From a candidate division NC10 bacterium CSP1-5 (GTDB lineage: Bacteria > Methylomirabilota > Methylomirabilia > Methylomirabilales > CSP1-5), in NCBI GenBank assembly GCA_001443495.1, contig LDXR01000006.1, positions 62,001-126,000 of the forward strand: a stretch of DNA of 64,000 bases. Direction: 5' to 3'. The notes under the pieces were generated by a model. It was not told the DNA's origin. It did no database searches and was given only the letters and a program-made list of their open reading frames with translations. A program made the translations under genes and the position numbers. Positions 1 to 64,000 of the stretch are shown here, piece after piece; within the stretch, counting starts at the first letter, position 1, and the number at the start of each line of letters is the position of its first letter.

Positions 1-492
1 GTGACCGATTCCAAGCTGCTGAGTGAAGAGCGGCGCGAAGGGCTCTACCAGCAGATCGTGGACGAGGCCCTGGCGGTGGCCATAGGGATCGTGGAGGTCC
101 CCATCATTGAGCTGCGGAATATTCTCCAGGCGACGCTCCTGGCCATGGAGCGGGCCGTGGCGGAACTCAGGGTAGCCCCCGACGGGATCGTCGTCGACGG
201 GCTGGCCGTTCCCCAGGTTGAACCGACCGTCTTTCCCGTGCCCCGAGGCGATCTCCAGTGTCCGTCTGTCGGTGCCGCCTCCATCGTGGCCAAGGTGACC
301 CGAGACCGGATGATGAGAGAGTATCACCAGACGTATCCAGTCTACGGCTTCGATCGGCACAAGGGATACGGCACGGAGGCGCATCTTCGCGCGATCGCAG
401 AGCACGGGCTGAGCCCTATCCATCGGCGGACCTTCGCGCGGGTCCGGCAGATCCCGCTTCCCCTGGTGGCGGCGGGGAGGCAGCGGTGCTAG
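1..492 (+). CDS. rnhB: Ribonuclease HII, 5'-truncated by window edge
   Basis: RNase HII cleaves the RNA strand of RNA-DNA hybrids and removes single ribonucleotides from DNA. The visible 163 residues hold the family blocks DSKLLSEERR (residues 3-12), IVVDGLAVP with a metal-binding Asp, and SIVAKVTRDRMM (about 94-105), followed by GYGTEAHL. The family normally begins about 45 residues earlier with a GxDExGRG active-site motif; that part lies outside the window, so the GTG at base 1 is not the real start. The stop overlaps the start of yraN, so the genes are co-transcribed, an arrangement common for rnhB and yraN. Confidence 0.93.
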   Translation: MTDSKLLSEERREGLYQQIVDEALAVAIGIVEVPIIELRNILQATLLAMERAVAELRVAPDGIVVDGLAVPQVEPTVFPVPRGDLQCPSVGAASIVAKVTRDRMMREYHQTYPVYGFDRHKGYGTEAHLRAIAEHGLSPIHRRTFARVRQIPLPLVAAGRQRC

Positions 493-872
493 ATCGGCGG
501 GCGGTCGGGATCGAGGGGGAGGCGGTGGCTCGCCGGTTCCTGGAGGACCTCGGGTTCCGCATCGTGGAGGAGAACTTCAGCTGTGCGCTAGGGGAGATTG
601 ATCTCATCGCCGAGGAGGGGGACGTCCTCGTCTTCGTGGAGGTGAAGACAAGACGCTCCGCCCGTTTTGGGACGCCGGCGGAGGCCGTGCATGCGAGGAA
701 GCAGCGGCAGATCCTGCGGGTCGCCGAGGCGTATATGAGAGAGCGCCGCCTCCGGGGTCCCTGTCGCGTGGATGTGGTGGGCGTCGAGTTTCCGGGGCAG
801 GGGACCGAGGCGCGGGTCGAGCTGATCCGGAATGCGGTCCAGGGGACCGGGCGGCAGTGGGGGGGAACATGA
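486..872 (+). CDS. yraN: YraN/UPF0102 family putative endonuclease
   Basis: The protein of 128 residues belongs to UPF0102, a restriction-endonuclease-like fold family of unknown exact role, possibly in DNA processing. The nuclease-like core is visible: GEIDLIAEEGDVLVFVEVKT at about residues 35-54, with the acidic D and E-x-K pattern. The GTG at 486 is chosen because it precedes the conserved GxxGExxA start block (GIEGEAVA) and overlaps the rnhB stop. Longer readings in this frame have no family similarity before that block. The stop overlaps the next ATG (ATGA). Confidence 0.85.
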   Translation: MLDRRAVGIEGEAVARRFLEDLGFRIVEENFSCALGEIDLIAEEGDVLVFVEVKTRRSARFGTPAEAVHARKQRQILRVAEAYMRERRLRGPCRVDVVGVEFPGQGTEARVELIRNAVQGTGRQWGGT

Positions 873-1054
873 AACCGACGGGTGCCGGAGAGGCTGCGGA
901 GGAGAAAGACCGGATCATTGCGTACACGTGTCACGCCTGTAGGAGCCGAGGGATGGACCCCCCGAAGAGCAAAAAAGGGAACTACACCTGCCCCGAATGC
1001 GGCGACCAGGTCGAGATCAGTGAGAAGCGGGTGGTGAAAAAGAAGGGGCGGTAG
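869..1054 (+). CDS. Small zinc-ribbon protein
   Basis: This is a 61-residue basic protein with two Cys pairs, CHAC and CPEC, about 22 residues apart, which fits a single zinc ribbon. The C-terminus is very basic (KRVVKKKGR). Its ATG overlaps the yraN stop and is preceded by a run of G residues that can serve as the ribosome binding site. It is probably the last gene of the rnhB-yraN unit. I cannot name a function; a nucleic-acid or ribosome-associated role would fit the charge. Confidence 0.65.
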   Translation: MKPTGAGEAAEEKDRIIAYTCHACRSRGMDPPKSKKGNYTCPECGDQVEISEKRVVKKKGR

Positions 1055-1060
1055 GCGAAG

Positions 1061-1089
1061 TTGACGGCGGCCTCCCCCTCTGGTATCCT
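1061..1089 (+). promoter_or_regulatory. Sigma-70-like promoter
   Basis: TTGACG (1061-1066), 17-bp spacer, TATCCT (1084-1089). A transcript from here would start near 1096, at the foot of the hairpin at 1098-1119, and read into the tetR-type gene. Only the sequence match supports it. Confidence 0.45.
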
Positions 1090-1097
1090 GAACAGAC

Positions 1098-1119
1098 CCT
1101 CGAAGGCGAGGTTTTTTTT
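1098..1119 (+). terminator. Rho-independent terminator or attenuator
   Basis: CCTCG (1098-1102), AAGG loop, CGAGG (1107-1111), then eight T residues (1112-1119). The stem is short but fully paired. It may end the rnhB-yraN-zinc-ribbon transcript. Because it sits just after a promoter-like sequence and before the regulator start, it could also attenuate the regulator transcript. Confidence 0.6.
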
Positions 1120-1130
1120 GGGGCCGAAGC

Positions 1131-1148
1131 TTACCGAACGGTAGGTAA
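1131..1148 (+). promoter_or_regulatory. Palindromic operator of the TetR-type regulator
   Basis: TTACCGAACGGTAGGTAA is an inverted repeat: TTACC/GGTAA outside and TACCG/CGGTA nested. It touches the ATG at 1149. TetR-family regulators of efflux operons usually bind such sites at their own promoter, so autorepression is the natural reading. Confidence 0.6.
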
Positions 1149-1727
1149 ATGACGACCAAAGCCCGGATCGCGCAGGTGGCCAGGCGGGAGTTCGCCCGGC
1201 GGGGGTTCGACGCGACGTCGATCCGCCAGATCGTGGCCGAGGCCCGCGTCACCAAGCCGGTCCTCTACTACTACTTCAAGAACAAGAGGGATCTCTTCCT
1301 GAGTCTTCTCGAGGAGGCCGTCGCCCCCCTGTGCGATGAGGTGGAACGGATCGCCAGCGGGGACGGCACGCCGCGCGATCGGATGGCCGAAATTATCGCG
1401 GCCGTCCTCCGGTTTGCGGAGAAGAGGTCTGACGAGTTCAGGCTCCTGCATCGCGCGGTAGAGCGCCGTGAGCGGGAAGTGCAGGTCCTCGCCCAAAAGT
1501 ACTTCCGTCGGAACTTCCAGGCAATTTCGGGCGTCCTCCAGGAGGGCGTGGACCGGGGAGACTTCCGCTCCCTCAACGTCCCCCAGGCCACCTTCAGCGT
1601 CATTGCCATCCTGATCTATTTCCTGACCCGTGAGCATGTCATCGATGAGGTTCTGGGGGAGCGGGGGGCGTGGAAGGCCCTGATGGAGACCCTGCATGGC
1701 CACATTCTCGCCCTCGTGGCGGTCTGA
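1149..1727 (+). CDS. TetR/AcrR family transcriptional regulator
   Basis: This 192-residue regulator has an N-terminal helix-turn-helix at about residues 5-50 with the family signature TSIRQIVAEARVTKPVLYYY and FKNKRDLF. The rest is an alpha-helical ligand-binding domain. It lies immediately upstream of an RND adaptor and pump (gap 9 bp), so it most likely represses its own operon until a pump substrate binds. No Shine-Dalgarno sequence is obvious because the palindrome abuts the ATG; translation may depend on a leader or be weak. Confidence 0.88.
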   Translation: MTTKARIAQVARREFARRGFDATSIRQIVAEARVTKPVLYYYFKNKRDLFLSLLEEAVAPLCDEVERIASGDGTPRDRMAEIIAAVLRFAEKRSDEFRLLHRAVERREREVQVLAQKYFRRNFQAISGVLQEGVDRGDFRSLNVPQATFSVIAILIYFLTREHVIDEVLGERGAWKALMETLHGHILALVAV

Positions 1728-1736
1728 GGTGCGGAC

Positions 1737-2819
1737 GTGACCGGCTGGCGCGAGGTGGCTGGAGCGGTGCTGGGGCTGATGGTGGTGGGGAGCCGGGCGC
1801 CGGTCCATGCCCAGGGGCCGCCGGCCGTTGCCGTCGAGGTGGCACCGGTCGTCGAACGGGCGGTGGAGCGCGAGATCCAGGCGGTGGGGACCGTGGAGGC
1901 AAACCTCACCACGACGGTCAGCGCCGAGGTGGCCGGTGCCGTCGCCCGGTTCGATCTCCGGGAAGGGGAGCATCTGACAAAGGGTCAGGTCCTCGCCCGC
2001 CTGCGCCGCAGTGACCTTGAGATCGGGCTCAAGGAGGCGGAGGCGAACCTGGACGAGAAGCGAGCGCTCTTCGTACGGGCGGAGCAGGACCATCAACGCT
2101 TCCAGGCCCTCTTTACCGAGGGCGCCATCAGCGCGGCCGAACTCGATCGCGTCGGTGCGGGCGCGCGGGCGGCCAAGGCGCAGAAGGAATCGGCGGAGGA
2201 GGCCTTGCGCAGGGTCGCGGACCAGCTCCGTCGGACGACCGTGGTAGCCCCCTTCAGCGGCTACCTGGTGAAGAAGCACGCCGAGGTCGGTCAGTGGATC
2301 GAGGAGGGGGGGAAGGTCGCGGACCTGGTGGACATCGACATCGTCTACGTCATGATCCCCGTCAACGAGCGGGACATCGGCAGGGTCCGGCAGGGAAATG
2401 AGGCGACCCTCACGGTAGATACGTATCCCGGTCGGGTCTTCCGGGGTCGGGTCACCCACATCGTCCCCCAGGCCGACGTGGCGAGCCGGAACTTTCCCGT
2501 GCGGATCAAGGTCGATAACCTCCCCGATCGCCTCTTGAAGGCGGGGATGTTCGCGCGCGTGGCGGTCCGATACGGGGAGCCGCGGCAGGGTCTCTTTATC
2601 CCGAAAGACGCCGTGGTCGTCCGGGGGCGGGACCAGGTGGTCTTCGTGGTGCAGGATGGGAAGGCCCGCATGCTCCCCGTCAAGGCGGGGCGGCCGCACG
2701 AAGGATTCACTGAGGTGGTCGAAGGCAGCCTGAAGTCGGGTGACACCGTCGTCGTCACGGGCAACGAGGCGCTGCTGGATCAGGCGGCCGTCGTGGTGAA
2801 GGAGCGTCTGCGCAACTGA
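1737..2819 (+). CDS. RND efflux periplasmic adaptor (membrane fusion protein)
   Basis: This 360-residue HlyD/MFP adaptor would link the inner-membrane RND pump to an outer-membrane channel. It has a signal peptide ending near VHAQG (about residues 20-26), a lipoyl-like half motif (LREGEHLTKGQVLARL), a coiled-coil hairpin at about residues 95-160, the second lipoyl half (VVAPFSGYLVKKHAEVGQWI), and a beta-barrel region. The GTG start at 1737 follows the regulator by 9 bp. No outer-membrane factor is adjacent; the TolC-like gene at 39.7 kb is in another operon. Confidence 0.9.
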   Translation: MTGWREVAGAVLGLMVVGSRAPVHAQGPPAVAVEVAPVVERAVEREIQAVGTVEANLTTTVSAEVAGAVARFDLREGEHLTKGQVLARLRRSDLEIGLKEAEANLDEKRALFVRAEQDHQRFQALFTEGAISAAELDRVGAGARAAKAQKESAEEALRRVADQLRRTTVVAPFSGYLVKKHAEVGQWIEEGGKVADLVDIDIVYVMIPVNERDIGRVRQGNEATLTVDTYPGRVFRGRVTHIVPQADVASRNFPVRIKVDNLPDRLLKAGMFARVAVRYGEPRQGLFIPKDAVVVRGRDQVVFVVQDGKARMLPVKAGRPHEGFTEVVEGSLKSGDTVVVTGNEALLDQAAVVVKERLRN

Positions 2820-2829
2820 GGAGCCCGCC

Positions 2830-5800
2830 GTGAAGCTGGTCGATTTCTGCATCCGATATCCCGTCACGGTCATCGTCGGCGTGTTGCTCGCCCTCCTCTT
2901 CGGGGTGATCTCGCTCTTCCGCCTTCCTCTGCAGATGACCCCGACCGTGGAGCGTCCCGAGATCTCGGTGGAAACGGTCTACCGGGGAGCCGCCCCCCAA
3001 GAGGTCGAGCACGAGATCGTGGACCGACAGGAGGAGAAGCTCACCTCCGTGCAAAACCTCCGGGAAATGGTCTCGACCTCGTCCGAAGGCCGCGGCGTGA
3101 TCACCCTCCGCTTCGACTGGGGCGTGAACAAGGACGTGGCGCGTCTCGACGTGGCGGAGAAGCTGGACCTGGTGCAGGAGGTCCCCCTGGACGCGGAGCG
3201 GCCCGTCATCCGGGCGGTCAGCTCGGACGAGGAGACCCCGATCGCCTGGATCATCGTGCAGACCATGCGGGATATCAACGAGGTGCGGCTCGAGGCCGAG
3301 GACGTCATCAAGCCGCGCCTGGAACGAATCGAAGGGGTGGGATCGGTCTTGATGTTCGGCGGGGAAGAGCGCGAGGTGCACGTCGTCCTGGATTATCAGG
3401 CGATGACCGCTCGGGGGATCACCATCACCCAGGTCCGCGAGGCCTTGCTGCGGGAAAACCGGAACACCAAAGGGGGGAACATCGACGAGGGAAAAAAACG
3501 CTACCTCGTGCGCACGGTCGGCCAGTTCACGGACCTCCGACAGATCGAGGAGGTGGTCGTCGCCACCCAGAACGGGAGGCCGGTATATGTCCGCGACATC
3601 GCCGCCGCGCGGTTCGGCCTCAAGGAGCGAGACCGGGACATCCGCGCCTCGGGCGTCCCGACCCTGGGCTTCGGCGTGCTCCGGCGGACCGGGGCCAACA
3701 CCGTCGAGGTGATGAAGGGGATCAAGGGGGAAGTGGCCCACCTGAACAGCGTCTATGCCGACAAGGGAATCCAGTTCCGGCAGGTCTATGATGAGACCGA
3801 CTACATCTACGATGCGCTCAGCCTCGTGACCGATAACGTCTATGAGGCCTCGCTCATCACGGTGGGGGTGTTGCTCTTCTTCCTGCGCAGCGTGAGCAGC
3901 ATCCTCGTCATCGCCCTGTCGATCCCGGTCTCGGTCATCGCGACCTTCGTCGTCCTGGATGCCCTGGGCCGATCCCTGAACATCGTGATGCTCGCCGGGC
4001 TCGCCTTCGCCGTCGGCAATGTGGTGGACAATTCGATCGTGGTGTTAGAGAACATCTTCCGGCATCGAGAGATGGGCAAGTCGCGCGTCCAGGCGTCCCT
4101 GGACGGGGCGACCGAGGTCTGGGGGGCCATCCTGGCCTCCACGCTGACCAACCTGGCGGTCTTTCTCCCCATCATCTTTGTGAGGGAGGAGGCGGGGCAA
4201 CTCTTCCGCGACATCGCCATCGCCACGTCGATTTCGACCGCCCTCTCTCTGGTCGTGGCCCTCACCATCGTCCCGATGATGGCCTCCCGGGTCCTGAAGG
4301 TGGGCACCGAGGTCTCGCGGTATCCTCGCCTCAATCGGATCCTGGACGTCTTGCAGTTGAGCTGGCTGGGGGAGGCGTTCAGCGCTGGCCTCGTTCGCTG
4401 GCTCTTCTGGCTGCGCCAGGGGGTGAGGCGCCGCCTTCTCGTCGCCGCCGGGATGACGCTCGGTTCCCTCGGCCTCAGCTTCCTCTTGATGCCCCCCATC
4501 GACTACCTGCCGAAGGGGAACCGGAACCTGATCCTCTCCATCGTGAAGGTCCCGCCGGGGTTCAACATGGACCAGATCGATCGCATCCTCGCCGAGCTCG
4601 AGCAGCGGTACATGCGGAGGCCGGAGATCGAGCGCCTCTTCGCGGTGGTCCGCACCGAGAGCCCTCTGCTCGGGGTCATAGTAAAGAGGGAGTACGCGGA
4701 TATCCAAGGGATGCAGCGCATGGTCCGCGAATTATGGCAACTGTCCGGCGGGATCCCCGGGGTGCGCGCCGTTTTCGTGACCCAATCGCCCCTGTTCCGG
4801 CGATTCCGGCAACTGGTGGGCGGGACCAATATCGAGATCGATGTGAAGGGACGCGGCCTCGACGAAGTGCGGGAGGTCGCGGCCGCCATCGAGCAGCAGG
4901 TCCGCCCCCTGCCGGGGGTGAATTTTGTGGACACGAGCTTCGAGTGGGGCAGCCCGGAATTGCAGGTCACCGTGGATCGGAAGAAGGCCGCGGATCTGGG
5001 CCTCGCGGCAGGTGAGGTGGGCTATGCGGTGGAAACGCTCATCGCGGGGACCTTGGCAGGGAGATTCCGCGAGGGGGGGCGGGAGCGGGACCTGACCCTT
5101 ATCGGGACGGCCCGCGGGGACATGCGGACCCAGGGGCTCGACAATGTCATTTTCTACCCCCCGAAGGGGGGGCCGCTTCGACTGACGGACATCGCTGCCG
5201 TCCAGGAGGCGGAGGGGCCGACCAGGATTGAACATATCGACCGTGATCGCGCCATCAAGCTGACGGTGAACATCAAGGATGAGGTGCCCCTGCAAACCGC
5301 CATCGAGACCATCAACAGCCAGGTGCTGTCCCAGGTCCGCCGGCAGCTCCCCCCGGGCTACAGCATCAACGTCACCGGCCAGGCCCGCGACCTGGATCAG
5401 ACCTGGGACTCGCTCAAATGGTCCTTCCTGCTGGCGCTCGTCATCACCTACTTGGTCATGAGCTCCCTGTACGAGTCCTTCACCTATCCCTTCATTATCA
5501 TCTTCAGCATCCCGCCGGCGATGATCGGCGGGGTGTTGGGTCTCCGGATCATGCACACCATCGAGCCGACGGTGAAGATGGACATCCTCGCGATGCTGGG
5601 GTTCATCATCATGGCCGGCGTCGTGGTGAACGCCGCGATCCTGCTGGTCGAGCAGGCCCTGAACCACATGCGGGAGGGGATGGCGCCCCAGGATGCCGTT
5701 ATCGAGAGTGCCCGAAATCGGCTGCGCCCCATCTTCATGACCGCGAGCAGTCTCTTCGGCTTTCTTCCTCTGATCATGTCGACCGGCCCGGGCTCAGAGC

Positions 5801-6048
5801 TGTACCGGGGGATGGGTGCCGTTCAGCTGGGGGGCATGGTGGTCTCAACCCTGTTCACCCTTATCCTGGTCCCCACGGTCTTCTCCCTCTGGATCGATGC
5901 CGAGTCAGCCCTCCTCGCCCTCCGCGGGCGAAAGCGCAAGCGGAAGGAAGCGCCAGGCGAGCTGGCCCCCGGCGTGCCGAGTCATCAGCCTCCGGAGGCC
6001 GTCGCGGCCGCCGTGAGCGATGGCCCGGTGCACCGGGATCGGGACTAA
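2830..6048 (+). CDS. RND efflux transporter, AcrB/HAE family
   Basis: This 1072-residue inner-membrane proton-driven pump has the typical RND layout: one N-terminal transmembrane helix (about residues 11-30), a large periplasmic loop, helices TM2-TM6 beginning near residue 335 (ASLITVGVLLFFLRS) with GNVVDNSIVVLENI carrying the two TM4 Asp residues for proton relay, a second loop, and TM8-12. It starts 10 bp after the adaptor gene. The last 60 residues are a basic then Ala/Pro-rich cytoplasmic tail. Its substrate cannot be deduced. Confidence 0.93.
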   Translation: MKLVDFCIRYPVTVIVGVLLALLFGVISLFRLPLQMTPTVERPEISVETVYRGAAPQEVEHEIVDRQEEKLTSVQNLREMVSTSSEGRGVITLRFDWGVNKDVARLDVAEKLDLVQEVPLDAERPVIRAVSSDEETPIAWIIVQTMRDINEVRLEAEDVIKPRLERIEGVGSVLMFGGEEREVHVVLDYQAMTARGITITQVREALLRENRNTKGGNIDEGKKRYLVRTVGQFTDLRQIEEVVVATQNGRPVYVRDIAAARFGLKERDRDIRASGVPTLGFGVLRRTGANTVEVMKGIKGEVAHLNSVYADKGIQFRQVYDETDYIYDALSLVTDNVYEASLITVGVLLFFLRSVSSILVIALSIPVSVIATFVVLDALGRSLNIVMLAGLAFAVGNVVDNSIVVLENIFRHREMGKSRVQASLDGATEVWGAILASTLTNLAVFLPIIFVREEAGQLFRDIAIATSISTALSLVVALTIVPMMASRVLKVGTEVSRYPRLNRILDVLQLSWLGEAFSAGLVRWLFWLRQGVRRRLLVAAGMTLGSLGLSFLLMPPIDYLPKGNRNLILSIVKVPPGFNMDQIDRILAELEQRYMRRPEIERLFAVVRTESPLLGVIVKREYADIQGMQRMVRELWQLSGGIPGVRAVFVTQSPLFRRFRQLVGGTNIEIDVKGRGLDEVREVAAAIEQQVRPLPGVNFVDTSFEWGSPELQVTVDRKKAADLGLAAGEVGYAVETLIAGTLAGRFREGGRERDLTLIGTARGDMRTQGLDNVIFYPPKGGPLRLTDIAAVQEAEGPTRIEHIDRDRAIKLTVNIKDEVPLQTAIETINSQVLSQVRRQLPPGYSINVTGQARDLDQTWDSLKWSFLLALVITYLVMSSLYESFTYPFIIIFSIPPAMIGGVLGLRIMHTIEPTVKMDILAMLGFIIMAGVVVNAAILLVEQALNHMREGMAPQDAVIESARNRLRPIFMTASSLFGFLPLIMSTGPGSELYRGMGAVQLGGMVVSTLFTLILVPTVFSLWIDAESALLALRGRKRKRKEAPGELAPGVPSHQPPEAVAAAVSDGPVHRDRD

Positions 6049-6055
6049 GTTTTGC

Positions 6056-6085
6056 TTGATCGACAGCCATTGCATCCACTAAGAT
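6056..6085 (+). promoter_or_regulatory. Possible promoter of metF
   Basis: TTGATC (6056-6061), 18-bp spacer, TAAGAT (6080-6085), 56 bp before the metF ATG. It is a moderate match to sigma-70 boxes and the only good one in the gap between the pump gene and metF. Confidence 0.35.
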
Positions 6086-6140
6086 GAGCCGCACTTCGCC
6101 GCCGCCGGGGCCTCGATAACGGGAGTGCGTATCACTCTCT

Positions 6141-7010
6141 ATGAAAAGGATTAGAGATCTATTTCACCATCAAGAAAAGACGTATTCGTTTGAACTCTTT
6201 CCGCCGAAAACCGACAAAGGGTTTGAAAATCTGCTGAAGACGATCGCACAGCTCTGTGAGCTGAAACCCGATTACATCTCGTGTACGTATGGTGCCGGTG
6301 GAGGGAATCGGGAGAAAACCTTTGATGTCGTCCAACACATCGAAGCGCGACATCAGGTCATTGGCATGGCGCATCTCACCTGTGTTCTGAATACGAAAGA
6401 TGACATCGGGGCGATCGTGGAAAACATTAAGTCCCGGGGAATCAGGAATATTCTGGCCCTACGGGGTGATCCACCCAAGGATCAGCCGGACTGGCAGCCG
6501 ACCGAGGACAATTTCAAATACAGCAGTGAACTCGCTGCGTTTATCCGTGCACAGTACGGTGACTATTTCGGGATTACGGTGGCTGGATTCCCCGAAGGAC
6601 ATCTCCTGTGTCCGGACAGAGACAAAGATGCAGAATTTCTCAAACTGAAGATTGACGCCGGAGCTGATTTTGTCATTACGCAGTTGTTCTTTGATAACAG
6701 GGATTATTTCGCGTACATCGAGAGGCTACGCAAGATTGGCGTTGAAGTGCGGGTGATCCCCGGCATTCTGCCTATTACGGACTATAAGGCTTTGCAACGA
6801 TTCTGCGCGGTATGCGGCGCAACCGTCACCGACGAAGTGAAAAGGATGTTTGAGCCGTTACAGGATGACCAGGATGCTACGGTACAGGCTGGTACTGAGT
6901 TTGCCATCCGCCAATGCCAGGAACTCTTGCGTGGCGGTGCTCCTGGGATTCATTTCTATTGCCTCAATAAAGTGCATCCCACTGCCGATATTCTAGAGGC
7001 GGTGAGATGA
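6141..7010 (+). CDS. metF: Methylenetetrahydrofolate reductase
   Basis: MetF reduces 5,10-methylene-THF to 5-methyl-THF with a flavin, supplying methyl groups for methionine or feeding a methyl-branch C1 pathway. The 289-residue protein has YSFELFPPK at residues 15-23 (catalytic Glu), SCTYGAGG at about 47-54, NILALRGDPP at about 103-112 and GADFVITQLFFD at about 174-185. The length is typical of bacterial MetF. Codon use is clearly less GC-rich than all neighbours (many A/T third positions), which suggests recent transfer. It is monocistronic: own upstream gap and a strong terminator after it. Confidence 0.95.
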   Translation: MKRIRDLFHHQEKTYSFELFPPKTDKGFENLLKTIAQLCELKPDYISCTYGAGGGNREKTFDVVQHIEARHQVIGMAHLTCVLNTKDDIGAIVENIKSRGIRNILALRGDPPKDQPDWQPTEDNFKYSSELAAFIRAQYGDYFGITVAGFPEGHLLCPDRDKDAEFLKLKIDAGADFVITQLFFDNRDYFAYIERLRKIGVEVRVIPGILPITDYKALQRFCAVCGATVTDEVKRMFEPLQDDQDATVQAGTEFAIRQCQELLRGGAPGIHFYCLNKVHPTADILEAVR

Positions 7011-7041
7011 ATTGCCCGCAAAGAAGGTGCGTGGTCCCACG

Positions 7042-7070
7042 AAAGGGGTCACCGTTCCGGTGACCCCTTT
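7042..7070 (+). terminator. Terminator after metF
   Basis: A 13-bp perfect stem (7042-7054 with 7058-7070; GGGGTCACCG/CGGTGACCCC core) closed by a 3-nt loop and ending in CTTT with more pyrimidines (CCTCTT). It works best for metF on the plus strand; the A run at 7042-7044 gives a U run in the other direction too. Confidence 0.75.
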
Positions 7071-7351
7071 CCTCTTGGAAGGGAGAGGCTGACGCTGGTG
7101 TGACAACTTTGCAGGGTCGACCCGACCGTCTGTCACACTGCCCTCACCTTCAGGGTTCGCACCTTCTATGGATCGGTTTCCCACAGGACATTCGGCCCGA
7201 TTCGTAGAAGGAATAGTACAGGGTCATTGGCCTGTTTATCCTGATAAATCAATAGGTTGCGATCATTTCCTCAACAATTGGTCTGCAGATTGCAGGACAA
7301 CTTGTCATGGCCCTGTGGAAGGGTCGATTTCGAGGGCAGTCGGAAAGGGCA
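7071..7351. other. Non-coding gap before the PilZ gene
   Basis: I see no gene here. The only clear element is a perfect AT-rich palindrome, TTTATC-CT-GATAAA, at 7235-7248, about 100 bp before the PilZ gene start; it could be an operator or part of a promoter. Confidence 0.4.
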
Positions 7352-7786
7352 ATGATGGACGACCGTGACGAATTGACGCAACTCGAAACAGTGGCACTCA
7401 CCGATGTTGGCGAAGATGCTGGGCTGCTACACGAAACGAACGGAGGTAGACGGCGTTATCGCCGGTGGGTCATCCGGGGCGGCCTGAGCGGGTGCATCGA
7501 CGCGGCGCATGGGGCCTCGTTCGTCAATATCAGCCTGGGCGGGGCCCTGATCGAGCACTCGAGCATGATCCGGCCAGGGAGCATCGCGTTCCTGACCGTT
7601 GCCTTCCAAGGGCAAGAGGCGGGGCTGAAGTGCCGGGTGGTCCGCTCAGAGGTCCATCGCTACGGCGTCAGGCCTACCGAGGACAGACACCTCGTCTATC
7701 GGTCTGGTCTTGAGTTCGTGGACACCTCCGAGGCGTCCCTGCGAGTCATCGACAAAACCATCGAATCCTTGAAAGTCGCGGCCTAG
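7352..7786 (+). CDS. PilZ-domain protein (probable c-di-GMP receptor)
   Basis: The protein of about 144 residues carries one PilZ domain in its C-terminal two thirds. The c-di-GMP signature is the pair RRRYRRW (about residues 34-40) and NISLGG (about 60-65), matching RxxxR and (D/N)xSxxG. The ATG at 7352 is preferred because GGAAAGGG lies at normal spacing in front of it; a start at 7307 is possible but lacks a ribosome site. No transmembrane segment or output domain is visible. It may tune the neighbouring surface-protein genes, but that is only inferred from position. Confidence 0.75.
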   Translation: MMDDRDELTQLETVALTDVGEDAGLLHETNGGRRRYRRWVIRGGLSGCIDAAHGASFVNISLGGALIEHSSMIRPGSIAFLTVAFQGQEAGLKCRVVRSEVHRYGVRPTEDRHLVYRSGLEFVDTSEASLRVIDKTIESLKVAA

Positions 7787-7788
7787 TC

Positions 7789-8331
7789 TTAGGCGACCGG
7801 TTTACATAAGCCGATTGTGCGAAGAGCGGGCCTCTCTCTCACCGAGTCGGACCAATGCGTCCAACTGAGCCACAGCCCGAGGACCGCCAGGATCAGGAAA
7901 CCCTCCCACATGACAGAGTGGGCGAAGTTGAAGGCGGCCGGATTATGCGCGCCGAGGTAGAACAGGTGCGCGAGGCGCGTCAGGTTGAGCGCAATCAAGA
8001 GGGGCACGCCGACGACCAGTCCGACGAGCTTTCGTCGCCAGCGTCCGGGATAGGCCAGGATGGCCGTCGTGAGGAAGGCAACCGGCAAGAATCCGGTGCA
8101 GCGGTAGTAGATCTCGTAGGCAAAGCCGCTCGGGTGGCTGACCACGGTCGCCACCCGGGTCGCCTCCATTCCTAACCAGTGAAGCAATGCGAGCGTCGCC
8201 CGTGCCGTCCACATCGTCACAGGGGCAAGGGGCGCCCCGAGAACGTCCTCACGATACGTGAGCAGGGCGACGCCCGCAAATCCCACCATCACCGCGACGA
8301 AACGGAGATTCAGTTGCCTGGTCACGTGCAT
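7789..8331 (-). CDS. Exosortase/archaeosortase family transpeptidase, small (XrtH-like)
   Basis: This 180-residue multi-pass membrane protein has the three exosortase catalytic residues: Cys78 in YYRCTGFLP, Arg119 in LNLTRLAHL and His138 in FAHSVMWE. Exosortases cut a C-terminal sorting signal and move the protein to a surface anchor. The single-domain size resembles exosortase H, which handles IPTLxxWG-type tails. It starts 15 bp after the subtilase stop with a CAGGAG site 6 bp before the ATG, so the two form an operon. The subtilase tail (VPDLSLIG, hydrophobic helix, RRRSR) is the obvious substrate. Confidence 0.82.
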   Translation of the reverse strand: MHVTRQLNLRFVAVMVGFAGVALLTYREDVLGAPLAPVTMWTARATLALLHWLGMEATRVATVVSHPSGFAYEIYYRCTGFLPVAFLTTAILAYPGRWRRKLVGLVVGVPLLIALNLTRLAHLFYLGAHNPAAFNFAHSVMWEGFLILAVLGLWLSWTHWSDSVRERPALRTIGLCKPVA

Positions 8332-8346
8332 GGGATACTCCTGAGC

Positions 8347-10170
8347 CTACTCCTCCGCCAGCCGCGACCGCCTGCGAAGTACCCCGAACAGCAGAACAGA
8401 GACCACGAGAACAGCAACCCCGATCAGCGACAGGTCAGGCACTCGCACAGGTGCGGAGGCGCTGCTCCCGTCGGCCCCCGCCGTTACCGTCGTGTTCCCT
8501 TGCGATTCGCCCCGCACCGTGACCTGTGCCCTCCCGCTCGAATCGGTCACAGCAGAGGCCGGCGAGACCGAGGCCACGCTGGGATTCGCGGTGCTGAATG
8601 TGACCGCCTTACCCGCCTGCGGCGCCGCGCCCAACGTGACCGTCGCCCTGGCGGTCGTCGTTTCGCCCTGGTCGAGCTCCCTGTCGGGGTCCAGCACCAG
8701 ACTCACGGCTAACTGGGGCCCTCCTCGGACCGCGCTCAGCAGACCTGCGCCACAGGGCTGGGGACACTGGCTCGATGTCCTGGGAAGGGCGTTGTTTCGG
8801 AGCTCGGCGGTGAGCTGCGCCGGGGTCAGCGTGGGGTTCTGGGCGAGATAGAGGGCGGCCACGCCCGCCACGTGGGGGGTCGCCATCGACGTGCCGTTAT
8901 AGCGAGCGTAGGTTCCAGCGTTGGGGTGAACCATGCTGAGCACCCCGTCGTTGTTGCCGTCCCCATCGTCGTCCCGCTGCACGTCCCCGCCGGGTGCCAT
9001 GATCTCGACTGTCGCGCCGAAATTCGAGTACCGGGTCACCAGGTGGCCGCGAGCGTCGCTCGCTGCCACGGTGATCACATTGTCGCAGCTCGCTGGGAAG
9101 ACCTGGGATGCATCCACCGCATCATTCCCGGCGGCCACCACGACTGCGGCGCCCGCCCCTACCGCATCATTGATCGCCGCCTGGGTGGACGGGGAGGCCG
9201 AGCAAGGATTGCCGGGCGGGGTACCGAGGCTCATGTTGATCACCCTGGCCGGCGTCGCATTTGCCGGCACGCCGGGGACGGCGAGGCCTGCGGCCCACCG
9301 GATGCCGTCGTTGATGTCGGCGATGGTGCCCCCGCATTTCCCCAGGACGCGCACGGCCTGAACCCGCACGGTCCAATTGGCGCCTGCGACCCCGACGCCG
9401 TTGTCGGTTCTTCCGACGCCGATGGTCCCGGCCACATGGGTCCCATGCCAGCTAGCGGGTTGGGCAGGATCGCCCGGGAAGCACTCGTCCGCGGCGACGG
9501 CATCGCCGGGGTCCGTGGGATCGTTGTCGCGACCGCTTCCGTCGTTGGCGATCGCCGGGTCGCTGATCATGTCAAAGCCGGCGATCAGGTTCGGGGATCC
9601 CGCGATGTCGGGATGGTTCGGGAGGACCCCGGTATCGATGACCGCCACAACGATGCTACTGCTTCCCGTGGTCGTGTCCCAGGCTCTCGGGAGGCTGATC
9701 CCGCCCGGAGACTGGCCGGTGCCGGTGCCGTTGTCGCGGTAGTGCCACTGCTCAGGAAAACGGGGATCGTTCGGGGTTCTCACGATGCGCAATATATAGT
9801 TCGGTTGCGCATACTGGACATTGGGGTCTGCGCGTAGTTGCCGGAGGACCTCCAGTGTGCGATCCCGCGCCTGGGTGGGCGAGAGGGTCTTTAGGGCGGT
9901 CGGCGGGATGCGGTAGAGCAGCTCGCCGCCGGATGTCACGCGCTTGCCGTCCTCGACTCCGAACCGCTTGAGGTCTGCGGGACCAAGGGTCCGGGCCGGC
10001 TTCATCTTCACGATGACCTCTCCAGGGACGAACTGGGCCTGAGGGGGGATGGTCCTGCGCTCAAGAAGCCTGCGGACCTCCTCCGGCGTGCGTTCCTGGG
10101 CCTCTCCAGGGAGAGTGCCGTAGGCCAAGCTTGCCAGGGCAACCATGACTGCCAGTAGAGAGGTGCTCAT
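8347..10170 (-). CDS. Secreted subtilisin-like (S8) protease with prodomain, Ig-like domain and C-terminal sorting tail
   Basis: This is a 607-residue secreted serine protease. Order: signal peptide (1-24), fervidolysin-type prodomain (about 45-128, beginning FVPGEVIVK and ending YAQPNYILRI), S8 catalytic domain (about 135-480) with Asp179 (VIDTGV), His242 (HGTHVAG), oxyanion Asn349 (AAGND) and Ser428 (GTSMATPHVAG), a Big-1/Ig-like domain (about 485-575), then a tripartite tail: VPDLSLIG (577-584), one transmembrane helix, and RRRSR. The tail suggests processing by the exosortase encoded next. The start has an AGGAGGA ribosome site. A gene encoding two prodomain copies diverges from it. Confidence 0.92.
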   Translation of the reverse strand: MSTSLLAVMVALASLAYGTLPGEAQERTPEEVRRLLERRTIPPQAQFVPGEVIVKMKPARTLGPADLKRFGVEDGKRVTSGGELLYRIPPTALKTLSPTQARDRTLEVLRQLRADPNVQYAQPNYILRIVRTPNDPRFPEQWHYRDNGTGTGQSPGGISLPRAWDTTTGSSSIVVAVIDTGVLPNHPDIAGSPNLIAGFDMISDPAIANDGSGRDNDPTDPGDAVAADECFPGDPAQPASWHGTHVAGTIGVGRTDNGVGVAGANWTVRVQAVRVLGKCGGTIADINDGIRWAAGLAVPGVPANATPARVINMSLGTPPGNPCSASPSTQAAINDAVGAGAAVVVAAGNDAVDASQVFPASCDNVITVAASDARGHLVTRYSNFGATVEIMAPGGDVQRDDDGDGNNDGVLSMVHPNAGTYARYNGTSMATPHVAGVAALYLAQNPTLTPAQLTAELRNNALPRTSSQCPQPCGAGLLSAVRGGPQLAVSLVLDPDRELDQGETTTARATVTLGAAPQAGKAVTFSTANPSVASVSPASAVTDSSGRAQVTVRGESQGNTTVTAGADGSSASAPVRVPDLSLIGVAVLVVSVLLFGVLRRRSRLAEE

Positions 10171-10248
10171 TGCTTCCTCCTTCCGCTCTTGATAAGCTAT
10201 TCGATGCCGAGGCCGCTTTTGATTGCGGTAGATATTGAGGGCAAGGTA
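10171..10248. promoter_or_regulatory. Divergent promoter region between subtilase and prodomain-repeat gene
   Basis: This 78-bp gap must hold the signals for both divergent genes, including AGGAGGA for the protease and GAGGGCAAGG for the other gene. It is short enough for shared control. I do not see a confident -35/-10 pair. Confidence 0.4.
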
Positions 10249-10893
10249 ATGACTATTTTGCTCGGTCTCGTGCTTCCAGGCATCCTCCTCGGGACCTCAC
10301 CGGTGTCATCGCCTCGGTTTGTCCCCGGCGAGGTCCTCGTCAAGTTCGTTCCTGGATCGGACGGAGGCGCCGCCGTCATGCAAGCCAGTCGCGTCAGCCC
10401 TCCGGACCTAGGCGCGTTGGCGCAGGTGATCGACCGCTTACAGGCCAAGGTCAATATCCCTCTCAGGGCAAAGCAGGTGACGGGCGGCCAATGGGTCCTG
10501 TTGTCTGTCGATGGGGAAAAGCTGACAGATCAACTTCTCGAGAAACTCCGCGGGCGGGAAAGCGTCGCGGAGGTCCAACCCAGCGCCGGGAAACCCGAAG
10601 CCCATGTGAGCGTCTCGTTGCCGAAAAAGCTCGTCATCAGGTTCTCACCGGGCAGCGCAGAATCCCAGGCGGTCGCACGAAAGCTGGCAGATCCCAACGA
10701 CATGGGCTTTTCTCGCCTCCTCCGCGATCTGGAAAAGGCGGTTGGCCTACCCTTACAGGGTGAGGTCGATGAAGACGCCACGGCTGTTGTGCAGATCGAT
10801 CTTGCGGCCCTCACCCTGAAGCTCTCCGAGCAACTCAAGGCCCTGGCCGATGTCGAGTCGGCCCAGCCGAACTACATCTTGAGGATTCAGTAA
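10249..10893 (+). CDS. Secreted tandem subtilase-prodomain protein without catalytic domain (candidate protease inhibitor/chaperone)
   Basis: The 214-residue protein has a signal peptide (MTILLGLVLPGILLGTSP) and two copies of the fervidolysin-like prodomain fold: about residues 22-112 (RFVPGEVLVKF to VAEVQPSAG) and about 122-214 (KKLVIRFSPGS to ESAQPNYILRIQ). Its last residues, AQPNYILRI, are identical to the end of the prodomain in the divergent subtilase, where the catalytic domain would begin; here the protein stops. S8 prodomains act as folding chaperones and tight inhibitors of their protease, so this is a good candidate for a trans-acting inhibitor or foldase. ATG 10249 is chosen over earlier starts (10189, 10204) for its ribosome site and signal peptide. 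Confidence 0.72.
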   Translation: MTILLGLVLPGILLGTSPVSSPRFVPGEVLVKFVPGSDGGAAVMQASRVSPPDLGALAQVIDRLQAKVNIPLRAKQVTGGQWVLLSVDGEKLTDQLLEKLRGRESVAEVQPSAGKPEAHVSVSLPKKLVIRFSPGSAESQAVARKLADPNDMGFSRLLRDLEKAVGLPLQGEVDEDATAVVQIDLAALTLKLSEQLKALADVESAQPNYILRIQ

Positions 10894-11254
10894 CTCGACC
10901 TCGCCGGTGCGACCCCGCGATATCCTGTCAGGCTTCTTTCACGGCAGATATGGCGATGAGATTTTCCAGCGGCCTATGGCCGTGGTCAGGGAGACATCGG
11001 GTGTCCGGGATCACATCAACGCGCACGGTGTTTCGAAGGACGTGCCGAACGGGGAAGACGGTACCCGAGGGCCATGCGAAAGTCAAATCCGTCGCCAGCC
11101 CACTCGGAACAAGATCGTCAAAAAGCAAGTTCGGTGCCAACACCCTCCCCTTCCGCCATCCGCCGATTGAGCTTGCGGGGGGCGGGCGAATCGGGTAAGA
11201 GTAGGGCCACCCATTCCCGCCCGGTTGGGGCTGGATGCCTGCCGTGAGAGTCCC
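10894..11254. other. 361-bp gap without a supported gene
   Basis: Small open frames exist on both strands (for example 10928-11143 on the minus strand) but none has a ribosome site, a recognisable motif or a counterpart. The last 90 bp, rich in G and C, precede comM. I see no terminator hairpin for the gene ending at 10893. Confidence 0.4.
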
Positions 11255-12790
11255 ATGTTAGCCAAGGTCCTCAGTGGCGCGGTCCTCGGGGTCGATGCCT
11301 ACGTGGTCGAGGTCGAGGTGGACATCGCCCTGGGCCTCCCCTCCTTCAACACCGTGGGCCTCCCTGACGTGGCCGTCAAGGAGAGCCGCGACCGGGTCAA
11401 GGCCGCCATCAAGAACTGCGGCTTTGACTTCCCCCCGCGGCGGATCACCGTCAATCTTGCCCCCGCCGACATCAAGAAGGAGGGCGCCGCCTTTGATCTG
11501 CCGATGGCCATCGGGGTGTTGGCGGCACAGGGGGTGGTGAAGCCGGACCGGCTGTCGGAGGTCCTGGTCCTTGGCGAGCTGGCGCTGGACGGGCTCGTCC
11601 GCCCCATTCGGGGAGCCCTGCCGATGGCCGTGGCCGCAGCCGAGGTGGGTCTCCAGGGCATCGTGCTTCCGGTCGACAACGCCCCGGAGGCCGCCGTCGT
11701 CAAGGGGATCAAGGTTTACGGGGTGCAGAGCCTCGCCCAGACGGTCGAGATCTTGAACGGCGAGGTCACCCTCGAGCCCACCAGCATCGATCTCGAGGCG
11801 GCGTTTGCTGAGTCCTCCCAGTATGCGGTCGACTTTACCGATGTCAGGGGACAAGAGCATGCCAAACGGGGCCTCGAGGTGGCCGCGGCGGGAGGTCACA
11901 ACATCCTGCTCATCGGTCCCCCGGGGTCGGGGAAGACGATGCTGGCCAAGCGCCTGCCGACCATTCTCCCACCCCTCGGCCTGGAGGAGGCGATCCAGAC
12001 CACCAAAATCCACAGTGTCTCCGGACTCCTCCCACCCCGCGCTCCCCTCATTGCCATCCGACCCTTCCGGGCCCCTCACCACACCATCTCGGATGCCGGG
12101 CTGATCGGCGGTGGCAACATCCCCCGTCCGGGTGAGGTGAGCCTGGCCCATCACGGGGTCCTCTTTCTGGACGAACTCCCGGAGTTCAAGCGGCACGTCC
12201 TCGAGGTGCTTCGACAGCCGCTCGAGGACGGCCAGGTCACCATCGCTCGGGCCGCCACGTCCCTCACCTATGCGGCGTCATTCATGCTGGCGGCGGCTAT
12301 GAACCCATGTCCGTGCGGATACCTGACCGATCCCCAACGGGAGTGCGGTTGCACCCACGGAGAGATCCAGCGCTATCTCAGCCGGATCTCCGGGCCCCTC
12401 CTCGACCGCATCGATATCCACATCGAGGTGCCACCGCTCAGGTATCGGGACATGACGGCAGAGACGGCGGGCGAGCCCTCACCCGTGATTCGGGAGCGGG
12501 TGCGACGGGCCCGGGCGATCCAGGCCGAGCGCTTCAAGAAGAGCAAGATCTTTTACAATGCGGCGATGAGCCCCAAACAGATCCGCCGCTATTGTCAGAC
12601 GGCCGGGGAGGGGCAGCGCCTCCTGGAGACCGCGATGGAGCGGCTGGGGCTCAGCGCCCGCGCGTACGATCGCATCTTGAAGGTCGCCCGCACGATCGCC
12701 GATCTCACCCCAGAGGAGACCATTCGCCCCGAGCACATTGCCGAGGCCATTCAGTACCGGAGTCTGGATCGCGGAATTCGGAGGGCTTGA
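11255..12790 (+). CDS. comM: ComM/YifB family Mg-chelatase-like AAA+ ATPase
   Basis: This 511-residue protein matches ComM, a hexameric helicase that promotes branch migration during natural transformation; orthologues are widespread in non-competent bacteria too. Order: N-terminal ChlI-like domain ([35 protein letters not shown]), Walker [14 protein letters not shown] at about 222-234, Walker B FLDELPEF, a Cys cluster [17 protein letters not shown], and a C-terminal helical lid ending in RSLDRGIRR. The ATG at 11255 gives the usual N-terminus MLAKV. It is followed 3 bp later by a small zinc-ribbon gene. Confidence 0.93.
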
Positions 12791-12793
12791 GGT

Positions 12794-12985
12794 ATGAGCG
12801 CCGTTCCACCCAAGTGTCTTCACTGCAAGCGGGATCTCCGTTACGATCTGGCCCACCTGCGATACCGCTGTCCCGCGTGCGACGCAAGCGACGCCCCGGC
12901 GGATATCTGGCGGACCGGGGGAAAGGCCTTGGGACGCCAAGTCGCCCGCCTCCTGCACCAGGTCGAGCAGTGGCTTGGGAAATGA
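12794..12985 (+). CDS. Small zinc-ribbon protein
   Basis: This is a 63-residue protein with CLHC and CPAC pairs 18 residues apart, a zinc-ribbon arrangement, followed by an amphipathic basic tail. It begins 3 bp after comM, and its stop overlaps the ATG of the following lipoprotein gene, so it is translationally coupled on both sides. The function is unknown. Confidence 0.6.
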   Translation: MSAVPPKCLHCKRDLRYDLAHLRYRCPACDASDAPADIWRTGGKALGRQVARLLHQVEQWLGK

Positions 12986-14508
12986 GGGTTCGGCTCGGCC
13001 TGCTCCCGCTCGGCATTGCCATCAGCCTCCTCGGCCTCGGGGCCTGTGGGACAGGCGAGGGGCGCTCCGCCGCCGACGTGGTAGCCGCCATCGAGACCAA
13101 TCCGGTGAGCCTCGATCCCCGCGTCGCCACCGATGCCCTCTCCCTGCATGTCGCCGGATTGCTCTTCAATGGCCTGGTCCGCGCGGATGACCATCTCCGG
13201 GTCGTCCCGGACCTCGCACGCCGGTGGGAGCAGCCCGACGACCGAACGGTCATCTTCCATCTCCGCGAGGGGGTGCGGTTTCACCGCGGGCGGGAGCTCA
13301 CCGCCGACGATGTCCGGTTTACTTTCGAATCTCTCCAGACCATCGGTTCGGCCCACACGCCCCTCCTCCAGGAGGTCAAAGAGATTCGGGTCCTGGACCG
13401 TTATCGGGTGGCCTTTCACCTGAAACGCCCCTTCACTCCCCTCCTGTACCATCTGACGGTGGGAATCGTCCCGGCGGACCTCGCGAGTCAAGCGGGCTTT
13501 GGTCAGGCGCCGGTGGGCACAGGGCCTTTTCGATTCACACGGTGGGGCCAGAATGAGGAGGTCGAGCTTGAGGCCTTTCCAGGGTATTTCGGCGGGAGTC
13601 CCCGGATCACGAGGCTCAGACTGCGGATCATCCCGGATGCGACTATCCGATTCCTCGAGCTGAAGAAGGGGAACATCGATCTGCTCCTCGGGTCGCTCCC
13701 CCCCGAGGTCTTATCCTTGGTCGATTCGCTACCGGGGGTTCAGACGGCCACGGGTCCCTCCAGTAACTACACCTACCTGGGCTTCAACCTCCGGGACCCG
13801 ATTCTGGCTGACCGCAAAGTTCGCCGGGCCATCGCCTATGCCCTTGACCGAAAGGGACTCATCGCCCATCTCCTCCGGGGGCAGGCGACTGCGGCCACGG
13901 GGCTCCTCTTTCCCCAGCACTGGGCCTACGAACCGCAGGTGGCGACCTTCCCGTTCGACCCGGAAAGGGCCAGGCGGCTTTTGGATGAGGCCGGGTATCC
14001 TGTAACACAAGAGGGGGTGCGGTTCGCCCTCACCTTCAAGGCGACGACGGGCGAGCTCAGCCGAGCCATTGCCGAGGCAATACAGTTCCAACTGGCGCAG
14101 GTCGGGATTCGGCTCGAGATCCGGAGCTACGAGTGGGGGACGTTCTATGCCGATATCAAGTCGGGGAATTTCCAGCTTTATGTCCTGACCTGGGTCGGCA
14201 TCACCGACCCCGACTATTATCAGTATATCTTCCACTCCGATTCTCTTCCTCCCCTTGGGGCCAATCGGGGTTACTACCGGAACCCCGAGGTGGATCGTCT
14301 GCTGCTCCACGGTCGGCGAACCGCGGACACGGGTGGGCGAAAGACGACCTACGGCCGAATCCAGCAGATCCTGGCTGAGGAGCTTCCCTATATCAGTCTC
14401 TGGCACGAGCTGCGTTGGGTCGCGTACAAGGGGCGGATCCGGGGGTTCTCCCTGATGCCGGGAGGTGACTTTACCCCCCTCAAGGACGTTTGGATCGATG
14501 ACCGCTAG
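12982..14508 (+). CDS. Peptide/nickel-type ABC transporter substrate-binding lipoprotein
   Basis: This 508-residue SBP_bac_5 family protein (OppA/DppA/NikA type) is the periplasmic binding partner of the two permeases that follow. The lipobox LLGLGAC near residues 17-23 makes it a lipoprotein. Family blocks include the early NPVSLDPR, the LREGVRFHRGRELTADDVRFT motif region (about 92-112) and KVRRAIAYALDRKGLI (about 276-291). The ATG at 12982 overlaps the previous stop; an earlier in-frame reading has no signal sequence. No ATPase genes follow, so the importer's ATPases must be elsewhere. Confidence 0.92.
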   Translation: MRVRLGLLPLGIAISLLGLGACGTGEGRSAADVVAAIETNPVSLDPRVATDALSLHVAGLLFNGLVRADDHLRVVPDLARRWEQPDDRTVIFHLREGVRFHRGRELTADDVRFTFESLQTIGSAHTPLLQEVKEIRVLDRYRVAFHLKRPFTPLLYHLTVGIVPADLASQAGFGQAPVGTGPFRFTRWGQNEEVELEAFPGYFGGSPRITRLRLRIIPDATIRFLELKKGNIDLLLGSLPPEVLSLVDSLPGVQTATGPSSNYTYLGFNLRDPILADRKVRRAIAYALDRKGLIAHLLRGQATAATGLLFPQHWAYEPQVATFPFDPERARRLLDEAGYPVTQEGVRFALTFKATTGELSRAIAEAIQFQLAQVGIRLEIRSYEWGTFYADIKSGNFQLYVLTWVGITDPDYYQYIFHSDSLPPLGANRGYYRNPEVDRLLLHGRRTADTGGRKTTYGRIQQILAEELPYISLWHELRWVAYKGRIRGFSLMPGGDFTPLKDVWIDDR

Positions 14509-14616
14509 ATGGTTCACGGTTCAGGGTTCATAGTCGGGCCTATGAGTTTGGTGGAATTGAGGCATTATCATGAGCCATGAACTCTGAACTATGAACCCCG
14601 AACGCTGAACTATGAA
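14509..14616. repeat. Intergenic 7-nt tandem repeat with inverted arms (TGAAC type)
   Basis: The left arm (14509-14531) reads GGTTCA-rich units; the right arm (14571-14616) is a run of 7-mers of the form ATGAACT CTGAACT ATGAACC. The arms can pair into a hairpin. It lies between the binding-protein and permease genes. The same type recurs near 26.5 and 61.8 kb. Confidence 0.75.
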
Positions 14617-14634
14617 CGCCGCGAGGCGAGAGAG

Positions 14635-15555
14635 ATGGGACGCTATCTCCTGCGAAGGCTGCTCCTCCTGCTCCCGGTGATGTGGGGCGTATCCACGTTG
14701 GTCTTTCTCCTGATCCACCTGACTCCCGGGGATCCGGTGGAGGTGATGTTGGGCGAGGCTGCCCTCCCTGCGGCGAGGGAGGCACTCCGCCAGAGCCTCC
14801 GGCTGGACCGTCCCCTTCCAGAACAGTATCTCTTCTTCCTACACGGGCTTGTGACCGGGGATCTCGGCACGTCTCTCTTCTCTCGGGAGCCGGTCTTTGC
14901 CCGGCTCCTGCAGGCGCTGCCCGCCACCGCCGAGCTGGCGGTGACGGGTCTCGGTGTGGCCCTCATGATCGCCGTCCCCCTGGGGACTGTAGCCGCGGTG
15001 AGGCGGGGCTCTGGCCTCGACCACGGGAGTCGGTTCGTGGCCCTCTTGGGGGTTTCGGTCCCCAACTTTGTGCTCGCGCCGCTCTTGATCCTCGCCTTTG
15101 CCATTGAACTCAACTGGCTGCCGGTGTCGGGTCGCGGCGGCCTCGGCCATTTGGTCCTTCCGGCCCTGACTCTCGGGATGGCGTTCGCCGGGATCCTCTC
15201 ACGGATGGTGCGGGCGAGCCTGCTGGAGGTCCTGGGTCAGGACTACATCCGGGCGGCCAGGGCCAAGGGCCTTTCCGAACGACGGGTGATCCTCCGTCAT
15301 GGCCTGATGGCTTCCGTGATTCCCGTCATCACCATCGTGGGGCTACAGTTTGGGGCGTTGCTCTCGGGTGCGATCATCACCGAGACCATCTTTGCCTGGC
15401 CCGGTCTAGGGAGACTGACGCTTCAGGCGATCCAGGCTCGGGATTATCCGCTGGTGCAGGGCTGTGTCCTGGTCATCAGTTTCGGGTATGTCTTGGTCAA
15501 CACGGCGACGGATCTGTTGTACGCCTATGTGGACCCGAGGATACGGTATGAATGA
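14635..15555 (+). CDS. ABC transporter permease, DppB/OppB type
   Basis: This 306-residue inner-membrane permease has six predicted transmembrane segments. The N-terminal block YLLRRLLLLLPVMWGVSTLVF is typical of DppB-like subunits, and the EAA loop is seen as DYIRAARAKGLSERRVILRHGL (about residues 202-223), which docks the ATPase. A GAGAGAG site precedes the ATG. It partners with the DppC-like gene downstream and the binding protein upstream to import peptides, nickel or a related small ligand. Confidence 0.92.
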   Translation: MGRYLLRRLLLLLPVMWGVSTLVFLLIHLTPGDPVEVMLGEAALPAAREALRQSLRLDRPLPEQYLFFLHGLVTGDLGTSLFSREPVFARLLQALPATAELAVTGLGVALMIAVPLGTVAAVRRGSGLDHGSRFVALLGVSVPNFVLAPLLILAFAIELNWLPVSGRGGLGHLVLPALTLGMAFAGILSRMVRASLLEVLGQDYIRAARAKGLSERRVILRHGLMASVIPVITIVGLQFGALLSGAIITETIFAWPGLGRLTLQAIQARDYPLVQGCVLVISFGYVLVNTATDLLYAYVDPRIRYE

Positions 15556-15628
15556 GAGCTGTCAGCGGTCAGCTATCAGCACAGTATGGAGCATGTCCTC
15601 GCTGCTAACAGCGGACGGGTGATAGCTT
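15554..15628. repeat. Intergenic 7-nt tandem repeat with inverted arms (AGCTGTC type)
   Basis: The left arm reads AGCTGTC AGCGGTC AGCTATC AGCACAG (from about 15559); the right arm (15599-15628) carries the complementary GCTAACAGCGG and GATAGCT. It fills the gap between the two permease genes. Confidence 0.65.
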
Positions 15629-15646
15629 TTGGAGGCGATGGCGGCC

Positions 15647-16453
15647 ATGCGAAAAAATAGACCGTGGCCCAGCGGGCTGCTGCTGGTGACGGGGGTAATG
15701 CTCTGTGCATTGCTGGCCCCGATCCTGGCCCCTCATTCCCCCACAGAGCAGGTATTGGCCGAGGGTCTCACTGGCCCAAGCCTCACACATCCCTTTGGTC
15801 AGGATCGCCTCGGCCGCGATCTCCTCTCTCGAACTTTGTACGGGGCCAGGATCTCATTCTGGGTTGCCACGGTGGCCGTCAGCATCTCTTTAGGGATCGG
15901 GCTCGTGGTCGGGGCAGCCGCCGGCCACTTCGGCGGGTGGGTGGACGAGCTCGTGATGCGCTTCGTGGATATCTTGCAGGCCTTTCCGGGAATTCTCCTC
16001 GCGATCGCCTTTGCGGCCATCCTGGGCCCGAGCATTACCAACGTGGTCATTGCCCTCTCCTTGATCGGCTGGGTAGGATATGCCCGGCTCACCCGCGGCC
16101 AGATCCTCGTGGTCCGGGAGATGGAGTTTGTGACGGCGGTCAGGGCCTTAGGGGGTAAAGACCTGAGGGTGATCCTCCGGCATCTGCTGCCCAATATCGT
16201 TGGGCCGGTCCTCGTGGAGGCCAGCTTTGGCTTCGCATCGGTCATCGTTGCTGAGGCGAGCCTGAGCTTCCTCGGCCTCGGCACCCAGCCCCCCACGCCG
16301 AGCTGGGGGGCGATGCTCGATGAGGCCAGGCAGTATCTCTTGGTCGCGCCCCATCTGACCCTCTTCCCCGGGCTCGCGATCGTGGTCACCGTCATGGGCC
16401 TTAACTTCCTGGGGGACGGCCTCAGGGACCTGTGGGATCCGCGGGGCGGGTAA
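15647..16453 (+). CDS. ABC transporter permease, DppC/OppC type
   Basis: The second permease, about 268 residues, has the DppC signature near its N-terminus (LLAPILAPHSPTEQ, then HPFGQDRLGRDLLSRTLYGARIS) and the EAA loop EFVTAVRALGGKDLRVILRHLLPN. About six membrane spans are visible. ATG 15647 is preferred because GGAGG at 15631-15635 is at good spacing; ATG 15638 or TTG 15629 are possible in the same frame. The gene ends the importer cluster; no ATP-binding subunits follow. Confidence 0.9.
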   Translation: MRKNRPWPSGLLLVTGVMLCALLAPILAPHSPTEQVLAEGLTGPSLTHPFGQDRLGRDLLSRTLYGARISFWVATVAVSISLGIGLVVGAAAGHFGGWVDELVMRFVDILQAFPGILLAIAFAAILGPSITNVVIALSLIGWVGYARLTRGQILVVREMEFVTAVRALGGKDLRVILRHLLPNIVGPVLVEASFGFASVIVAEASLSFLGLGTQPPTPSWGAMLDEARQYLLVAPHLTLFPGLAIVVTVMGLNFLGDGLRDLWDPRGG

Positions 16454-16520
16454 GTGCTCGGGCCCGGCTGGGGTCTGGTATATTAGCGTGGTGGCCCTTT
16501 GACCTCGGGATGCTTTTCCG

Positions 16521-17246
16521 TTGACCAGGGACAAGAAAGGCGACAAGGGAAAGAAAAGACCGTCGGTCCGACTGCCGGTGGCGCCGCCGTCCCGGCCCCA
16601 TCGGCCCAAGCCCGATTATCGGCGAGAGCATGAGCAGGAGCGTATCCGCCGGGTCGTGGAGGAAGAGCAGAAGCAACAGGAGGAGCAGGACAACCCGGAG
16701 CGGGAAGAGCAGAACGAGCAGGGGGTGACGGAGCGTGCTGTGGGTGAGAAGAGAGGTCAGGGACTCCGGTTTGTGGTGCACGAGCACAAGGCCACCCGCC
16801 TCCATCACGATTTCCGGCTGGAGATAGCGGGGGTGCTCAAGTCGTGGGCGGTCCCGAAAGGCCCCTCCATGAATCCCGCGGAGAAGCGACTGGCGGTGAT
16901 GGTGTCGGATCATCCTCTGGTGTACGCCGAATTTGAAGGAATCATTCCTGAGGGAAGCTATGGCGCGGGGCCCGTGGTCATTTGGGACACGGGGACGTAC
17001 GTTCCCCTCGAGGGGGACCCGCGTGACGGGATCAAGACCGGGAAGCTCGCCTTTGAGCTGCACGGAAAAAGGCTCAAGGGAGCCTTCGCCTTGGCCCGGA
17101 TGACGGGGCGAGGGACGGGGAAGGAATGGTTATTGATAAAGAAGCGAGACGCCCACGCCGACCCGCAGTGGAAACTCAAGACGGCCCTGACGCCACAGAG
17201 GCTCAAGGGCCTCGAGGTCAAGATCCCTCCCTGCGAGACCGAATAG
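16521..17246 (+). CDS. Stand-alone LigD-type 3'-phosphoesterase domain protein
   Basis: The LigD phosphoesterase domain trims 3' ends (ribonucleotides, 3'-phosphate) during bacterial end joining. Residues about 80-190 hold the family blocks [18 protein letters not shown] (His/Asp/Arg catalytic set), [29 protein letters not shown] and [10 protein letters not shown]. Here the domain is not joined to ligase or polymerase domains and no ku gene is near. The N-terminal 75 residues are highly charged and Glu/Gln/Arg-rich, probably disordered or coiled. The TTG start at 16521 is the best available; the exact start is uncertain. Confidence 0.88.
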
Positions 17247-17487
17247 GAGCGATTTCCTCGTCCGAGAGCGGGTGTACAATGCCGACGCCTGGTGGACAAG
17301 CACCGCCGGGCGTTCGCGTTTTCCAGGGGCAATTTCTGCCGTGCAAAGACCCCAGAAAGGGTCCATCGTGTAAGCGCTCGGCCCCTCAGGCCTTCTTATT
17401 CGAGCTCATCGACCGTGCCGCGGGGTGTCATTTTGGCATACTTCGTGCACCCTCGATGGGTAGCGACGCATTGTGAGGCGCTGAGAG

Positions 17488-18171
17488 ATGGGGAGGAAAG
17501 ACCAGATCCGGCTTGTCATCGCCGACGACCACAGGCTCTTCCGGGAAGGGCTCGTCGAACTCTTGCGGCGGGAAGAGGCGATCGAGGTCGTGGGGGAGGC
17601 CGCCAACGGACGGGAGGTCCTCAAGGCCCTCGAGGAGTTCCACCCGGACGTCCTGCTCTTAGATCTTTTCATGCCGGAAATGGACGGGCTCGACGTCCTC
17701 CCGCAGATTCGCGAGCACAACTCTTCGACCAAGGTCCTCATCCTGACCGGCTATTTTGATCAGGAGCTCGTCTTCCGCAGCCTGTGGGAGGGGGCTAGGG
17801 GGTACCTTCAAAAGAATGTATCGAGCGCGGAGCTATTAAAGGCGATCCGGGCGGTCCACGCCGGCGAGGCCTGGATCGAGAGGGGTGTCATGGGCCACCT
17901 GCTGGAGGAGCTGCCCCGCCAGGAGAACCGCGTCAATAAGAAGAGCCAGTCGGCCCAGCTCTTGAGCCAACGGGAGGCGGAGGTCGCGAGATTCGTGGCT
18001 GAAGGCCTCAGCAACAAGGAGGTTGCCGATCGGCTCTTAATCAGCGAGAAGACGGTCAAATCGCATCTGGTCAGCATCTTCAGAAAGCTTCATCTACGGC
18101 ATCGCCTCCAACTGGCCCTCTATACCCTCGAACGGGACTCTATCCTGAATCGCCGCCCCAACGACGGCTAG
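17488..18171 (+). CDS. NarL/FixJ-type response regulator with LuxR HTH
   Basis: This 227-residue two-component regulator has a receiver domain (about 7-125) with acidic pocket ADDHR, phospho-acceptor Asp in LLLDLFMPEMDG and Lys in LQKN, then a LuxR-type helix-turn-helix (about 155-215: LSQREAEVARFVAEGLSNKEVA and SEKTVKSHL). No sensor kinase gene is adjacent, so it is an orphan here. The stop codon lies inside the repeated word CTAGTGCCGTTCCA. The 240 bp before it hold no gene I can support. Confidence 0.9.
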   Translation: MGRKDQIRLVIADDHRLFREGLVELLRREEAIEVVGEAANGREVLKALEEFHPDVLLLDLFMPEMDGLDVLPQIREHNSSTKVLILTGYFDQELVFRSLWEGARGYLQKNVSSAELLKAIRAVHAGEAWIERGVMGHLLEELPRQENRVNKKSQSAQLLSQREAEVARFVAEGLSNKEVADRLLISEKTVKSHLVSIFRKLHLRHRLQLALYTLERDSILNRRPNDG

Positions 18172-18366
18172 TGCCGTTCCACTTACTTACGTAGTGCCCT
18201 GAACGCGGCCAAGGCCCGTTCCGACCAAGGAACAGGTCAAGGAAGCCAGCAAAGCCTGGTACCGTTCCAACTATTTTCGTCAAGGCGAGGCAGTTCCAAT
18301 GGGCTATGCCTCCGTGCACAGGAACAACCGGGAGACGCAGCAGGCACAATAAGTTAGAACGGCACT
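18168..18366. repeat. Short element bounded by inverted repeats (AGTGCCGTTC...GAACGGCACT)
   Basis: The left end CTAGTGCCGTTCCA (18168-18181) and the right end TTAGAACGGCACT (18354-18366) are imperfect inverted repeats about 200 bp apart, with two weaker internal copies of GTTCCAA (about 18258-18297). The interior has no gene. It looks like a small non-autonomous, MITE-like insertion, or two copies of a recurring intergenic word in opposite orientation. The left end supplies the stop codon of the response regulator. Confidence 0.5.
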
Positions 18367-18475
18367 GCTCTCGGCATCGCACATACCTGCCGACCAGCCC
18401 CCAGGCCCGGCTGCCGCCACCTTCGGTCTGCTCGGCCAATGAGAGTTGGCCCGGCGCTTGCAATTTTGTGCAAAC

Positions 18476-19204
18476 ATGACCCATCCCTCCGTCCGTCAGC
18501 ATCCGAGGTTCCCGGTCCGGTTACCGCTCCTCTTCGACAGCCCGGCGGTCCCCGGCCCCGGGGGGGGTGTCACCCTAAATGTGAGTCAGGGCGGTCTGCT
18601 GCTCGATGTTCCCAAGCCGCTCCCCCCCGGCACCCCGGCGAGCCTCCTCCTGTTCACGGGCGAGTGCGTCGCACGGGCCGAGGTCGTGGTGGTCTGGACG
18701 GTCGAGGATATTCCGAGCCGTCTCGGCGTGCGATTCACCTGGTTGACCGGCAACGATCACCTCGCCTGGGAGCGGCTACTCGCCTACCAGGCGGGTGTCA
18801 GGCCTCGGGCTTCCGTCCGCATCCCTGTGGCCCTCGAGGTCACGTGCCTGCTCTCCCCGGACAGCCGGGTGCCGGGCCAGATCCAGAATCTGAGCGACGG
18901 CGGTCTCATGGTAAGTCTCGGGCAAGAGCTCGCCCCTCGGACACGCCTGGCCGTCTCGGTCCCCCCGTGGCGCAGCCTCCCCCCGGTCGAGATGCAGGCC
19001 GAGGTGGTGTGGACCCGGGCCACCTCCGACGGGCACGGCGTAGTCCACGGGCTTCGATTCCTTTCGGATGACAGGGAAGGGGCGTTCTTCGTCGCCGGGA
19101 CCCTCCTGCGGCAGCTCCTCGATCCGCAAGAGGCGTCGTCGGACAGGAGTGTCTATCTCCTGGCCCTGTTGGCGAGGACCGCCGCTGGCCGGCTACCGGG
19201 CTAG
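18476..19204 (+). CDS. Protein with two PilZ domains
   Basis: The protein of about 242 residues carries two PilZ-like modules. The first (about 5-100) has RQHPRFPVRLP and NVSQGGLLLD; the second (about 110-215) has RPRASVRIPV and NLSDGGLMV, each fitting the RxxxR plus NxSxGG pattern to different degrees. This suggests c-di-GMP binding, at least by the first module. No transmembrane or enzymatic domain is seen. The start is uncertain: ATG 18476 is chosen as the first ATG before the conserved block, although no strong ribosome site precedes it; TTG 18446 is in frame. Confidence 0.75.
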   Translation: MTHPSVRQHPRFPVRLPLLFDSPAVPGPGGGVTLNVSQGGLLLDVPKPLPPGTPASLLLFTGECVARAEVVVVWTVEDIPSRLGVRFTWLTGNDHLAWERLLAYQAGVRPRASVRIPVALEVTCLLSPDSRVPGQIQNLSDGGLMVSLGQELAPRTRLAVSVPPWRSLPPVEMQAEVVWTRATSDGHGVVHGLRFLSDDREGAFFVAGTLLRQLLDPQEASSDRSVYLLALLARTAAGRLPG

Positions 19205-19214
19205 TGCCGTTCCA
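19201..19214 (+). repeat. Copy of the 14-bp word CTAGTGCCGTTCCA
   Basis: Identical to the left end at 18168-18181. It again supplies the TAG stop of the gene it follows, here the two-PilZ gene. Confidence 0.6.
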
Positions 19215-19378
19215 ATATTTCTTCCCCCATACTGATCCTTCAGGTCTCTAGGGTTTGAAGCGCCGCTTGACACCCCCTCTGCTGTCCGATAGCATCACGC
19301 TTCAATTGCCGAGCATCCGAAGCGAGTTGATGCCTTGGAAAATCCGGCCATCGGGTCACTCATCGGGTCCACGACTCA

Positions 19379-20455
19379 ATGAATCAAAGCGAAAGCCGTT
19401 TCTATCGCCGGGTATTCAGTCTCGCCGCGGCGGGCCTTCTCGCGTTCGCGCTCTTCAAGATCCTCGAACCGTTCATCGGACCCATGCTTTGGGCGCTCCT
19501 CCTCGCCTTCCTCCTCTTTCCGGTAAATCAGGGCCTGCGCCGGATGCTCCGGGGGCGTCGGGGGGTCGCGGCAATCCTCCTCACGCTTGTTGTCACCCTC
19601 CTCCTCGTCATCCCGGCCTCGCTTCTCGCAGCGGTCTTCACGGGGCAGGCCTCGGAGCTGGTTGGCCTTCTGCAGGAGGCCGCCGGCCGCTACCACATCG
19701 TCCAGGCAAGCGATCTGCTGCGGGTCCCGATCCTCGACCGTGCCATCCAGGGGATCGTGGGGCTGGTGCCGGTCACGGCAGAGCAGATCCAGGGTTGGAT
19801 CGTCGAGGCGGGCAAGCGGCTCCTGCAAATCCTTGTTACGACAAGCGGCTCCTTCTTTGCCGGAGCCCTGCGGGGGTTCGTCGACCTTGTCCTGACCCTC
19901 TTCCTCTTCTTCTTCTTCCTGCGCGACGGCGAGGAGATGGCGCAAAGGCTGTTGCTCCTAATCCCGCTGGAGGCGGACCGCAAGGCGCGCCTCGTCGAGC
20001 ATCTGGCGGCGGTGACGCGGGCGGTGGTGGTCGGTCTGCTGGTGACGTCGATCGTGCAGGGAACACTTGTCGGCATCGCCTTTGTCATCGTCGGCTTGCC
20101 GTCGCCCGTCGTGTTCGGCGTCCTGGCGGCGGTCGTGTCACTGCTGCCGCTCGTAGGCACGGCCCTTGTCTGGGCGCCCGCCGCGCTGGCGCTTGCGATG
20201 CAGGGGCGCTGGGGGGCCGCGACCTTTTTGGCGGTCTGGGGCGCGGCCGTCGTCTCGGCCGCCGACAACTTCATCCGGCCCCTGCTCATCTCCGGCCGCG
20301 CCCAGATCGCGACCCTCCCCGTCTTCCTCGGCTTGTTAGGTGGAGTCGTTGCCTTCGGCGCGATCGGTCTGTTCCTGGGGCCGGTTCTCGTCGCCCTTGT
20401 GCTGGTCCTGCTCCGCTTCGCCGAGGAGACGCGGGGGAAAACGGAATCGCCATAG
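19379..20455 (+). CDS. AI-2E family transporter (PerM/YdiK-like membrane protein)
   Basis: This 358-residue membrane protein of the AI-2E transporter family (PF01594) has an N-terminal hairpin of two to three helices (about 13-80), a soluble loop at about 90-150, and a C-terminal bundle of about five helices. Typical blocks are ILEPFIGPMLWALLLAFLL and LFLFFFFLRDGEEM (about 176-190). Members export small molecules or ions and their substrates are mostly unknown; a role in quorum sensing is not implied. It stands alone. Confidence 0.88.
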   Translation: MNQSESRFYRRVFSLAAAGLLAFALFKILEPFIGPMLWALLLAFLLFPVNQGLRRMLRGRRGVAAILLTLVVTLLLVIPASLLAAVFTGQASELVGLLQEAAGRYHIVQASDLLRVPILDRAIQGIVGLVPVTAEQIQGWIVEAGKRLLQILVTTSGSFFAGALRGFVDLVLTLFLFFFFLRDGEEMAQRLLLLIPLEADRKARLVEHLAAVTRAVVVGLLVTSIVQGTLVGIAFVIVGLPSPVVFGVLAAVVSLLPLVGTALVWAPAALALAMQGRWGAATFLAVWGAAVVSAADNFIRPLLISGRAQIATLPVFLGLLGGVVAFGAIGLFLGPVLVALVLVLLRFAEETRGKTESP

Positions 20456-20638
20456 CGCCCGACCCAGAACCAGACTCTACGCGCGCGCCGGATGATCGCG
20501 GGACATGTGTGCCGCTACAAAGGGGAATTGACACCCTGGCGCAAGTTTGATAATAGTCCAAGTCCGCAGAGATTGGCGCTCGACAGCGGCGCAATCACCC
20601 AGCACGAGTACGACGCCCAGCGCAGAAAAATACTGTAG

Positions 20639-20685
20639 GTGACCAGAGACCATTGGTCACGGGGACCACGGGACACAGGGAGGAG
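20639..20685. repeat. Short hairpin-forming repeat (GTGACCA...TGGTCAC)
   Basis: GTGACCA (20639-20645) and TGGTCAC (about 20654-20660) can pair, followed by GGGACCAC/GGGACACA units with about 7-nt periodicity. It resembles in design the other intergenic heptamer repeats and lies just before the lipoprotein start. Confidence 0.5.
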
Positions 20686-20692
20686 GTTGACC

Positions 20693-20926
20693 ATGATGAA
20701 GAAGATCGGCTTCATGATCGTGGGACTAGTCGTGATCGCAGGCCTCGGGGCCTGTTCGAAAGAGTACGAGATTCAGCCGGGCGGCCCGCACTTTGCCACG
20801 TTTACTCATATGGGGTATTCCCTCCAGGGGGAGAAGCCCCGCTTGACCAAGGCAGAGTTAGATCAGGCTAAGAAGGAAGGATGGTGGGGGATTCCGGTCC
20901 GCTACACGGTCGATGAGCTGGAGTGA
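20693..20926 (+). CDS. Small lipoprotein of unknown function
   Basis: The protein has 77 residues, with a signal sequence ending in the lipobox LGAC (residues about 19-22) and only about 55 residues after the lipidated Cys. The mature part has no motif I recognise; it ends in WWGIPVRYTVDELE. The start at 20693 follows AGGAGG at normal spacing. It is probably outer- or inner-membrane anchored in the periplasm. Confidence 0.65.
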   Translation: MMKKIGFMIVGLVVIAGLGACSKEYEIQPGGPHFATFTHMGYSLQGEKPRLTKAELDQAKKEGWWGIPVRYTVDELE

Positions 20927-21018
20927 CGGGGCGCCCCTGAGAGCGCGAGCAGGCGACACAAGGGCACTTTGTCGTGGTGAAGTAGTCGGCACCGAGTGTG
21001 ACTAGTCTGACAGAATGG

Positions 21019-21050
21019 GAAGGGGGCAGCCATCCTCTGCTGCCCCCTTC
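21019..21050 (+). terminator. Strong hairpin, probable terminator
   Basis: GAAGGGGGCAGC (21019-21030) pairs perfectly with GCTGCCCCCTTC (21039-21050) around an 8-nt loop. No T run follows on the plus strand, so it is a weak intrinsic terminator by classical criteria; it may still end the lipoprotein transcript or protect its 3' end. Confidence 0.5.
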
Positions 21051-21132
21051 GCCTTCGCGGCTGCATCGCCGAGAGTCCGATGCGACCCGCGATGAGATTC
21101 GGCGTATGTCGCCCATCAGAGAGGCGCAGCAC

Positions 21133-21759
21133 ATGAACAAATATCTTGTAGAGTTCATCGGAACGTTCTTCCTGGTGCTGACCATCGGTTTTGCTGTGCT
21201 CGAGCCAGGCGCCGGCCCACTGGCACCCCTGGCTATCGGTTCTGCGCTCATGGTCATGGTCTATGCCGGTGGACACATCTCGGGGGCGCACTATAACCCT
21301 GCGGTCACCCTGGCGGTCTGGTTGCGCGGCAGATGCCCAGCAAGAGATGTGACTCCCTACATGGGCGCTCAAATCATCGGAGGGCTCTTGGCCTCGTTCA
21401 TGGTCCTCTTCGTGAAGGGCTACAGCTCTGTCCCACCGGCTCAACCGGATTCGATCTCTGCTCTCCTGGTAGAGTTTCTGTATACGTTTGCCTTGTGCTA
21501 TGTCGTCCTCAATGTTGCCACCTCAAGGAACACCGTCGGGAATTCATTTTACGGTTTGGCGATCGGATTCACCGTGACAGCTGGCGTCTATTCGGTGGGG
21601 GCTGTTTCCGGCGGCGCGTTCAATCCAGCCGTCGCGGTAGGCATCACCGTCATGGGATTGTCGAGTCTTGGCAGTATTTGGATCTTCCTGCTGGGCAATT
21701 TCTTGGGAGGCGCCTTGGCTGCTGCGACCTTTAAGTTTGTTAATCCTGAGGACACATAG
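21133..21759 (+). CDS. Aquaporin (MIP family channel)
   Basis: This 208-residue water or small-solute channel has the two signature NPA loops, NPAVTLAVW (about 56-64) and NPAVAVGIT (about 166-174), with six transmembrane helices. An Arg does not follow the second NPA at the usual position (NPAVA rather than NPAR), so the selectivity filter is atypical. ATG 21133 (MNKYLVEFIGT) is chosen as the usual MIP N-terminus; ATG 21103 would add ten residues. Base composition is less GC-rich than the neighbours, hinting at transfer. Confidence 0.88.
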   Translation: MNKYLVEFIGTFFLVLTIGFAVLEPGAGPLAPLAIGSALMVMVYAGGHISGAHYNPAVTLAVWLRGRCPARDVTPYMGAQIIGGLLASFMVLFVKGYSSVPPAQPDSISALLVEFLYTFALCYVVLNVATSRNTVGNSFYGLAIGFTVTAGVYSVGAVSGGAFNPAVAVGITVMGLSSLGSIWIFLLGNFLGGALAAATFKFVNPEDT

Positions 21760-21922
21760 CGACGCGCCCCGCTGAAATCTCTTCCAGCCACGGTTCCAAC
21801 CCGGGGTTTTTTCGATCCTGTGTCTTGCCGCGATCTGACGAAAAGCCCTTGACATCCCTCGATGTATCGGAAAAATATGAAGGCCCATCCCAGGCCGTGG
21901 CGTGGGCATGTGAGAGACGACT

Positions 21923-22630
21923 ATGAAATCGCGATCATTGCCGTACGTGATGGGCTGCTTCGGGCGTACTCCGGCGGCCGTAGGCCTGCTGGTGTTGGGT
22001 ACCCTCGTCGGCGCGGTCGCGATCTGGGCGGCCGAGAGAGAGCAGGTGCTCGGCTTTGCCCCGGGAGGGAACGGGGTGCCGGACGGATGGGAGCTTTTCG
22101 TGAATGTGGGGGAGCCGGACCTGGCCCTCGTGCAGGATGGCGAGGGCCGGGCCCTGAAGCTCCGGACCAGGGCCTCCTCCTTTTCCCTGCAGCGCAAGGT
22201 AGCGATCGACCTCAAGCGGACCCCATTTGTGGTGTGGCAGTGGAAAGTCACCGAGCTCCCCCAGCGAGGAGATTTCCGCCAGCGCGCCACGGACGACCAG
22301 GCGGCTCAACTGTACGTCGTCTTTTCGTGGGAAGTCTTCCGGAAAGAGGCGATTGCCTATATATGGGACAGCACGGCTCCGGAGGGGACCACGGCACGGA
22401 TCCCTTCTCCGGCGCTCTATCCCTTTTTGAATCTTCACGTGGTAGTCGTCCGATCCGGGGAAGCGGAAAGAGGCAAGTGGATCACTGAGACCCGGAACGT
22501 CGCCGAGGACTACAGGAAGCTCTTCGCCGCTAACCCGGATAAGGTTCAGGGCGTCATGATTCAGATCAACAGCCAGCACACCGCATCGCGGGGCGAGTCG
22601 TACTGGCGGTCTATCCGGTTCACCCCATAG
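21923..22630 (+). CDS. DUF3047 family exported protein
   Basis: The 235-residue protein has an N-terminal signal anchor (about residues 18-36). The mature domain matches DUF3047, with VVWQWKVTELPQRGDFR, AAQLYVVFSW and the C-terminal GVMIQINSQHTAS...YWRSIRF. The family is common in hopanoid-forming and other didermal environmental bacteria and has no known activity; the sandwich-like fold suggests a carbohydrate- or lipid-binding exported protein. A TTGACA at 21849-21854 upstream may belong to its promoter. Confidence 0.8.
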   Translation: MKSRSLPYVMGCFGRTPAAVGLLVLGTLVGAVAIWAAEREQVLGFAPGGNGVPDGWELFVNVGEPDLALVQDGEGRALKLRTRASSFSLQRKVAIDLKRTPFVVWQWKVTELPQRGDFRQRATDDQAAQLYVVFSWEVFRKEAIAYIWDSTAPEGTTARIPSPALYPFLNLHVVVVRSGEAERGKWITETRNVAEDYRKLFAANPDKVQGVMIQINSQHTASRGESYWRSIRFTP

Positions 22631-22771
22631 CCCTGATCATGCCGGCCCCCGACACCGGTCGACGGTGGACAAGCACAGAAAAGTCATCAGCAACTTGACG
22701 CCTCGAGAACAAGATCCTCGCGGTGTCGAACCGTCAGTCGTCATCCGTCACGGATAAGAAGGGAGACAGCC

Positions 22772-23275
22772 ATGCTCAGCCAGAAACTCCAGGATGCGAT
22801 CAACGGCCAGATCCAGCATGAATTCTATTCCGCATACCTATACCTGTCGATGTCGGCCCACTTCGCAGCGGTGCATCTGCCCGGCTGTGCACGGTGGATG
22901 CGCGTGCAGAGCCAGGAGGAGGCCTCGCACGCGATGAAGCTGTTCGACTTCGTCCTCGAGCGGGAGGGCCGGGTGATGCTCCAGGCCATCGAGCAGCCGC
23001 CGGCAAAGTTCAAGTCACCCCTCAATGTCTTTCAGCAGGCCCTGGAGCACGAGCGGAAGGTGACAGGGATGATCCACCGCCTGTACGAGTTGGCGGCCAA
23101 GGAAAACGACTACGCGACCCAGGTCATGCTCCAGTGGTTCATCGAAGAGCAGGTCGAGGAGGAGCGGACCGCGAACGACATCGTGGAGCAGTTCAAGATG
23201 ATCGGCGACCAGCCCGCCGCGCTGTTCATGTTAGATAAGGATTTGGGCGCACGGGGGGCGGGTGAAAAGGCTTGA
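22772..23275 (+). CDS. ftnA: Bacterial ferritin (FtnA type, non-haem)
   Basis: This iron-storage protein of 167 residues assembles into a 24-subunit shell and oxidises Fe(II). Ferroxidase residues are seen in NGQIQHEFYSAYLYL (Glu at 17) and QSQEEASHAMKLFDF (Glu/His at about 49-53), with more ligands in IHRLYELAAKEND and WFIEEQVEEE. There is no Met haem ligand pattern of bacterioferritin. GGGAGACAGCC precedes the ATG. The gene stands alone before ispH. Confidence 0.93.
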   Translation: MLSQKLQDAINGQIQHEFYSAYLYLSMSAHFAAVHLPGCARWMRVQSQEEASHAMKLFDFVLEREGRVMLQAIEQPPAKFKSPLNVFQQALEHERKVTGMIHRLYELAAKENDYATQVMLQWFIEEQVEEERTANDIVEQFKMIGDQPAALFMLDKDLGARGAGEKA

Positions 23276-23429
23276 CGGCGGGGCCGCCCTTGGGTAGACT
23301 CGCGGGGCTATACGTATGGGATTTCCGAAAGGGAGAGAAGCAGGAATGCGCCGGATGATCTTCCCGCCTTCTGCCGGGAGCTGGTCAAGGCGCTGGAGAA
23401 GATGAGCTGACGAGAGAACAGGGGGGCGT

Positions 23430-24416
23430 ATGGGCATCGAGCGGGTAATCTTGGCGGCGCCGAGGGGGTTCTGCGCGGGCGTGGACCGGGCGATCGATAT
23501 CGTGAATATCGCCCTGGAACTCTACGGCACCCCGGTGTATGTCCGGAAAGAGATCGTCCACAACGCCCATGTGGTTCAGGAGCTCCGGGGTCGGGGAGCG
23601 GTCTTTGTGGACCAGCTGGACGAGGTGCCTGACGGCGCCCGGGTCATCTTCAGTGCCCACGGGATTGGGCCGGCGGTCCGGGCGCAGGCGGCAGCCAAAG
23701 GACTGCGGGTCATCGACGCGACCTGTCCCCTGGTCACGAAGGTCCACCTCGAGGCCCTGAAATTCGCTCGCGAGGGCCGGGTGATCCTCCTCGTGGGACA
23801 TGCCGGTCACGACGAGGTGATCGGCACCATGGGACACGCGCAGGGACAGATGGTGCTGGTCGGCTCGGTGGAGGAGGCGGAGCAGGTCCGGGTGCCGGAT
23901 CCGGAGCGGGTGGCCGTAATCACGCAGACTACGCTGAGCATCGACGATACCCGGGAGATCATCGCGGTCCTCAAGCGGCGGTTCCCCAAGGCGGTCTTCC
24001 CGCCGAAGGACGACATCTGCTACGCCACGCAGAACCGCCAGATGGCGGTCAAGGAGATGGCCGGATCGGTCGATCTACTCCTGGTCATCGGCTCGCCCAA
24101 CAGCTCGAACTCGATGCGGCTCGTGGAGGTGGCCCAGGCGGTCGGGGTGCGGGCCCATCTCATCGATGATGTCTCCGAGATCGACCCTCGCTGGCTCGAG
24201 GGGGTGCGGACCGTCGGGATCACCGCGGGTGCCTCGGCCCCCGAGCATCTCGTCCAGGAGACCGTTGCATTCTTCCAACCGATGGGGGTCTCGCGCGTGG
24301 AGGAGCTGGACGGCATCCGAGAGGATGTGGTCTTTGCGCTACCGCCAGAGATCCAGCGAGACCTGCCGGCAGGGAGCAAGGCGGCGCGATCCCTCAGGGT
24401 GTTAGGGCGACCTTGA
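23430..24416 (+). CDS. ispH: 4-hydroxy-3-methylbut-2-enyl diphosphate reductase
   Basis: IspH (LytB) is the last enzyme of the MEP isoprenoid pathway and makes IPP and DMAPP. The 328-residue protein has the three [4Fe-4S] cysteines in GFCAGVDRA (Cys 13), DATCPLV and DDICYATQNRQ, and the catalytic Glu/His region. Its 3' end overlaps the convergent dehydrogenase gene by 23 bp. It feeds the prenyl synthase and squalene/hopanoid genes encoded just beyond on the opposite strand. Confidence 0.96.
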   Translation: MGIERVILAAPRGFCAGVDRAIDIVNIALELYGTPVYVRKEIVHNAHVVQELRGRGAVFVDQLDEVPDGARVIFSAHGIGPAVRAQAAAKGLRVIDATCPLVTKVHLEALKFAREGRVILLVGHAGHDEVIGTMGHAQGQMVLVGSVEEAEQVRVPDPERVAVITQTTLSIDDTREIIAVLKRRFPKAVFPPKDDICYATQNRQMAVKEMAGSVDLLLVIGSPNSSNSMRLVEVAQAVGVRAHLIDDVSEIDPRWLEGVRTVGITAGASAPEHLVQETVAFFQPMGVSRVEELDGIREDVVFALPPEIQRDLPAGSKAARSLRVLGRP

Positions 24417-25422
24417 TCGCCTCCCCCCGGGCTATCAACTCGAAGGCCTCTGGCAGAGAGGAAAGCGCCATCTGGTGCGTCAGGAGGATCTTGGTGTTCA
24501 CCAGCCCCTGCTCGAGGAGGCCGAGGGCCTCGCGGATGTGGCGGGGGGTATGGTGGAAGACACCGATCAGCATGAGTTCCTCGTAGTGCATCCGGCGCGT
24601 ATCCACCCGGAAGCTCGTCCCCGGCTCACACCCCCCAAAGAGAACGACCGTTCCCGCCTTGCGGGTCACCTCGACCGCCTGCTCCCACACCTCGGGTCTC
24701 CCCGTCGCCTCGATGGTGACGGCGGCACCACGGCCCTCGGGGCTTAACCGCCGGACCTCGGCGAGCACCCGTTCCCCCTGCGCCGCATCGAGGATCTCAT
24801 CCGCGCCGGCCTCAGCGGCCTTGGTCAACCGGAACTGGCCTTTCCCCACCATGATAACCTTGACCCCCTGTCTCTTTGCGAGCTGCGTGAGGAGGAGCCC
24901 CATCGGCCCGGCCCCGAAGATGCACAGGGTCTCCCCGAGCCTCACGCCGGAGCGCTCGATCCCATGAAGGGAACAGGCGAGCGGCTCGACGAGGGCGGCC
25001 TCGGCAAAGCTGAGATGCTCCGGAAGCGGGAGGAGGTTCTGCCGAACGATGCGGGCCGGGACCCGGATGTACTCGGCATAGGCGCCGTTCAAGAATTGTA
25101 AGTCCTCACACAGATTGACCCGTCCCATCCGGCAAGGGAAGCACAAATGGCAGGGGGCGGAGTTGGCCCCGACCACCCGGTCTCCACCCCGCACCGACTC
25201 GACCCCCTCGCCCACCGCTTCGACGATCCCGGCCCATTCGTGGCCAAAGAGGGCGGGGGTCTTTTTGATCATGACCGGGTGGCCCCGGCGATAGGTCTTG
25301 AGGTCCGTGCCGCAGGTCAGCGCTGATCCGATCCGCACCAACACCTCTCCGGGCCCTGGCGCCGGGGTGGCCACCTCCTCAAACCGGATGTCACCGGGAC
25401 GATAAAACACCACCGCCTTCAC
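24394..25422 (-). CDS. Zinc-dependent MDR alcohol dehydrogenase (downstream copy)
   Basis: This 342-residue medium-chain dehydrogenase has the catalytic zinc set (Cys in LTCGTD, GHE at about 61-63), structural zinc cysteines CHLCFPCRMGRVNLC (about 91-105) and the Rossmann motif GAGPMG at about 171-176. Substrate alcohol or polyol is unknown. It overlaps the preceding dehydrogenase by 4 bp, and both end the hopanoid minus-strand block, so oxidation or reduction of a lipid-side-chain or head-group intermediate is possible. Similar proteins are often annotated sorbitol- or threonine-dehydrogenase-like. Confidence 0.88.
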   Translation of the reverse strand: MKAVVFYRPGDIRFEEVATPAPGPGEVLVRIGSALTCGTDLKTYRRGHPVMIKKTPALFGHEWAGIVEAVGEGVESVRGGDRVVGANSAPCHLCFPCRMGRVNLCEDLQFLNGAYAEYIRVPARIVRQNLLPLPEHLSFAEAALVEPLACSLHGIERSGVRLGETLCIFGAGPMGLLLTQLAKRQGVKVIMVGKGQFRLTKAAEAGADEILDAAQGERVLAEVRRLSPEGRGAAVTIEATGRPEVWEQAVEVTRKAGTVVLFGGCEPGTSFRVDTRRMHYEELMLIGVFHHTPRHIREALGLLEQGLVNTKILLTHQMALSSLPEAFELIARGEAIKVALTP

Positions 25423-26465
25423 GGCTGCTCCACCTCCACAAAGACCTTGAGCGCTTCCTTGTCCCGGAACATGTGCATCCCATGGGTGAGATCGGCCAAC
25501 GGGACCCTGTGGGTGACGAGCGCCTTCACCCGGACCGTTCGCTCCGCCAACAGGGCGAGGGCTTCCTGAAGCTCGACGGTGGAGGGGGAATAGCTGCTCA
25601 CGAGGCTGAGTTCCCGGTGAAAGAACCGGTGGATATCCAGTTCTACCATCGGGTTACCCGGGTCCGAGGCGAACAACATCACGACGCCACCATCTCTCAG
25701 GAGATCGATCGCCGCCCCCAGCACCCGCGGCCCGCCCGCTGTCAGTATAGCAGCATCGGCGCCGCGACCCTGAGTCACCTCTTGGACGGCCTGGGGCACC
25801 TCCGCCTGACCCGGCGTGAGGGTCACGTCCGCCCCGAACGCCTTGGCGCGCTCACAGCGCTCGCCGATGAGATCAAAACCGATCACCCGGGCTCGATAGA
25901 GCTTGAGAACCTGAACGAGCATGAGGCCGATCGAGCCCAATCCATACAGGAGGACCGTGTCGTGGAGGAGTGGGTTCAGCCGCTTGACCGCCCGGAGGCA
26001 GCAGGCAAGCGGTTCGGTAAAGGCGGCCTCTTCGTCCTCAAGATGGGAAGGGATCGGGAAGGTGGCGTATCGGGTGTTCAGAGCCGGAACCCGGATATAC
26101 TCGGCGAAGCCTCCCGGGTCGATATTCGACGCCTTGAAGGTGCGGCACATGGAGAAGTTGCCGTGCCGACAGTAGTGGCAGGCGTAGCAGGGGACGTGGT
26201 GAGAGACCACCACCCGCTCGCCGACCGTCCGTTCCTCAATCCCCTCCCCCAGGGCCGCGACAGTACCGACGACCTCGTGCCCGAGGACGGTGGGAGGTGT
26301 GACGAGAGCGTGATCGACCTTGCTCGCATCGGTTGCGCACAGGCCGCACCCCTTGACCTTGACCAGCAGCTCGCCGGGCCCGACCCTCGGGACGGGGACC
26401 GCCTCCACACGGATCTGCCGATTCCCCTGGTAGACCGCCGCTCTCATGGTTTGTGGCATGCTCAT
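25419..26465 (-). CDS. Zinc-dependent MDR alcohol dehydrogenase (upstream copy)
   Basis: This 348-residue paralogue of the next gene has the catalytic zinc region GCGLCATD...GHEVVG, structural zinc CYACHYCRHGNFSMC (about 94-108), and a nucleotide-binding turn of the form GLGSIG. The two tandem copies overlap by 4 bp and may form a heteromer or act on successive steps. A repeat-containing gap of 75 bp separates it from the squalene-synthase-like gene. No substrate can be named. Confidence 0.88.
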   Translation of the reverse strand: MSMPQTMRAAVYQGNRQIRVEAVPVPRVGPGELLVKVKGCGLCATDASKVDHALVTPPTVLGHEVVGTVAALGEGIEERTVGERVVVSHHVPCYACHYCRHGNFSMCRTFKASNIDPGGFAEYIRVPALNTRYATFPIPSHLEDEEAAFTEPLACCLRAVKRLNPLLHDTVLLYGLGSIGLMLVQVLKLYRARVIGFDLIGERCERAKAFGADVTLTPGQAEVPQAVQEVTQGRGADAAILTAGGPRVLGAAIDLLRDGGVVMLFASDPGNPMVELDIHRFFHRELSLVSSYSPSTVELQEALALLAERTVRVKALVTHRVPLADLTHGMHMFRDKEALKVFVEVEQP

Positions 26466-26481
26466 CAGTACCTGCCTTCCC

Positions 26482-26562
26482 CGTTCATGGTTCAGAGTTC
26501 ATGGTTCATGGCAGGAACCTGGATTCCCGTTCTTAAACCATCAACCCTGAACCCTGAACCGG
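26482..26562. repeat. Intergenic 7-nt tandem repeat with inverted arms (TGAAC type)
   Basis: The left arm, GTTCATGGTTCAGAGTTCATGG (26483 onward), and the right arm, ACCCTGAACCCTGAACC (26546-26562), are complementary. It belongs to the same family as 14509-14616 and 61801-61870. Confidence 0.75.
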
Positions 26563-27386
26563 TTTTGCGCCCAGGTCGTGAGGGCCAGGCGGATCTTCCT
26601 CGCGCGCGGCAGCGCGATCCGATCCTCGAAAACGCGAAACTCCTTCCGCGCGATCGTCTCCAGCGTCTCGCGATAGATCCGGCCCATGATCTCGGCGGCC
26701 GCCATGTTCTTCCGATCCTCGGAGGGCAGACTCTCGGCTGCCCGCCGGAAATAGTCCCGGGCCCGGTCCGCCTCGAATCGCATGAGGGGAAAGAACCCGG
26801 GGGTGTACCGGCAGTGCAGGAGATCATCCTCACTGTACCCGAAGCGCTCCAGATCCTCTTGGGGGAGATAGATGCGCCCGCGCCGGCCATCGGTCTTTAG
26901 ATCCCGGAGGATATTGGTCAGCTGCAGCGCCAGGCCCAGGTTGATCGCGTACTCCTTGGTGGCCTCACGCCGGTATCCGAAGATCTCGATGCAGATCAGG
27001 CCCACCACCGAGGCCACCCGGTAGCAGTACCGGGCGAGATCCGCGATGGTGGGGTATCGGGTGACGGTGAGGTCCATCTCGACCCCGGCAATCACCTCGT
27101 CGAAATAGCCCTTGGGGATCGGGTAGCGGCTGAGGCAGTCGCGGAGCGCTCTAGTGATGAAATGGGTGGGCCGCCCCGCGTAGCAGCGGTCCAGCTCCTC
27201 GCGCCACCCCTTCAGGCGCTCGGCCTTCGCCTCCACGTCGCCGGAGTCGTCGGCGATGTCGTCCACGGCGCGGCACAGCGCGTACACGGCATAGAGCGCC
27301 TCCCGCTTCGCTCGGGGGAGAAAGAGGAAAGAGTAGTAGAAGCTCGAGCGACTCTTCCTGACCAGGGTGGCAAGGGCCTCGGACAT
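26541..27386 (-). CDS. hpnD: Squalene/phytoene synthase family protein (HpnD-like)
   Basis: This 281-residue head-to-head prenyl synthase joins two farnesyl diphosphates to presqualene diphosphate on the way to squalene. The first Asp motif is AVDDIADD (about 40-47); the second region is NILRDLKTDGRRGRIYLP (about 157-174), with the second Asp cluster less canonical than NxxRDxxED. HpnC and HpnE partners are not in the window, so either they lie elsewhere or this one enzyme goes through to squalene. It follows the prenyl diphosphate synthase gene by 3 bp. Confidence 0.88.
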   Translation of the reverse strand: MSEALATLVRKSRSSFYYSFLFLPRAKREALYAVYALCRAVDDIADDSGDVEAKAERLKGWREELDRCYAGRPTHFITRALRDCLSRYPIPKGYFDEVIAGVEMDLTVTRYPTIADLARYCYRVASVVGLICIEIFGYRREATKEYAINLGLALQLTNILRDLKTDGRRGRIYLPQEDLERFGYSEDDLLHCRYTPGFFPLMRFEADRARDYFRRAAESLPSEDRKNMAAAEIMGRIYRETLETIARKEFRVFEDRIALPRARKIRLALTTWAQNRFRVQG

Positions 27387-27389
27387 CTC

Positions 27390-28280
27390 CTACGCCTTTC
27401 GCGAGACGATGAAGCGGGCGATGGCTCGCAGCGGGTCCGCCTGGTGGGTGAGCGACGTCAGCGCATCCAGCGCCTCCGTCAGGAGTCGCTGGGCCTCCCG
27501 CTTGGCGGCATCAAGGCCGACCAGGGCCGGATACGTGGCCTTCCCTCGGCTGGCATCCCCCCCGATCTTCTTCCCCCGCATTGCCTCTTCCCCCTCGATG
27601 TCCAGAATGTCGTCGGTGATCTGAAAGGCGAGCCCGACAGCCTTCCCGTACCGCGTGATGGCGTCGAGCTGGGTTGCTGTCGCTCCGCCCAGGTGGGCCC
27701 CAGCCCGAAGCGCGGAGAGGATCAGGGCCCCCGTCTTGTGGGTGTGGATGTACTGGAGGAGAGACAGCTCAACGGCCTTCCCCTCCGAGAGAATATCCAC
27801 CGCCTGCCCCCCCGCCATCCCCTGCGACCCGGCAGCCAGGGCGATCTCGTGGATCACGGTCCGGAGGAGCCGCGGATCGAGGTGACCGACGTGCGCGGGG
27901 TTCGTCAAGAGGGCAAAGGCCTCGGTGAGGAGGGCATCCCCCGCCAGGATGGCCATGGCCGGGCCGAAGACCTTGTGGCAGGTGGGGCGACCGCGTCGCA
28001 AGTCATCGTCATCCATCGCCGGGAGGTCGTCGTGGACTAACGAGTACGTGTGGATGCATTCAAAGGCGCAGGCGACGGGGAGCACCGCCTCGGCCCTCGC
28101 CCCCACCGCCTCGGCGGCGGCGATGGTCAATGTCGGTCGCAACCTCTTCCCGCCGGCGAAGAGGCTGTAGTGTACGGCGTGGTGAAGCTCCGGAGGCATG
28201 GTGCTCTCCACCGGGACAAAACGCTTCAGGCCCGCCTCCACCAGCGCCTGCCGCTCTTCGAGGTACGCCTTGAGATCCAC
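27390..28280 (-). CDS. ispA: Polyprenyl (farnesyl-type) diphosphate synthase
   Basis: This 296-residue trans-prenyltransferase builds C15 (possibly C20) diphosphate from IPP and DMAPP. The first Asp-rich motif is DDLPAMDDDDLRRG (about 83-96) and the second is QITDDILDIEG (about 224-234); GGKRLRP (about 43-49) binds IPP. Context favours the farnesyl product, since a squalene synthase homologue follows. Chain length cannot be fixed from sequence alone. Confidence 0.92.
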   Translation of the reverse strand: MDLKAYLEERQALVEAGLKRFVPVESTMPPELHHAVHYSLFAGGKRLRPTLTIAAAEAVGARAEAVLPVACAFECIHTYSLVHDDLPAMDDDDLRRGRPTCHKVFGPAMAILAGDALLTEAFALLTNPAHVGHLDPRLLRTVIHEIALAAGSQGMAGGQAVDILSEGKAVELSLLQYIHTHKTGALILSALRAGAHLGGATATQLDAITRYGKAVGLAFQITDDILDIEGEEAMRGKKIGGDASRGKATYPALVGLDAAKREAQRLLTEALDALTSLTHQADPLRAIARFIVSRKA

Positions 28281-28353
28281 ACGTCCTCCTGGTCTCGCCG
28301 AACGGTTGGATTATAGGCGCCTTCTGGCTTCGGACCAAGCCTCTTCTTGATCG

Positions 28354-29355
28354 TTACCTCTGTACCCTCCGGCAGGCGTATCCGTGGGTGTAGTACCACT
28401 CCACCGCGTCTCGCAGCGCTTCTTCGACCGGTGTCTGGGGTAACTCGAGTTCGCGGATGGCCTTGGAGGGGTCAAAGAACATCATCGTGTGCGCCATGCG
28501 GACCGCGTTGAGAGGAACCCGCGGCTCCTGGCGGCTGAGTCGCGCGTAGAGCTCGAAGGCGCACGCGGCGAGGACGGCCACCGGATAGGGAATCCGAAAG
28601 CGGGGTGCAGGGACGCCGGAGATCTGCTCGAGTATCCCGAAGATTGCGCGCAGGGTGAGATTCCGGTTCCCCAGGATATACTTTTCGCCGATCCGTCCTC
28701 TCTGGGCCGCCAGGATGTGGCCCCGAGCCACATCCTGGACGTGGACCAGATTGAGACCCGTGTGGAGGTAGCCGAACATCTGCCCGTTGAGATAATCGAC
28801 AATCATCCGGCCGGTGGGGGTGGGTTTGACATCCCACGGTCCCACAGGGGCAGAGGGATTGACGATGACCACCGGAAGCCCCAGGCCGGCGATCCGTTCT
28901 GCCTCCCGCTCGGCCAGAAACTTGGACCGCTTGTAGGGGCCGACCATCTGTGCCAGGGTGACCGGCGTCTCCTCGGTTCCTGGCAGGCCATTTTTGGGGA
29001 TCCCCAGGGCCCCCACCGTGCTCGTGTAGACGACGCGCTCTATCCCCGTCTCGAGCGCGACCTCCAGGATGTTGCGGGTCCCCTCCACATTGGCCCGGTA
29101 CGTTGCGGCCGCGTCCCGTGAGGAGAGGTTGTACCGGGCGGCGACGTGGTACAGGACCTGACACCCCTTGAGGGCGCGCCGGAGACCCTCGCGCTCCGCG
29201 AGGTCTCCCTGGACCTCCTCGATCTCGAGGCCCTCGATGCCGGCCCGTGGACTCGACGGTCTCACCAGCACGCGGACGGCGACCCCGTCTTGAAGCAGCT
29301 CTCGGACGAGGTTTGCCCCAACAAAGCCGGTCGCCCCGGTGACGAAGGCTCTCAC
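28354..29355 (-). CDS. hpnA: Hopanoid-associated NAD-dependent sugar epimerase/dehydratase
   Basis: This 333-residue extended SDR protein has TGATGFVGANLVREL (Rossmann Gly motif, about 6-20) and the catalytic YKRSK (Tyr/Lys) at about 150. HpnA is found in hopanoid loci and is thought to act on a sugar of the side chain. The GTG start at 29355 is chosen because GGGAGC lies 8 bp upstream, the protein then begins VRAFVTG, and it overlaps the previous stop (GTGA). A longer reading only adds a non-homologous N-terminus. Confidence 0.9.
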   Translation of the reverse strand: MRAFVTGATGFVGANLVRELLQDGVAVRVLVRPSSPRAGIEGLEIEEVQGDLAEREGLRRALKGCQVLYHVAARYNLSSRDAAATYRANVEGTRNILEVALETGIERVVYTSTVGALGIPKNGLPGTEETPVTLAQMVGPYKRSKFLAEREAERIAGLGLPVVIVNPSAPVGPWDVKPTPTGRMIVDYLNGQMFGYLHTGLNLVHVQDVARGHILAAQRGRIGEKYILGNRNLTLRAIFGILEQISGVPAPRFRIPYPVAVLAACAFELYARLSRQEPRVPLNAVRMAHTMMFFDPSKAIRELELPQTPVEEALRDAVEWYYTHGYACRRVQR

Positions 29356-30332
29356 GTCTTTTGCTCCCTCTGCCCGGGCCATCCAGTCCGTGTAAGGACC
29401 AGGAGGCCGATGGCGACCCACAGGATCTCCCGCGCCCTGCGCAAGAGACTGAAGGCCATGGCGGCCTCTGCGCTCATGCCGAGACCGAGGAAGATCAAGA
29501 CGGTTCCCCCCTCTTGGGCTCCCAGGTTGGCCGGGATGAAGAAGGTCGCCGCCTTGACCCCGAGGAGGAGCGCCTGGATCACCATCGCCGTCGGGACGTC
29601 CACGCGGCTTCCCATCGCCCACAGGAAACCGTACGCCTCGACGGCGGTGGTCAGCCAGCCGAGGAGCGAAAAGAGCAGGCACCCGACCAGAGGGCTGCGG
29701 CTTCGGTAGAGCGTGGCGATCTTGTCATCCAGGATCTCGAGCCCCTCTCGTTTCGCCATCCAGGCCTCACCCCTGGCACCGAGCCGATAGATGAGCCGGT
29801 GGAGGAGCGAGAACAGCCCCCGCGTCTGGCTATAGTAGAGGACCAGGACCACGAGGGCCAGGAAGAGGCCCACCCCGAATCCCCCGAGCAGCGCCGATGC
29901 GAACTCCTGTGTTCTCGGGAGGGCACCGGCCAGCCCCAGAAAGATAAAAAGACAGTACGCGAACGTCGTCATGGTCTTTGTGACCACGACCGAGGCGAGG
30001 CCGTCGCTTAACGGAACGCCGAGGCGGCGGAGCAGCGAGGCCTTGAGCGGCTCCCCGCCCAGGTAGGCGAGGGGTGTGATGAGGTTGACCGCCTCTCCCG
30101 CCGCCCGGATCAGGAAGGTGTGTGCGAGGGGTACCCCGGGAGGCAGGGTCAGCCACCAGCCGATGGAAAAGAAGACAGCCATGACCACGGAGGGAAGGAG
30201 GAGGGAGGGGAAGCTCCATCCGACCTGCCGGACCTGGGCGAGCGTCTCCTCAAGCCCCACCTGCCCGAGGATCCACAGGAAGAGGAAGAGACCGAGGCAG
30301 AGGGCGATCAGTGTGCCCCAGGGCCTCTTCAC
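29352..30332 (-). CDS. hpnL: HpnL-like lysylphosphatidylglycerol-synthase-type membrane protein
   Basis: This 326-residue integral membrane protein of the UPF0104/LPG synthase transmembrane family has about eight hydrophobic segments and the conserved NLITPLAYLGGEPLKA motif (about 83-98) and NLGAQEGG near residue 272-279. Hopanoid loci carry such a protein as HpnL, whose proposed role is moving or modifying hopanoids in membranes. It sits between the TPP-dependent pair and hpnA. The catalytic lysyltransferase domain is absent. Confidence 0.82.
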   Translation of the reverse strand: MKRPWGTLIALCLGLFLFLWILGQVGLEETLAQVRQVGWSFPSLLLPSVVMAVFFSIGWWLTLPPGVPLAHTFLIRAAGEAVNLITPLAYLGGEPLKASLLRRLGVPLSDGLASVVVTKTMTTFAYCLFIFLGLAGALPRTQEFASALLGGFGVGLFLALVVLVLYYSQTRGLFSLLHRLIYRLGARGEAWMAKREGLEILDDKIATLYRSRSPLVGCLLFSLLGWLTTAVEAYGFLWAMGSRVDVPTAMVIQALLLGVKAATFFIPANLGAQEGGTVLIFLGLGMSAEAAMAFSLLRRAREILWVAIGLLVLTRTGWPGQREQKT

Positions 30333-30344
30333 GCCCCCCCTCCG

Positions 30345-30914
30345 CTAATCGCTGCCTGCAGCCACCTGCCGGAGGCGCGCGGCGATGGCCTCGGGGTGAA
30401 GCGATACCCGGGGAATCTCTTCCCGCCGGTCCCCGATCTCGAGTTGAACGAGGAGAAAGGCAGGGCCAGGCCCGCCGAGGAGCAGGGGAAGCACCGCCTC
30501 GAGCTCCTCCCGTCGGGCCACGCGATACACCAGGCGGTACCCGGCCGCCTTCGCCATCTGTTCGAGAGGGACCTTTGCCGAGAAGGTCGGTTGATTCCCG
30601 GTGGAGCCGTGGGCGGAGTTGTCGAGGACGATGTGAATGAAATTCGGCGGGGCGTGAAAGCTGGCGGTGGGGAGGACGCCCAGATTCATGAGGAGATTGC
30701 CATCTCCGTCCAAGACCACGACCCGTCGCTCGGGCCGGCTCAGGGCGAGCCCCAGCCCAATGGAGGGCGCGAGGCCCATGGAGCCGATCATATAAAAATT
30801 CTCTGTCCGATCCCGGGCGACCATGGTCTCCCGAGAGATGAACCCGTTGGCGGCGATCACGATCTCTCGATCGAGCCGCTCCAGGATCACCTGAATGGCC
30901 TCTTCGCGCATCAT
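30345..30914 (-). CDS. TPP-dependent decarboxylase beta subunit (phosphonopyruvate/sulfopyruvate decarboxylase type)
   Basis: This 189-residue TPP-binding half carries the diphosphate/metal motif LDGDGNLLMNLG (about 63-74) and blocks FYMIGSMGLAPSIGLGLA and DNSAHGSTGNQPT that are characteristic of phosphonopyruvate decarboxylase (AepY) and sulfopyruvate decarboxylase ComE. Its ATG overlaps the stop of the alpha-subunit fusion (ATGA). The likely product is an aldehyde such as phosphonoacetaldehyde or sulfoacetaldehyde. No PEP mutase or sulfolactate genes are in the window. Confidence 0.82.
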   Translation of the reverse strand: MMREEAIQVILERLDREIVIAANGFISRETMVARDRTENFYMIGSMGLAPSIGLGLALSRPERRVVVLDGDGNLLMNLGVLPTASFHAPPNFIHIVLDNSAHGSTGNQPTFSAKVPLEQMAKAAGYRLVYRVARREELEAVLPLLLGGPGPAFLLVQLEIGDRREEIPRVSLHPEAIAARLRQVAAGSD

Positions 30915-32350
30915 GTCACAATCCCCTTTCTCAGGAGCAGGGCGACCGGGGTCCGGTCCTGCTTCATGCGGTCCGCGGCCCAGCGGATGGCCTGCGGAAT
31001 CGTCTCCTCCTCCAGGATCTGGTAGGGAATCCGCAGGGTCTCGAGGAGCGTCGGGGTGATCTGGCCCGTCAAGAGGTGCTCTGGCGCGTCCTTGCCCCCG
31101 TATCCGCGCCAGCCGATCAGGAGCAGGCAGGGGATCCGGTAGAGCAGGGCCAGCGAGGAGAGGGCATCGAGGCTCTGCCCCAGACCCGAGTTCTGCATCA
31201 GGACGACCGGCTGCTTGCCGCCGAGGTAGGCCCCTGTGGCCATGCCCACCGCCGCGTCCTCCCGCGCCGCCTGGACGTAGCCATGCTCGGCCAGGAGGGT
31301 GAAGAGTCCTTTCATGAGCGAGCAGGGGACCCCGGTGAAGAAGTCAAAGCCGGCTTCCATGAGGAGCCGGACGAACTCGTGCGCCGTGACCCCTGTCGCC
31401 CTCGGTTGCGGCCTCGCTGCCGGCCGCCCTCGGTCGGGGACGGTCTGGTCCATCTGCGGTCGGCGAGATCGCGTGACGACCGGTGCCGCGAACGTCGGTC
31501 GCGGAAAATCCTGAAGGATCAGGCGGTCGATCTCTTCCTCGAGTCGATGACAGAACTCGATCTCCTTGATGGCGCGTTGGTACTGGTCGATGCCGAGGTA
31601 GCGGAGAAACCGGCGGATGCCCCAGTCCACCGCCTCGTACGGGACCGTGGGGGCTGCCATGTCCCCCATGCGGATGATGAGGGACTTGACGAGCGGCTCG
31701 GGCTCGAGCGGGGTGTTCCAGAGCGGATGCTCGCCGATCTGGGCGCGAAACCGGGTGATATGCTCTTCCCGGTAGAATTCCCCGCGGAATTTCATGAAGT
31801 CGATTGCTGTCCAGAAGTCCCACCGCGCCGAGGCGAAGGCACAATCGGGAAGGAAGAACTGGATCGGATTGATCCAGACGTCGAAATAGGGATGGCTCAG
31901 GAGGCTCACGGCCGCGGCGAGGCGATCCGTGCCGGGCCGGCCCACCTGTGGGTCCCCCACCACGGTCGCTGCCGTCTCAAGATGGTGGGCAAAGACCGGG
32001 GCCTCCTCGACGATGCGCCGCAGCGCGTAGATCTTCCGCTCGACCAGATGCCAGCCCTTCTCATCCGAGACGGGAAGGATGTCGAGATGCGCCTCGAGCT
32101 CCTGGATCGCGCTCTCCTTGCGGTCATGCAGGGCGCCGAAATCGCGGCGCGTGAACTCGCCGCTCGGAAAGACCTCGAGCGCGACGTCCAGGAAGTCGCG
32201 GAAGTTGTCCAGGGTATGGGCGTACACCCCGTGGTAATGGGTCGGCTGCCTGTCGATGATGGGCAGGCTCGCGTAGATGGCCGCGCCCGGGTCGAGGCCG
32301 CAGCTCTTCAGCAGCTTGGTCGCGAGGATCGCGTGCGTCCCCCAGTCCAT
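30911..32350 (-). CDS. Fusion: unknown helical His-rich domain plus TPP-dependent decarboxylase alpha subunit
   Basis: The 479-residue protein has two parts. Residues 1-299 form a helical domain beginning MDWGTHAILATKLL, with scattered His (6, 38, 40, 45, 75, 122, 123, 153), no family I can name; the pattern suggests a metal-dependent hydrolase-like helical fold but this is unproven. Residues about 320-479 match the Pyr-domain half of phosphonopyruvate/sulfopyruvate decarboxylases: FDFFTGVPCSLMKGL, and AAREDAAVGMATGAYLGG with the TPP-activating Glu. The join is a Pro/Arg-rich linker. An internal ATG at 31453 has no ribosome site, so I keep one fused gene. It starts 2 bp after the CDP-alcohol transferase stop. 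Confidence 0.75.
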   Translation of the reverse strand: MDWGTHAILATKLLKSCGLDPGAAIYASLPIIDRQPTHYHGVYAHTLDNFRDFLDVALEVFPSGEFTRRDFGALHDRKESAIQELEAHLDILPVSDEKGWHLVERKIYALRRIVEEAPVFAHHLETAATVVGDPQVGRPGTDRLAAAVSLLSHPYFDVWINPIQFFLPDCAFASARWDFWTAIDFMKFRGEFYREEHITRFRAQIGEHPLWNTPLEPEPLVKSLIIRMGDMAAPTVPYEAVDWGIRRFLRYLGIDQYQRAIKEIEFCHRLEEEIDRLILQDFPRPTFAAPVVTRSRRPQMDQTVPDRGRPAARPQPRATGVTAHEFVRLLMEAGFDFFTGVPCSLMKGLFTLLAEHGYVQAAREDAAVGMATGAYLGGKQPVVLMQNSGLGQSLDALSSLALLYRIPCLLLIGWRGYGGKDAPEHLLTGQITPTLLETLRIPYQILEEETIPQAIRWAADRMKQDRTPVALLLRKGIVT

Positions 32351-32352
32351 CG

Positions 32353-33561
32353 CTAGGCCTCCCTGTCGGCAGAGACCGGCCTCGGGGCCATCTCGGGATG
32401 CTCCTGGCGCTCGGCCCGCCTGTCCCGAATGAGGAGGGCGAGGACCGACGGCCAGAAGAGGTTGATCCCGATCGCCGCGGCCCAGAGAAACCACTCGAGC
32501 CGGTCCACCAGCGCTGCGAGAAGGACGATCAGGGCAAAGTCCCGGTGCATGACCTGGGCGAGAAGCCGATTGACCGGGCGGCGCCGGATCATGTACGCCC
32601 CCATGGTCCCGGCCGCCGTAGCTGCGCCCACGACGAGCAGCGCGCCCACGATGAGCACGCTGGGCTCTGGCCTTCTCAGATACGCCGCCCGGACGATAGC
32701 GGCAAAGATCCCCACGTGCACCAGGTTGTCCAGGACATAATCCATCACGCCGCCCCATCGGCTCTCCTGCAGCCTCAGGCGGGCCAGCATCCCGTCTAGC
32801 AGGTCGGTGAGATAGGCGAGGACGAAGAGCATCCCCCCGACGACTGTCCAGGCGTAATCGCCCTGCCACAAGCACGCGATGGCGCCGAGCCCGATGAAAA
32901 ATCCTGCCAGGGTGAGCTGGTTGGGGGTGACCCGCGTGTCGACCAGGGCACGCATGACTGGGAAGAGGAGGCGTCTCGAGCGGCGGATCAGCCAGCTATC
33001 GGTTGGCTTCCCCAGGGCCCGATAGAGGGCGGCCGCTGCCCTCTCGCTGGTCGTGTTGGCGAGATCGAGGCACACTGCCGCCCCCGAAAGGGGGACCTGG
33101 ACTGGAGGCTGCAGGCGTCCGGTCGGGACCGCGGGGCTCCCGAGTGCCACCGGAGCATCGGAACCCTGGCCCGCCGGGACCACGAACGGTGCCCCGGGAT
33201 GATAGGCGGCCCTGAGTTCCGTGAGCAGGGGTGGGTTCAGCACGGTGCTCGCGCGGATGAAGAAGCACGGGGGGATCCCGTTGCCGCCCACGGCTTTGCT
33301 CACCGCTGCCGGTTCCGTGTCGACCCACTCGATCCGACTCTCGGATAGTCGCTCGCCCACCAGGGCCTGCAGCCGGGGGGCCGCGTCGCCGGCGCAGATG
33401 ATCACGCGGCGCACGCCGGCGCGCTGTGTACTGACAAGGATGCGCCTGAGCAGGGAGACCCCGCCCACGCGCGCGGCGGCAACAGACCAGTCCCCGTGTG
33501 TCGGGGGGAGGACGATGGCCGTTCTTCCGACGTCATCCATTGGGGCGCTAGCGTGAGGCAT
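32353..33561 (-). CDS. CDP-alcohol phosphotransferase with degenerate nucleotidyltransferase-like N-terminus
   Basis: This 402-residue membrane enzyme has an exact CDP-alcohol phosphotransferase signature, DLLDGMLARLRLQ...GGVMDYVLD, at about residues 249-274, within a six-helix domain. It transfers a phospho-alcohol from CDP-alcohol to a lipid or polyol. The first 170 residues resemble a nucleotidyltransferase (AIVLPPTHGDW...RRVIICAGD) but lack the usual LAAGxGxR loop. The layout recalls inositol-phosphate enzymes. ATG 33561 overlaps the previous gene by 14 bp; ATG 33540 is also possible. Confidence 0.82.
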   Translation of the reverse strand: MPHASAPMDDVGRTAIVLPPTHGDWSVAAARVGGVSLLRRILVSTQRAGVRRVIICAGDAAPRLQALVGERLSESRIEWVDTEPAAVSKAVGGNGIPPCFFIRASTVLNPPLLTELRAAYHPGAPFVVPAGQGSDAPVALGSPAVPTGRLQPPVQVPLSGAAVCLDLANTTSERAAAALYRALGKPTDSWLIRRSRRLLFPVMRALVDTRVTPNQLTLAGFFIGLGAIACLWQGDYAWTVVGGMLFVLAYLTDLLDGMLARLRLQESRWGGVMDYVLDNLVHVGIFAAIVRAAYLRRPEPSVLIVGALLVVGAATAAGTMGAYMIRRRPVNRLLAQVMHRDFALIVLLAALVDRLEWFLWAAAIGINLFWPSVLALLIRDRRAERQEHPEMAPRPVSADREA

Positions 33562-34294
33562 GGGTTGCAACAATCCTCGGGAGGACTTCCTCCCGGGCCC
33601 GATCGAGCTCTTTCGGCCCATCGATGTCGATCCACGAGAGTCCCGTGGTCACCGAACAGTGAACGGGGACACCCTTGGCGATCAACCGTTCCAGGGCGGC
33701 CGTGTAGTACTCGTTGGTCGCCCCTTCCTCCGTCAGCCGCTCGATTTCGGCGAAGAAGAGCCGCCCGCCGTCGCTGGAAAACCGCGCGATGCCGAGAAAG
33801 GTCCCCGTCACCTCGGCGGGAGGGACCGTCTTGCTCACCGCCAGGACCCGGGTGCCTCGGGCCGCGACTTTCTTGCTCTCGGCGTGGATCTCTTCGCTCA
33901 CGGCGAGGCAGATTTCTCCTGGTCCTTCGAGGCAGGCCTTCAGGATGTCCGGATGGAAGAGGATGTCGGCGTAGCAGATGACGAAGGGGGATCCGAGGAG
34001 CCGTTCGCGGCTCACCCAGACCGAGTATAAATTATTCGTGTCGGCGTAGCGAGGATTCTCCACGACGGTGACCGGGAAGGGGCGCCCGCCGCCCGTCCCC
34101 CGCGCGAACGCACGGATCTGCTCCCCCAGGTAGCCGGTGACGATCACCGCCTCCGCGATCCGCTGCGCCGCCAGGGCGTCCAGCAGGTAGGCGAGGATCG
34201 GTCTGCCCCCCACATCCAAGAGACATTTGGGGGTCTCCACCGTGAAAGGCCGGAGGCGGGTCGCCTGGCCTGCCGCGAGCACGAGCGCCCTCAC
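33548..34294 (-). CDS. Sugar- or alcohol-phosphate nucleotidyltransferase
   Basis: This 248-residue nucleotidyltransferase has the intact substrate loop LVLAAGQATRLRPFT and PKCLLDVGGRPIL (residues about 4-33), then ADILFHPD. It should activate a phosphorylated sugar, polyol or phosphonate with CTP or another NTP. Since the next gene is a CDP-alcohol transferase, CTP is the likely donor (compare inositol-1-phosphate or 2-aminoethylphosphonate cytidylyltransferases). GTG 34294 is chosen: it begins VRALVLAAG and overlaps the hpnG stop (GTGA). Confidence 0.85.
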   Translation of the reverse strand: MRALVLAAGQATRLRPFTVETPKCLLDVGGRPILAYLLDALAAQRIAEAVIVTGYLGEQIRAFARGTGGGRPFPVTVVENPRYADTNNLYSVWVSRERLLGSPFVICYADILFHPDILKACLEGPGEICLAVSEEIHAESKKVAARGTRVLAVSKTVPPAEVTGTFLGIARFSSDGGRLFFAEIERLTEEGATNEYYTAALERLIAKGVPVHCSVTTGLSWIDIDGPKELDRAREEVLPRIVATHASR

Positions 34295-35028
34295 GGTCGC
34301 AGCTCCCGTAAGAGAGCGGCAATGGCCCGAGCGAGGTGTCGGGTGGCGATCCGGAGCCTCGCCGCCACGTGGAGCATCGGGGGAATCCACGACGGATGCC
34401 GGAGGAGAGAGGCGGCGACGGCGATGGGCTTGAGGCGGCCGTCCGACGCCAGGAAGGCGCTTCCCCGTGCCGCCCAGGGCTCGGCGGCGGTATCCGAGAC
34501 GACCCTGATCGCGAGGAACGGGATCCCTCGCCACTCCGCTGCTTCGGCCAGATAGGCGCTCTCCATGTCCACAGCCACGATCGGCCCGCCCGACCGCCTC
34601 TCAGCCGTCTCGGCTGGCGTCATGACTTTATCGACCGTGAGGATGGTCCCGACATGGAAGGGGAGCCCGATGGCCTTGGTGGCGCCCGTCGCGGTTTCGA
34701 GCAGGAAGGGGTCAGCGGCGAAGGATTCGGCATGTCGAATCACCTGAGAGGCGACGACGAGGTCCCCGAGAACCGCCTCGGACCCCACCCCCCCACAGAA
34801 GCCGGCCGACAGGAGCACGCTGGGCGTGCCAAGCGAGGCGACGGCCCGGTCCGCTCCACGCGCACCCATCCCCGCCTGCAGCAGGAGGATTCGATTCCCC
34901 TCATCGCGGTACCGGAGGAGGCCATCGACATTCCGGTCTCTCCGAAGCCCGAGATGCTTGACGAGCGGGGCCGCCTCCACCCCGAGGGCCACTACGATCG
35001 TAGCCGGGCCATGGGCCAATCGAGACAT
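34291..35028 (-). CDS. hpnG: Hopanoid-associated nucleoside phosphorylase-like protein
   Basis: This 245-residue protein belongs to the MTAN/nucleoside phosphorylase fold. HpnG removes adenine from adenosylhopane, giving phosphoribohopane, the step after HpnH. Visible motifs: VVALGVEAAPL near the N-terminus, SAGFCGGVG (about 78-86), and VDMESAYLAEAAEWRGIPF (about 153-171), the conserved MES catalytic block. ATG 35028 has GGTGAGGCAAGG just upstream; longer readings are unrelated sequence. Confidence 0.9.
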   Translation of the reverse strand: MSRLAHGPATIVVALGVEAAPLVKHLGLRRDRNVDGLLRYRDEGNRILLLQAGMGARGADRAVASLGTPSVLLSAGFCGGVGSEAVLGDLVVASQVIRHAESFAADPFLLETATGATKAIGLPFHVGTILTVDKVMTPAETAERRSGGPIVAVDMESAYLAEAAEWRGIPFLAIRVVSDTAAEPWAARGSAFLASDGRLKPIAVAASLLRHPSWIPPMLHVAARLRIATRHLARAIAALLRELRP

Positions 35029-35041
35029 CCTTGCCTCACCC

Positions 35042-35434
35042 CTATAGATCCCCCCGCGCCTCGGCCTCGGCGCGGAGCCGCTCCGCCTCGGCCTGGCGTA
35101 ACTTGTCGCTCTTGGTTGCCCACGCCTCCCAGGATTTCCCAAAGGCGGTATCTTCCCCCGTGAAGTCCACGGCCACAATGTCGGCGTAGGGGATGGTCTG
35201 GGTACCAGGGGCTCCCTGGGGGAAGAACTGGAGATACGCCTGAGATCCGCGCGCCTGGCGGTTAAAGATGTACCCTTCGATGCGCGTGCCATCCTTCAGT
35301 TCGAGGGCGACATCGCCCCGATAATCAAAGGCCGCCTCGATGACCTCCTGAAGTTCCGTGGGATTCGCGGGACGGAACGAGCGCCCTTCCCACTGGGGTC
35401 GTTCCGAGCCGTGTGCCTTCGTCTCCTGAGGCAT
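35042..35434 (-). CDS. Conserved small protein in hopanoid operon, function unknown
   Basis: The protein of 130 residues is soluble, with no signal peptide. The middle (about 30-95) looks like a small beta-rich domain: DYRGDVALELKDGTRIEGYI and IPYADIVAVDFTGEDTA, reminiscent of Sm-like or stress-related beta barrels. The C-terminus is a charged helix of Arg/Ala/Glu. It lies between hpnH and hpnG with gaps of 16 and 13 bp, so it is probably made with them, but I cannot assign a role. Confidence 0.7.
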   Translation of the reverse strand: MPQETKAHGSERPQWEGRSFRPANPTELQEVIEAAFDYRGDVALELKDGTRIEGYIFNRQARGSQAYLQFFPQGAPGTQTIPYADIVAVDFTGEDTAFGKSWEAWATKSDKLRQAEAERLRAEAEARGDL

Positions 35435-35450
35435 GGCCCGCCCGCCCCCT

Positions 35451-36464
35451 TCACGAATTCGGCATCAGCGTCACCCTGACCGTCCGGGCAAAGCCCGACC
35501 AGGAGCTGAACGTATCATCGACGGCGGTGGCCTCGTAGCCGCAGTGCACCATGCAGTCGGCGCACTTGTCGTTGCGGCCGGTCCCGTACCGGTCCCAGTC
35601 GGTGGTCTCCATCAATGCCTTGTAGCTGGGGGCGTAGCCATCTTGCAGCAGATAGCAGGGTCGCTGCCACCCAAAGATGTTGTATGTGGGATTTCCCCAG
35701 GGCGTGCACTGGTAATCGCGCTTCCCCATGAGGAATTCGAGGAACAGGGGCGACTGGTTGAAGCGCCAGTGTTTCTTGCGATCCTTGAGGATGGCCCCAA
35801 AGAGCTCTGTGACGCGATGGCGCCGGAGGAAGTGCTCCTGATCGGGGGCCTTCTGGTAGCTGTACCCCGGGGAGATCATCATCCCTTCGACCCCGAGTTC
35901 CATCATCCTGTCAAAGAATGTCCGGACCCGCTCCGGGTTGGCGCCGTCGAAGAGGGTCGTGTTGGTCGTGACCCGAAAGCCGCGCGCCAGCGCTACCTTG
36001 ATGGCCCTCAGCGCGATATCGTACACCCCATCCCGGCAGACGGCGATGTCGTGCTCTTCTCTGAGCCCGTCCATGTGAATGCTGAAGGTCAGATACGTGG
36101 ATGGCGTGTACTCGTCAAGCTTGCGCTCCAGCAAGAGCGCGTTGGTGCAGAGGTAGACGTACTTCTTCTGCGCAACGAGCCCCCGGACAATCTCGGGCAT
36201 GTCGGGATGAATCAGGGGTTCGCCCCCGGGGATACTCACGATCGGCGCCCCGCATTCATCGGCGACGGCCCAGCACTCCTCGGGTGTCAGGCGTTTCTGC
36301 AGGACGTGCTCGGGGTATTGAATCTTGCCGCAGCCGGCACAGGCCAGGTTGCACCGAAAGAGGGGCTCGAGCATCAGCACGAGGGGATACCTGGTATTCC
36401 CCTTGAGCTTTTGGCGGAGCACGTACAGGGTAACGGCGAGCGACTGCGAGAGCGGAACTGCCAT
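35451..36464 (-). CDS. hpnH: Hopanoid biosynthesis radical SAM protein (adenosylhopane synthase)
   Basis: HpnH adds a 5'-deoxyadenosyl group to diploptene, opening the route to C35 bacteriohopanepolyols. The 337-residue protein has the radical SAM cluster motif CNLACAGC (about 38-45), the GGEPL turn (SIPGGEPLIHPD, about 76-87), and a C-terminal Cys set (PCYLL, CADCMVHCGYE). Length and the MAVPLSQSLAVTLYVLRQKLKG N-terminal half match HpnH well. It opens the core hopanoid part of the minus-strand block. Confidence 0.96.
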   Translation of the reverse strand: MAVPLSQSLAVTLYVLRQKLKGNTRYPLVLMLEPLFRCNLACAGCGKIQYPEHVLQKRLTPEECWAVADECGAPIVSIPGGEPLIHPDMPEIVRGLVAQKKYVYLCTNALLLERKLDEYTPSTYLTFSIHMDGLREEHDIAVCRDGVYDIALRAIKVALARGFRVTTNTTLFDGANPERVRTFFDRMMELGVEGMMISPGYSYQKAPDQEHFLRRHRVTELFGAILKDRKKHWRFNQSPLFLEFLMGKRDYQCTPWGNPTYNIFGWQRPCYLLQDGYAPSYKALMETTDWDRYGTGRNDKCADCMVHCGYEATAVDDTFSSWSGFARTVRVTLMPNS

Positions 36465-36488
36465 GATACGACGCCTCCTTGGGCCGGC

Positions 36489-37406
36489 CTATTCGAGGTG
36501 GGGATCCCTCCACACCGGTTCCACGGGGAGTGATCCTCTGCCGTTTGCAGGGGCGTCTCGGGCGGAGAGGACGACTGGCACCCGCTCGAGATGCCCCCGA
36601 GATGACCGCTGGCCTTCCCGCCACCGCGCGGTGATGGTGACCGCTAGGCACGTGGTCAGGGGACCGTAGATGAAGAGACCCACAAGGAGCAGGGTCTGCT
36701 CCCCGATGAACCAGGTGACGGTGAGGGCAAATGCCAGGACAATATAGTACAATCCCGGCCCATACAGCGGGCGCAGGGGGAGCCGCGCCGCCCAGGCGGG
36801 TGCTCCGGGCCTGATCGACCGCTCGAGGAGCGCAAAGAGGATCAGGATCGCAGAGCCCACGACCCCCCACCCGACAAAATTAGACACCGGAACCCCAAAG
36901 TACACCCCCCCCTCAGGATAATAGAAGATCTGCCCGAGAAACCACCGATCACCCCGGACGGCGATGGGGTCTACGACGACGTCGATGAGGACAAAGAAGA
37001 CCACGGCCAGCAGGAGGACGGGGGCGCCGAATCGGTCGCGGTGAGGGAGCGACAATGCCCAGCGGCTCTCCCCATCCCTGAGGGGTCGGAGGAGCGCGAG
37101 GGAGGCCACCGTCCAGCTCGCATATGCGAGGAAGACGAAGGAGAGGGAATCCATGAAGGGTACCCCGGCGATCCAGAGTTCCCTCCCGGCAGTCGTGGGC
37201 AGGTAGTGGTACAGGCCAAAGGGGACCCCGAACCGGATCGACAGGGATTCGGCGGTAAAGGCCACACTCCACGCCACGACCGTGAAGAGGAGGGTCCGTC
37301 GCCACCCCATATCTGCCACAGCCGCGAAGAGATAGAGAAGGAGGAAGGCGACGACGTACGGTCGCAGCACGACAGTGCCAACGACGAGCTGGACAAAGGA
37401 ATCCAT
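36489..37406 (-). CDS. Carotenoid biosynthesis family membrane protein (CruF/DUF422-like)
   Basis: This 305-residue protein has seven or eight hydrophobic segments and the family blocks FGVPFGLYHY (about 58-67), GVPFMDSLSF and DPIAVRGDRW (about 146-155), as in bacterioruberin/CruF hydratases that act on carotenoid ends. No phytoene desaturase is in the window, so the substrate may be a carotenoid made elsewhere, or a squalene- or hopanoid-type triterpene. It is the first gene of the minus-strand block, 24 bp before hpnH. Confidence 0.8.
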   Translation of the reverse strand: MDSFVQLVVGTVVLRPYVVAFLLLYLFAAVADMGWRRTLLFTVVAWSVAFTAESLSIRFGVPFGLYHYLPTTAGRELWIAGVPFMDSLSFVFLAYASWTVASLALLRPLRDGESRWALSLPHRDRFGAPVLLLAVVFFVLIDVVVDPIAVRGDRWFLGQIFYYPEGGVYFGVPVSNFVGWGVVGSAILILFALLERSIRPGAPAWAARLPLRPLYGPGLYYIVLAFALTVTWFIGEQTLLLVGLFIYGPLTTCLAVTITARWREGQRSSRGHLERVPVVLSARDAPANGRGSLPVEPVWRDPHLE

Positions 37407-37540
37407 CGTTTCCCCCGTGGCCGATTATAGTAGAGCGGTTTCAAGGAACTTGCAACGGAAAAAATGGCACGACGGGGGGCTGATCTCGTGCGTTCGAACC
37501 AGGGGCCCGCATCTTCACGGCGACAAAGGCCGGTTCGTCC

Positions 37541-37571
37541 TTGACATTTGCGGCCTGCTATCCTGTATACT
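37541..37571 (+). promoter_or_regulatory. Promoter of the mla-hpnN-shc block
   Basis: A perfect TTGACA at 37541-37546 is followed by TGTATA (37564-37569, 17-bp spacer) overlapping TATACT (37566-37571, 19-bp spacer). It lies 120 bp before mlaE. The 285-bp divergent gap (37407-37691) must also hold the promoter of the minus-strand hopanoid block, which I cannot place. Confidence 0.6.
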
Positions 37572-37691
37572 ATCACGCCGGGAAATGGCCCGGATGGTTG
37601 CTGTGGCGCGGGTCTTCCCGAGCGTTGAGGGGGAATCTTCCTCGGCGTCGGGATCCCCCCAGGGAGTTGCTATGCTGTCTGAGGAAGGGCG

Positions 37692-38459
37692 ATGAGGATT
37701 CTCTGGCTCCTTGGCGAGTGGGCCCTGACTTCCCTCCGCGACGGGGGCCGGATGATGATCTTTCTCGGCACCGCCCTCTGCTGGATCTTTCTCCCCCCCC
37801 TCAAGTGGCGGCGCATGATCGCCCGGATCCACTTCATCGGGGCCAAGTCGCTCTTGGTGATCCTCCTCACGGGCGCCTTCACCGGAATGGTCCTGGGGCT
37901 CCAGGTCTTCTATACCCTGACGAAATTTGGCTCGGAGGCCTTCCTCGGCCCGGCGGTGGCCTTGACCCTGATCCGCGAGTTAGGACCGGTCCTGTGCGCC
38001 CTGATGGTCACGGGGCGCGCTGGCTCGGCCCTAACGGCCGAAATCGGGATCATGCGCATCACCGAACAGATCGATGCGCTGCACGTTATGGCGCTCAACC
38101 CCATGCGATACCTGGTCGTCCCGACGATCCTGGCCGGCCTGATCGCGTTCCCCCTGCTGACCGCCATCTTCGATTTGGTCGGGATCTACGGGGGGTATCT
38201 CGTGGGGGTGAAGCTCCTGGGGATCGGGGAGGGGACCTATTTCGGAGAGATGGAGACCTACGTGGGTCTCGGGGATATCACCCAGGGGATCCTCAAGTCG
38301 CTGAGCTTCGGACTGTTGGTGACGTGGGTCTGCTGTTACAAGGGATTCTATACCGGCTACGGGGCCGAGGGGGTGAGCCGGGCCACGACCGAGGCGGTGG
38401 TCCTCTCCTCGGTGTTGATCCTGGTCTGGGATTACTTTGTCGGTTCGGTGCTTCTGTAA
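37692..38459 (+). CDS. mlaE: MlaE-type ABC lipid transport permease
   Basis: This 255-residue MlaE family (DUF140) inner-membrane permease has five to six hydrophobic segments, the block LTLIRELGPVLCALMVTGRAGSALTAEIG split around residues 95-123, and ITEQIDALHVMALNP. Mla complexes move glycerophospholipids between membranes. In this locus, with hpnN and shc downstream, it may also carry hopanoids. Its stop overlaps the mlaF start (TAATG). Confidence 0.94.
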   Translation: MRILWLLGEWALTSLRDGGRMMIFLGTALCWIFLPPLKWRRMIARIHFIGAKSLLVILLTGAFTGMVLGLQVFYTLTKFGSEAFLGPAVALTLIRELGPVLCALMVTGRAGSALTAEIGIMRITEQIDALHVMALNPMRYLVVPTILAGLIAFPLLTAIFDLVGIYGGYLVGVKLLGIGEGTYFGEMETYVGLGDITQGILKSLSFGLLVTWVCCYKGFYTGYGAEGVSRATTEAVVLSSVLILVWDYFVGSVLL

Positions 38460-39217
38460 TGTCGGGGCCCATGGTCGAGATGCGCAATGTGCATAAGTCC
38501 TTCGGAGGACAGCAGGTGCTCCGGGGACTCGATCTGCAGGTGACCCAGGGAGAGATTCTGGTCATCATCGGCCGAAGTGGCGGCGGCAAGAGCGTCCTCC
38601 TGAAGCACTTGATGGGTCTGCTGAAGCCGGACCAGGGCCAGATCGTGATCAACGGCCAGGAGATCTCGCGACTCCGCGGACGGGAGCTCGACCAACTCCG
38701 GGAGCGGTTTGGCGTGGTCTTTCAGGGGGGGGCCCTCTTTGACTCCCTGACGGTCTTTGAAAACGTGGCTTTTCCGCTCCGGGAGAAGACCCGCCTTCCC
38801 GAGGAGGCCATTCGGGAGAAAGCCCTAACCCTCTTGAAACAGGTGGGTCTGGCGGACATGGGCCACAAGTATCCCGCCGAGGTGAGCGGGGGGATGAGGA
38901 AGCGGGTCGCGCTGGCCCGGGCGCTCACCATGGAGCCGGAGGTCGTCCTCTTCGACGAACCGACGACCGGTCTCGATCCGATCATGGTGAATGCCATTCA
39001 TCGGCTGATCCTCGACCTGCATCGGCGCGTCGGCTTTACGGCCATCATGGTCAGCCACGAGATCCCCGAGATCTTCGGGATTGCCGACCGGGTCGCGATG
39101 CTGCATCGGGGGGCGGTGGTCGAGGCGGGGACTCCGGAGGCGATCCAGGCATCCGCCAATCCCGTGGTCCGCCAGTTCATCACCGGCGATCCCGAAGGGC
39201 CGATCCAGCCCGACTGA
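38459..39217 (+). CDS. mlaF: MlaF-type ABC ATP-binding protein
   Basis: This 252-residue ATPase has Walker A GRSGGGKSVLLK (about 39-50), the signature VSGGMRKRVALARAL with the family-specific GGM, Walker B VVLFDEPTTGLDP, and the switch His in VSHEIPE. The ATG at 38459 shares bases with the mlaE stop. It powers the MlaE permease. Confidence 0.95.
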   Translation: MSGPMVEMRNVHKSFGGQQVLRGLDLQVTQGEILVIIGRSGGGKSVLLKHLMGLLKPDQGQIVINGQEISRLRGRELDQLRERFGVVFQGGALFDSLTVFENVAFPLREKTRLPEEAIREKALTLLKQVGLADMGHKYPAEVSGGMRKRVALARALTMEPEVVLFDEPTTGLDPIMVNAIHRLILDLHRRVGFTAIMVSHEIPEIFGIADRVAMLHRGAVVEAGTPEAIQASANPVVRQFITGDPEGPIQPD

Positions 39218-39228
39218 GGGGGGCGCGC

Positions 39229-39669
39229 ATGAAACGGATGGAGCTTGAGGTGGTCGTGGGTCTCTTCCTGCTGGTGGGCATCCTCGCCCTGGCGTGGCTC
39301 TCGATCCGGCTGGGCAGGATGCAGGTGCTCGGACTGGCAGGATACGTCGTGTACGCGGACTTCCCCAGCGTGGGCGGATTGAAGCAGGGGGCCAGCGTCG
39401 AGATCGCCGGGGTGAAGGTTGGTCAGGTCGACACGATCTCGCTGGTCGAGTACCGGGCGCGGGTCAAGCTCCGGATCGACGACAGCGTCAAGCTGCAGGA
39501 GGACACGATCGCCTCCATCAAGACGAAGGGACTCATCGGCGAAAAGTATATGCGCTTGAGCCCCGGCGGGTCCGATGAGACGATCCCCCCCTCGGGGAGG
39601 ATCCGCGAGACCGAGCCGCCCATTGACATCGAGGAGCTGATTGGCAGCTTTATCTTTGGGAAATTTTAG
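39229..39669 (+). CDS. mlaD: MlaD/MCE-domain periplasmic lipid-binding protein
   Basis: This 146-residue protein has one N-terminal membrane anchor (about 7-26) and one MCE domain (about 35-112): ADFPSVGGLKQGASVEIAGVKVGQV, then TKGLIGEKYMRLSPGG. MlaD forms a hexameric ring that passes lipid between the ABC core and the MlaC carrier. It starts 11 bp after mlaF. Confidence 0.93.
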   Translation: MKRMELEVVVGLFLLVGILALAWLSIRLGRMQVLGLAGYVVYADFPSVGGLKQGASVEIAGVKVGQVDTISLVEYRARVKLRIDDSVKLQEDTIASIKTKGLIGEKYMRLSPGGSDETIPPSGRIRETEPPIDIEELIGSFIFGKF

Positions 39670-39706
39670 TGCGCGGGCAACCGTCAATCCGGAGAGGAGG
39701 GGTGCG

Positions 39707-41113
39707 ATGGCCGCATCGATTGCATCGGGGGTCTGCCTTCTACTGATCCTGTTCGCGCCGGCCTGGGCAGCCGCCCAGGGACAGCCACCCGGCGGGCAAA
39801 AGAAGCTCGTCTTGAAGGTGGAGGAGGCGGTCAAGCGGGCCCTAAAAGTGAACGATGAGCTCAAGGAAGCCTTCGCGGGGGTCGATGTCAGCCGCGGCAA
39901 ACAGGCCCAGGCCGAGGGGGCTAAGTGGGCGCAGCTCGAGGCGAACATTTTCGCGGGTCCTTCCCCCGTATCGGAGCTGACCAAGGACGGGAGCACGGAC
40001 GGGACGATCCAGTCCAGCTCGAGAGTGGATGATCCCGTGATCAACGGCGTCTTCGGCCGGGCCCAGATCCTTCTGGTTCAACCGCTGTACACCTTCGGCA
40101 AGATCACCGCCTTCCGCGAGGCGGCCGGCCTGGGGGTCCAGGTGAGCGAGGCGGGCGTCGATAAGAAGGCCTCGGAGGTGGTCCTGCAGGTCCAGCAGTT
40201 CTATTACGGGGCCCTGCTCGCCGGTGATGTCTCCGGGTTCCTCGACGGCCTTCGGGAGGAGCTCGAGCGGGCTCTCAGAAAGGCCGAACGGCAGGTCGAG
40301 GCAGGGTCTCCGGCGGCGACCGTGTCCGATGTGTATCAGCTCCGTGCGTTCCTCGCGCAGGCCCAAACGAAGATGGCCGAGGCCGAGACCGGACGCAAGC
40401 TGGCCCGGGATGCTATTCGCGCGGCCCTGAAGCTCGAACAGGGAGTCGATTTCGAATTGGCGGACAAGGCCCTGGAACCTGCGAAAGTCGATATCAAAGC
40501 CTTCGAGGCCTATGTACAGACGGCCCGGGAGCTCCGTCCGGAGTTTGTGCAGCTCCGGCACGGCATCAAGGCCCGCGAGGCGTTAGTGCAGGCCGCCGTC
40601 GCGGATCAGTACCCCATCGTGTACGCGGCGGCCGTCGCCGATATCGCCCAAAGCACCAACCGGGATGAAAGCGAGCTCCCGATCATTACCGATCCGCTGC
40701 AGCACAGCCAGGGGGGCGTCATCCTCGGCCTGCGATGGCACTTCGACTTCGGGATCACCAGGGGGAGGATCGACGAGGCCCGCGCCGAACAGACGAAGCT
40801 GATCCACAAGCAGGATTTTGCGGACGTCGGGATCCCCCTGCAGGTGCGGAAGGCGTACCTCGACTTGGAGAATGCGCAACAGGCCATCGTGACCACCGAA
40901 CAGGCGTACCGGAATGCCCGGCGGTGGCTGGTGAGCGCCGCGGCCAACTTCGATCTGGGGATCGGCGATGTCCGTGAGCTCACCGATGCGTTCGTCTCCT
41001 ACTCCCTGTTCCGAGTGGATAACTTTCGCGCCATCTATAATCAGCGGATCGCGCTCGCCAACCTCACCTTCGCGACCGGGGAAACGGTCCGCGAGTTCCC
41101 GGCGCGCCCATAG
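39707..41113 (+). CDS. TolC-family outer-membrane channel protein
   Basis: This 468-residue TolC-like protein has a signal peptide ending about residue 24 (AWAAAQG), two repeats of long periplasmic helices (about 40-230 and 245-450), and few hydrophobic spans. The ATG at 39707 follows GGAGAGGAGGGG. It is unusual to find a TolC channel inside an Mla gene set: either it gives the lipid exporter a trans-periplasmic route, or it serves HpnN as its outer-membrane partner. Confidence 0.87.
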   Translation: MAASIASGVCLLLILFAPAWAAAQGQPPGGQKKLVLKVEEAVKRALKVNDELKEAFAGVDVSRGKQAQAEGAKWAQLEANIFAGPSPVSELTKDGSTDGTIQSSSRVDDPVINGVFGRAQILLVQPLYTFGKITAFREAAGLGVQVSEAGVDKKASEVVLQVQQFYYGALLAGDVSGFLDGLREELERALRKAERQVEAGSPAATVSDVYQLRAFLAQAQTKMAEAETGRKLARDAIRAALKLEQGVDFELADKALEPAKVDIKAFEAYVQTARELRPEFVQLRHGIKAREALVQAAVADQYPIVYAAAVADIAQSTNRDESELPIITDPLQHSQGGVILGLRWHFDFGITRGRIDEARAEQTKLIHKQDFADVGIPLQVRKAYLDLENAQQAIVTTEQAYRNARRWLVSAAANFDLGIGDVRELTDAFVSYSLFRVDNFRAIYNQRIALANLTFATGETVREFPARP

Positions 41114-41163
41114 GTGAGTGCCGGGACTGCGTGGAATCGTCGAGGTCGTCGGGAAAGGCACAC

Positions 41164-41814
41164 ATGGCTCGCAGAATGATCACAATGATACGGACGGTCC
41201 TGATCCTGTACGGGTTCACCGCGCTGGTCTCCGCGTCCCTGTCTTGGGCCCAGGAGGGGGCGACGGCTCAGGTGAAGGCCACGATCGAGAAGGTCCTGGA
41301 GATCTTGAGGGACCCGGCGCTGAAGGCGCCGGGCAAGGAGGAGGCGCGGCGGAAAAAGCTGCAAGAGGCCATCTATCCGCGGTTCGACTTCACCGAGATG
41401 GGGAAACGTTCCCTGGGCATTCATTGGGCCAAGCGGACTCCCCAGGAGCGGGAGGAGTTCGTGAAGCTCTTTGCCGATCTGCTGGAGCAGTCGTACGCGA
41501 AGAGGCTCGAGGCGTATACCGATCAGGAGGTCCTCTACACCAAGGAACAGCTGGACGACAAGTTCGGGCTCGTGGTCACGAAGATCGTGAGCACGAAGGA
41601 GAATATCGATATCCCCATCGAGTACAAGCTACTCCGCCAGGACAACCAGTGGAAGGTCTACGATGTCGTGATCGACGGCATCAGCATGGTGAGCAACTAC
41701 CGGAGCCAGTTCAACAGCATCATCCAGAAGTCGTCGTACTCTGAGCTCGTCCAACGGATGCGGGTCAAGCAGGAGGCTGAGGCACTCAGCACCGCTCCCG
41801 CTCCGAAGCGGTAA
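41164..41814 (+). CDS. mlaC: MlaC-family periplasmic lipid carrier
   Basis: This 216-residue MlaC/Ttg2D family protein has a signal peptide (about 5-28, ending SLSWAQE). Family blocks: RFDFTEMGKRSLGIHWAKRTP (about 73-93), FADLLEQSYAKRLE, and VYDVVIDGISMVSNYRSQFNSII. MlaC carries lipid across the periplasm between MlaD and the outer membrane. It is one of two paralogues flanking hpnN. The start at 41164 is preferred over 41131, since GGGAAAGG precedes it. Confidence 0.9.
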   Translation: MARRMITMIRTVLILYGFTALVSASLSWAQEGATAQVKATIEKVLEILRDPALKAPGKEEARRKKLQEAIYPRFDFTEMGKRSLGIHWAKRTPQEREEFVKLFADLLEQSYAKRLEAYTDQEVLYTKEQLDDKFGLVVTKIVSTKENIDIPIEYKLLRQDNQWKVYDVVIDGISMVSNYRSQFNSIIQKSSYSELVQRMRVKQEAEALSTAPAPKR

Positions 41815-41841
41815 TTGGAGACCCAAGGAGGCGCAGTAGCG

Positions 41842-44610
41842 GTGATGGCCCGGCGGTGGTCTCGTGTGATCTCCAGATATCCCCGTGTCGTCTTGCTCCT
41901 GACCGGCCTCCTCGCCATCCTCTCCTTTGTGGCGGCGGTGGCGTGGTTAGAGATTCGTCCGAGCCGCTCGGAAGTGGTCTTCGCCGGTGAACGGCTGATC
42001 CAGCTGAAGCAGGCCTATAGGCGGGAGTTCGGAGACCGCGACGGTATCGTCATTGTGGTGGACGCCTCGGACCTCGCCCGGGCCAAGCAGTTCGTCTCCG
42101 CCCTGGCCGACCGACTCCAAAGGATCCCGGAGCCGATCGCAGAGCTCTTTTATCGGGTGGACCCCGGCCCCTTCGAGGCCCACGCCCTGCAGTACCTGTC
42201 GTCGGCCGAGCTCGAGAAGCTTCGCCGCAAGGTCGAGGACCATGAAGCGCTGATCCGGGATCTCGCCACCACCCCGGGGATCAACACCCTGTTCGTCGGC
42301 ATTAACCGGGAGATGGGTGAGGCCCTGGTCGGGCATTTCTTTACCGGCTTCCTGGAAGAGAAGAAATCGGGGCGTGCGGATCTCGGCCTGTTGAATTCCC
42401 TCCTCCGGCAGCTTGACGACGGGTTGAGCGGTTCCCGAGGCTTTGCCTCACCGTGGGGCGAATGGCTGGGTGCGGGCAAAGAGCCGGTGTCGGAAGGCTA
42501 TCTCCTCACTGAGGGCAAACGGTACCTCATCCTCCTGGCCAAGATCCGTGGGACGACCGAGCAGACCCTGGTCCCCAAGCGGGAGTCGATCGAACGGATC
42601 CGGACGGCTATCGCCGAGCTCGGTCAAGCCTATCCCGGCGTGGAGGCCGGGGTCACGGGGGCCGATGCCTTAGGTTCGGACGAGATCGTCACGGCCAAAC
42701 GCGATTCCACGATCGCCACCGTCCTTTCCGTGGGCGGAGTAGCCTTGCTCTTCGTCCTCCTCTGGAAAGGCTTTGGGGCGCCCCTGCGAACATTCCTCAG
42801 CCTGGCCGTGGGGGTCTCCTGGACTCTCGGGTGTATTACACTCACGATCGGCTCCCTCAACATCCTGACCGCCATGTTTGTCCCAATCCTCATCGGATTG
42901 GGGATCGATTACCAGGTCCATCTGTTGGAGCGCTACGGGGAAGAGCGGGCGGCGGGCCACACTCCTCGGGATGCGTTGGAGGAAACGTTCCGGACGGCGG
43001 GTCTGGCTACCGTGACAGGGGCGGCCACCACGGTGGTGGCGTTCTACAGCCTTGTCCTCACCAACTTCAAAGGTCTGATGGAGCTGGGCTTCATCACCGG
43101 GAGTGGCCTGCTCCTCTGTCTCGGAGCCGCCTTCACGGTGCTCCCCGCGTTGCTGGTCCTGTATGAAGGGCGGGGGGAGGCTCGGGTCACTGTCCGATCG
43201 GCCAGCTTCTTGGGGGTCTTGGAAGGGTGGGGTCGTCATCCGCGGATCGTGATCGCCGTGGCGGGCGTGCTGGCCGCGGCCTCGCTCACCGCTCTCGGTA
43301 CCGTTCGGCTCGAGTTCAATCTCCTGGAGCTTCAAGCGGAGGGGACTGAATCGGTGGACTGGGAACACCGACTCCTGGCCGAGGGTGGCACGTCGACCTG
43401 GTACGGGATCAGTCTCGCGCGGTCGCCCGAGGAGGTCGCGACTAAGAAGGCCCGGCTGGAGGCCCTTCCGTCGGTGAATCGGGTCCAGTCGATCTTCTCG
43501 TTCTTGCCGAAGGAGCCGGCGCGCAAGAGAGCGGCGATACAGACGCTCGGCCCCCCCCTGGCCAAACTCCCCCCCAGAATTGGGCGACTGGAACCGGTGG
43601 ACCTTGAAGGGCTCGGGGCGACCCTCGAACGGATCCGATTCAAACTGGGGGACAGAGAGCGCTTCAGCTCGGCATCGGATGCCGAGCTTGAGGAGGGGCG
43701 GCGACTGCTGGATGCGCTGCGGGCTCGGCTGAAGACGGGCAAGCCTGCTGAGGTCCGCCAGTCGCTCGCCGCGTACCAGACCGCGCTCTTTGCCGACTTT
43801 GAGAAGAAGATCGCCATCCTCCGGAAGAATCTCCGGTCGCGTCCGATGACCGTCGCAGACCTTCCGCGTGAGCTCACGGATCGGTTCATCGGCAAGGAGG
43901 GGAGCTATCTCCTCAGGGTGTTTCCCCAGGGGAATACCTGGGGGCGGGAAGCCGTCCAAGAATTTGTGAGCGAGGTCCGCTCGGTGGATCCTGACATCAT
44001 CGGGGATCCGATCTCTGCCTGGGAACACGGCCGGAACATGGAGAAGGGTTATCTGCTCGGGGGCTTGTATGCCACTATTGCAATGGTCGTCATCATCCTC
44101 TGGTCGTTTGGCAGCGTTACGCACCTGTTGTTGGCGCTCGTTCCCCTCGTGGTGGGGGCGGCCTGGACTCTGGGGTTGATGGAGCTCTTCCACATCAACT
44201 TTAACCTGGCGAACCTCATTCTGCTCCCGCTTATCGCGGGGTACGGGATCATGAACGGGCTTCACATCGTCAAGCGGTGGGAGCAGGAGAGGGGACAGGG
44301 ATCGGTCATCGCCAACAGCACGGGTCGGGCGGTCTTTCTGTCCGCCACCACCACCATGGTGGGGTTTGGGAGCCTCATGGTGGCGAGCCACCGAGGGATC
44401 TTCAGCCTTGGCTTCCTCTTGTCAGTGGGCGTGGGCAGCATCCTCCTCGCTTCCCTGACGGTCCTTCCGTCCCTTCTCTTGCTCCTCTCGAGCGTCAAGA
44501 AGGCCGAACAAGTGAAGGAGGTCCCTGAGCCGGCTCGGTATGCCAAGGGGTCCTTGCAGCTGTCGCAATCAGGGGTGAAGAAGGACGCCCCCTTCGACGG
44601 AGGCGCATGA
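41842..44610 (+). CDS. hpnN: Hopanoid-transport RND/MMPL protein HpnN
   Basis: The protein of about 922 residues has the MMPL plan: TM1 (about 15-35), a periplasmic loop, five or six helices from about 288 (STIATVLSVGGVALLFVLLW) with GLGIDYQVHLLERYGEER, a second loop, and a C-terminal bundle with GYGIMNGLHIVKRWEQERG. HpnN moves hopanoids from the inner to the outer membrane. GTG 41842 (or ATG 41845) follows AAGGAGG at 41825-41831. Flanking MlaC-type carriers on both sides suggest a joint export route. Confidence 0.92.
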   Translation: MMARRWSRVISRYPRVVLLLTGLLAILSFVAAVAWLEIRPSRSEVVFAGERLIQLKQAYRREFGDRDGIVIVVDASDLARAKQFVSALADRLQRIPEPIAELFYRVDPGPFEAHALQYLSSAELEKLRRKVEDHEALIRDLATTPGINTLFVGINREMGEALVGHFFTGFLEEKKSGRADLGLLNSLLRQLDDGLSGSRGFASPWGEWLGAGKEPVSEGYLLTEGKRYLILLAKIRGTTEQTLVPKRESIERIRTAIAELGQAYPGVEAGVTGADALGSDEIVTAKRDSTIATVLSVGGVALLFVLLWKGFGAPLRTFLSLAVGVSWTLGCITLTIGSLNILTAMFVPILIGLGIDYQVHLLERYGEERAAGHTPRDALEETFRTAGLATVTGAATTVVAFYSLVLTNFKGLMELGFITGSGLLLCLGAAFTVLPALLVLYEGRGEARVTVRSASFLGVLEGWGRHPRIVIAVAGVLAAASLTALGTVRLEFNLLELQAEGTESVDWEHRLLAEGGTSTWYGISLARSPEEVATKKARLEALPSVNRVQSIFSFLPKEPARKRAAIQTLGPPLAKLPPRIGRLEPVDLEGLGATLERIRFKLGDRERFSSASDAELEEGRRLLDALRARLKTGKPAEVRQSLAAYQTALFADFEKKIAILRKNLRSRPMTVADLPRELTDRFIGKEGSYLLRVFPQGNTWGREAVQEFVSEVRSVDPDIIGDPISAWEHGRNMEKGYLLGGLYATIAMVVIILWSFGSVTHLLLALVPLVVGAAWTLGLMELFHINFNLANLILLPLIAGYGIMNGLHIVKRWEQERGQGSVIANSTGRAVFLSATTTMVGFGSLMVASHRGIFSLGFLLSVGVGSILLASLTVLPSLLLLLSSVKKAEQVKEVPEPARYAKGSLQLSQSGVKKDAPFDGGA

Positions 44611-44611
44611 A

Positions 44612-45247
44612 ATGAGGCAATTGCAACGGCGGTATGCCCGTTGGCGTTACGGCATCGTCTGGGTTGGGATGGTAGCGCTGACGTTGCTCTTGCCGGGCTC
44701 GGTGCGGGCGAGTGATGGGAAGCCCGTCGATCGGGTCCGGGATACCCTGGAGAGTGCGCTACGCATCCTCAATGATCCCACCTTGCAGGGCCCGGAAAAG
44801 AAAGACGCGCGTAGACAGCAGGTCCAGAAGCTCATCGCTTCCCGCTTCAATTATGCGGAGATGGCGGAGCGCTCGCTGGATTCGCACTGGGCCAAGCTGA
44901 CCCGCGACCAGCGTCAGGCCTTCGTCGCCCTCTTCGGAGAGCTTTTTGAACGATCCTATAGCCGCCTGGTCCTCAATTCGCTGCCGGATCGGCAGATTAC
45001 CTATGCGGGGGAAACGGTGAACGGGACGCGAGCCGTAGTGAAGACAGTCATCGTCGACAAGCGGGGCGACCGACTGCCGGTCGATTATCAGTTGCAGCGC
45101 CCCAAGGCGCAGTGGGAGCTGTTCGATGTCGTGATCGATGGCGTGAGCATCGTCAACAATTATCAGTCCCAGTTCAACAAGATCATCCAGACCTCGTCCT
45201 TCGATGAGCTGGTCAAGAAGATGCGTATCAAGCGTGAGGAGGAGTAG
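44612..45247 (+). CDS. hpnM: Second MlaC-family protein (HpnM-like)
   Basis: This 211-residue paralogue of the gene at 41164 has a signal peptide (cleavage about residue 33, VRASDG), RFNYAEMAERSLDSHWAKLTR, and FDVVIDGVSIVNNYQSQFNKII. Placed 1 bp after hpnN, it corresponds to HpnM, the toluene-tolerance/MlaC-type protein of hopanoid loci. It probably shuttles hopanoid or phospholipid in the periplasm. Confidence 0.9.
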   Translation: MRQLQRRYARWRYGIVWVGMVALTLLLPGSVRASDGKPVDRVRDTLESALRILNDPTLQGPEKKDARRQQVQKLIASRFNYAEMAERSLDSHWAKLTRDQRQAFVALFGELFERSYSRLVLNSLPDRQITYAGETVNGTRAVVKTVIVDKRGDRLPVDYQLQRPKAQWELFDVVIDGVSIVNNYQSQFNKIIQTSSFDELVKKMRIKREEE

Positions 45248-45289
45248 GCAGATCTTCGACCTCATAATCAACGTGGTTAGACCTGAGAG

Positions 45290-45958
45290 ATGAGGCTGCC
45301 GCGGAAGCAGATACCGCTGGCCACTGTCGTGGTGGCACTCCTTCTTCCCCGAGCGGTATCGGGGGCGGACCCCGGCCTGAGGTCGTCTACCCAGCAGGAG
45401 CGGGCCGGACCACAGTCCCCGGCGCGTCTGTTCAGGCTCGGCGCGCAGGAGATCGGAATCGCCGCGGGATATGGGTTCGCCCTGCGCTTGGTCGGCGAGA
45501 CCGGGGATGATGAGGAACTACGGGACGTCCAGTATATCTACGTGGCACCCCGCTGGGGCATCGGCATCAGCGACCCCATGGGAGGGGATGCCTGGTACCG
45601 GGGCAACGTGGAGCTGTTGGCGGAGGGGGCGTTCCTCCTCAACCTGGAGCCCAAGGACGGCTTTGCGGGCGGGATCACGGTGATGCTCCGGTACAACTTC
45701 CTCCCCGCAGGCGTATTCATTCCGTTTGTAGAGGCGGGGGCAGGTATTCTTTCGTTGGACTTCGATCTGATGAACCGGTCAGACGGGCTCAATTTCACCC
45801 CTCAGGCCGGGTTCGGGTTTCATTATTTTGTGTCAGACCGGACGGCCTTCACCGGCGAGTGGCGGTACCATCATATCTCGAATGCCGCTATCGAGAGGCC
45901 GAACCTCGGGATTAACTCCAGCCTATTCCTCATCGGGCTCACAATCTTCTTGCGGTGA
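45290..45958 (+). CDS. PagL-like lipid A 3-O-deacylase/acyloxyacyl hydrolase family outer-membrane protein
   Basis: This 222-residue beta-barrel protein has a signal peptide ending near SGADPG. The PagL motif is at the C-terminus: EWRYHHISNAAIERPNLGINS (within residues 187-208), containing the catalytic His-x-Ser-Asn-Ala, and the last strand ends in LTIFLR, a typical barrel terminus. The acidic residue of the known His/Ser/Glu set is not obvious after the motif (GINSS), so activity is uncertain. It sits between hpnM and shc and may tune lipid A packing with hopanoids. Confidence 0.75.
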   Translation: MRLPRKQIPLATVVVALLLPRAVSGADPGLRSSTQQERAGPQSPARLFRLGAQEIGIAAGYGFALRLVGETGDDEELRDVQYIYVAPRWGIGISDPMGGDAWYRGNVELLAEGAFLLNLEPKDGFAGGITVMLRYNFLPAGVFIPFVEAGAGILSLDFDLMNRSDGLNFTPQAGFGFHYFVSDRTAFTGEWRYHHISNAAIERPNLGINSSLFLIGLTIFLR

Positions 45959-46000
45959 CCCGCCTCGTCGCCTCGAACGGGAACAGCGGGAGGAGAGAAC

Positions 46001-47923
46001 ATGGCACCTCCCAGTATTGAAGAGAGTCGCACCGTGCAACGGGTCGAAGAAGCCATAGGCCGGGCGCAGGAGCATCTCCTCAGCCTGCAGCATCCCGAGG
46101 GGTACTGGCTCGGCGAACTCGAGGCGGATAGCACCCTGACCTCGGAGTACATCATGCTCCGTCACTTCCTGCGCCGGGTGGATCGGGACCGGGAACGCAA
46201 GGTCGCCAACTACCTGAAGGCCAGGCAGCTCCCCGATGGGGGGTGGGATCTGTTTCCGGGAGGCGCAAGCGATATCAGTGCCACGGTGAAGGCCTACTTC
46301 GCCTTCAAGCTCATGGGGTACTCACCCGATGACGCCTTTATGCGCCGCGCCCGGGAGAACATTGTCGCCAAGGGCGGCGTGACCAAGGCCAACGTCTTTA
46401 CCAAGATCGCCTTGGCCCTGTTCGGACAGTATGACTGGCGGGGGGTCCCCAGTATGCCGGTCGAGATCATCCTCTTCCCCCGCTGGTTCTACTTTAACCT
46501 CGCCGAGGTCTCGTACTGGTCCCGAACGGTCATCGTCCCCCTCCTGATCCTGATGGATCTGAAGCCGGTCTGTCGGATCCCGGCGGCGGCCGGTATCGAT
46601 GAGCTGTACGTGCCGTCCCGGGCCGCGGCCGATCTGCGATTTCCCCGCAGCGAACGACTCTTCACGTGGAAGAATTTCTTCATCACGCTCGATCGGCTGC
46701 TCCACGGACTCGAGCGCTGGACCCCCCGCCCCTTCCGGGCACGGGCGCGGCAGCAGGCCTTGACCTGGATTTTGACGCGGATGGGCCCCGGGGGACTCGG
46801 GGGGATCTATCCGGCCATGGCCAATGCGGTGATGGCGCTACACACCTTGGGCTACTCCGAGGACCACCCCAAGATGGCCGAAGGCTTGAAGGAGATCGAA
46901 CTCTTGGGGATCGAGGAGGCCGATCGGTTCCATCTGCAGCCCTGTCTCTCACCCGTCTGGGATACCCCGCTGGCGGTGAACGCCTTGGTCGAATCTGCCC
47001 TGCCCCGGGACCACCCCGCGCTCCTGAGGGCCGCCACGTGGCTGCTCCAGCAGCAGAGCCTGCGGCGTGGCGACTGGCAGGTAAAGCGGCCGGAGCTGCC
47101 ACCGGGGGGATGGCCGTTTCAGTTTCGGAACGACTTCTATCCCGACACCGATGACACCGCCGTAGTGCTGATGGCCCTCAAGAAGATCGCGCTCCCGGAT
47201 CGGGCGGACATCCGGCAAGCCATCGAGACCGGACTCGAGTGGTTTCTCGGGATGCAATCGAGGAACGGGGGCTGGGGCTCTTTCGACGTGGACAACACCC
47301 GGCTCCTCTTGAATAACATTCCCTTCGCCGACCACGGTGCCTTGCTCGATCCGCCCACCGAGGATCTGGCGGGACGCGGGCTGGAGATGCTCGGGACCTA
47401 CGAGGAGACCCTCGCGCATCCCCGGGCGGCCCGGGCGTTGGACTTCGTCAAGCGCACCCAAGATCCGAGGGGCGGCTGGTATGGACGATGGGGGGCCAAC
47501 TATATCTACGGGACCTGGTCGGTGCTGCGCGGGCTCCAGGCCATCGGCGAGGATCTGAACGCCTCGTACATCCGGCGCGCCGTCCGATGGCTCGAGAGTT
47601 GCCAGAATGCGGACGGCGGCTGGGGGGAGACCCTGCTGAGCTATGCGGACCCCACCCTCGCCGGCAAAGGCGAGAGCATCCCCAGCCAGACTGCGTGGGC
47701 CCTCCTCGGCCTCCTCGCGGCCGGAGAGGCGCAGAACCCGGCGGTGGCGAGAGGGATCCGGTTTCTCATCGAGACGCAGCGATCGGACGGCTCGTGGGAC
47801 GATCCCTTCTGGAACGCGACCGGCTTTCCCCGCGTCTTCTTCCTCAAGTATCACCTGTATCCGGTGTATTTTCCCCTCTGGGCGCTCGGCGTCTACCGCA
47901 CCGCGCTGCAGCGCAGCCTGTAG
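46001..47923 (+). CDS. shc: Squalene-hopene cyclase
   Basis: Shc (HpnF) folds squalene to hopene and hopanol. The 640-residue protein has several QW repeats (for example QDPRGGWYGRWGANYIYGTW, about 487-506, and CQNADGGWGET), the catalytic acid motif DTDDTAVV (about 381-388), and hydrophobic stretches for monotopic membrane binding. Length is typical. It ends the plus-strand lipid transport block and provides the hydrocarbon modified by HpnH, HpnG and HpnA encoded divergently. Confidence 0.96.
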   Translation: MAPPSIEESRTVQRVEEAIGRAQEHLLSLQHPEGYWLGELEADSTLTSEYIMLRHFLRRVDRDRERKVANYLKARQLPDGGWDLFPGGASDISATVKAYFAFKLMGYSPDDAFMRRARENIVAKGGVTKANVFTKIALALFGQYDWRGVPSMPVEIILFPRWFYFNLAEVSYWSRTVIVPLLILMDLKPVCRIPAAAGIDELYVPSRAAADLRFPRSERLFTWKNFFITLDRLLHGLERWTPRPFRARARQQALTWILTRMGPGGLGGIYPAMANAVMALHTLGYSEDHPKMAEGLKEIELLGIEEADRFHLQPCLSPVWDTPLAVNALVESALPRDHPALLRAATWLLQQQSLRRGDWQVKRPELPPGGWPFQFRNDFYPDTDDTAVVLMALKKIALPDRADIRQAIETGLEWFLGMQSRNGGWGSFDVDNTRLLLNNIPFADHGALLDPPTEDLAGRGLEMLGTYEETLAHPRAARALDFVKRTQDPRGGWYGRWGANYIYGTWSVLRGLQAIGEDLNASYIRRAVRWLESCQNADGGWGETLLSYADPTLAGKGESIPSQTAWALLGLLAAGEAQNPAVARGIRFLIETQRSDGSWDDPFWNATGFPRVFFLKYHLYPVYFPLWALGVYRTALQRSL

Positions 47924-48076
47924 CACCCGCGGCTCTCCTCCCTGACGAGGATCGAGCGGCCGAGGCGCAGCTCGGCACCTCTGGCTCGTTAGAAGCCGTC
48001 TCTCCTTGTCTCTACTGCCGCTTCGTGTTAAATTGGGAGTCACCTCTGAGCAAAGGCGCATCGCACGGAGGCCCAG

Positions 48077-49255
48077 ATGCTGGATCCGCAAAAGCAGGCC
48101 CTGATCAAAGAGGTCGAGCGGCTCAAGCCCGAACTCCTCGAGATCAGCCGCTTCCTCCATGCCAATCCCGAACTGGCCTTTGAGGAGCACAAGGCGGTCG
48201 AGCGACTTAGCCGGACGATGGAGAAGCACGGCTTCTCCGTCGAGCGATCCGTGGCGGGACTGGACACCGCCTTTACCGCTTCCCGCGCCTCGGCCGAGGG
48301 GCCCACCATTGCCTTCCTGGCCGAATACGACGCCCTTCCCGGACTCGGCCACGCCTGCGGTCACAACCTCATTGCGGCCGGCTCGGTGGGGGCCGCCTTG
48401 GCCCTGAAGGCGGCCTTGGGCGAGGTGGATGGCCGCGTGCTGGTCGTGGGATGTCCGGCGGAGGAGAAGGGGGGCGGCAAGATCCCCCTGGTGGACTCGG
48501 GGGTGTTTCAGGGTGTCGATGCCGCGATGCTGGTCCACCCGAGCAACCGGACCGAGATCGTGAAGAGGGCTCTCGGGATGCGGGACGTCCAGGTGGAATT
48601 CTTCGGCAAGGCGTCGCATGCCGCGGCGACACCCCATCTCGGGCGGAACGCGCTCGATGCCGTCATCCTCGCCTTCAACAACGTCAACGCGCTTCGGCAA
48701 CAGATACGGCCGGACGCCCGGATCCACGGGATCATCACCCACGGCGGCAAGGCTCCGAACATCATCCCCGATCATGCGGCGGCCCTCTTCTACGTTCGGG
48801 CGTTGGACATGGCATACCTGGAGGAGATCTACCAGAAGGTGCTGGGCTGTTTCGAGGCGGCCGCCATGGCCACGGGGACCAGACACCAGGTCAAGCGGGC
48901 GGGGTCTGACTACCACCCGCACAAGGTGAACTATGCCCTCGGCGAACTCTTCCGGAAGAACCTCGAGGCGTTGGGTGCTCAGGTCGATCAGGGACCAGAG
49001 GATCAGGACCTGGGATCGACCGATGTAGGAAACGTCAGTCAGGCTGTTCCCACCGTTCAACCGATGATCGCCATCTGCGGCCCGAGCGTCGCCTGCCACA
49101 TGCCTGAGTTCGCCGTGGCCTCTGCGTCACGTGCCGGGGAGGAGGGGATGCTCCTGGCGGCTACCGCCATGGCCCTCACCGGCCTGGATCTACTGAGAGA
49201 CCGGGATGCCTTGCGCCGGGTCAAGCAAGAGTTTGCGGGAGGGACGCGTCCCTGA
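48077..49255 (+). CDS. M20 family amidohydrolase (AbgB/HipO-like)
   Basis: This 392-residue metal-dependent amidohydrolase has LHANPELAFEEHKA (about 28-41), a metal site in AFLAEYDALPGLGHACGHN, CPAEEKGGGK and SHAAATPHLGRNALDAV. Such enzymes release amino acids from N-acyl or aminobenzoyl conjugates or short peptides. Its TGA stop overlaps the anmK start. In context it may trim peptide stems or acylated amino acids from cell-wall turnover. Confidence 0.88.
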   Translation: MLDPQKQALIKEVERLKPELLEISRFLHANPELAFEEHKAVERLSRTMEKHGFSVERSVAGLDTAFTASRASAEGPTIAFLAEYDALPGLGHACGHNLIAAGSVGAALALKAALGEVDGRVLVVGCPAEEKGGGKIPLVDSGVFQGVDAAMLVHPSNRTEIVKRALGMRDVQVEFFGKASHAAATPHLGRNALDAVILAFNNVNALRQQIRPDARIHGIITHGGKAPNIIPDHAAALFYVRALDMAYLEEIYQKVLGCFEAAAMATGTRHQVKRAGSDYHPHKVNYALGELFRKNLEALGAQVDQGPEDQDLGSTDVGNVSQAVPTVQPMIAICGPSVACHMPEFAVASASRAGEEGMLLAATAMALTGLDLLRDRDALRRVKQEFAGGTRP

Positions 49256-50430
49256 AGGTCATTGGGCTCATGTCCGGGACCTCGGCGGACGGGATTGACG
49301 CGGCCCTGGTGGAGATCACCAGGGAGGGCAATCAGCCTGCGGTCACTCTCCTCCATTTCGAACGTCGCCCCTATCCCTCGGGGATCCGGGATCGGATTCT
49401 CCGGCTTGCTGACCATCCTGACGCCCTCCGCGAAGTCTGCCGCCTCAACGCGCTGCTGGGAGAGCTTTTTGCCCAGGCAGTTCTCGATCTCGTGGAGGCG
49501 GCTCGCATGTCTGTGACCGAGGTGACCCTCATCGGCTCCCACGGCCAGACCGTGTGCCATCTCCCGATCCCGGTCGCCGAGGGAAATCTCCTGCTCAGGT
49601 CCACCCTCCAGATCGGCGAGCCCTGTGTCATCGCCGAGCGCACCGGACGTTCAACCGTGGCCGACTTCCGCCCGCGAGACATTGCGGCCGGAGGGGAGGG
49701 GGCGCCGCTTACCCCCTATCCTCATTCCCTCCTCTTTCGACATCCCGACCGGTGCCGCGTGATCGTCAACCTGGGTGGAATCTCCAATCTGACCGTCCTC
49801 CCCCCCGGTGGTATTTCTCACGACATCGTGGCCTTCGACGCCGGGCCCGGCAATGTCCTGATCGATGGTGTGGTGCGACGGCTGAGTGGCGGGACGGCAG
49901 AGTACGACGTCGATGGAACCTGGGCCGCATCAGGAAACGTGCGCCAGGATCTCCTGAAGCGATGGCTCGGCCACCCCTTTTTCCGTCGTCCTCCCCCGCG
50001 GAGTGCCGGCCAGGAGGAGTTTGGCCCTCGGATGGTGGAAGAGATACTGGTCCAAGCGGAACAGGAGCGCATGCCTCCGGCGGACCTGGTCGCGACGGTC
50101 TCTGCCTTCTCGGTGGAAGCGGTGGTGCAGAGCCTCGAGGCGCATGTCTTTCCGCGACACACGGTGGAGGAGGTCCTGCTGTGTGGCGGCGGGGTCCAAA
50201 ATCGGTGGCTCAGAGAGGCCCTCAAGGTCCGCCTGGCCCCCCGCCCGGTTCGTGCGACCGATGATGTCGGCTTTCCCGCACGGGCGGTCGAGGCGACGGC
50301 GTTTGCCATCCTCGCGTATCTCACCTTCACGGGACACGTGGGCAACGTGCCCTCCGCCACCGGGGCGAGACACGCGGTCCCTCTGGGAAAGATCATTCCC
50401 GGGAAGGGCTATGCGGGGATGGTCTCGTGA
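49252..50430 (+). CDS. anmK: Anhydro-N-acetylmuramic acid kinase
   Basis: AnmK opens and phosphorylates 1,6-anhydro-MurNAc to MurNAc-6-phosphate in peptidoglycan recycling. The 392-residue protein has [17 protein letters not shown] (ATP-loop, residues 6-22), [18 protein letters not shown] and FDAGPGN. Family members begin [11 protein letters not shown]; the first ATG (49270) would cut the strand before MSGTS. A CTG at 49252 gives the full N-terminus ([10 protein letters not shown]), overlaps the previous stop as CTGA, and has GGGAGGGA upstream, so CTG initiation is likely. Confidence 0.92.
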
Positions 50431-50437
50431 GCGGTTG

Positions 50438-51172
50438 ATGGAGCGACACCCCTACACCGCTGCCGTGCTTGGGCTGCTCGCCCGGATCGAGGAGACGCAG
50501 GGACCGGCGATCGCGCATGCGGTCGAAACCATCTTTCGCTCGCTCAAGGGAGGCGGGATTCTCCACGTCTTCGGGAGCGGCCATTCCGTGTCAGTAGCGC
50601 AAGAGGCCTTTCACCGGGCAGGCGGGCTCGTCCCGGTCAACCTGATTCACGAAGTGATGTTGTCTCCGCTCACCCCTCCGGCCATCAGTGGCAGGATGGA
50701 GCGGGTCCCCGGAGTGGCCGTGATCCTCTTGGATCGCCACGACCTACGGCCCGGCGAGGTCTTGATCGTGATCTCCAACTCCGGGATCAACGCGGTCCCG
50801 GTCGAGATGGCCATTGAGGCCAAGCGGCGGGGGCTTTTCGTGATTGCCCTGACGTCGCTCACCCACTCGACGGCGGTCCCGGCCCGGCACGCCAGTGGCA
50901 AGCGCCTCTTTGAAGTGGCCGATCTGTGCCTGGACAATTGCGGGGAGGAGGGGGACGCCGCCGTGGCCTATGTCGGGTGGGAGGGCAAGGTTGGCCCCAC
51001 ATCAGTTGTCGCCGGGGCCTTTCTGATGAACCGCCTCTTCTCCGGCGTGGTAGAGCGGTATCTCAGCGAGGGCCTGAGCCCGCCGGTCTATATGAGCGCC
51101 AATCTTCCCGGAGGGGATGAGCACAACCGTCGACTGGAGGAGCGATACCGTGGGCGGATTCCACTCCTCTAG
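50438..51172 (+). CDS. SIS-domain sugar-phosphate isomerase/etherase-like protein
   Basis: This 244-residue phosphosugar-binding protein of the UPF0309/YckF-related type has [21 protein letters not shown] (about 43-63) and [15 protein letters not shown] (about 106-120), plus a conserved C-terminal [12 protein letters not shown]. Following anmK, it could act on MurNAc-6-phosphate, the job of MurQ, another SIS protein, but it is not MurQ by sequence. ATG 50438 is 8 bp after the anmK stop; TTG 50435 is in frame. Confidence 0.85.
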
Positions 51173-51986
51173 CTGGCGAAGGGGGACGCTGGCCCTCGCG
51201 CTCCTCGTACTCCTCCTCCGCCCGGCAGCCGGGGCGTCGCAGGGGCGGGTCGCGACCATCCGCTCGGTGATCGATGGGGACACGGCCGTCCTGGAAGATG
51301 GCAGGCGGATCCGGTATCTGGGGATCAATGCCCCTGAACGAGGTGAAGCCTACTCCGCCGAAGCGACCGCGGTCAACCGACGCCTGACCGAGGGGAGGCG
51401 CGTGAGGCTCGAGCCGGATCAGGAGCTGGAGGATCGGTACCATCGTCTGCTCTTCTATGTCTATGTCGCTGGGGAGATGGTCAATGCGCGATTGATCGAA
51501 GAGGGGCTCGCCCATCTCTTGGTGATTCCGCCGAACCTCAGACACTACGATCAATTTGTGCAGTTGCAGCGTCAGGCGCGGGCTGCCAGGCGGGGGATCT
51601 GGCGACATCTCACGGGTCCGTTGAAGATCACCTCCCTCCAGGCCAACCCCCCGGGGGATGATCGATCCGATCCAACCGGGGAATACATCCGGATTGCCAA
51701 TGTCATCGATGAGGTGGTGGACATCGGCGGCTTTGGCCTCGCTGACCGTCACGGGCACCGGTACACCTTCCCGACTCTGGCGCTCAAGCCGGGTTATTCG
51801 GTCCTCCTGTTGAGTGGGCGGGGGGTTAACCTCACCGATCCCCGCAAGCAGGTCGTTCTGTACTGGCAGTCCGAGGGCCCCATCTGGAACAACGACGGGG
51901 ATACCGCAACGCTCCGCGCCCCCGATGGGGCGGTCGTGGATGTGTGGGAGCACCGGGGGCGCGTCGCCCGGAAGAGTGGTTCGTGA
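51150..51986 (+). CDS. Secreted thermonuclease-like (SNase) protein with lamin-tail domain
   Basis: This 278-residue exported nuclease has a signal peptide (about 10-31, ending AAGASQG), an SNase fold (about 34-150) with [20 protein letters not shown], the Arg/Glu region [13 protein letters not shown], and a C-terminal lamin-tail-like beta-sandwich (about 165-270: [36 protein letters not shown]). The GTG at 51150 follows GGAGGAG at ideal spacing; ATG 51117 lies further inside the SIS gene. Likely role: extracellular nucleic-acid breakdown. Confidence 0.87.
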
Positions 51987-52036
51987 TCCAACAAACCCCA
52001 TGAACCCGGTCAAGGGTCATCGAAACTGAGGCAATC

Positions 52037-53620
52037 ATGTTTGATCTGATCGTCGCGGGTGCGAGCATCGTGGATGGCAGTGGTTCCCCGCCGCTGGCAG
52101 GGGACATTGCGGTTCACGGGGATCGGATCGCCGCCGTGGGAAAGATCCCCGAAGCGCAAGGCCGACGCGTCATTCGGGCGCAAGGCCTCATCGCCTGTCC
52201 CGGTTTTGTGGATGTGCACTCTCACTCGGACTATTTTCTGTTGCTCAATCCGAGGGCGGAGAGCGCCGTGCGCCAGGGGGTCACCACGGAGATCGGGGGC
52301 AACTGCGGCTATTCGGCGGCGCCGATCTGGGGAGCGTGGGGAGAGGACCGGGCTGAGACCTATCGGGAGGTGTACGGTCTCGACACCCGATGGCACGGGG
52401 TCCAGGAGTATTTCGCACGGGTGGCCGCCGAGGGGCCCTCCATCAACTTCGGTCTGCTCCTCGGCCACAATACCATTCGCGGCTCCGTCATGGGGGGAGC
52501 CGCAAGACCACCCGACGGGGTGGAGATGGCGGCGATGCTTCAGGCGGTCCGGCAGGGGATGCAGGAGGGGGCGTTAGGCCTCTCCACCGGCCTCATCTAC
52601 GCGCCGGCCTGCTTTGCCTCGGCCGAGGAGCTCGTGGGGTTGGCACGGGTCGCTCGGGAAGAGGGGGGTCTGCTCGCCTGCCACATGCGCAGCGAGGGGG
52701 ACGAGCTCCTCGAGGCGATTCGGGAGATTCTCGATGTCGCTCACCGGGCGCAAGTCCCCCTCCAGATTTCCCATCTCAAGACCTCGGGCGAGCGGAACTG
52801 GGGGAAGCTCCGGGGGGCGCTCGGGCTCATTGAAGAGGCGCGCTCGCGCGGCCAGGATGTGTGCGCGGACCGCTATCCCTATACCGCTTCGAACACGGGA
52901 CTGCAGGCGGTCCTGCCGTCGTGGGCGCTCGAGGGGAGCCGCGTCGAGCAGGTGGCTCGATTGCGGGATGCGACGCTCCGAGAGCGGCTGGACCGGGAGC
53001 TCGTCGACCGGCGGTGGGACCGCGTGATGATCGCCGAGGTGACCCGTCCGGAGAACAGGCGGTACGAGGGATTGCGGGTTCATGAGGCGGCGGCCCTGGC
53101 CGGAAAAAACCCGGTCGATTTCGTCTGGGATCTCCTCGGAGAGGAAGAGGCGCGGGTGGACGCGATCTTCTTCACGATGTCCGAGGAGAATCTTGAGCAG
53201 ATCCTGACCCGCCCGTATGTCATGGTGGCCTCGGATAGCGGGACCCGGGCCGCCGTCGGTCCGCTGGGCCGGGGCCGGCCCCACCCTCGCACGTTCGGGA
53301 CTTTTCCCCGGGTTCTCGGGATGTACGTGCGCGAGAAGCGCCTGATCGATCTTCCTACCGCCATACGGAAGATGACCTTTGACCCCTGCCGACGCTTCGG
53401 CCTGACCGATCGCGGCCTGATCGCCCCCGGCACTCATGCCGATCTCGTCCTTTTTGACCCCGAGGGGGTCCGGGATCGGGCGACCTACGAAGAGCCGCTC
53501 CAGTACCCGGACGGGATCCGCTATGTCCTGGTGAACGGGGCGATCACGGTGGAGGAGGGTGAGCACACCGGTGCACGAGGAGGCCGGGTACTGAGGCATA
53601 GGACAGGGCCCACGGGGTGA
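52037..53620 (+). CDS. N-acyl-D-amino-acid deacylase (D-aminoacylase family)
   Basis: This 527-residue amidohydrolase-superfamily enzyme has the zinc motif PGFVDVHSHSDY (about 55-66), EIGGNCGYSAAP with the metal Cys, HMRSEGDELLEAI, and SDSGTRA near the C-terminal catalytic Asp. Family members free D-amino acids from N-acyl-D-amino acids, or act on related D-substrates (dihydropyrimidinase-like lineage). Context with D-glutamate-cyclase-type genes favours a D-glutamate or similar substrate. The stop overlaps the next GTG (GTGA). Confidence 0.87.
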   Translation: MFDLIVAGASIVDGSGSPPLAGDIAVHGDRIAAVGKIPEAQGRRVIRAQGLIACPGFVDVHSHSDYFLLLNPRAESAVRQGVTTEIGGNCGYSAAPIWGAWGEDRAETYREVYGLDTRWHGVQEYFARVAAEGPSINFGLLLGHNTIRGSVMGGAARPPDGVEMAAMLQAVRQGMQEGALGLSTGLIYAPACFASAEELVGLARVAREEGGLLACHMRSEGDELLEAIREILDVAHRAQVPLQISHLKTSGERNWGKLRGALGLIEEARSRGQDVCADRYPYTASNTGLQAVLPSWALEGSRVEQVARLRDATLRERLDRELVDRRWDRVMIAEVTRPENRRYEGLRVHEAAALAGKNPVDFVWDLLGEEEARVDAIFFTMSEENLEQILTRPYVMVASDSGTRAAVGPLGRGRPHPRTFGTFPRVLGMYVREKRLIDLPTAIRKMTFDPCRRFGLTDRGLIAPGTHADLVLFDPEGVRDRATYEEPLQYPDGIRYVLVNGAITVEEGEHTGARGGRVLRHRTGPTG

Positions 53621-54384
53621 GAAGAGTGAAGCGGCCTCGAATTTCCATTACCAGTGAACGATATCCCCCGGGCGAGCAGGCGGGGCCGCAGTACGACAGG
53701 GTCCGGACGACCTACGCCTGGTGCGTGGCGGAGGCGGGCGGGACCCCCTATGTTCTGCCGTCGGTCGAATACGATCGCGATCTCACGCAGCGATATCTTG
53801 ATTCTGCTGATGGGCTCCTCTTCTCAGGGGGAGAGGACATCCATCCCTCCTTGTACGGCGAGATCGTCCTTGAGAAGTGCGGCGCCATCGACGAACAGCG
53901 GGACCGGTTTGAGATGGCGCTCCTCCGCGGAGCCCTCGAGCGGGGGATGCCGGTCTTGGGTATCTGCCGGGGGATGCAGCTCATCGCCGTGGCTTCAGGG
54001 GGGAGCCTGTATCAGGATCTGTCGTATTGCGAGCGCGCCGATGCAGGGCATGCCGGCGCGTGGCAACAGAGCGGAGCGACACCATCGGTGCGACTGATGC
54101 CGGGGACCGTCCTGCACCAGATCATCGGGGAAGAGACCGTGCCGGTCAACTGCCATCATCATCAATTGATCAAGCGGCTCGACCAGGCGTGCAGGGTCAG
54201 CGCCGTCTCGCCCGACGGCATGATCGAGGGAATCGAAATGGCAGGCCGTCCGTTTGTCCTCGGGGTGCACTGGCATCCCGAGCGGCTGGCAGCCAGTGAT
54301 CTCCGCCACCTGAAGCTGTTCGAGGCGCTGATCCGCGCCGCCTCGGAGTACGCGCACAAGGCCATCTCGCGCGCTCGTTCCTGA
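53617..54384 (+). CDS. Gamma-glutamyl-gamma-aminobutyrate hydrolase-like class-I amidotransferase (peptidase C26)
   Basis: This 255-residue PuuD-like hydrolase cuts gamma-glutamyl amide bonds. The nucleophile is in LGICRGMQLIAVASGG (Cys at about 114) and the catalytic His/Glu in GVHWHPERL (about 224-232). It shares the reading unit with the D-aminoacylase gene (GTGA overlap). In peptidoglycan the D-Glu is linked through its gamma-carboxyl, so a gamma-glutamyl hydrolase fits D-Glu release, although PuuD itself acts on polyamine products. Confidence 0.88.
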   Translation: MRRVKRPRISITSERYPPGEQAGPQYDRVRTTYAWCVAEAGGTPYVLPSVEYDRDLTQRYLDSADGLLFSGGEDIHPSLYGEIVLEKCGAIDEQRDRFEMALLRGALERGMPVLGICRGMQLIAVASGGSLYQDLSYCERADAGHAGAWQQSGATPSVRLMPGTVLHQIIGEETVPVNCHHHQLIKRLDQACRVSAVSPDGMIEGIEMAGRPFVLGVHWHPERLAASDLRHLKLFEALIRAASEYAHKAISRARS

Positions 54385-54453
54385 GCCGGTGGCGGATGTC
54401 CCCCGGGGTGCTTCGCGCATTGAGCAAGGAGCCGGAACGGACAGAAATAATAC

Positions 54454-54482
54454 TTGACAGGGGGCGCAGGGCATCGTATAAA
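54454..54482 (+). promoter_or_regulatory. Strong sigma-70 promoter
   Basis: TTGACA (54454-54459), exact 17-bp spacer, TATAAA (54477-54482): the best consensus promoter in the window. Transcription would start near 54489-54490 and enter the structured RNA. Confidence 0.8.
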
Positions 54483-54488
54483 AAGTCC

Positions 54489-54643
54489 TACGCAATAGGA
54501 GATTATCGGTGACTCGAATGATTCAGATGGCCGTAGTGGGTGTACGTGGCCTCTGCCCCCCGGCGGACGGCCCGTAGCGCCTTGACTGCGGGTTCTTCGA
54601 TTCGCCACGGGGCAGAGGGCAAGCGCTCCGTGGCTTTTTATTT
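54489..54643 (+). ncRNA. Candidate structured small RNA with own promoter and terminator
   Basis: About 150 nt, no ribosome site or convincing frame. A long hairpin is formed by CCTCTGCCCC (about 54550-54559) with GGGGCAGAGG (54609-54618), inner GGCGGA/TTCGCC and CCCGTAG/CTGCGGG around loop CGCCTTGA. A separate stem, GCCACGG (54604-54610) with CCGTGGC (54628-54634), ends in TTTTTATTTT. This second stem uses bases of the first, so the two are mutually exclusive. A small 5' hairpin (TCCTA/TAGGA) spans the start. It could be a free-standing ncRNA (6S-like is possible; no SRP signature) or a leader controlling the gene at 54685. Confidence 0.55.
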
Positions 54644-54644
54644 T
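54604..54644 (+). terminator. Terminator of the structured RNA
   Basis: GCCACGG and CCGTGGC with a 17-nt loop, followed by TTTTTATTTT (54635-54644). The 5' strand overlaps the competing long hairpin. Confidence 0.65.
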
Positions 54645-54684
54645 GGACGCGTCGCCATGTGGCAGGATGCCTGAGGAGGGGTCG

Positions 54685-54954
54685 ATGGTTCGGACGTGTG
54701 GATGCGGAGAGGGGATTCGGTCAGTGATAGAGGAGTGGGGCTGTCTGCACTGCGGGGACCCTTGCTGCCCCGCCTGCGGGTATACTCCTGAGGGCGGCGC
54801 CTACTGCCCCGAATGTGCGCAGAGCCTCTTCGATGTGTACACCAGGCGGGCAGTGGTGACACGGTCCAAGCGGATCTCTGCTTGGTGGGAGGCGGCGGCG
54901 GTGCCGCCGGTGCGGCCCCGAACGCAGGCCGCAAACCTTAGACGCTCGCCGTAG
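54685..54954 (+). CDS. Cys-rich small zinc-binding protein
   Basis: The protein of 89 residues is soluble and Cys-rich in its first half: CGCG, CLHCGDPCCPACG and CPEC (within about residues 4-50), consistent with a B-box-like or double zinc ribbon. The C-terminal half is basic and Pro/Arg-rich. ATG 54685 follows GAGGAGGGG (54673-54681); a start at 54643 would lie on the RNA terminator. It is the first gene after the structured RNA. Function unknown. Confidence 0.6.
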   Translation: MVRTCGCGEGIRSVIEEWGCLHCGDPCCPACGYTPEGGAYCPECAQSLFDVYTRRAVVTRSKRISAWWEAAAVPPVRPRTQAANLRRSP

Positions 54955-55123
54955 TCCTCGTACCAAGTCCCTCCTTTTCTCTCCTTCAGGGGTTACTGGT
55001 TCCTCGAAAAAACACCTGCGCCATCGGCGCCGGTCCACTCTTGTGACCATCGGGTGAGCCGGGGTGCCTCGCCTGTCGCGTGAAGAGGTTACACTGACCA
55101 CACGTGGGCCCCGGGAGGCCACG

Positions 55124-55921
55124 ATGCCTCAAGCGTCCGGGCTTCATCCGAAAGAGATGCGGGAAAAGATCCGGATCGGTGAGTGGCAGGGCCCTACGGC
55201 CGGCTGCTGCGACGGGTACGTTCAGGCCAACCTGGTGGTTCTCCCAAAAGCCTTGGCCTACGATTTCCTCCTCTTCTGTCAGCGCAACCCCAAGCCCTGT
55301 CCTCTCCTGGAGGTGACCGATCCCGGTGATCCGGAACCCAGGACGACTGCGCCGGGCACCGATCTCAGGACCGATCTCCCGAGATACCGCGTGTACAGGG
55401 GCGGCACGTTGGAGCGGGAGTTGACCGATCTCCGTGAGATCTGGCGGGATGATCTGGTGGGCTTTCTCTTGGGTTGCAGCTTTACCTTCGATGTCGCCCT
55501 TCAGCGAGCGGGCGTTCCGGTCCGCCATCTGGAGGAAGGGAAGAACGTCTCGATGTATATCACCAATCGGCCCTGTTGGCCGGCCGGGACCTTGAGCGGA
55601 CCGCTCGTGGTTTCCATGCGCCCGATCCCGCCCCCCCTGATCCCTCGAGCGGTCGAGGTAACCGCTCACTTTCCGCTGGCCCATGGAGCCCCAGTCCATG
55701 TGGGCGAGCCCGAGGCGATCGGCATTGCGGATCTGAGCCGACCCCACTTCGGTGACCGGGTCTCGATCCATTCGGGGGAAGTTCCGGTCTTCTGGGCGTG
55801 CGGCGTCACTCCGCAGGCGGTCGCCATGCATGCCAGGCCGGAGCTGATGATCACCCATGCCCCCGGCCACATGTTCATTACCGATCTCCGCGACAAAGAG
55901 CTCGCCCACCCACTCCTGTAA
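55124..55921 (+). CDS. DUF1445 (YcsI-type) putative hydro-lyase / D-glutamate cyclase N-terminal-domain homologue
   Basis: The protein of 265 residues has the usual length of DUF1445. Blocks: PTAGCCDGYVQANLVVLP (about 20-37), SCTFDVA-like GCSFTFDVALQRAGVPVRH, GPLVVSMRPIPP, and the C-terminal MITHAPGHMFITDL. In vertebrates a DUF1445 domain is joined to DUF4392 in D-glutamate cyclase, which makes 5-oxo-D-proline. Bacterial members are often called hydro-lyases without proof. The DUF4392 partner is at 60130, after the oxoprolinase-type pair. ATG 55124 has GGGAGG upstream. Confidence 0.85.
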   Translation: MPQASGLHPKEMREKIRIGEWQGPTAGCCDGYVQANLVVLPKALAYDFLLFCQRNPKPCPLLEVTDPGDPEPRTTAPGTDLRTDLPRYRVYRGGTLERELTDLREIWRDDLVGFLLGCSFTFDVALQRAGVPVRHLEEGKNVSMYITNRPCWPAGTLSGPLVVSMRPIPPPLIPRAVEVTAHFPLAHGAPVHVGEPEAIGIADLSRPHFGDRVSIHSGEVPVFWACGVTPQAVAMHARPELMITHAPGHMFITDLRDKELAHPLL

Positions 55922-55950
55922 GCCGCTCCCGGTTCTCATCCTGCGCGGGT

Positions 55951-55964
55951 TGGAACGGCACTAG
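55951..55964 (-). repeat. Inverted copy of the 14-bp word CTAGTGCCGTTCCA
   Basis: TGGAACGGCACTAG on the plus strand is the exact reverse complement of the words at 18168 and 19201. It sits in the 120-bp gap before the hydantoinase A gene. Confidence 0.6.
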
Positions 55965-56041
55965 ACGATGTCCGCAGCCCTCGGTATACTCTTACGCAGG
56001 CTGTGGCAGTACACCTCCGGGACCAATCGTGAGGAAGGCGG

Positions 56042-58021
56042 ATGATGAAGGTTGGCGTGGACGTCGGGGGCACCTTCACCGACCTGGTCTTTCTCGCCGA
56101 TGGGAGACTCTGGACTCACAAGGTGCTTTCGACTCCCGTCGATCCGGCCGGGGCCGTGCTGCAGGGGATTGCGCAGGAGGCGTTGGCTGAGGAGAGCTAT
56201 CAGATCGTTCACGGCTCGACCGTGGCGACCAACGGGCTGCTCGAGGGGAAGGGGGCGCGGGTTGCCTTGATCACCACCGCCGGGTTCGAGGATCTGCTGG
56301 AGATCGGCCGCCAGGATCGGCCCCGTCTCTACGATTTCATGGTCGATCGGCCACCGGTCCTCGTCCCCCGCGCCCTCCGCTTCGGAATCCGAGAACGAGT
56401 GGATTGCCGGGGACGGGTGCTGGAGCCCCTCGAGGACGATGGCGTGACCTCCATCCTAAGCGACCTGGCCTCGGTTGGGGTCGAGTCGATCGCCATCTGT
56501 CTGCTCCACTGCTATGCGAACCCGAGTCACGAGGCCCGGGTCCTGAAGCGCGCCCTGCCGCTCGGGATTCCGGTCTCCGCCTCTCACCGGATCCTTCCCG
56601 AATACCGAGAGTACGAGCGGTGCGTCGCCACCGTGGTGAACGCCTACGTCTCACCCTTGATGGAGCGCTACCTCGGCCGGCTCGAGGAGGCGGTCGGGAA
56701 AGGACGGCTCAGGATCATGCAGTCGAATGGCGGAAGCATCTCCGCGGCCGTCGCCCGCCAGGAGGCAGTCCGGACGATCCTCTCGGGTCCCGCCGGCGGC
56801 GTGGTGGGGGCCACCGCCGTTGCGCGAGACGCGGGATGTGACAAGGTGATCACCTTTGACATGGGCGGGACCTCGACTGATGTCGCCCTCGTCGACGGCG
56901 ATCTCAGGGTGACCACCGAGGCCGAGGTCGGGGGCCTGCCGCTCCGGATTCCCCTCCTCGACATCCACACCGTGGGATCGGGCGGTGGATCGCTGGTGTG
57001 GATCGATGAAGGGGGAGCCCTGCGCGTGGGCCCGCAGAGCGCCGGGGCCGATCCCGGACCGGTCTGCTATGGTCGCGGAGAGCAGATTACGGTCACCGAC
57101 GCCCACCTCACGCTGGGGCGACTCGACCCGGATCGATTCCTGGGGGGGAAGATGCGACTCGACCTAGAGCGGGTCGGGGCGGTGATGGCGGCCTTCGCGC
57201 GACAGGTCGGCATGGACCCGTTGCGACTGGCAGAGGGGGTCGTCACGGTGGCCAATGCCACCATGGAAAAGGCCATCCGGGTGATCTCCGTGGAGCGGGG
57301 GCATGATCCCCGGGAGTTCTGTCTGGTCTCCTTCGGCGGGGCGGGAGGTCTGCATGCGTGCGCGCTGGCCCAATCCTTGTCCATGCCCCGGGTGCTGATT
57401 CCGCCGCACGCGGGGCTGCTGTCGGCCTACGGGATGCTGGTGGCCGACGTCGTCAAGGATTACGCCAAGACCCTCTTGCGGAGCACCGTGAGTACCAGCT
57501 TCGAGGAGCTCCAGGCCGTCGTCAGTCTCCTGAAGGAGCAGGGCTTCAGAGAGATGAAGGACGAGGGGCTGGATGAAGAGTCGATCACCACCGAGGCCGC
57601 GCTGGACATGCGCTACCTCGGGCAGTCCTACGAACTTCGCGTCCCGTGCGAACAGGACTTCCTCTCCCGGTTTCACGATTTGCACCGGAAAAGCTACGGC
57701 TATGCTAATCCGGCCCGTGAGACCGAGATCGTGACCGTGCGCCTCCGGGTGAAAGGAGGGGTCGAGAAGCCGCCCCTCGCAACTGTGGAGGAGGGATCGG
57801 CGGATCCGGGAACCGCCTGCGTCGGCGAGAGACGCGTGTTTCTCGACGACGAGTGGGTCACGGCCCCGGTCTTTGCCCGGGAGGCGCTCAGGGCGGGGAA
57901 CCGGTGTGCGGGGCCGGCCCTGGTGGTGGAGATGAGCGCCACCACGTTTCTTGCCCCCGGATGGGAGGGCACAGTGGACAGGCGGGGCAATCTGGTGCTC
58001 ACCAGGGGGGGGCCCCGATGA
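56042..58021 (+). CDS. Hydantoinase A / 5-oxoprolinase A-type subunit
   Basis: This 659-residue ATP-dependent subunit of the hydantoinase/oxoprolinase (HyuA/OplA) family has VGVDVGGTFTDLVF (about 4-17, actin-like ATP site), HGSTVATNGLLEGKGARVALITT, ILSGPAGGVVGA, FDMGGTSTDVAL and GGAGGLHACALAQ. Together with subunit B it opens 5-oxoproline, hydantoin or caprolactam-type rings using ATP. The neighbouring DUF1445 and DUF4392 genes favour an oxoproline substrate. ATG 56045 is an alternative start. Its stop overlaps the B gene (ATGA). Confidence 0.92.
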   Translation: MMKVGVDVGGTFTDLVFLADGRLWTHKVLSTPVDPAGAVLQGIAQEALAEESYQIVHGSTVATNGLLEGKGARVALITTAGFEDLLEIGRQDRPRLYDFMVDRPPVLVPRALRFGIRERVDCRGRVLEPLEDDGVTSILSDLASVGVESIAICLLHCYANPSHEARVLKRALPLGIPVSASHRILPEYREYERCVATVVNAYVSPLMERYLGRLEEAVGKGRLRIMQSNGGSISAAVARQEAVRTILSGPAGGVVGATAVARDAGCDKVITFDMGGTSTDVALVDGDLRVTTEAEVGGLPLRIPLLDIHTVGSGGGSLVWIDEGGALRVGPQSAGADPGPVCYGRGEQITVTDAHLTLGRLDPDRFLGGKMRLDLERVGAVMAAFARQVGMDPLRLAEGVVTVANATMEKAIRVISVERGHDPREFCLVSFGGAGGLHACALAQSLSMPRVLIPPHAGLLSAYGMLVADVVKDYAKTLLRSTVSTSFEELQAVVSLLKEQGFREMKDEGLDEESITTEAALDMRYLGQSYELRVPCEQDFLSRFHDLHRKSYGYANPARETEIVTVRLRVKGGVEKPPLATVEEGSADPGTACVGERRVFLDDEWVTAPVFAREALRAGNRCAGPALVVEMSATTFLAPGWEGTVDRRGNLVLTRGGPR

Positions 58022-59601
58022 CGCCCAGCACCGATCCCATCAAGCTGGAGGTCTTCAAGAATCTTTTCGCCTCGGTGGCTGAGGAGATGGGGGTGGCGCT
58101 GTGTCGGACCGGACACTCGGCCAATATCAAGGAGCGGCGTGATTACTCGTGCGCCATCTTTGACGGCAGGGGTGAGATGATCGCGCAGGCCGCCCACATC
58201 CCCGTGCATCTCGGTTCGATGCCCTTGGCGGTGAAGGCCGCCATGGAGGGAAGGCCGATGAGTCGTGGCGATACCATCATCCTCAACGATCCGTACCGGG
58301 GAGGGACGCATCTGCCGGACCTGACCCTCATCTCCCCTGTCTTCGGCGAGGACACCTCCTCCCCCCTCTTCTTTGTCGCGAACCGGGCCCATCACGCCGA
58401 CGTGGGAGGGATGGCCCCCGGTTCCATGGGCGTGGCCACGGAGATTTTTCAAGAAGGCATTCGGCTTCCGCCGGTGACTCTCGTGAAGGGAGGGGATCTC
58501 AATCGGGACGTGTTCGATCTGCTCCTGGCGAATGTCCGGACGCCGGAGGAACGGGAGGGGGATCTCGAGGCCCAACTGGCGGCGAACGAGACGGGACGGA
58601 GGCGGCTGCTCGAGATCGTCGCGCGCTCCGGGGCCGCCGAGACGCGCCGCTATACGGAGGAACTGAAGGCGTATGCCGAGCGGATGACCCGCGAGGCCAT
58701 CCGGCGGATCCCGGAGGGCTGCTACCGCTTTGAAGACTACTTGGATGATGACGGCGTGACTGCTGAGCCTATTCGGATCGCGGTGGCCGTCACCGTCAAG
58801 GGAGGCCAGGCGGTCGTCGATTTTTCCGGCACCTCTCCGCAGGTCGCGGGAAGCGTGAATGCCGTCTATGCCGTGACCCTGTCCGCGGTCTTCTACGTCT
58901 TCCGTTGTCTCGTGGACTTTGACATCCCCTCCAATGCGGGCTGCATGGTCCCGCTGACCGTCATTGCGCCGGAAGGGAGCGTGGTCAACGCCCGACCTCC
59001 GGCGGCCGTGGCGGGCGGGAATGTCGAGACGTCTCAGCGAATTGTGGACGTGCTGCTGGGGGCGTTGGCTCAGGCCCTGCCCGATCGGATCCCCGCGGCA
59101 AGCGCCGGGACGATGAGCAACCTGGTCATCGGGGGCACCGATCGTGAGCGGGGGCGACCTTTCGCCTATTATGAAACCATCGCCGGAGGGATGGGGGCGC
59201 GGCCGACGCGAGACGGCGTGGATGCGGTGCAGACCCATATGACCAATACGCGGAACACGCCGATCGAGGCCTTGGAGCACGCCTATCCCCTCCGGGTGCT
59301 CCGCTACGAGATTCGCCGCGGATCAGGGGGGAGGGGGAGACATCGAGGGGGGGATGGGATCCGGCGTGATGTCGAGCTGCTGACGGATGCCGCCGTCGGT
59401 CTGCTGGCGGACCGGCGGCGTTTTCGACCCTACGGGCTGCAGGGGGGAGAGTCCGGCCAGGGGGGAGAGAGCATCCTGATCTCGCCGGGCGGGGAGAGGC
59501 CCCTCAACTCGAAGTTTCAACTCCGGGCCCGTGCGGGGGAGATTATCAGTATTCGAACCCCCGGGGGAGGCGGGTACGGGAGGGCGGAGGGACACGCATG
59601 A
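58018..59601 (+). CDS. Hydantoinase B / 5-oxoprolinase B-type subunit
   Basis: The 527-residue partner of the previous gene has ERRDYSCAIFDGRGEMIAQAAHIPVHLG (split over about 41-68), DTIILNDPYRGGTHLPD, ANRAHHADVGG and a Gly-rich C-terminus ending TPGGGGYG, all usual for HyuB. The ATG at 58018 overlaps the A stop by 4 bp. The two subunits form one heteromeric enzyme. Confidence 0.92.
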   Translation: MTPSTDPIKLEVFKNLFASVAEEMGVALCRTGHSANIKERRDYSCAIFDGRGEMIAQAAHIPVHLGSMPLAVKAAMEGRPMSRGDTIILNDPYRGGTHLPDLTLISPVFGEDTSSPLFFVANRAHHADVGGMAPGSMGVATEIFQEGIRLPPVTLVKGGDLNRDVFDLLLANVRTPEEREGDLEAQLAANETGRRRLLEIVARSGAAETRRYTEELKAYAERMTREAIRRIPEGCYRFEDYLDDDGVTAEPIRIAVAVTVKGGQAVVDFSGTSPQVAGSVNAVYAVTLSAVFYVFRCLVDFDIPSNAGCMVPLTVIAPEGSVVNARPPAAVAGGNVETSQRIVDVLLGALAQALPDRIPAASAGTMSNLVIGGTDRERGRPFAYYETIAGGMGARPTRDGVDAVQTHMTNTRNTPIEALEHAYPLRVLRYEIRRGSGGRGRHRGGDGIRRDVELLTDAAVGLLADRRRFRPYGLQGGESGQGGESILISPGGERPLNSKFQLRARAGEIISIRTPGGGGYGRAEGHA

Positions 59602-59614
59602 GGAGAGGACACAG

Positions 59615-60133
59615 ATGACGAGACAGGCGGAATGGGGGCGAGCCATCCTGCGGTGTGCCATGGCCCTCGCACTCTTCACCGGGTGTGCCCTTTTCGATTT
59701 CGAGGCCACTCCACCTGGCCCGGGGGTCCCTCGGATCAGCGATCTCCGGATCGAGCCCGACGTGGTGGAGAGGGGGGGGCAGGCCACCCTTCGCTTCGAT
59801 TTCACGGATCTTGACGGGGATATCATGGACGTCTATCTGGGGCTCAGAAGCGAGGTGAAGGACTTCACCCTTGCCACCGGGCTTCGGCCCGCCGTGATCA
59901 GTCGCGGGAAATACCTTGGGCAGACGGAGGGGACGGCGGAGGAGACCATCACAATCAGCTTCGAGCGGCGATTCGCCCCTCTCGCCTCCGAGGAGCGGGA
60001 CTATGAAGGAGGCGTGGTGGAGCCCGAGAGGAGGCAGCAAGAGATCGGGGGGATCCGGGTCTATGAGATTTTTGTCGTCGATCGGAAGGGGCAGGTGAGC
60101 AATTCCCTTCGGGCTCGGGTGACCGTGCGGTGA
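59615..60133 (+). CDS. Lipoprotein of unknown function
   Basis: This 172-residue protein has a signal sequence with lipobox LFTGC (residues about 20-24). The mature part (about 40-172) looks like one beta-sandwich: ISDLRIEPDVVERGGQATLRF, DLDGDIMDVYLGL, and a C-terminal IRVYEIFVVDRKGQVSN, similar in style to Ig-like or Reeler-type folds. GGAGAGGAC precedes the ATG. The GTGA overlap with the next gene means the unit includes a membrane-anchored exported protein, perhaps a sensor or binding partner. Confidence 0.7.
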   Translation: MTRQAEWGRAILRCAMALALFTGCALFDFEATPPGPGVPRISDLRIEPDVVERGGQATLRFDFTDLDGDIMDVYLGLRSEVKDFTLATGLRPAVISRGKYLGQTEGTAEETITISFERRFAPLASEERDYEGGVVEPERRQQEIGGIRVYEIFVVDRKGQVSNSLRARVTVR

Positions 60134-61074
60134 CGGGCAGGAGCTCGGCGCGCACTCGGAAGGTCGGTGAGGCGGCGGATCGGATCTGTCTCCGCCCGCG
60201 GGACGCTCGCGGAGGGGATGTCCAGCTGTTGTATCGGGCGGCGCGACGCCTCCAGAAGGCCCCCTTGACCTCCCTGGCGGCCTTGCGGTTGACGGAGGTG
60301 GTTCGGTCAGGGGATGCGGTCCTGCTGATGACCGGCGCGGGGGCTCCTCCTGAGCTCCCCGCCGGCGAGACCGATGGCCCGCTCGGGGTTGCAGTTCTGG
60401 CGCGGGCCCTTCGTCTAGGCCTCGGGGCTCGACCCTTTGTGATCTCGGAGGAGAGGAATGTGGGACCGCTCCGGGCGGTGCTTCAGGTGACGGGAGCGGG
60501 CTGCATTCTTCTCCCATTCCCCTGTGGCCAGGAAGGGGCCGGATATCGCCTGGTCGATGACCTGCGCCCTGCGGCCGTCATCAGTGTGGAAAAGCTCGGT
60601 CCCAATCCCAAGGGAGTCGTTCACGATATGCGGGGCCGGAACGTCTCGGCAAGCCACGCCTCGGTCCGGGGACTGTTTGATGGTGCGAGAGAGCGGGGCA
60701 TCCTGACCGCGGCGGTCGGTGATCGGGGCAACGAGGTCGGCTTCGGGTTGCTGACCGGTCCAGAGGTCCGATCCCGGTTGCGCACCGCGCGATGCCGGTG
60801 TCCCTGCCGGGGAACGATCGGCTGCGATATCCGGGCCGACGTGCTCGTGGTAAGCTCGATCTCCAACTGGGGAGCGTACGGCGTGGTCGCGTGCCTGCAA
60901 TCGATCGTTGGTCGTCGCCTCCTGCACACCTCGCAGGAGGAGGCGGCGATGCTTGATGCCGCGGTCCGCGCGGGGGCGCGCGACGGGGTAACTCATGCGT
61001 CGACCTTAACGGTGGATGGGGCCGATCTCGCCGTGCAGCAGGCGGTGGTGACGCTGCTCGGCGCGGTCAAGTAA
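60130..61074 (+). CDS. DUF4392 protein / D-glutamate cyclase C-terminal-domain homologue
   Basis: This 314-residue protein matches DUF4392, the C-terminal domain of vertebrate D-glutamate cyclase. Typical blocks: VLLMTGAGAPPELPAGETDGPLG split over about residues 58-80, VISVEKLGPNPKGVVHDMRG (about 154-173) and AVGDRGNEVGFG (about 194-205). D-glutamate cyclase turns D-Glu into 5-oxo-D-proline. Placed directly after a ring-opening oxoprolinase-type pair, it suggests a D-Glu salvage route. A Cys-rich insert (CRCPC) is present at about residue 220. Confidence 0.82.
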   Translation: MTGRSSARTRKVGEAADRICLRPRDARGGDVQLLYRAARRLQKAPLTSLAALRLTEVVRSGDAVLLMTGAGAPPELPAGETDGPLGVAVLARALRLGLGARPFVISEERNVGPLRAVLQVTGAGCILLPFPCGQEGAGYRLVDDLRPAAVISVEKLGPNPKGVVHDMRGRNVSASHASVRGLFDGARERGILTAAVGDRGNEVGFGLLTGPEVRSRLRTARCRCPCRGTIGCDIRADVLVVSSISNWGAYGVVACLQSIVGRRLLHTSQEEAAMLDAAVRAGARDGVTHASTLTVDGADLAVQQAVVTLLGAVK

Positions 61075-61106
61075 CAGGGAAATCCTGCTGACGAAACGGG
61101 CAAGGG

Positions 61107-61202
61107 ATGAAGAGGTGCCTAATCTGTGGGCATGAACAGGAGGCGAAGCCAAACAGAGGAAAGTGTCCGATCGCGCATTCTCAAGAACTTTCCTTGGATT
61201 GA
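61107..61202 (+). CDS. Possible 31-residue Cys-containing microprotein
   Basis: A short frame, MKRCLICGHEQEA and onward, has one CxxC pair and a further Cys, with GGGCAAGGG in front of the ATG. It lies in the leader region upstream of glnB. It could be a small zinc-knuckle peptide or a chance frame. Confidence 0.35.
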   Translation: MKRCLICGHEQEAKPNRGKCPIAHSQELSLD

Positions 61203-61218
61203 CACGGATCGAGATTGA

Positions 61219-61663
<445 letters not shown>

Positions 61664-61665
<2 letters not shown>

Positions 61666-61692
61666 AGTAAACGCACAAAGTGCGTTTACTTT
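61664..61692 (+). terminator. Terminator of glnB
   Basis: AAAGTAAACGCAC (61664-61676) pairs perfectly with GTGCGTTTACTTT (61680-61692) around AAA. It overlaps the glnB stop codon. Confidence 0.7.
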
Positions 61693-61694
61693 GG

Positions 61695-61776
61695 AGCAAT
61701 GGAGCAGTGGAACAATAGAGTGATCGTGGAGGCGAAATGCCCCATTGCGGTCTAATGTTCTATTGCTCAATTGTCA
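61695..61776. repeat. Intergenic 8-nt tandem repeat with inverted arms (GGAGCAAT type)
   Basis: The left arm is GGAGCAAT GGAGCAGT GGAACAAT (61694-61717); the right arm, about 61741-61776, contains CCCATTGC and GTTCTATTGCTCAATTG, its complement. AT-richer than the surroundings. Confidence 0.6.
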
Positions 61777-61800
61777 CTAGATGAAATGTGTTTGTATTAG

Positions 61801-61870
61801 TTCATAGTGCAGGGTTCATGGATACGGATCGGAATCCTTCCCTGAACCATGAACGCTGAACCCTGAACCA
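61801..61870. repeat. Intergenic 7-nt tandem repeat with inverted arms (TGAAC type)
   Basis: Left arm TTCATAGTGCAGGGTTCATGG (61801-61821); right arm CTGAACC ATGAACG CTGAACC CTGAACC (61842-61869). Third copy of the TGAAC type. Confidence 0.75.
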
Positions 61871-61871
61871 A

Positions 61872-61903
61872 GAAGGGGCCTCGTGGAGTCACGGGGCCCC
61901 TTC
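61872..61903. terminator. GC-rich hairpin, probable terminator
   Basis: GAAGGGGCC (61872-61880) pairs with GGCCCCTTC (61895-61903); CGTG/CACG extends the stem inside. The following CGTCTTTC is pyrimidine-rich. It may terminate transcription entering from glnB. Confidence 0.55.
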
Positions 61904-61962
61904 GTCTTTCATCGAGCGAAAGGCGGTTGACCGCCCCTGGTCCGACCGATAGAGTGCGGAGC

Positions 61963-62634
61963 ATGGGGACGCGGATCCTCGAATTTCGGTTCGGGCTTGT
62001 GGATCTCGAAGGGGTCATCTTCAACCCGGGCATCCTGTACCGGAGGGAGTTCGGCCGGTTCCTAGAGCGCCGGTATCACATCTCGGCAAAGGAGGCGCTC
62101 CGCTCCTACCAGGCCGATGAGCCGCTGCCGCTCGAGGCGAAGTTTGCACGCCTCCTCGCAGAGCACGGCCATCCGCCCGAGGAGGCGGCTCGTGCGGTCG
62201 CCGCCTTTCGGGCGGTAGTGGCGACATCTCGGCCGGTGGTCTCGGAGGGGGCCCGCGAACTCCTGGAAATCCTCGCCGCTCGCGGGACACACCTGTCCGC
62301 CCTGTCCGAGACCGAGTCCCGCATCGCCGAAGGCAAACTGGAAGAGGCGGGGCTGCGGGGCGTCTTTCGTCAGGTGATCGGCACTGAAATGGCTTCGAGG
62401 GAGCGCGAGCAGATCGTGCGCTGTGCGGAAGTGATGGGGCTGCCCCTCGAAACGTTTGCCGGCCAGGGCGTCGTCCTCACCGGCAACCCGGACGATCTGG
62501 CCGCGGCCGGGGCGCTTGGCTTCTACGCCATCGCCGTCGCCCATGTGTCTCCGGAGGATGTGTTGAAGGCGCACGGGGCTCACGAAGTCTACCGGCACGT
62601 GGCCCATCTCTCGCTCCTCCTTCGCCAGCACTGA
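61963..62634 (+). CDS. HAD-like hydrolase family protein
   Basis: This 223-residue protein has the general shape of a class-I HAD phosphatase: a motif-I position FGLVDLEGVIFNPG (about 8-21), a helical cap (about 30-95), LSALSETESRIAEGKLEEAGL (motif II/III region), and a late VLTGNPDDLAAAGALGFYAIAV (motif IV). The nucleophile motif reads DLEG instead of DxDG, so the second Asp (acid/base) is replaced by Glu and activity may be altered. The start is uncertain; ATG 61963 gives the best fit. Confidence 0.7.
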   Translation: MGTRILEFRFGLVDLEGVIFNPGILYRREFGRFLERRYHISAKEALRSYQADEPLPLEAKFARLLAEHGHPPEEAARAVAAFRAVVATSRPVVSEGARELLEILAARGTHLSALSETESRIAEGKLEEAGLRGVFRQVIGTEMASREREQIVRCAEVMGLPLETFAGQGVVLTGNPDDLAAAGALGFYAIAVAHVSPEDVLKAHGAHEVYRHVAHLSLLLRQH

Positions 62635-62638
62635 CAGA

Positions 62639-62674
62639 GCTGGCGGCTGCTAGAAGGCTAGAAGGCTAAGGCTA
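62639..62674. repeat. Short 8-nt tandem repeat (AGAAGGCT)
   Basis: GCTAGAAGGCTAGAAGGCTA with partial flanking units lies in the gap before the HEAT/TPR gene. Similar in design to the other 7- or 8-nt repeats, but only one arm is evident. Confidence 0.5.
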
Positions 62675-62687
62675 GAGAGAGCGACCC

Positions 62688-63266
62688 GTGACGCCGGAAG
62701 AGGACGCTATCAGGCAATTACACGAGAAGGACTCGACTGCGCGCCGTCAGGCGGCGGACCGTCTGGGGGCCATCGGCGGGGCTTCGGCCGTGGAGCCGTT
62801 GGTTCAGGCGCTTCGGGATGAGGACTGGGGAGTGCGGACCATCGCCGAACACTCGCTGTGGCAGATCTGGTGCCGGTCGGGCGACGGGACGGCGGACGCT
62901 TTAATGCAGGAGGGGATCGAGGCCTTGGAGCGGAAGACGTGGGCAAAGGCGGTTGCCACGTTCACCCAGGTGATCGAGAGGGTCCCCGAGTTTGCCGAGG
63001 GATATAACAAGCGGGCGACCACGTATTACTTGATGGGCAAGTATGCGCAGGCCATTGCCGACTGTGATGCCACGATCGCCAGGAACCCGCACCACTTTGG
63101 TGCGTTGAGCGGGGAAGGATTGTGTTACCTCGCCCTGGGTCAGCTCCGGACGGCCCGGGACTGTTTCCGAAGAGCCTTGGCGGTGAACCCCAACATGCCA
63201 GGGGTGGAGCAGAATCTCGCCGCCGTCGAGCGTGCCCTTCATGCCGGCGGGAACGGCTTTGACTAG
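62688..63266 (+). CDS. HEAT-repeat plus TPR protein
   Basis: This 192-residue protein has an N-terminal HEAT-type repeat (about 5-60: STARRQAADRLGAIGGASAVEPLVQAL) followed by about three TPR units (about 75-180), with FAEGYNKRATTYYLMGKYAQA and HHFGALSGEGLCYLALGQL. Such proteins act as docking platforms. No signal peptide. GTG start at 62688. Partner unknown. Confidence 0.75.
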   Translation: MTPEEDAIRQLHEKDSTARRQAADRLGAIGGASAVEPLVQALRDEDWGVRTIAEHSLWQIWCRSGDGTADALMQEGIEALERKTWAKAVATFTQVIERVPEFAEGYNKRATTYYLMGKYAQAIADCDATIARNPHHFGALSGEGLCYLALGQLRTARDCFRRALAVNPNMPGVEQNLAAVERALHAGGNGFD

Positions 63267-63281
63267 TGAGCACAGGGGAGA

Positions 63282-63923
63282 TCACGCGAGCCGGAGACAC
63301 GCGCACCGCTCTTCGGTGAGACCGATGAGGACCTGGATCGCGGGGGGAACGGGCGCGGTCTTCGCGAGAAAGTGCCGGATGTAGAGTGCCGTCGCCCTCT
63401 TGTTCCCTTCGAGGATCGTGCAGATCCTACCCGTGGGCCGCCCCATCAGGATGAATTGGTTCTGGATCTCGACCTCTGGCAACCGGTCTCGGATCTGGAG
63501 AACATTCGTGATCACTGCGCGGGCCTCGTGGGCCCAGCGACCGGTCGCCTTGGCCGGGACGATGCCGCGGGCGATGACGGTCGCCGCCGCTGACAGTCGC
63601 CCTGTGGCGAGGGAGAGAAGGGTCCAGGTCGGATAGTTGATGACCCGGAGCCTTCGAAATTCCTGAGGGGGGATCACGGCCCGCCACCATTCTGTCCGGT
63701 GCGGAAGACCTCCCCAGAGGTCTCCCCGGTGAAGCTGGAGCACCTGGTGGCGCAGACGATTCTCTCGGACGCTGGTCAGGATCGGCCTCTGGATCAGACG
63801 CGGGGAGAGATTGAGGCGCTTCAGGGCTGCAATGAGCCGGGGACGAAAGCGGGGCGAGGAAAGCTCTGCCTTGAGCCAGCAGGCGGCGACGAGATCGGGG
63901 CTCACCCGTTCCAGGAACGTCAT
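63282..63923 (-). CDS. Protein of unknown function with a ParB/sulfiredoxin-like motif
   Basis: This 213-residue soluble protein has an Arg-rich N-terminal half. The segment GRICTILEGNKRATALYIR (about 164-182) resembles the 'xxxGNKRxxA' loop of ParB/Srx-fold proteins, where it binds phosphate or nucleotide. Nothing else is recognisable. It is transcribed opposite to the gene before it, with a gap of 15 bp. I cannot assign a role. Confidence 0.55.
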   Translation of the reverse strand: MTFLERVSPDLVAACWLKAELSSPRFRPRLIAALKRLNLSPRLIQRPILTSVRENRLRHQVLQLHRGDLWGGLPHRTEWWRAVIPPQEFRRLRVINYPTWTLLSLATGRLSAAATVIARGIVPAKATGRWAHEARAVITNVLQIRDRLPEVEIQNQFILMGRPTGRICTILEGNKRATALYIRHFLAKTAPVPPAIQVLIGLTEERCACLRLA

Positions 63924-63942
63924 ACCGGCTCGTGTGTCCTGC

Positions 63943-64000
63943 TCAGCGCCGCCGGGGCTTGGCAGGGCGCATTTCGATCCGGGTGCTCATCGTGCGCGGC
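63943..64000 (-). CDS. C-terminal tail of a gene running off the window edge
   Basis: On the minus strand an open frame enters from beyond base 64000 and stops at 63943-63945 (TGA), ending MSTRIEMRPAKPRRR. The last residues are basic and Pro-rich. It is too short to identify, and the frame could be chance; its stop lies about 20 bp before the start of the unknown gene at 63923. Confidence 0.3.
   Translation of the reverse strand, partial: PRTMSTRIEMRPAKPRRR

Follow-up and report, generated by a model that had tools for sequence, protein, structure and literature searches.

An exosortase, a tailed subtilase and a double prodomain-like candidate inhibitor form a conserved cassette in an NC10 genus

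What would a stand-alone prodomain-like protein do beside a subtilase and an exosortase? The question is raised by three genes in the window, the 64,000-nucleotide stretch of DNA analyzed here (contig C6, 62001-126000), which belongs to the 2.77-Mb, 40-contig draft genome of candidate division NC10 bacterium CSP1-5. An exosortase gene and an S8 protease gene are separated by 15 bp (8332-8346), and a divergent gene encodes the third protein, here called DPP (double prodomain-like protein). The 15-bp and 78-bp gaps between the three genes agree with those given by the first-pass annotation, which had proposed a protease anchored or released by a dedicated exosortase and held in check by DPP. For DPP, a start codon at TTG 10189 was dropped in favor of ATG 10249, which has a conserved AGGG upstream. 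Promoter and terminator scans returned no matches. The features of the locus are collected in Table 1.

Table 1. Genes, domains and signals of the cassette, in window coordinates
Feature	Position	Strand	Basis or remark
XrtH-type exosortase, 180 aa	7789-8331	-	TIGR04177, PF09721, invariant C78/R119/H138
Secreted S8 protease, 607 aa	8347-10170	-	PF00082, PF22148; Big_1 below cut-off
Protease domain order		-	Signal peptide, prodomain, catalytic domain, Ig-like domain, sorting signal
Protease C-terminal sorting signal, VPDLSLIG + transmembrane helix + RRRSR	8350-8442	-	Invariant motif columns
Protease Ig-like (Big_1-type) domain, residues 483-576	8443-8724	-	Big_1 34.3 bits, cut-off 34.9
Protease catalytic domain, residues 131-482, D179/H242/S428	8725-9780	-	PF00082, solved relatives
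Protease prodomain, residues 43-130, end AQPNYILRIV	9781-10044	-	PF22148; mature N-termini of relatives
Putative divergent promoter region, protease/DPP, 78 bp	10171-10248	.	Spacing identical in second cassette
DPP, secreted, 214 aa	10249-10893	+	PF22148 in two stretches, AlphaFold pLDDT 83.4
DPP hydrophobic leader, residues 1-17, likely signal peptide	10249-10299	+	Hydropathy 1.87, residues 1-19
DPP predicted outer domain, first part, residues 18-88, strand-helix-strand-strand of copy 1, FVPGEVLVKF	10300-10512	+	
DPP predicted inner domain, residues 89-184, order circularly permuted: last helix and strand of copy 1, then first part of copy 2	10513-10800	+	S6 permutant matches; less conserved
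DPP predicted outer domain, second part, residues 185-214, last helix and strand of copy 2, AQPNYILRIQ	10801-10890	+	

The intact three-gene set was found at four loci. Two are in the host genome, where a second complete cassette with identical gene order and orientation lies approximately 75 kb from the first (C6:144.8-147.9 kb) and again has 78 bp between the DPP and protease genes; two congeners, G001 and G002, carry one full set apiece. In total, the exosortase and protease co-occur in 3/7 congeneric genomes, full-length DPP is present in the same three, and no intact exosortase, protease or DPP gene was found outside a complete set among these seven genomes. All three genes are absent from G003, G004, and G006, although absence from the less complete congeners is weak evidence because the genomes are drafts. 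G005 retains a deletion scar (L035:1-452, on the contig shared with L033) in which the end of a PilZ gene is joined to the 3′ end of DPP; the last 180 bp of the DPP gene are kept at 88% identity, while ∼2.9 kb, comprising the exosortase, the protease, and most of DPP, is gone. Among the 95 genomes sampled from the phylum, DPP was matched in four, all within the host genus, and a scan of the genomes for additional DPP-like proteins returned only ordinary subtilases outside it (L036, L037); the cassette is known from draft genomes of this single genus. A PF22148 match in G006 was discarded, as it sits in an apparent hslV gene. Purifying selection acts on each of the three genes (dN/dS 0.15-0.39), and the possibility that DPP is non-coding was rejected on this basis. 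The three genes are a real unit rather than a coincidence, and the expectation that DPP would be conserved beside such subtilases was borne out both in relatives and in the second copy in the host genome.

Genes of the PilZ type adjoin the cassette. One in the window (7307-7786) ends 2 bp from the exosortase gene, and a receiver-PilZ-like gene in G001 (L028:5551-6330) overlaps the exosortase end on the shared strand. Cyclic-di-GMP possibly controls the cassette through such neighbors.

Most of what is known about exosortases comes from genomics, and few have defined substrates. The enzyme in the window was confirmed as an XrtH-sized exosortase with all three catalytic residues: it scored 101 bits against the exosortase H model TIGR04177 (cut-off, 86), 55 bits against TIGR04178 (cut-off, 23), and 39 bits against PF09721, and its catalytic Cys, Arg, and His (C78, R119, and H138) are invariant among four homologues. 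Exosortases of this kind in relatives (L017, L018, L020, L021, L023, and L025, representing family f6 plus one f7 genome) adjoin a protein of ∼240 to 260 aa, which has a CPCGSG zinc-binding-like tail in several of them; the window cassette is without this partner.

The neighboring gene was likewise upheld as encoding a secreted S8 protease whose last 31 residues resemble a sorting signal. The protein scored 181 bits against Peptidase_S8 (PF00082), the triad of its catalytic domain (D179, H242, and S428) is invariant, and its prodomain matched PF22148 at 29 bits, above the gathering score. The mature chains of its closest solved relatives (7w2a, 5yl7, and AprV2) start at the residue aligned with R131, so the prodomain probably ends in NYILRIV. 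The AlphaFold model of the full protease is poor (pLDDT 48), although the Ig-like domain within it is all-beta with high pLDDT. The final 31 residues consist of VPDLSLIG, a helix (580-598, hydropathy 2.88), and a basic tail; the protease thus combines secretion with the motif, transmembrane helix, and basic end that generally mark a sorting signal. Across the four proteases, 8/8 VPDLSLIG columns are invariant, compared with 3/23 other tail columns (p 2e-5). The tails align in register with IPTL_CTERM (TIGR04174) at scores under its cut-off of 20.5 bits (14.4 and 18.5 for the two tails in the host genome; best genome match, 16.9).

The host genome has exactly two exosortases and two VPDLSLIG sites, adjacent in 2/2 cases, and a search of that genome found the sites confined to the cassette proteases. 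The dedicated pairing of exosortase and protease, as suggested in the first-pass annotation, is therefore well supported. In family f6, which is another family of the order, exosortases lie beside canonical GIPTLSEWA-tailed proteins, and an IPTL-CTERM domain is predicted in the Methylomirabilis lanthanidiphila S-layer protein (PMC8671808). Judged from these sequences, the VPDLSLIG motif appears to be a private version of the IPTL-CTERM signal, because the tails match that model in register below its cut-off and relatives possess canonical tails. The cassette resembles the XrtH/IPTL-CTERM system (TIGR04177/TIGR04174) in that its enzyme passes the XrtH cut-off and its tail follows the pattern V/I-P-x-L-S-x-x-G, helix, basic end, whereas it differs in having VPDLSLIG rather than IPTLSEWG, a tail below the cut-off, and one substrate per enzyme. 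Another dedicated sorting system is rhombosortase with a single GlyGly-CTERM target (PMC3237569). There, too, one enzyme has one adjacent target, and the targets include S8/S53 proteases; rhombosortase is, however, of a different enzyme class from exosortase, and the passages of that paper considered here do not mention an inhibitor gene.

The third gene is the unusual member. The call of a signal peptide in DPP is less certain because the leader lacks a charged or basic n-region; past the leader, DPP consists of prodomain-like sequence only and has no protease domain. Two stretches matched PF22148 (29.4 bits; gathering score, 21), a family of fervidolysin-type prodomains to which both DPP and the protease prodomain score above gathering and which is named for N-terminal protease prodomains, unlike DPP with its missing protease domain. 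The two halves of DPP align with each other (hhalign E 1e-8; z 6.5 to 10.9 against shuffles), and chance similarity between them was rejected on these values. Half 1 resembles the protease prodomain chiefly at the first strand (FVPGEVLVKF) and half 2 chiefly near the end, where the closing AQPNYILRI is, as first reported, identical to the prodomain ending. An outer composite of residues 18-88 and 185-214 matched the protease prodomain with 43% identity (hhalign E 6e-14, z 10 to 15), whereas the complementary composite was near chance in 3/4 cases (z 0.6 to 1.5) and reached 5.2 in the fourth. Conservation follows the same division, with 47/100 positions invariant among the four DPPs in the outer composite and 24/96 in the inner part (p 0.0017). 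DPP terminates in NYILRIQ-stop, compared with the predicted prodomain end NYILRIV, and across cassettes its end falls 0 to 2 residues from the position at which, in the alignment, the mature chains of solved relatives begin.

A search of PDB sequences using the DPP profile returned chance matches only. Preference of a DPP for its own partner was clear only for the second cassette (93 versus 71 to 81); because one DPP alone clearly prefers its own protease, these alignments are only suggestive of co-evolution. The G002 DPP (L029:5930-6619) shares 70% DNA identity with the window DPP at a dS of 1.10, and the protease and exosortase of that genome are far less divergent from those of the window (dS 0.44 and 0.41), as though replacement or diversification had affected only the DPP gene.

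The DPP fold was predicted by AlphaFold as a monomer from a four-sequence alignment. The model (pLDDT 83.4) runs strand-helices-strand-strand-helix-strand, twice. It matched the subtilase prodomains of PCSK9 (Z 6.5), PC1/3 (Z 6.3), and ProteinT (Z 6.0), values no higher than those of unrelated ferredoxin-like RRM domains (Z up to 7.3) and in a range (Z < 8) also reached by unrelated folds. As for the alignment ranges, single-domain structures, prodomains included, align 67 to 87 residues scattered over DPP 19..214, and circular permutants of ribosomal protein S6 match at ∼89..184. From these ranges, we infer a swapped arrangement in which one prodomain would be rebuilt from both copies around a diverged inner domain. 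The sequence comparison of the composites agrees independently with this model-derived swap. A Foldseek search with the whole model gave no match at E ≤ 0.001, which the predicted two-domain swapped build may explain. The claim that DPP is made of two prodomain copies stands at the level of sequence (PF22148; hhalign E 1e-8), but the predicted fold is exchanged between the copies. The first-pass annotation would have been refuted by a predicted structure lacking the prodomain fold; the model instead predicts that fold, though as a composite of the halves and not as one prodomain per half.

Once cleaved, an S8 prodomain keeps its C-terminus in the substrate cleft and inhibits the protease. Since DPP shares the prodomain's end, the same cleft-occupying inhibition is expected of it, and since it ends at the prodomain cut point, its free C-terminus should occupy the cleft. 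We therefore consider that DPP is probably, though by no means certainly, an inhibitor that acts in trans, in the manner of a cleavage product, on a surface protease processed by its dedicated exosortase. Prodomain mimics provide a precedent for inhibition of subtilases (PMC6993865), and the Aeromonas sobria protein ORF2 provides one for a bacterial inhibitor that is encoded next to its protease and inserts its C-terminus into the cleft (PMC5638518). The protease would be exported via its signal peptide and fold with the aid of its own prodomain, and the VPDLSLIG-helix-basic tail would halt it in the membrane; the neighboring XrtH-type exosortase would then cut the tail and pass the protease on to the cell surface. 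DPP would be exported separately. Its outer part, drawn from the start of copy 1 and the end of copy 2, would copy the protease prodomain, with the C-terminus acting in the cleft as a slowly cleaved, product-like inhibitor, and the inner domain would probably brace the outer shape or give a second contact. In this manner, DPP may restrain the mature protease, whether periplasmic or at the surface, until degradation or dilution of DPP lifts the block.

S8 prodomains also serve as foldases, and DPP could instead act chiefly as an external chaperone in maturation of the protease, with inhibition secondary. An adjacent gene, a product that is probably secreted, and a C-terminus shaped for the active-site cleft would suit such a helper, and ORF2 of Aeromonas sobria performs both jobs: it is necessary for maturation of the protease ASP, and its C-terminus, placed at the ASP active site, inhibits with an IC50 of 84 nM (PMC5638518). 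Both ASP-ORF2 and the cassette comprise a bacterial S8 protease and a partner, in the cassette a putative inhibitor, encoded by a neighboring gene. The cassette protease, however, retains a complete and conserved prodomain above the PF22148 cut-off, so a second foldase would be unneeded and dependence of the ORF2 kind is argued against; moreover, the DPP gene is divergent and not co-transcribed with the protease gene. We regard a primarily chaperone role as unlikely.

Less likely still is a substrate-like sensor or decoy, which the protease would cut and whose loss or fragments would signal its activity elsewhere. Prodomain-like sensors may exist in the phylum, since G033 and G024 fuse a prodomain-like domain to a membrane anti-sigma factor beside a subtilase, yet no receptor, sigma, or anti-sigma gene was recognized inside any of the four cassettes, and DPP has no membrane domain apart from its leader. 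At these two loci (L071:3548-7861 in G033; L072:5913-10232 in G024), an ECF sigma factor and a zinc-finger anti-sigma factor adjoin a subtilase with an internal prodomain, and the anti-sigma C-terminal domain, past a hydrophobic stretch, scored 24.1 and 17.8 bits, respectively, against PF22148 (cut-off, 21). The arrangement is a possible route from the state of a subtilase to transcription. Finally, that only the exosortase and protease are paired, with DPP an unrelated or vestigial prodomain duplicate along for the ride, is very improbable: the greater dS of the G002 DPP would fit, but every DPP pair has dN/dS of 0.20 to 0.30, the gene is present at all four intact loci, and DPP follows the protease prodomain in its tail and first strand.

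Returning to DPP as a product-like inhibitor, the predicted swap allows a bolder proposal, which we hold tentatively and find somewhat less probable than inhibition itself. A duplicated prodomain with its halves swapped in one chain would be a new build of bacterial subtilase inhibitor, in which a faithful mimic is kept open with a second domain, of circularly permuted order, inside it; this inner domain would either lock the mimic against cleavage or give it a second target, and the whole would have evolved as the safety of an exosortase-processed surface protease.

Stand-alone propeptide mimics include POIA1, the yeast proteinase B inhibitor, Arabidopsis SPI-1, TgMIC5, and Plasmodium SUB1-ProM; the gene for the last lies next to subtilase genes, and SUB1-ProM inhibits one of those subtilases (PMC6993865). 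DPP has in common with them that it is a small separate gene product with no protease domain, and it may share their subtilase prodomain fold, as the AlphaFold model predicts. The mimics named are eukaryotic, from fungi, yeast, plants, and parasites, and are described as a single propeptide-like unit (PMC6993865), whereas DPP is bacterial, duplicated with a predicted swap, and clearly similar in sequence to its cognate prodomain. No bacterial stand-alone prodomain inhibitor was found in the literature searched, which covered subscription papers to a limited extent. The kind of each component is known; new, as far as found, are its occurrence in a bacterium, the duplication with its predicted swap, and the association with a dedicated exosortase.

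If the proposal is true, DPP would give bacteria an equivalent of the stand-alone prodomain inhibitors so far reported from fungi, plants, and parasites (PMC6993865), and one with physical linkage both to the protease it targets and to the enzyme responsible for placing that protease on the surface. The cassette gives each exosortase one candidate substrate next door, with a measurable activity, and the swapped build of DPP suggests how a duplicated, short-lived prodomain may become a durable inhibitor.
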